DNA of 7,142 nucleotides, taken from positions 1 to 7,142 of the forward strand of contig JAFAWJ010001118.1 in the NCBI GenBank assembly GCA_019242065.1, in the 5' to 3' direction. This document shows, in pieces, positions 1 through 7,142 of the stretch. The number at the start of each line of letters is the position of its first letter. Position 1 is the stretch's first letter. The notes beneath the pieces are model-generated. The model saw nothing but the letters and a program-made list of their open reading frames with translations, made no database searches and was not told where the DNA came from. Source of the DNA: Chloroflexota bacterium. Its GTDB lineage: Bacteria > Chloroflexota > UBA6077 > CF-72. A program made the translations under genes and the position numbers.

Positions 1-1027
1 GTTCCTGGATACCGAAGTTGTGACAGGCCAGATCCAGCTGCAGGTTGGCAGCATGACCGACCGGCGAGACGTCGCCAGGGCCGTGCCAGGCGGTCCTCAC
101 CCCGAAAAACTCGCACAAGGCCGCGAGCTTGCGCGCCATGCTCAGGCCGCCAATGTCTGAGATGTGGACACGGATGAAATCGATCAGCCGGTCGCGAATC
201 AGGGGTACGTACTCCGCCTGATTCACGAACAGCTCACCCATCGCCAGCGGGGTGCTGGTTTGCTGACGCACGATGCGGAAATAGTCGTTGTCCTCGGGCG
301 CCAGCAGGTCCTCCAGGAAAAAGAGGTGGTATTGCTCCAGCTCCTTGGCCAGGCCGATCGCCTGGATGGGTGGAACGCGCTCGTGCACGTCGTGCAGCAG
401 CTCCACCTCGTCGCCGACTCGACTGCGAAGATGCTCGAACATGCGCGGCACCATGCGGCAGTAGGGCGAGGGCTCCCAGGGCTGCTGGGTCAAACGCAGG
501 TGGGGCGGTAGGTTGGCATTCATCTGGGTATGGGCGGCTGAGCCGTACGTCGAATAGCCAGGTACGACCATCTGGCAGCGCACGTAGCGATAGCCTTCGT
601 CGATGAATCGCCGCACGTTGTCCTCGAGCTCCTGCAGGTCCGCACCCGAGGCATGCGCGTACAGCGCCGCGGACGAACGGCACTTGCCCCCCAGAAGTTG
701 GTACACCGGCATGCCAGCGCGCTTGCCTTTGATGTCCCACAACGCCATGTCGACGCCCGACAGGGCGTTGTTGAGGACCGGGCCACTGCGCCAGTACGAG
801 CTCACATACGCGGACTGATAGATGTCCTCGATGTCGTCGGGATCGCGACCGACGACGAAGGGCGCCAGGTACTCCTCAACGGCGGTGACAACCGCCAGTG
901 GCCGCTGAGTGAAAGTGGCGCAGCCGAGGCCGTACAGTCCAGGTTCGCTGGTCTCTACTTTGACGACGACGAGACGGATACCATCGGGCGCCGTGCAAAT
1001 CGCGCGCACCGCGGTGATCTGGGCCAT
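1..1027 (-). CDS. ManD/RspA-like enolase-superfamily sugar-acid dehydratase (3' end beyond window)
   Basis: The 342 residues visible here are the N-terminal and most of the barrel part of an enolase-superfamily enzyme, a cytoplasmic Mg-dependent dehydratase type. The capping domain (about 1-120) ends in ALWDIKGKRAGMPVYQLLGG, a family hallmark. In the barrel I see LHDVHER (D213 metal ligand, H215 likely acid/base), FFLED (E239), MGELF (E265), WHGPGD (H315) and a closing NFGIQE, with R150 and Y161 near the active-site loop. This order matches D-mannonate dehydratase (ManD) and starvation-sensing RspA proteins of about 400 residues, so about 50-60 residues lie outside the window. The ATG at 1027 follows GGAAGAG at a good distance and lies 3 nt after the TGA of the histidine-rich gene, so it is last in view in the six-gene operon. 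Mannonate activity is uncertain: EDLLAPED replaces the usual EDPTPAE, and HGP carries proline, which I recall being linked to low-efficiency or gluconate-acting members. A dehydratase for another sugar or ring-derived acid is possible. Confidence 0.88.
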   Translation of the reverse strand, partial: MAQITAVRAICTAPDGIRLVVVKVETSEPGLYGLGCATFTQRPLAVVTAVEEYLAPFVVGRDPDDIEDIYQSAYVSSYWRSGPVLNNALSGVDMALWDIKGKRAGMPVYQLLGGKCRSSAALYAHASGADLQELEDNVRRFIDEGYRYVRCQMVVPGYSTYGSAAHTQMNANLPPHLRLTQQPWEPSPYCRMVPRMFEHLRSRVGDEVELLHDVHERVPPIQAIGLAKELEQYHLFFLEDLLAPEDNDYFRIVRQQTSTPLAMGELFVNQAEYVPLIRDRLIDFIRVHISDIGGLSMARKLAALCEFFGVRTAWHGPGDVSPVGHAANLQLDLACHNFGIQE

Positions 1028-1030
1028 GCT

Positions 1031-1312
1031 TCAGACTCTTCCACACGCGGACGTGACGCGGCTGGGGTAAAGACTATCGGAGCTCACCACCTGGCTGGCT
1101 GCCCAAGAGCGCCACAGGTCAGCGAGCGCAGCGGGGTCGCACTCGTCCCAGTGGCCCTCGTGCGCGTGGTGCGCGTGGCCATCCACCAGATAATCCACGT
1201 GCTGGGCGGCGTGCACCGCCGACGGGTGGCCGCAGCCGGGGCCATGCGGATGGTCCTCGGCGCCTTGATGCGGCTGATGAACCGGCGTCGTCCAGAAGGC
1301 GTTGTCCGTCAT
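1031..1312 (-). CDS. Small histidine-rich putative metal-binding protein
   Basis: This is a 93-residue protein with 12 histidines, all between residues 12 and 54, and cysteines at 27, 58 and 90. The core (about 21-58) reads HPHGPGCGH, then HVDYLVDGHAHHAHEGHWDE, a pattern I recognise from small uncharacterised histidine-rich proteins found in many bacteria, often near metal-handling genes. There is no signal peptide or membrane segment, so it is probably cytoplasmic. Its ATG overlaps the TGA of the LigA-like gene (ATGA, 4 nt), and its own TGA is 3 nt before the dehydratase ATG, so it is translationally coupled on both sides. The position next to an Fe(II)-dependent dioxygenase and a Mg-dependent enolase-fold enzyme suggests metal delivery or buffering. 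That is inference, and no function is established. The C-terminal tail (59-93) is not histidine-rich and I do not recognise it. Confidence 0.8.
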   Translation of the reverse strand: MTDNAFWTTPVHQPHQGAEDHPHGPGCGHPSAVHAAQHVDYLVDGHAHHAHEGHWDECDPAALADLWRSWAASQVVSSDSLYPSRVTSACGRV

Positions 1313-1599
1313 CCCCGCACACCGCCGTCCGGGTCATCGAGCACCTGACGGATGGACTGTTGATATTCCGCACGCGTCAACCCGCCGAGTGCGTTGAAGC
1401 GCGGTAGCCGTGACATCAAAAACGTGTGCGTCCCCATGCGGTACAGCGCCGCCATATCACGGTTCAGGAGTGCCTGGCGCTCGAGCTCCGTCAAGGGCAG
1501 GTCCGCCAGGGCCGCGTCGGGGTTACTCCGCAGGCGCTCGCGAAACTCCAGGTCGTTCTGCACCAGCCAGAGCGCCTTGTGGATGCCGTACAGACTCAT
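1309..1599 (-). CDS. LigA-like small (alpha) subunit of an extradiol dioxygenase
   Basis: This 96-residue protein resembles the alpha subunit of protocatechuate 4,5-dioxygenase (LigA fold, all-helical). The visible family pattern is an N-terminal helix (LYGIHKALWLVQND), the arginine-rich RERLRSNPDAAL, then LTELERQALLNRDMAALYRMGTHTFLMSRL. The conserved 'L-x-x-E-R-x-A-L-x-x-x-D-x-x-x-L-Y-x-M-G' core is intact. In LigAB enzymes this subunit caps the active-site cleft of the LigB catalytic subunit and has no catalytic metal of its own. It is shorter than the usual 120-140 residues. The ATG at 1599 is 3 nt after the TGA of the LigB-like gene, with GGTGGGA upstream as a weak ribosome-binding site, and its stop overlaps the next start. 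Separate adjacent large and small subunits match the lig arrangement and support a heteromeric enzyme. Domain-level identification is firm; the substrate is unknown. Confidence 0.88.
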   Translation of the reverse strand: MSLYGIHKALWLVQNDLEFRERLRSNPDAALADLPLTELERQALLNRDMAALYRMGTHTFLMSRLPRFNALGGLTRAEYQQSIRQVLDDPDGGVRG

Positions 1600-1602
1600 C
1601 TA

Positions 1603-2433
1603 TCAGTCCCACCGCCAGGCGGCGTAGGCGTTGCCGCCGCGCAGCTGGGGCTCGATCTGGCGTGGGCGGCGGCCACCGACGGCGCCGAGCAGCGCAATCC
1701 AGTTGAGCACCTCGCCGGTGACGTTGCCCGCGCGCTGCAGGCGTTCGCGCGTCGCGGCGTTGAGCAGATCGTTGACGTTGCCGTCGCGCATGCAGGCGAC
1801 GGCGAAGTTCACCCACGCATCGTCCGCCGGTGCACCCGGACCGCCCGGCGAGGCGTGCGGTCCCCCGATATCACCTGAAATTGCGCCGCTGGCGACAACC
1901 GCGACGCGCGCATCACCCGGCAGGGCGTCGATGGCCTGGCGCACCATTTCGCCGGCGGCAAACACACGCCGCGACAGTGGCAGCGGTGGCGCGATGCCAT
2001 TTACCCAGAACGGGACGAACGGGCGCCGCATGCTGGGGTTGAGCATCTCCAGGGGCACGGTGACGGAGTGGTCGACCGTGAATTCCTCGGTGAGTGTCAG
2101 GTCGAAGCCGTGGTCGAGTCCGCAGACATACATGTGGCGGGCCAATGTCTGCGCGACGGGGATTTTGCGAAAACTGGTGAGACCGGGCCAGTCGTCGGTA
2201 CCCGGACCGGACGTTTCTTCGGCCACTCCGATGGCGAACACGGGCAGCTTCTGGTAGTACCAGGTCGCGAAGTGGTCGGTATCGAAGAGGACCAGGAAGT
2301 CAGGGTCGACGGCGTCGAGGTGGTCGCGCACCATGGCGAAGAGCTGCGCCAGCTCGCCATGGGGCTCGGTGCGCACGCTCAAGGGCGAGTTCGGCATGTG
2401 CGGCACACCGAATGCGCCTACGAGCTCCGCCAC
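1603..2433 (-). CDS. LigB-type extradiol ring-cleavage dioxygenase, catalytic subunit
   Basis: This 276-residue protein belongs to the LigB (class III, type II) extradiol dioxygenase family, which uses non-haem Fe(II) and O2 to open catechol-like rings. The family iron ligands can be placed: H12 in GVPHMPNSP, H54 in FDTDHF, and E241 in GEVLNWIALLGA, matching H12/H61/E242 of Sphingobium LigB. H122 (VDHSVTVPL) matches the second-shell H127. The usual TGGxSH motif reads SGAISG (182-187), so the catalytic-base histidine is a glycine; H193 lies close by. The Gly codon is GGT (1873-1875), two base changes from a His codon, so one sequencing error does not explain it. The start is GTG, supported by AGGA 9 nt upstream and by correct placement of H12. 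The gene lies 11 nt after the second TetR gene and 3 nt before its LigA-like partner. Alternatives are a dioxygenase with another acid/base residue, or a relative with altered chemistry. Confidence 0.9.
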   Translation of the reverse strand: MAELVGAFGVPHMPNSPLSVRTEPHGELAQLFAMVRDHLDAVDPDFLVLFDTDHFATWYYQKLPVFAIGVAEETSGPGTDDWPGLTSFRKIPVAQTLARHMYVCGLDHGFDLTLTEEFTVDHSVTVPLEMLNPSMRRPFVPFWVNGIAPPLPLSRRVFAAGEMVRQAIDALPGDARVAVVASGAISGDIGGPHASPGGPGAPADDAWVNFAVACMRDGNVNDLLNAATRERLQRAGNVTGEVLNWIALLGAVGGRRPRQIEPQLRGGNAYAAWRWD

Positions 2434-2442
2434 AGAGGTGCA

Positions 2443-2446
2443 TCCT
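2443..2446 (-). promoter_or_regulatory. Ribosome-binding site deciding the GTG start of the LigB-like gene
   Basis: The minus strand reads TAGGATGCACCTCTGTG. AGGA overlaps the TAG stop of the second TetR gene and sits 9 nt before the GTG at 2433. The nearer ATG at 2443 is in another frame and would not give a LigB protein. Confidence 0.5.
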
Positions 2447-3068
2447 ACACCGAGCGCAAGCGGCTGGCGATGCCGCGCACGAAGCGATCGAAATCCACTT
2501 GAAACCGTTCATCCGAGGGCCAGTGCCCGGTGATCAGGTAGGCGACCTGGGGTATCAGGTACGGATACATCCCCAGGACCCACAGAAAAAATACGAGCTG
2601 GTCCGCTTCGACACCGGACGGTAACTTGCCCGCGGCCTGTTGCGACCGAACCTCGGCGATTCTGTGCTGCCAGAAGTCGCCGCGGCCGGCATCCAGCAGC
2701 GGGTCAGTTCCATCGAGGGTGGGTGCGGTCGGTAGTGCCCACTCCAGGCCTTCCCAGATCAGCATGTGCGCCCAGTCGAGTGTCTGCTCGCCCTGGGCAA
2801 ACAGGCTGAGGGTCCAGGCCAACGGATCGTCGGCGCCATCGCCCACCTGTTGCTGGAGCCGTTCAATTGAGGCGGCACGCTCGGCGACGAGCGCTCGAAA
2901 CAGACCTTCCTTGGTGTTGAAGTAGTAGGCAATGAGACCGCGCGGCACCCGTGCGCGGCGGGCGATGGCCTCCAATCGAGCGCCGCGAAAACCGTGCAGC
3001 CCGAACTCCTTCAGCGCGGCATGCAGGATGCGGGTGCGGGTCGGATCCTCGCGGTCGGCGCTGGCCAC
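2445..3068 (-). CDS. TetR/AcrR-family transcriptional regulator (second of tandem pair)
   Basis: This 207-residue protein has a TetR N-terminal DNA-binding domain at about residues 10-57: TRTRILHAALKEFGLHGFRGARLEAIARRARV, a turn, then GLIAYYFNTKEGLF. The remainder is the all-helical ligand-binding and dimerisation domain. I chose GTG at 3068 because it lies 2 nt after the TGA of the preceding regulator, gives a normal TetR length and places the first helix properly; the longer open frame extends back through that gene and is not credible. Its C-terminal 70 residues are close to those of the upstream regulator (VRxQQAAGxLP, QLxxFL, LGxYPYxxPQxAYLITG, FxxxF), with about half identical by eye, so the two arose by duplication. 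It probably represses or activates the operon in response to a pathway compound. The ligand is unknown. Confidence 0.9.
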   Translation of the reverse strand: MASADREDPTRTRILHAALKEFGLHGFRGARLEAIARRARVPRGLIAYYFNTKEGLFRALVAERAASIERLQQQVGDGADDPLAWTLSLFAQGEQTLDWAHMLIWEGLEWALPTAPTLDGTDPLLDAGRGDFWQHRIAEVRSQQAAGKLPSGVEADQLVFFLWVLGMYPYLIPQVAYLITGHWPSDERFQVDFDRFVRGIASRLRSV

Positions 3069-3070
3069 GC

Positions 3071-3724
3071 TCAGGAGTCCTGCCGCAACGCACGCGCCAG
3101 GTCGCCGATGAACGTTTCGAACCTGGTACGGAATGTCGCCTCGTCTGGCGCGGCGCCGGTAATCAGGTACGCGCCCTGCGGCAGGATGTAGGGGTAGACA
3201 CCCAGCATGTACAGGAACAGGGTGAGCTGCGCGCTGTCCAGGTCGGCGGGCAGCGTGCCGGCCGCCTGTTGCTGGCGGACGCGGGCCACCTGCTCGCGAA
3301 AGCTGGCGCGACGCTTGTCCTCGTCCACCAGGTCGAAGCCGAGCATCTCCGCGCGGATGCCTTCGCCGAGTACGAAGTGGACCGCGTCGAGGCTTTCTTC
3401 GCCGCGACCGAACAGCCACAACGGCCAGGCGAACAGGTCCTCACGCTCAGATGCGCCATCAGGCCGCGGCAGGGCATAGGTGGCCAGGCGCTGGCCGGTG
3501 ACGGCGCGTGAGAGGGCGTCCTTGTTCTGGAAGTAATAAAAGATGAGGGACTTGTTGACGCCGGCGCGTCGGGCGATGGCGTCGATCCGTGCGCCCGCGT
3601 AGCCGCTGCGCGCGAACTCCTTGCGGGCTGCACTCAGGATTCTGGCGCGGGTACGCTCGCCGTGCTGGCGAGGTGGGCCGGAGCGAACCACCTCACGAGT
3701 GTAAGCCCACCCGGGGATTGTCAT
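3071..3724 (-). CDS. TetR/AcrR-family transcriptional regulator (first of tandem pair)
   Basis: This 217-residue protein (from the ATG at 3724) heads the minus-strand operon. The TetR DNA-binding domain spans about 24-71: RTRARILSAARKEFARSGYAGARIDAIARRAGV, then KSLIFYYFQNKDAL. The rest is a helical effector-binding domain closely related to that of the next gene. The start is uncertain. The ATG at 3724 has no good ribosome-binding site, an in-frame TTG lies at 3739, and a GTG at 3691 would still include the whole DNA-binding domain. An imperfect inverted repeat (3727-3744) abuts the ATG, the usual position for an autoregulatory operator. Its location divergent from the solute-binding protein gene suggests that it, alone or as a heterodimer with its paralogue, controls both directions. 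Confidence 0.9.
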   Translation of the reverse strand: MTIPGWAYTREVVRSGPPRQHGERTRARILSAARKEFARSGYAGARIDAIARRAGVNKSLIFYYFQNKDALSRAVTGQRLATYALPRPDGASEREDLFAWPLWLFGRGEESLDAVHFVLGEGIRAEMLGFDLVDEDKRRASFREQVARVRQQQAAGTLPADLDSAQLTLFLYMLGVYPYILPQGAYLITGAAPDEATFRTRFETFIGDLARALRQDS

Positions 3725-3726
3725 TG

Positions 3727-3744
3727 GCAATTTGATCAATTAGC
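3727..3744. promoter_or_regulatory. Candidate TetR operator in the divergent intergenic region
   Basis: GCAATTTGATCAATTAGC is an 18-bp imperfect inverted repeat (7 of 9 pairs match) around a perfect TTGATCAA core. It is an AT-rich island in GC-rich DNA, next to the first TetR start and about 70 bp upstream of the solute-binding protein ATG. Size and place suit a TetR-family operator. On the minus strand, GCTAAT (3744-3739) could be a -10 element, with TTGAAC (3769-3764) as a -35, but the spacer of 19 nt is long. No convincing plus-strand promoter was found in 3740-3815. Confidence 0.35.
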
Positions 3745-3815
3745 ATGCAAGCCGTCGATCGCGGTTCAATCAGTCCACACACTCCATTGCCCGTAGACGC
3801 GCGCGAGAGGGGAAC

Positions 3816-5444
3816 ATGTCTTCAATGTCGAAGGACCCAGCCACACTCGGATCCAAGTTCAGTCGGCGCACCGCACTGACGCTCGTTGCCTCGGGCCTGG
3901 GCACCATCGCCCTCGCCGCGTGCGCCCCGGCGGCGCCGGCCGCCCCGGCCGCCAGCGTCTCCACACCGAATGCCCCTGCCGCCGGCGGCCAGCCCGCGAC
4001 AACGCCCGCCGCCGCCACCTCCACCCCGAAAACGGGCGGCACTCTGCGCTACGGGTTTACCGACGACGTCAATCGGCTCGACCCGCATTTCCGCCTCGTC
4101 GACGCCTACTACACCGTCTACGATCGCCTGACCGAGTTCGACCAGAACCACACTCCGCAGCCGATGCTGGCCGAAAGCTGGGAGGTGTCGCCCGACTACA
4201 CCTCCATCAAGTTCAACCTGCGCCAGGGCGTCCAGTTTCACAACGGTGCCGAGCTCGACTCCAATGCCGTCAAGTTCAACAGCGAGCGAGCGCGCGATCT
4301 GCCGAACACGCAGCTCGACGAAGCCAAGTGGTGGACCTCGATCGAGACGCCCGACAAATACACGGTCATCTTCAACTCCGACAAGCCGCGTCCGACCGCC
4401 TTCGACTTCTTCGAGTTCCTGAACATTGCCGAGCCCACCGCCGCCAACGACCCGACCAAGGCCGTCGGTACCGGTCCGTTCAAGTTCGTCGAGTGGCGGC
4501 AACACGAAGCCCTGGTGCTGGCCAAGAACCCCAATTACTGGCAGTCCGGCAAGCCCTACCTGGATGGCATCAACATGTCGGTCATCAGCGACCCGCAGGC
4601 GATGACGACCCAGTTCGAAGCCGGCGCGCTGGACGTGGCGGTCCCGCCCGTGACCGACTTCATCCGCCTTCGCGACGATCCCAAGTACACGCCAGTCACC
4701 TATTCGGCAGGCAACTTCTGGTGCATGGGCATCAACTGCCAGCAGCCACCGTTCGACAACAAGCAGGCTCGCCAGGCGCTGCAGTTCGCGGTCGACCGCA
4801 CGCGGTGGACGGACACCGTCAACAAGGGGCTCGAGGTGCCGTCGGCCCTGCCGTGGGCCAAGTCGTCGCCGGCGTATGACGAGACCAAGGGCAACGCCTA
4901 CGGGTTTGATCTCAACAAGGCCAAGTCCATGCTGCAGGCGGCTGGCGTGACGGGCGCGCTCACGGGCGACGTGATCATGCAAAACAGCAGCGCCGAGCTG
5001 ACCTCCTTTGCCCAGATCCTCCAGAGCGACTTTGCCACACTCGGCATCACGCTGACCTTGAAGCCGCAGGACCTGGCTTCGTACCTCAACCTGGTCAACA
5101 ACTGGACGTACAACGGCTTCTGGCTGGGCGGCGGGTCCTTTGCCAATCTCGATCCGGCGACGGGCTTCGTCAAGAGCCGGGCGCTGAGTGTGACGGGCAA
5201 CAGCTCGGCGTTCACGGCTCCGGCGAATGCGGCGGCCGTCGACCTGGTGGGTCGCGCGACATCGGAGCCGGATGCCACCAAGCGCACGCAGCTCTATTCC
5301 GATCTCAACGACATGCTGTTGCAGGAGGCGTACATCATCACGATGTCGCCGACGACCAATCGGTTTCTCACCACCACGAGTGTTCAGGGTCTGAGCTCGA
5401 CGCTGCACTCGGCCCAGCGGTGGTGGAACGTCTGGCTCGCCTGA
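3816..5444 (+). CDS. Family 5 extracellular solute-binding lipoprotein (ABC-type uptake receptor)
   Basis: This 542-residue protein is a cluster C (SBP_bac_5) receptor of the peptide/nickel/opine-type ABC importers, anchored outside the membrane. The N-terminus carries a twin-arginine motif (SRRTALTL, R17-R18), a hydrophobic stretch and a lipobox LAAC with the lipidated cysteine at C36, so Tat export and lipidation are expected. An Ala/Pro/Thr-rich linker (37-73) follows, then the mature fold: GGTLRYGF, LDPHF, YDRLTEFD, PMLAESWEVSPDYTSIKFNLRQGVQFHNG, GTGPFKFVEW, NPNYWQSGKPYLDGI, and FDNKQARQALQFAVDR. AGAGGGG lies just before the ATG at 3816; an in-frame ATG at 3825 is also possible and would keep the Tat motif. 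No permease or ATPase genes follow in this window, so it is an orphan receptor or uses transporters encoded elsewhere. The ligand may be a peptide, sugar or aromatic conjugate; context favours a compound degraded by the neighbouring enzymes. Confidence 0.94.
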   Translation: MSSMSKDPATLGSKFSRRTALTLVASGLGTIALAACAPAAPAAPAASVSTPNAPAAGGQPATTPAAATSTPKTGGTLRYGFTDDVNRLDPHFRLVDAYYTVYDRLTEFDQNHTPQPMLAESWEVSPDYTSIKFNLRQGVQFHNGAELDSNAVKFNSERARDLPNTQLDEAKWWTSIETPDKYTVIFNSDKPRPTAFDFFEFLNIAEPTAANDPTKAVGTGPFKFVEWRQHEALVLAKNPNYWQSGKPYLDGINMSVISDPQAMTTQFEAGALDVAVPPVTDFIRLRDDPKYTPVTYSAGNFWCMGINCQQPPFDNKQARQALQFAVDRTRWTDTVNKGLEVPSALPWAKSSPAYDETKGNAYGFDLNKAKSMLQAAGVTGALTGDVIMQNSSAELTSFAQILQSDFATLGITLTLKPQDLASYLNLVNNWTYNGFWLGGGSFANLDPATGFVKSRALSVTGNSSAFTAPANAAAVDLVGRATSEPDATKRTQLYSDLNDMLLQEAYIITMSPTTNRFLTTTSVQGLSSTLHSAQRWWNVWLA

Positions 5445-5486
5445 CATACCTTTCGGACTGACGGCTCGCGCCCGACGGCGTATTTC

Positions 5487-5529
5487 GGTCTCGGACTGGC
5501 CGTGCGCTGCGCGAGCGGGCCGCGAGACC
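5487..5529 (+). other. GC-rich hairpin downstream of the solute-binding protein gene
   Basis: GGTCTCG (5487-5493) pairs with CGAGACC (5523-5529). Inside, GGCC (5498-5501) can pair with GGCC (5518-5521), and GCG-CTG-CGC forms a small tip. It lies 42 nt after the stop codon and has no following T-run, so it may be a non-canonical terminator, a 3' end stabiliser, or leader structure of the next gene. Confidence 0.3.
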
Positions 5530-5584
5530 CGCTGGTCCTGACGGTTGGATCCGCCAGGCGGCGGGACCTGGCTGTGTGTCGTGA

Positions 5585-5590
5585 TAGCGT
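5585..5590 (+). promoter_or_regulatory. Possible -10 element for leaderless expression of the amidohydrolase
   Basis: TAGCGT fits a TANNNT -10 hexamer and ends 6 nt before the ATG at 5597, the spacing expected when transcription starts on the start codon. No Shine-Dalgarno sequence precedes that ATG. No good -35 box is visible, so confidence is low. Confidence 0.3.
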
Positions 5591-5596
5591 CAGATC

Positions 5597-6493
5597 ATGC
5601 GCATCGACGTTCACGGTCACTTTTTGCCGGATGACTACGTGCGGCTGGTTGCCCGCGCCACGGGCAGCACCAGCCAGGATCCCGCGCTTCAGCAACAGGG
5701 CAGCATCGCCGAGCGCATTGGCATGCTCGACGAATCGGGCGTCCAGCTGCAGGTGCTCTCACTCGGCAGTAACGCCCCGTACCTGAGCAAGGAGCAGGAC
5801 GCCGTCGCGGCCGCGCGCGTTGGCAACGATGCCTACGCGGCGATTGCCCGCGAGCACCCGGGCAGGCTGGCGGCCTTCGGCAGCGTGCCCCTGCCCCACG
5901 TCGACGCCGCCATCGCCGAGGCCAGCCGCTGTCTCGACGAGCTCGACATGCTGGGCATCGCCCTCGGCTGTTCAGTAGGCGAGCGTACCCTGGACGACGC
6001 CGCCTTCGAGCCGTTCTGGGCGGAGCTGAACCGTCGCAATACGGTCGTCTTTCTTCACCCAATTTTCCGGGCCACGGACGCGCACATCCGCGACTACGAG
6101 CTGGCCCGCATGGCCGGGGCGTGCTTCGAAGACACGCTGGCGGCGCTGCGCTTGCTGTTGTCGGGGCTGGTGGACCGTAATCCCGAACTGCGGATCATCG
6201 TGCCGCACTTTGGGGGCACCTTGCCGGTGATCTATCCGCGCATTTTGCGGCGCGGCAAGGCCGACCTGCTGCGCAAGCTGTACTACGACACCGCCAACGG
6301 GTACGCGCCCGCGCTGCGCTGCGCGTGCGAGGCGCTGGGTCCAGAGCGATTGATGCTGGGGACGGACTTTCCGTACATCGGGGCGATCAAACACAACGTC
6401 GACTACGTGCTGAATGCCGGTCTACCCGAAGACACCCAGAAACAAATCCTGGAGCGCACCGCCGCGGATGTGCTGGGACTCGCGAGCGTCTAG
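5597..6493 (+). CDS. Amidohydrolase-2 family metal-dependent hydrolase/decarboxylase (ACMSD-like)
   Basis: This 298-residue TIM-barrel protein belongs to the amidohydrolase-2 family, which includes ACMSD, gamma-resorcylate and 5-carboxyvanillate decarboxylases, and the LigI/LigJ enzymes of the protocatechuate 4,5-cleavage pathway. Metal-site residues are in order: HxH at H6/H8 (DVHGHF), H154 (VFLHP), H204 (PHFGGTLP) and D257 (GTDFPY). The sequence between (MLDESGVQLQVLSL, LAAFGSVPLPHVDAAIAEASRCL) is typical of the family, and length is normal. It is cytoplasmic; there is no signal peptide. Expected reactions are C-C bond decarboxylation or hydration/hydrolysis of a carboxylated ring or ring-cleavage product. 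It follows the receptor gene by 152 bp and may have its own promoter. It faces the LigAB-like operon across the divergent promoter region, which fits a shared aromatic pathway, but the exact reaction cannot be read from sequence. Confidence 0.9.
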   Translation: MRIDVHGHFLPDDYVRLVARATGSTSQDPALQQQGSIAERIGMLDESGVQLQVLSLGSNAPYLSKEQDAVAAARVGNDAYAAIAREHPGRLAAFGSVPLPHVDAAIAEASRCLDELDMLGIALGCSVGERTLDDAAFEPFWAELNRRNTVVFLHPIFRATDAHIRDYELARMAGACFEDTLAALRLLLSGLVDRNPELRIIVPHFGGTLPVIYPRILRRGKADLLRKLYYDTANGYAPALRCACEALGPERLMLGTDFPYIGAIKHNVDYVLNAGLPEDTQKQILERTAADVLGLASV

Positions 6494-6670
6494 GACGACC
6501 ATATGAGTGATGCACGGCCTGTCGCGTGTAAGTTTTACGGGGAGTTGGTCTCCGACAATGGTGGGATGTCTCGACCACACCAGCGCCGACAGGCGAACTG
6601 TCGACTTGATGAATCCGCTCGACATTCGTGTTTGACCATGGTGAGCTGACAGTCGCGGACAGCACGTACG

Positions 6671-6727
6671 CGGGGGGTCGCCGCGGGAGTGAGCGCAGCG
6701 AACGGCGGCGGGGGGCTGCCGCCCCCT
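6671..6727. repeat. GC-rich hairpin block next to the palindrome array
   Basis: CGCCGC (6679-6684) pairs with GCGGCG (6705-6710) around a 20-nt loop containing GAGTGAGCGCAGCGAACG. Directly after, GGGGGC (6711-6716) pairs with GCCCCC (6721-6726) around a TGCC loop. Such blocks look like dispersed intergenic repeats of GC-rich genomes. Together with the three palindromes 18 nt further on it may form one composite element of about 150 bp. No transposase, obvious terminal repeat or target duplication is visible. Confidence 0.5.
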
Positions 6728-6744
6728 GACCCGTTGCGTTAGCA

Positions 6745-6817
6745 CCCAGCGGTGCATGCACCGCTGGGCAAGGTGGCGCATGCGCCACCTTGAGGAGTGC
6801 GCGCATGCGCGCACTCC
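6745..6817. repeat. Array of three adjacent perfect 24-bp palindromes centred on GCATGC
   Basis: Three perfect self-complementary units of exactly 24 bp lie end to end: 6745-6768 (arm CCCAGCGGTGCA), 6769-6792 (arm CAAGGTGGCGCA) and 6794-6817 (arm GGAGTGCGCGCA). Units 1 and 2 are contiguous and a single A separates 2 and 3, so centres are 24 and 25 bp apart. Each centre is GCATGC, but the outer arms differ between units while every base pair is kept. As RNA on either strand each forms a 10-bp stem with a CATG loop; as DNA each could extrude a cruciform or bind a symmetric dimer. The array starts 13 bp past the stop of the SLC13 transporter gene. It could be a bidirectional terminator lacking a T-run, a REP-like or MITE-like repeat, or a protein-binding array. 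It is not a CRISPR array. Confidence 0.9.
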
Positions 6818-6830
6818 CTCCAAAACAGAA

Positions 6831-7142
6831 CTAAAACCGCCAGACGAAGGGGACCCACAACAGGGCAATTACGGCGTACCACAGCAGCATGGGCAGGCCC
6901 AGTTTCCAGTAGTCGTTGAACTGGTACCCGCCAGGACCCATCACCATCATGTTGCCTGGCGTCGCGACGGGAGTGAGGAAGGCGGCGGCGGACATGACGT
7001 TCACGGCCATCAGCATTGGGCGGCCCGAGACGCCGACGGCGGCGGCGGCTGACAGGGCGATGGGGATCACCACCAGCGCCGTGGCGGTGTTACTGATCAG
7101 CTGACCGAGGATCGCGGTGATCAGGATCAGCCCCAGCAGGAG
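6831..7142 (-). CDS. SLC13/DASS-family sodium-coupled anion transporter (C-terminal part)
   Basis: The last 103 residues of a polytopic membrane transporter are visible; the 5' part lies beyond the right edge. The segment opens with a hydrophobic helix and then SNTATALVVIPIAL, the second SNT motif that in DASS (INDY-like) transporters helps bind sodium and the substrate carboxylate. Next come a helix, SAAAFLTPVATPGNMMVMGPGGY with the family's TP-x-x-TPGN turn, a short FNDYWKLGLP linker, and a final membrane helix ending in FVWRF before TAG at 6831. Family members import di- or tricarboxylates, sulfate or related anions into the cytoplasm. The gene converges on the amidohydrolase gene, so a role in the same pathway (carboxylate uptake or efflux) is only a possibility. 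The frame remains open to the end of the window. Confidence 0.9.
   Translation of the reverse strand, partial: LLLGLILITAILGQLISNTATALVVIPIALSAAAAVGVSGRPMLMAVNVMSAAAFLTPVATPGNMMVMGPGGYQFNDYWKLGLPMLLWYAVIALLWVPFVWRF

Follow-up and report, generated by a model that had tools for sequence, protein, structure and literature searches.

The three adjacent palindromes in the window (the whole 7142-bp stretch of DNA that was analyzed) make up, with a probability of about 70%, one of the two ends of a mobile repeat that is small and non-autonomous, so that the window holds a half copy. Similar arrays occur in two relatives, G005 and G024, where complete copies, empty sites, and the pairing of the arms could be compared.

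Palindrome Array and Element Anatomy

The units at 6745-6768, 6769-6792, and 6794-6817 are perfect 24-bp palindromes with gaps of 0 and 1 bp, as the sequence-only reading had described; a recount of the window palindromes confirmed it. The rest of the window showed two further perfect palindromes of at least 12 bp, both of exactly 12 bp. Base composition predicts only 0.0012 single 24-bp palindromes per 7142 bp, and chance is therefore excluded for three consecutive ones. The array is located between the converging Amidohydro_2 (+) and CitMHS/SLC13-like (−) genes, and the core of the half copy begins near 6655. The features around the array are as follows:

5597..6493, + strand: Amidohydro_2 gene, convergent with the transporter gene, on the other side of the array
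6655..6738, + strand: GC-rich element core, 5' of the palindromes, with the GGGGGGCTGCCGCCCCC hairpin near 6705-6728; BLAST matches in G005, G023, and G024
6745..6768, no strand: palindrome P1, CCCAGCGGTGCATGCACCGCTGGG; G024 has an identical unit (L185 2020)
6769..6792, no strand: palindrome P2, CAAGGTGGCGCATGCGCCACCTTG
6794..6817, no strand: terminal palindrome P3, GGAGTGCGCGCATGCGCGCACTCC; fits the family pattern
6818..6824, − strand: element tail, TTTGGAG from the transporter-gene side; family consensus TTTGGRN (column counts, 41 terminal palindromes)
6831..7142, − strand: CitMHS/SLC13-type transporter gene (partial), stop codon 6831-6833, 13 bp from P3

Rfam gave 0 matches at gathering score in the window, and window 6494-6660 as a BLAST query gave zero matches in 66 fetched regions at E ≤ 0.01. 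Elsewhere in the window (1309-2433), LigA- and LigB-like ring-opening dioxygenase genes are adjacent, beside two TetR regulators.

Complete copies of the element are about 245-420 bp long, with outward-facing palindrome ends and a TTTGGRN tail. The number of adjacent 24-bp palindromes at an end varies from one to three, the best-preserved ends having three. Two end types were observed, type 1 (that of the window) and type 2, which differ in the upstream part. The complete copies are listed below:

L153 4449-4799: complete copy, two outward ends
L153 6370-6726: complete copy, two outward ends
L157 691-989: complete copy, two outward ends
L195 2619-2999: complete copy, two type-2 ends
L197 1625-1985: complete copy, two outward ends
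L180 2162-2578: complete copy in G024, one good palindrome per end
L153 2001-2243: shorter complete copy, damaged units

No separate gene was called inside the copies with a simple gene caller, which lets some frames run into them. In total, 87 family units were found in 285,541 bp of regions chosen around matches, by a screen at ≥9 of 12 pairs that undercounts decayed units. Another 14 of the 101 screened units were dropped as unrelated or too decayed; L189 1865 is among these 14, yet it was counted among the 41 terminal palindromes. Unit length was fixed at 24 bp, and 82/87 units showed a palindromic NCATGN centre. The shared GCATGC core of the sequence-only reading held for the three units of the window but not for the family, in which the constant centre is CATG: GCATGC was found in 40 units, TCATGA in 30, ACATGT in 12, and other centres in 5. 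A GCATGC-specific family is ruled out, as CATG is constant and the flanking base variable.

In G023, three loci (L173, L174, and L175) showed the GC-rich core with other terminal hairpins and zero 24-bp CATG palindromes. The core there forms inverted pairs, with both ends visible in 2/3 loci, as if end modules had been exchanged between species.

Relatives, Filled and Empty Sites, and Position

A pattern of three spaced GCATGC sites matched 1/29 class genomes, namely G005 (MAG Chloroflexota bacterium isolate CP_BM_RX_R9_6, which carries locus L043). This match showed three perfect 24-bp palindromes with the spacing of the window, in reverse orientation, with a matching upstream core and different arms. 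With window 6650-6830 as the BLAST query, G005 gave seven long matches; the matches in G023 and G024 were partial. Screens of the fetched regions showed many arrays, those of G024 being more decayed. The initial proposal of a dispersed repeat family, against which the lack of a second copy in relatives would have spoken, is borne out by these copies in G005 and G024, since their arrays are similar and vary between copies and between relatives.

Covariance model R1 matched 2/29 class genomes with 150 candidates scored per genome. In the phylum sample it matched 2/400 genomes, under stricter filters and with 11 candidates scored per genome; that run recovered 10 G005 matches against 36 listed in the class run, so weaker carriers can be missed and absence of the family outside the matched genomes is approximate. 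Both G005 and G024 are draft bins. The literature searched, in which few subscription papers were covered, gave no description of this Chloroflexota repeat family.

Genes of the window were also compared with those of relatives. A first scan of genome contigs for amidohydrolase relatives gave none, and a broader alignment kept 80 of 100 loci; the organism-named entries among 120 listed amidohydrolase homologues were all Chloroflexota. The solute-binding protein of the window has a 71% identical copy in G005. In G024, which belongs to the same class, the C-terminal 103 residues of the transporter are 93% identical and the MR_MLE protein 94% identical, and for this reason the window organism seems close to G024. 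The 7.2-Mb G005 gave 83 matches to the family 5 solute-binding protein of the window, some of them pieces of one gene; by these matches it has a large set of transporter paralogues. A plasmid similarity search returned 21 records, the best of which overlap the transporter gene; not one spans the greater part of the query. In viral contigs, triple GCATGC arrays were rejected, as none of 33 spacing matches had three palindromes of at least 16 bp, and many of the 33 look like tandem repeats. The IMG/VR contigs L002, L004, and L006 are related to one another and showed repeated GACAACGCATGCGTTGTC-like sites and a common 52-bp perfect palindrome.

Contig C23 of G005 and contig C307 of G024 align at about 76-82% identity across an operon of the branched-chain amino-acid transporter type by Pfam (the liv gene names are our own labels). 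In G005 a full copy separates LivM from LivG, two genes that overlap in G024. Another full copy follows LivF in G005; at this site the G024 flanks are joined, the aligned blocks lying 2 nt apart. The shorter two-ended copy that G005 has between LivJ and LivH corresponds to one lone terminal palindrome (11/12 pairs) in G024. Because G024 lacks two of these copies at the corresponding sites and keeps a lone palindrome at the third, the repeat is, on this sequence comparison, a mobile, REP/MITE-like element. No target-site duplication was evident at the two empty G024 sites, and the two closest G024 relatives of the window transporter gene have no element after the stop. Reverse complementing leaves a palindrome unchanged, so the ends of a copy repeat each other in both direct and inverted orientation. 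The interior of the element could drop out between the terminal palindromes, and a lone palindrome would then remain.

Most terminal palindromes follow closely on a stop codon. With gene ends taken from a simple GC3-based caller that may be off, 27/41 had a called stop, on one side or the other, at a distance of 0-25 bp before the palindrome, which was 10-15 bp for 18 of the 27; the background was 970/11939 intergenic positions (8%) away from copies. Among the remaining 14/41, 12 were more than 60 bp from any called stop, one was 46 bp away, and one had a one-base overlap. The outer tail TTTGGRN (n = 41) showed T in 31, 34, and 31 units, followed by G in 32 and 39; the orientation of lone palindromes was hand-set, partly from the tail, which favours these counts and touches the G.T/A.C counts given below. 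The array had been linked to convergent genes in the sequence-only reading. This link did not extend to the G005 operon, where copies lie between co-directional genes and at the operon end.

In this operon (C23, L153 4776-4799) LivG appears to start at an ATG in the centre of a terminal palindrome, and GGAG 7 nt upstream of the ATG is a possible Shine-Dalgarno site. The start MSELLQ aligns gap-free with MTDLLV of G024, where the element is absent. This start suggested a derivation of the arms from the insertion site, which may equally be a coincidence.

Pairing in the Arms

The seven type-1 arrays compared showed standard pairs in 99.5% of 210 cells, and 13/30 pairs were changed on both sides. 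In any of five measures, 0/500 shuffles reached the observed value, and sliding the pairing partners abolished the covariation signal. These arrays are well-preserved type 1, with type 2 uncounted; the selection excluded L153 2172, in which an indel breaks the third unit, and L157 917, whose first unit is decayed. A joint alignment of both end types put gaps inside palindromes and was excluded from the counts.

A pairing-blind test was made with the pattern GGANNNCGCNCATGNGCGNNNTCC, in which four base pairs were left free. It matched 2/29 class genomes, and the sites were palindromic at all free pairs in 21/21 cases in G005 and 7/9 in G024. In the phylum sample 4/400 genomes matched (G005, G024, G003, and G090); G003 and G090 together had three sites, one of them (in G090) fully palindromic. 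In viral contigs, 0/8 matches were palindromic. Chance palindromes are ruled out by the free-pair counts of G005 and G024 set against the viral ones, together with the count in the window. The earlier observation that pairing is kept while the sequence is not thus holds beyond the window, in the covariation of the seven arrays and in the free-pair test.

Among the 87 family units, 69 were perfect, with 33 distinct arms, and 18 were imperfect. Perfect arms one step apart (24 pairs) showed 16 transversions and 8 transitions, and spanning trees of the arms gave about 13 transversions to 6 transitions; the arm network is small and its edges share arms, so they are not independent. For rRNA stems, PMC8794818 reports that the transition type makes up 61.0% of the instantaneous compensatory changes. 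The imperfect pairs of the 18 units, read from the gene side, were 5 G.T, 9 A.C, and 13 other. As far as such small numbers with some hand-set orientations can indicate, the arm changes give no sign of G-U intermediates. Terminal palindromes without a neighbour passing the screen were perfect in 12/16 cases; several of these 16 have a decayed neighbour and two belong to the one complete copy of L180, so the truly lone ones are fewer.

Arm complementarity may be maintained at the DNA level, by template-switch correction of imperfect palindromes, by selection on the hairpins, or by both. In such a scheme DNA-level maintenance would weigh more than RNA pairing, which tolerates G-U. With modest confidence we prefer a combination of correction at the DNA level and selection that removes broken hairpins. 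A more specific account is possible but doubtful: the element would insert directly at stop codons and its ends would stay perfect because one arm serves as the DNA template for the other, through template switching or hairpin-primed synthesis, and not by selection on letters, so that the arms would drift freely, always in pairs, even in lone palindromes.

Alternative Explanations and Known Repeats

A structured RNA, acting as terminator or 3' stabiliser and selected gene by gene, would give a common fold that is not mobile. The fold predicted for the RNA of each strand does have three strong hairpins (z −5.0 and −4.6), the location just past stop codons suits such a role, and the arm changes are paired. 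The copies at different sites, several hundred bp long, with an outward-facing end on each side and a common core, do not suit it, nor do the empty sites in G024 and the lack of a G-U excess. A U-tract terminator was not found either, window 6450-6900 having 0 terminator-like sites (hairpin then U tract). Taken together, we consider this reading unlikely. Sites of a dimeric DNA-binding protein, a roadblock or a regulator, would explain the nearly invariant CATG centre and the fixed unit length. A dimer that reads sequence would not need arms in which the letters are free and the pairing is kept, however, and the copies carry a common mobile core, which makes this explanation quite improbable. 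Palindromes are known trouble spots of assembly, but the window, G005, and G024 bins all showed the same build and the same kind of paired differences, so that an artefact or chance is practically out of the question.

The repeat could also be a REP (REPIN) family in the strict sense, mobilised by a RAYT/HUH transposase that was lost or that the draft bins lack. The hairpin ends in inverted pairs, the proximity to stop codons, and the dispersal resemble the REPs and REPINs described in PMC12306157, PMC8266576, and PMC3686654. However, the Y1/RAYT transposase (PF01797) gave 0 matches in G005 and G024, draft bins that may miss genes, so the RAYT or HUH-type transposase that the sequence-only reading had suggested looking for was not found in the carriers; among class genomes, 9/29 had a PF01797 match at E ≤ 0.001. 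The conserved unpaired tail is TTTGGRN and not GTAG/GTGG, with GGAG inside the pairing. A link to the best-scoring Y1_Tnp of the class, in G023, was rejected, as the surrounding 3,959 bp showed no strong similarity to the element. The strict REPIN reading is accordingly rather unlikely, and a mobile repeat of which the window holds one end remains our preferred explanation.

The family has the traits of the broad REP definition in PMC12306157, being extragenic, short, and palindromic, with a shared consensus, many copies, and frequent location beside stops. Like REP/BIME/REPIN elements of E. coli, Pseudomonas, and Stenotrophomonas, it consists of short dispersed extragenic palindromes in inverted pairs. 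It differs from them by adjacent triplets of perfect 24-bp palindromes, by a TTTGGRN tail in place of an unpaired GTAG/GTGG, and by the GC-rich core and the length (about 245-420 bp) of its copies, with no RAYT found in carriers. Many REPs are reported 1-20 nt past the stop codon (PMC12306157), their palindromic part is described as variable in base composition (PMC3686654), and some Stenotrophomonas REPs are also CATG-centred (PMC2817692, PMC3686654).

T. roseum is a Chloroflexi species. A GTAG-23 family is reported in it (PMC3733652), from which, as from the CGTC-/GTAG-tagged REPs of the same source, our family differs in tag, unit length, and arrangement; for GTAG-23 this holds by description only. 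Both groups are dispersed palindromic repeats, but the unpaired GTAG/CGTC tag at the palindrome end is not seen here, where the tail is TTTGGRN and GGAG is paired. CGTC repeats are described there as having no known dedicated transposase, and the five phyla that the source names for them do not include Chloroflexi (PMC3733652).

As in MITEs, the copies are short and non-coding, with inverted ends and two between-species empty sites. They differ from MITEs in their self-complementary palindrome ends, which are hence also direct repeats, in showing no evident target duplication, and in having no autonomous partner among the matches listed: no long end pair of an autonomous transposon was obvious among the covariance-model matches listed. 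Compensatory changes are also said to preserve the pairing in two other kinds of mobile hairpin repeat, bcr1 of the Bacillus cereus group and the double-hairpin elements found in fungal mitochondria. The likeness to our family is by description, and organisms and anatomy are different.

In mRNA, the element ends would fold as a row of strong hairpins directly past the stop codon. According to work cited in PMC12306157, ribosomes stall at REPs that lie no more than about 15 nt from a stop codon. By analogy with REP elements, the hairpins may slow 3' decay or the last ribosome and tune expression within operons.

The element adds a repeat family that hugs stop codons to Chloroflexota, where literature searches showed little on such repeats; PMC12306157 gives REP counts for three genomes of the phylum. 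PMC8794818 presents it as an open question whether selection or a copying process during DNA replication produces the compensatory changes of hairpins. A single genome here has dozens of short perfect palindromes with many different arms, some of the palindromes being lone, and a relative has empty sites. Selection and DNA copying are thereby directly comparable in a bacterium, and the family could help to test how bacteria keep hairpin sequences intact.
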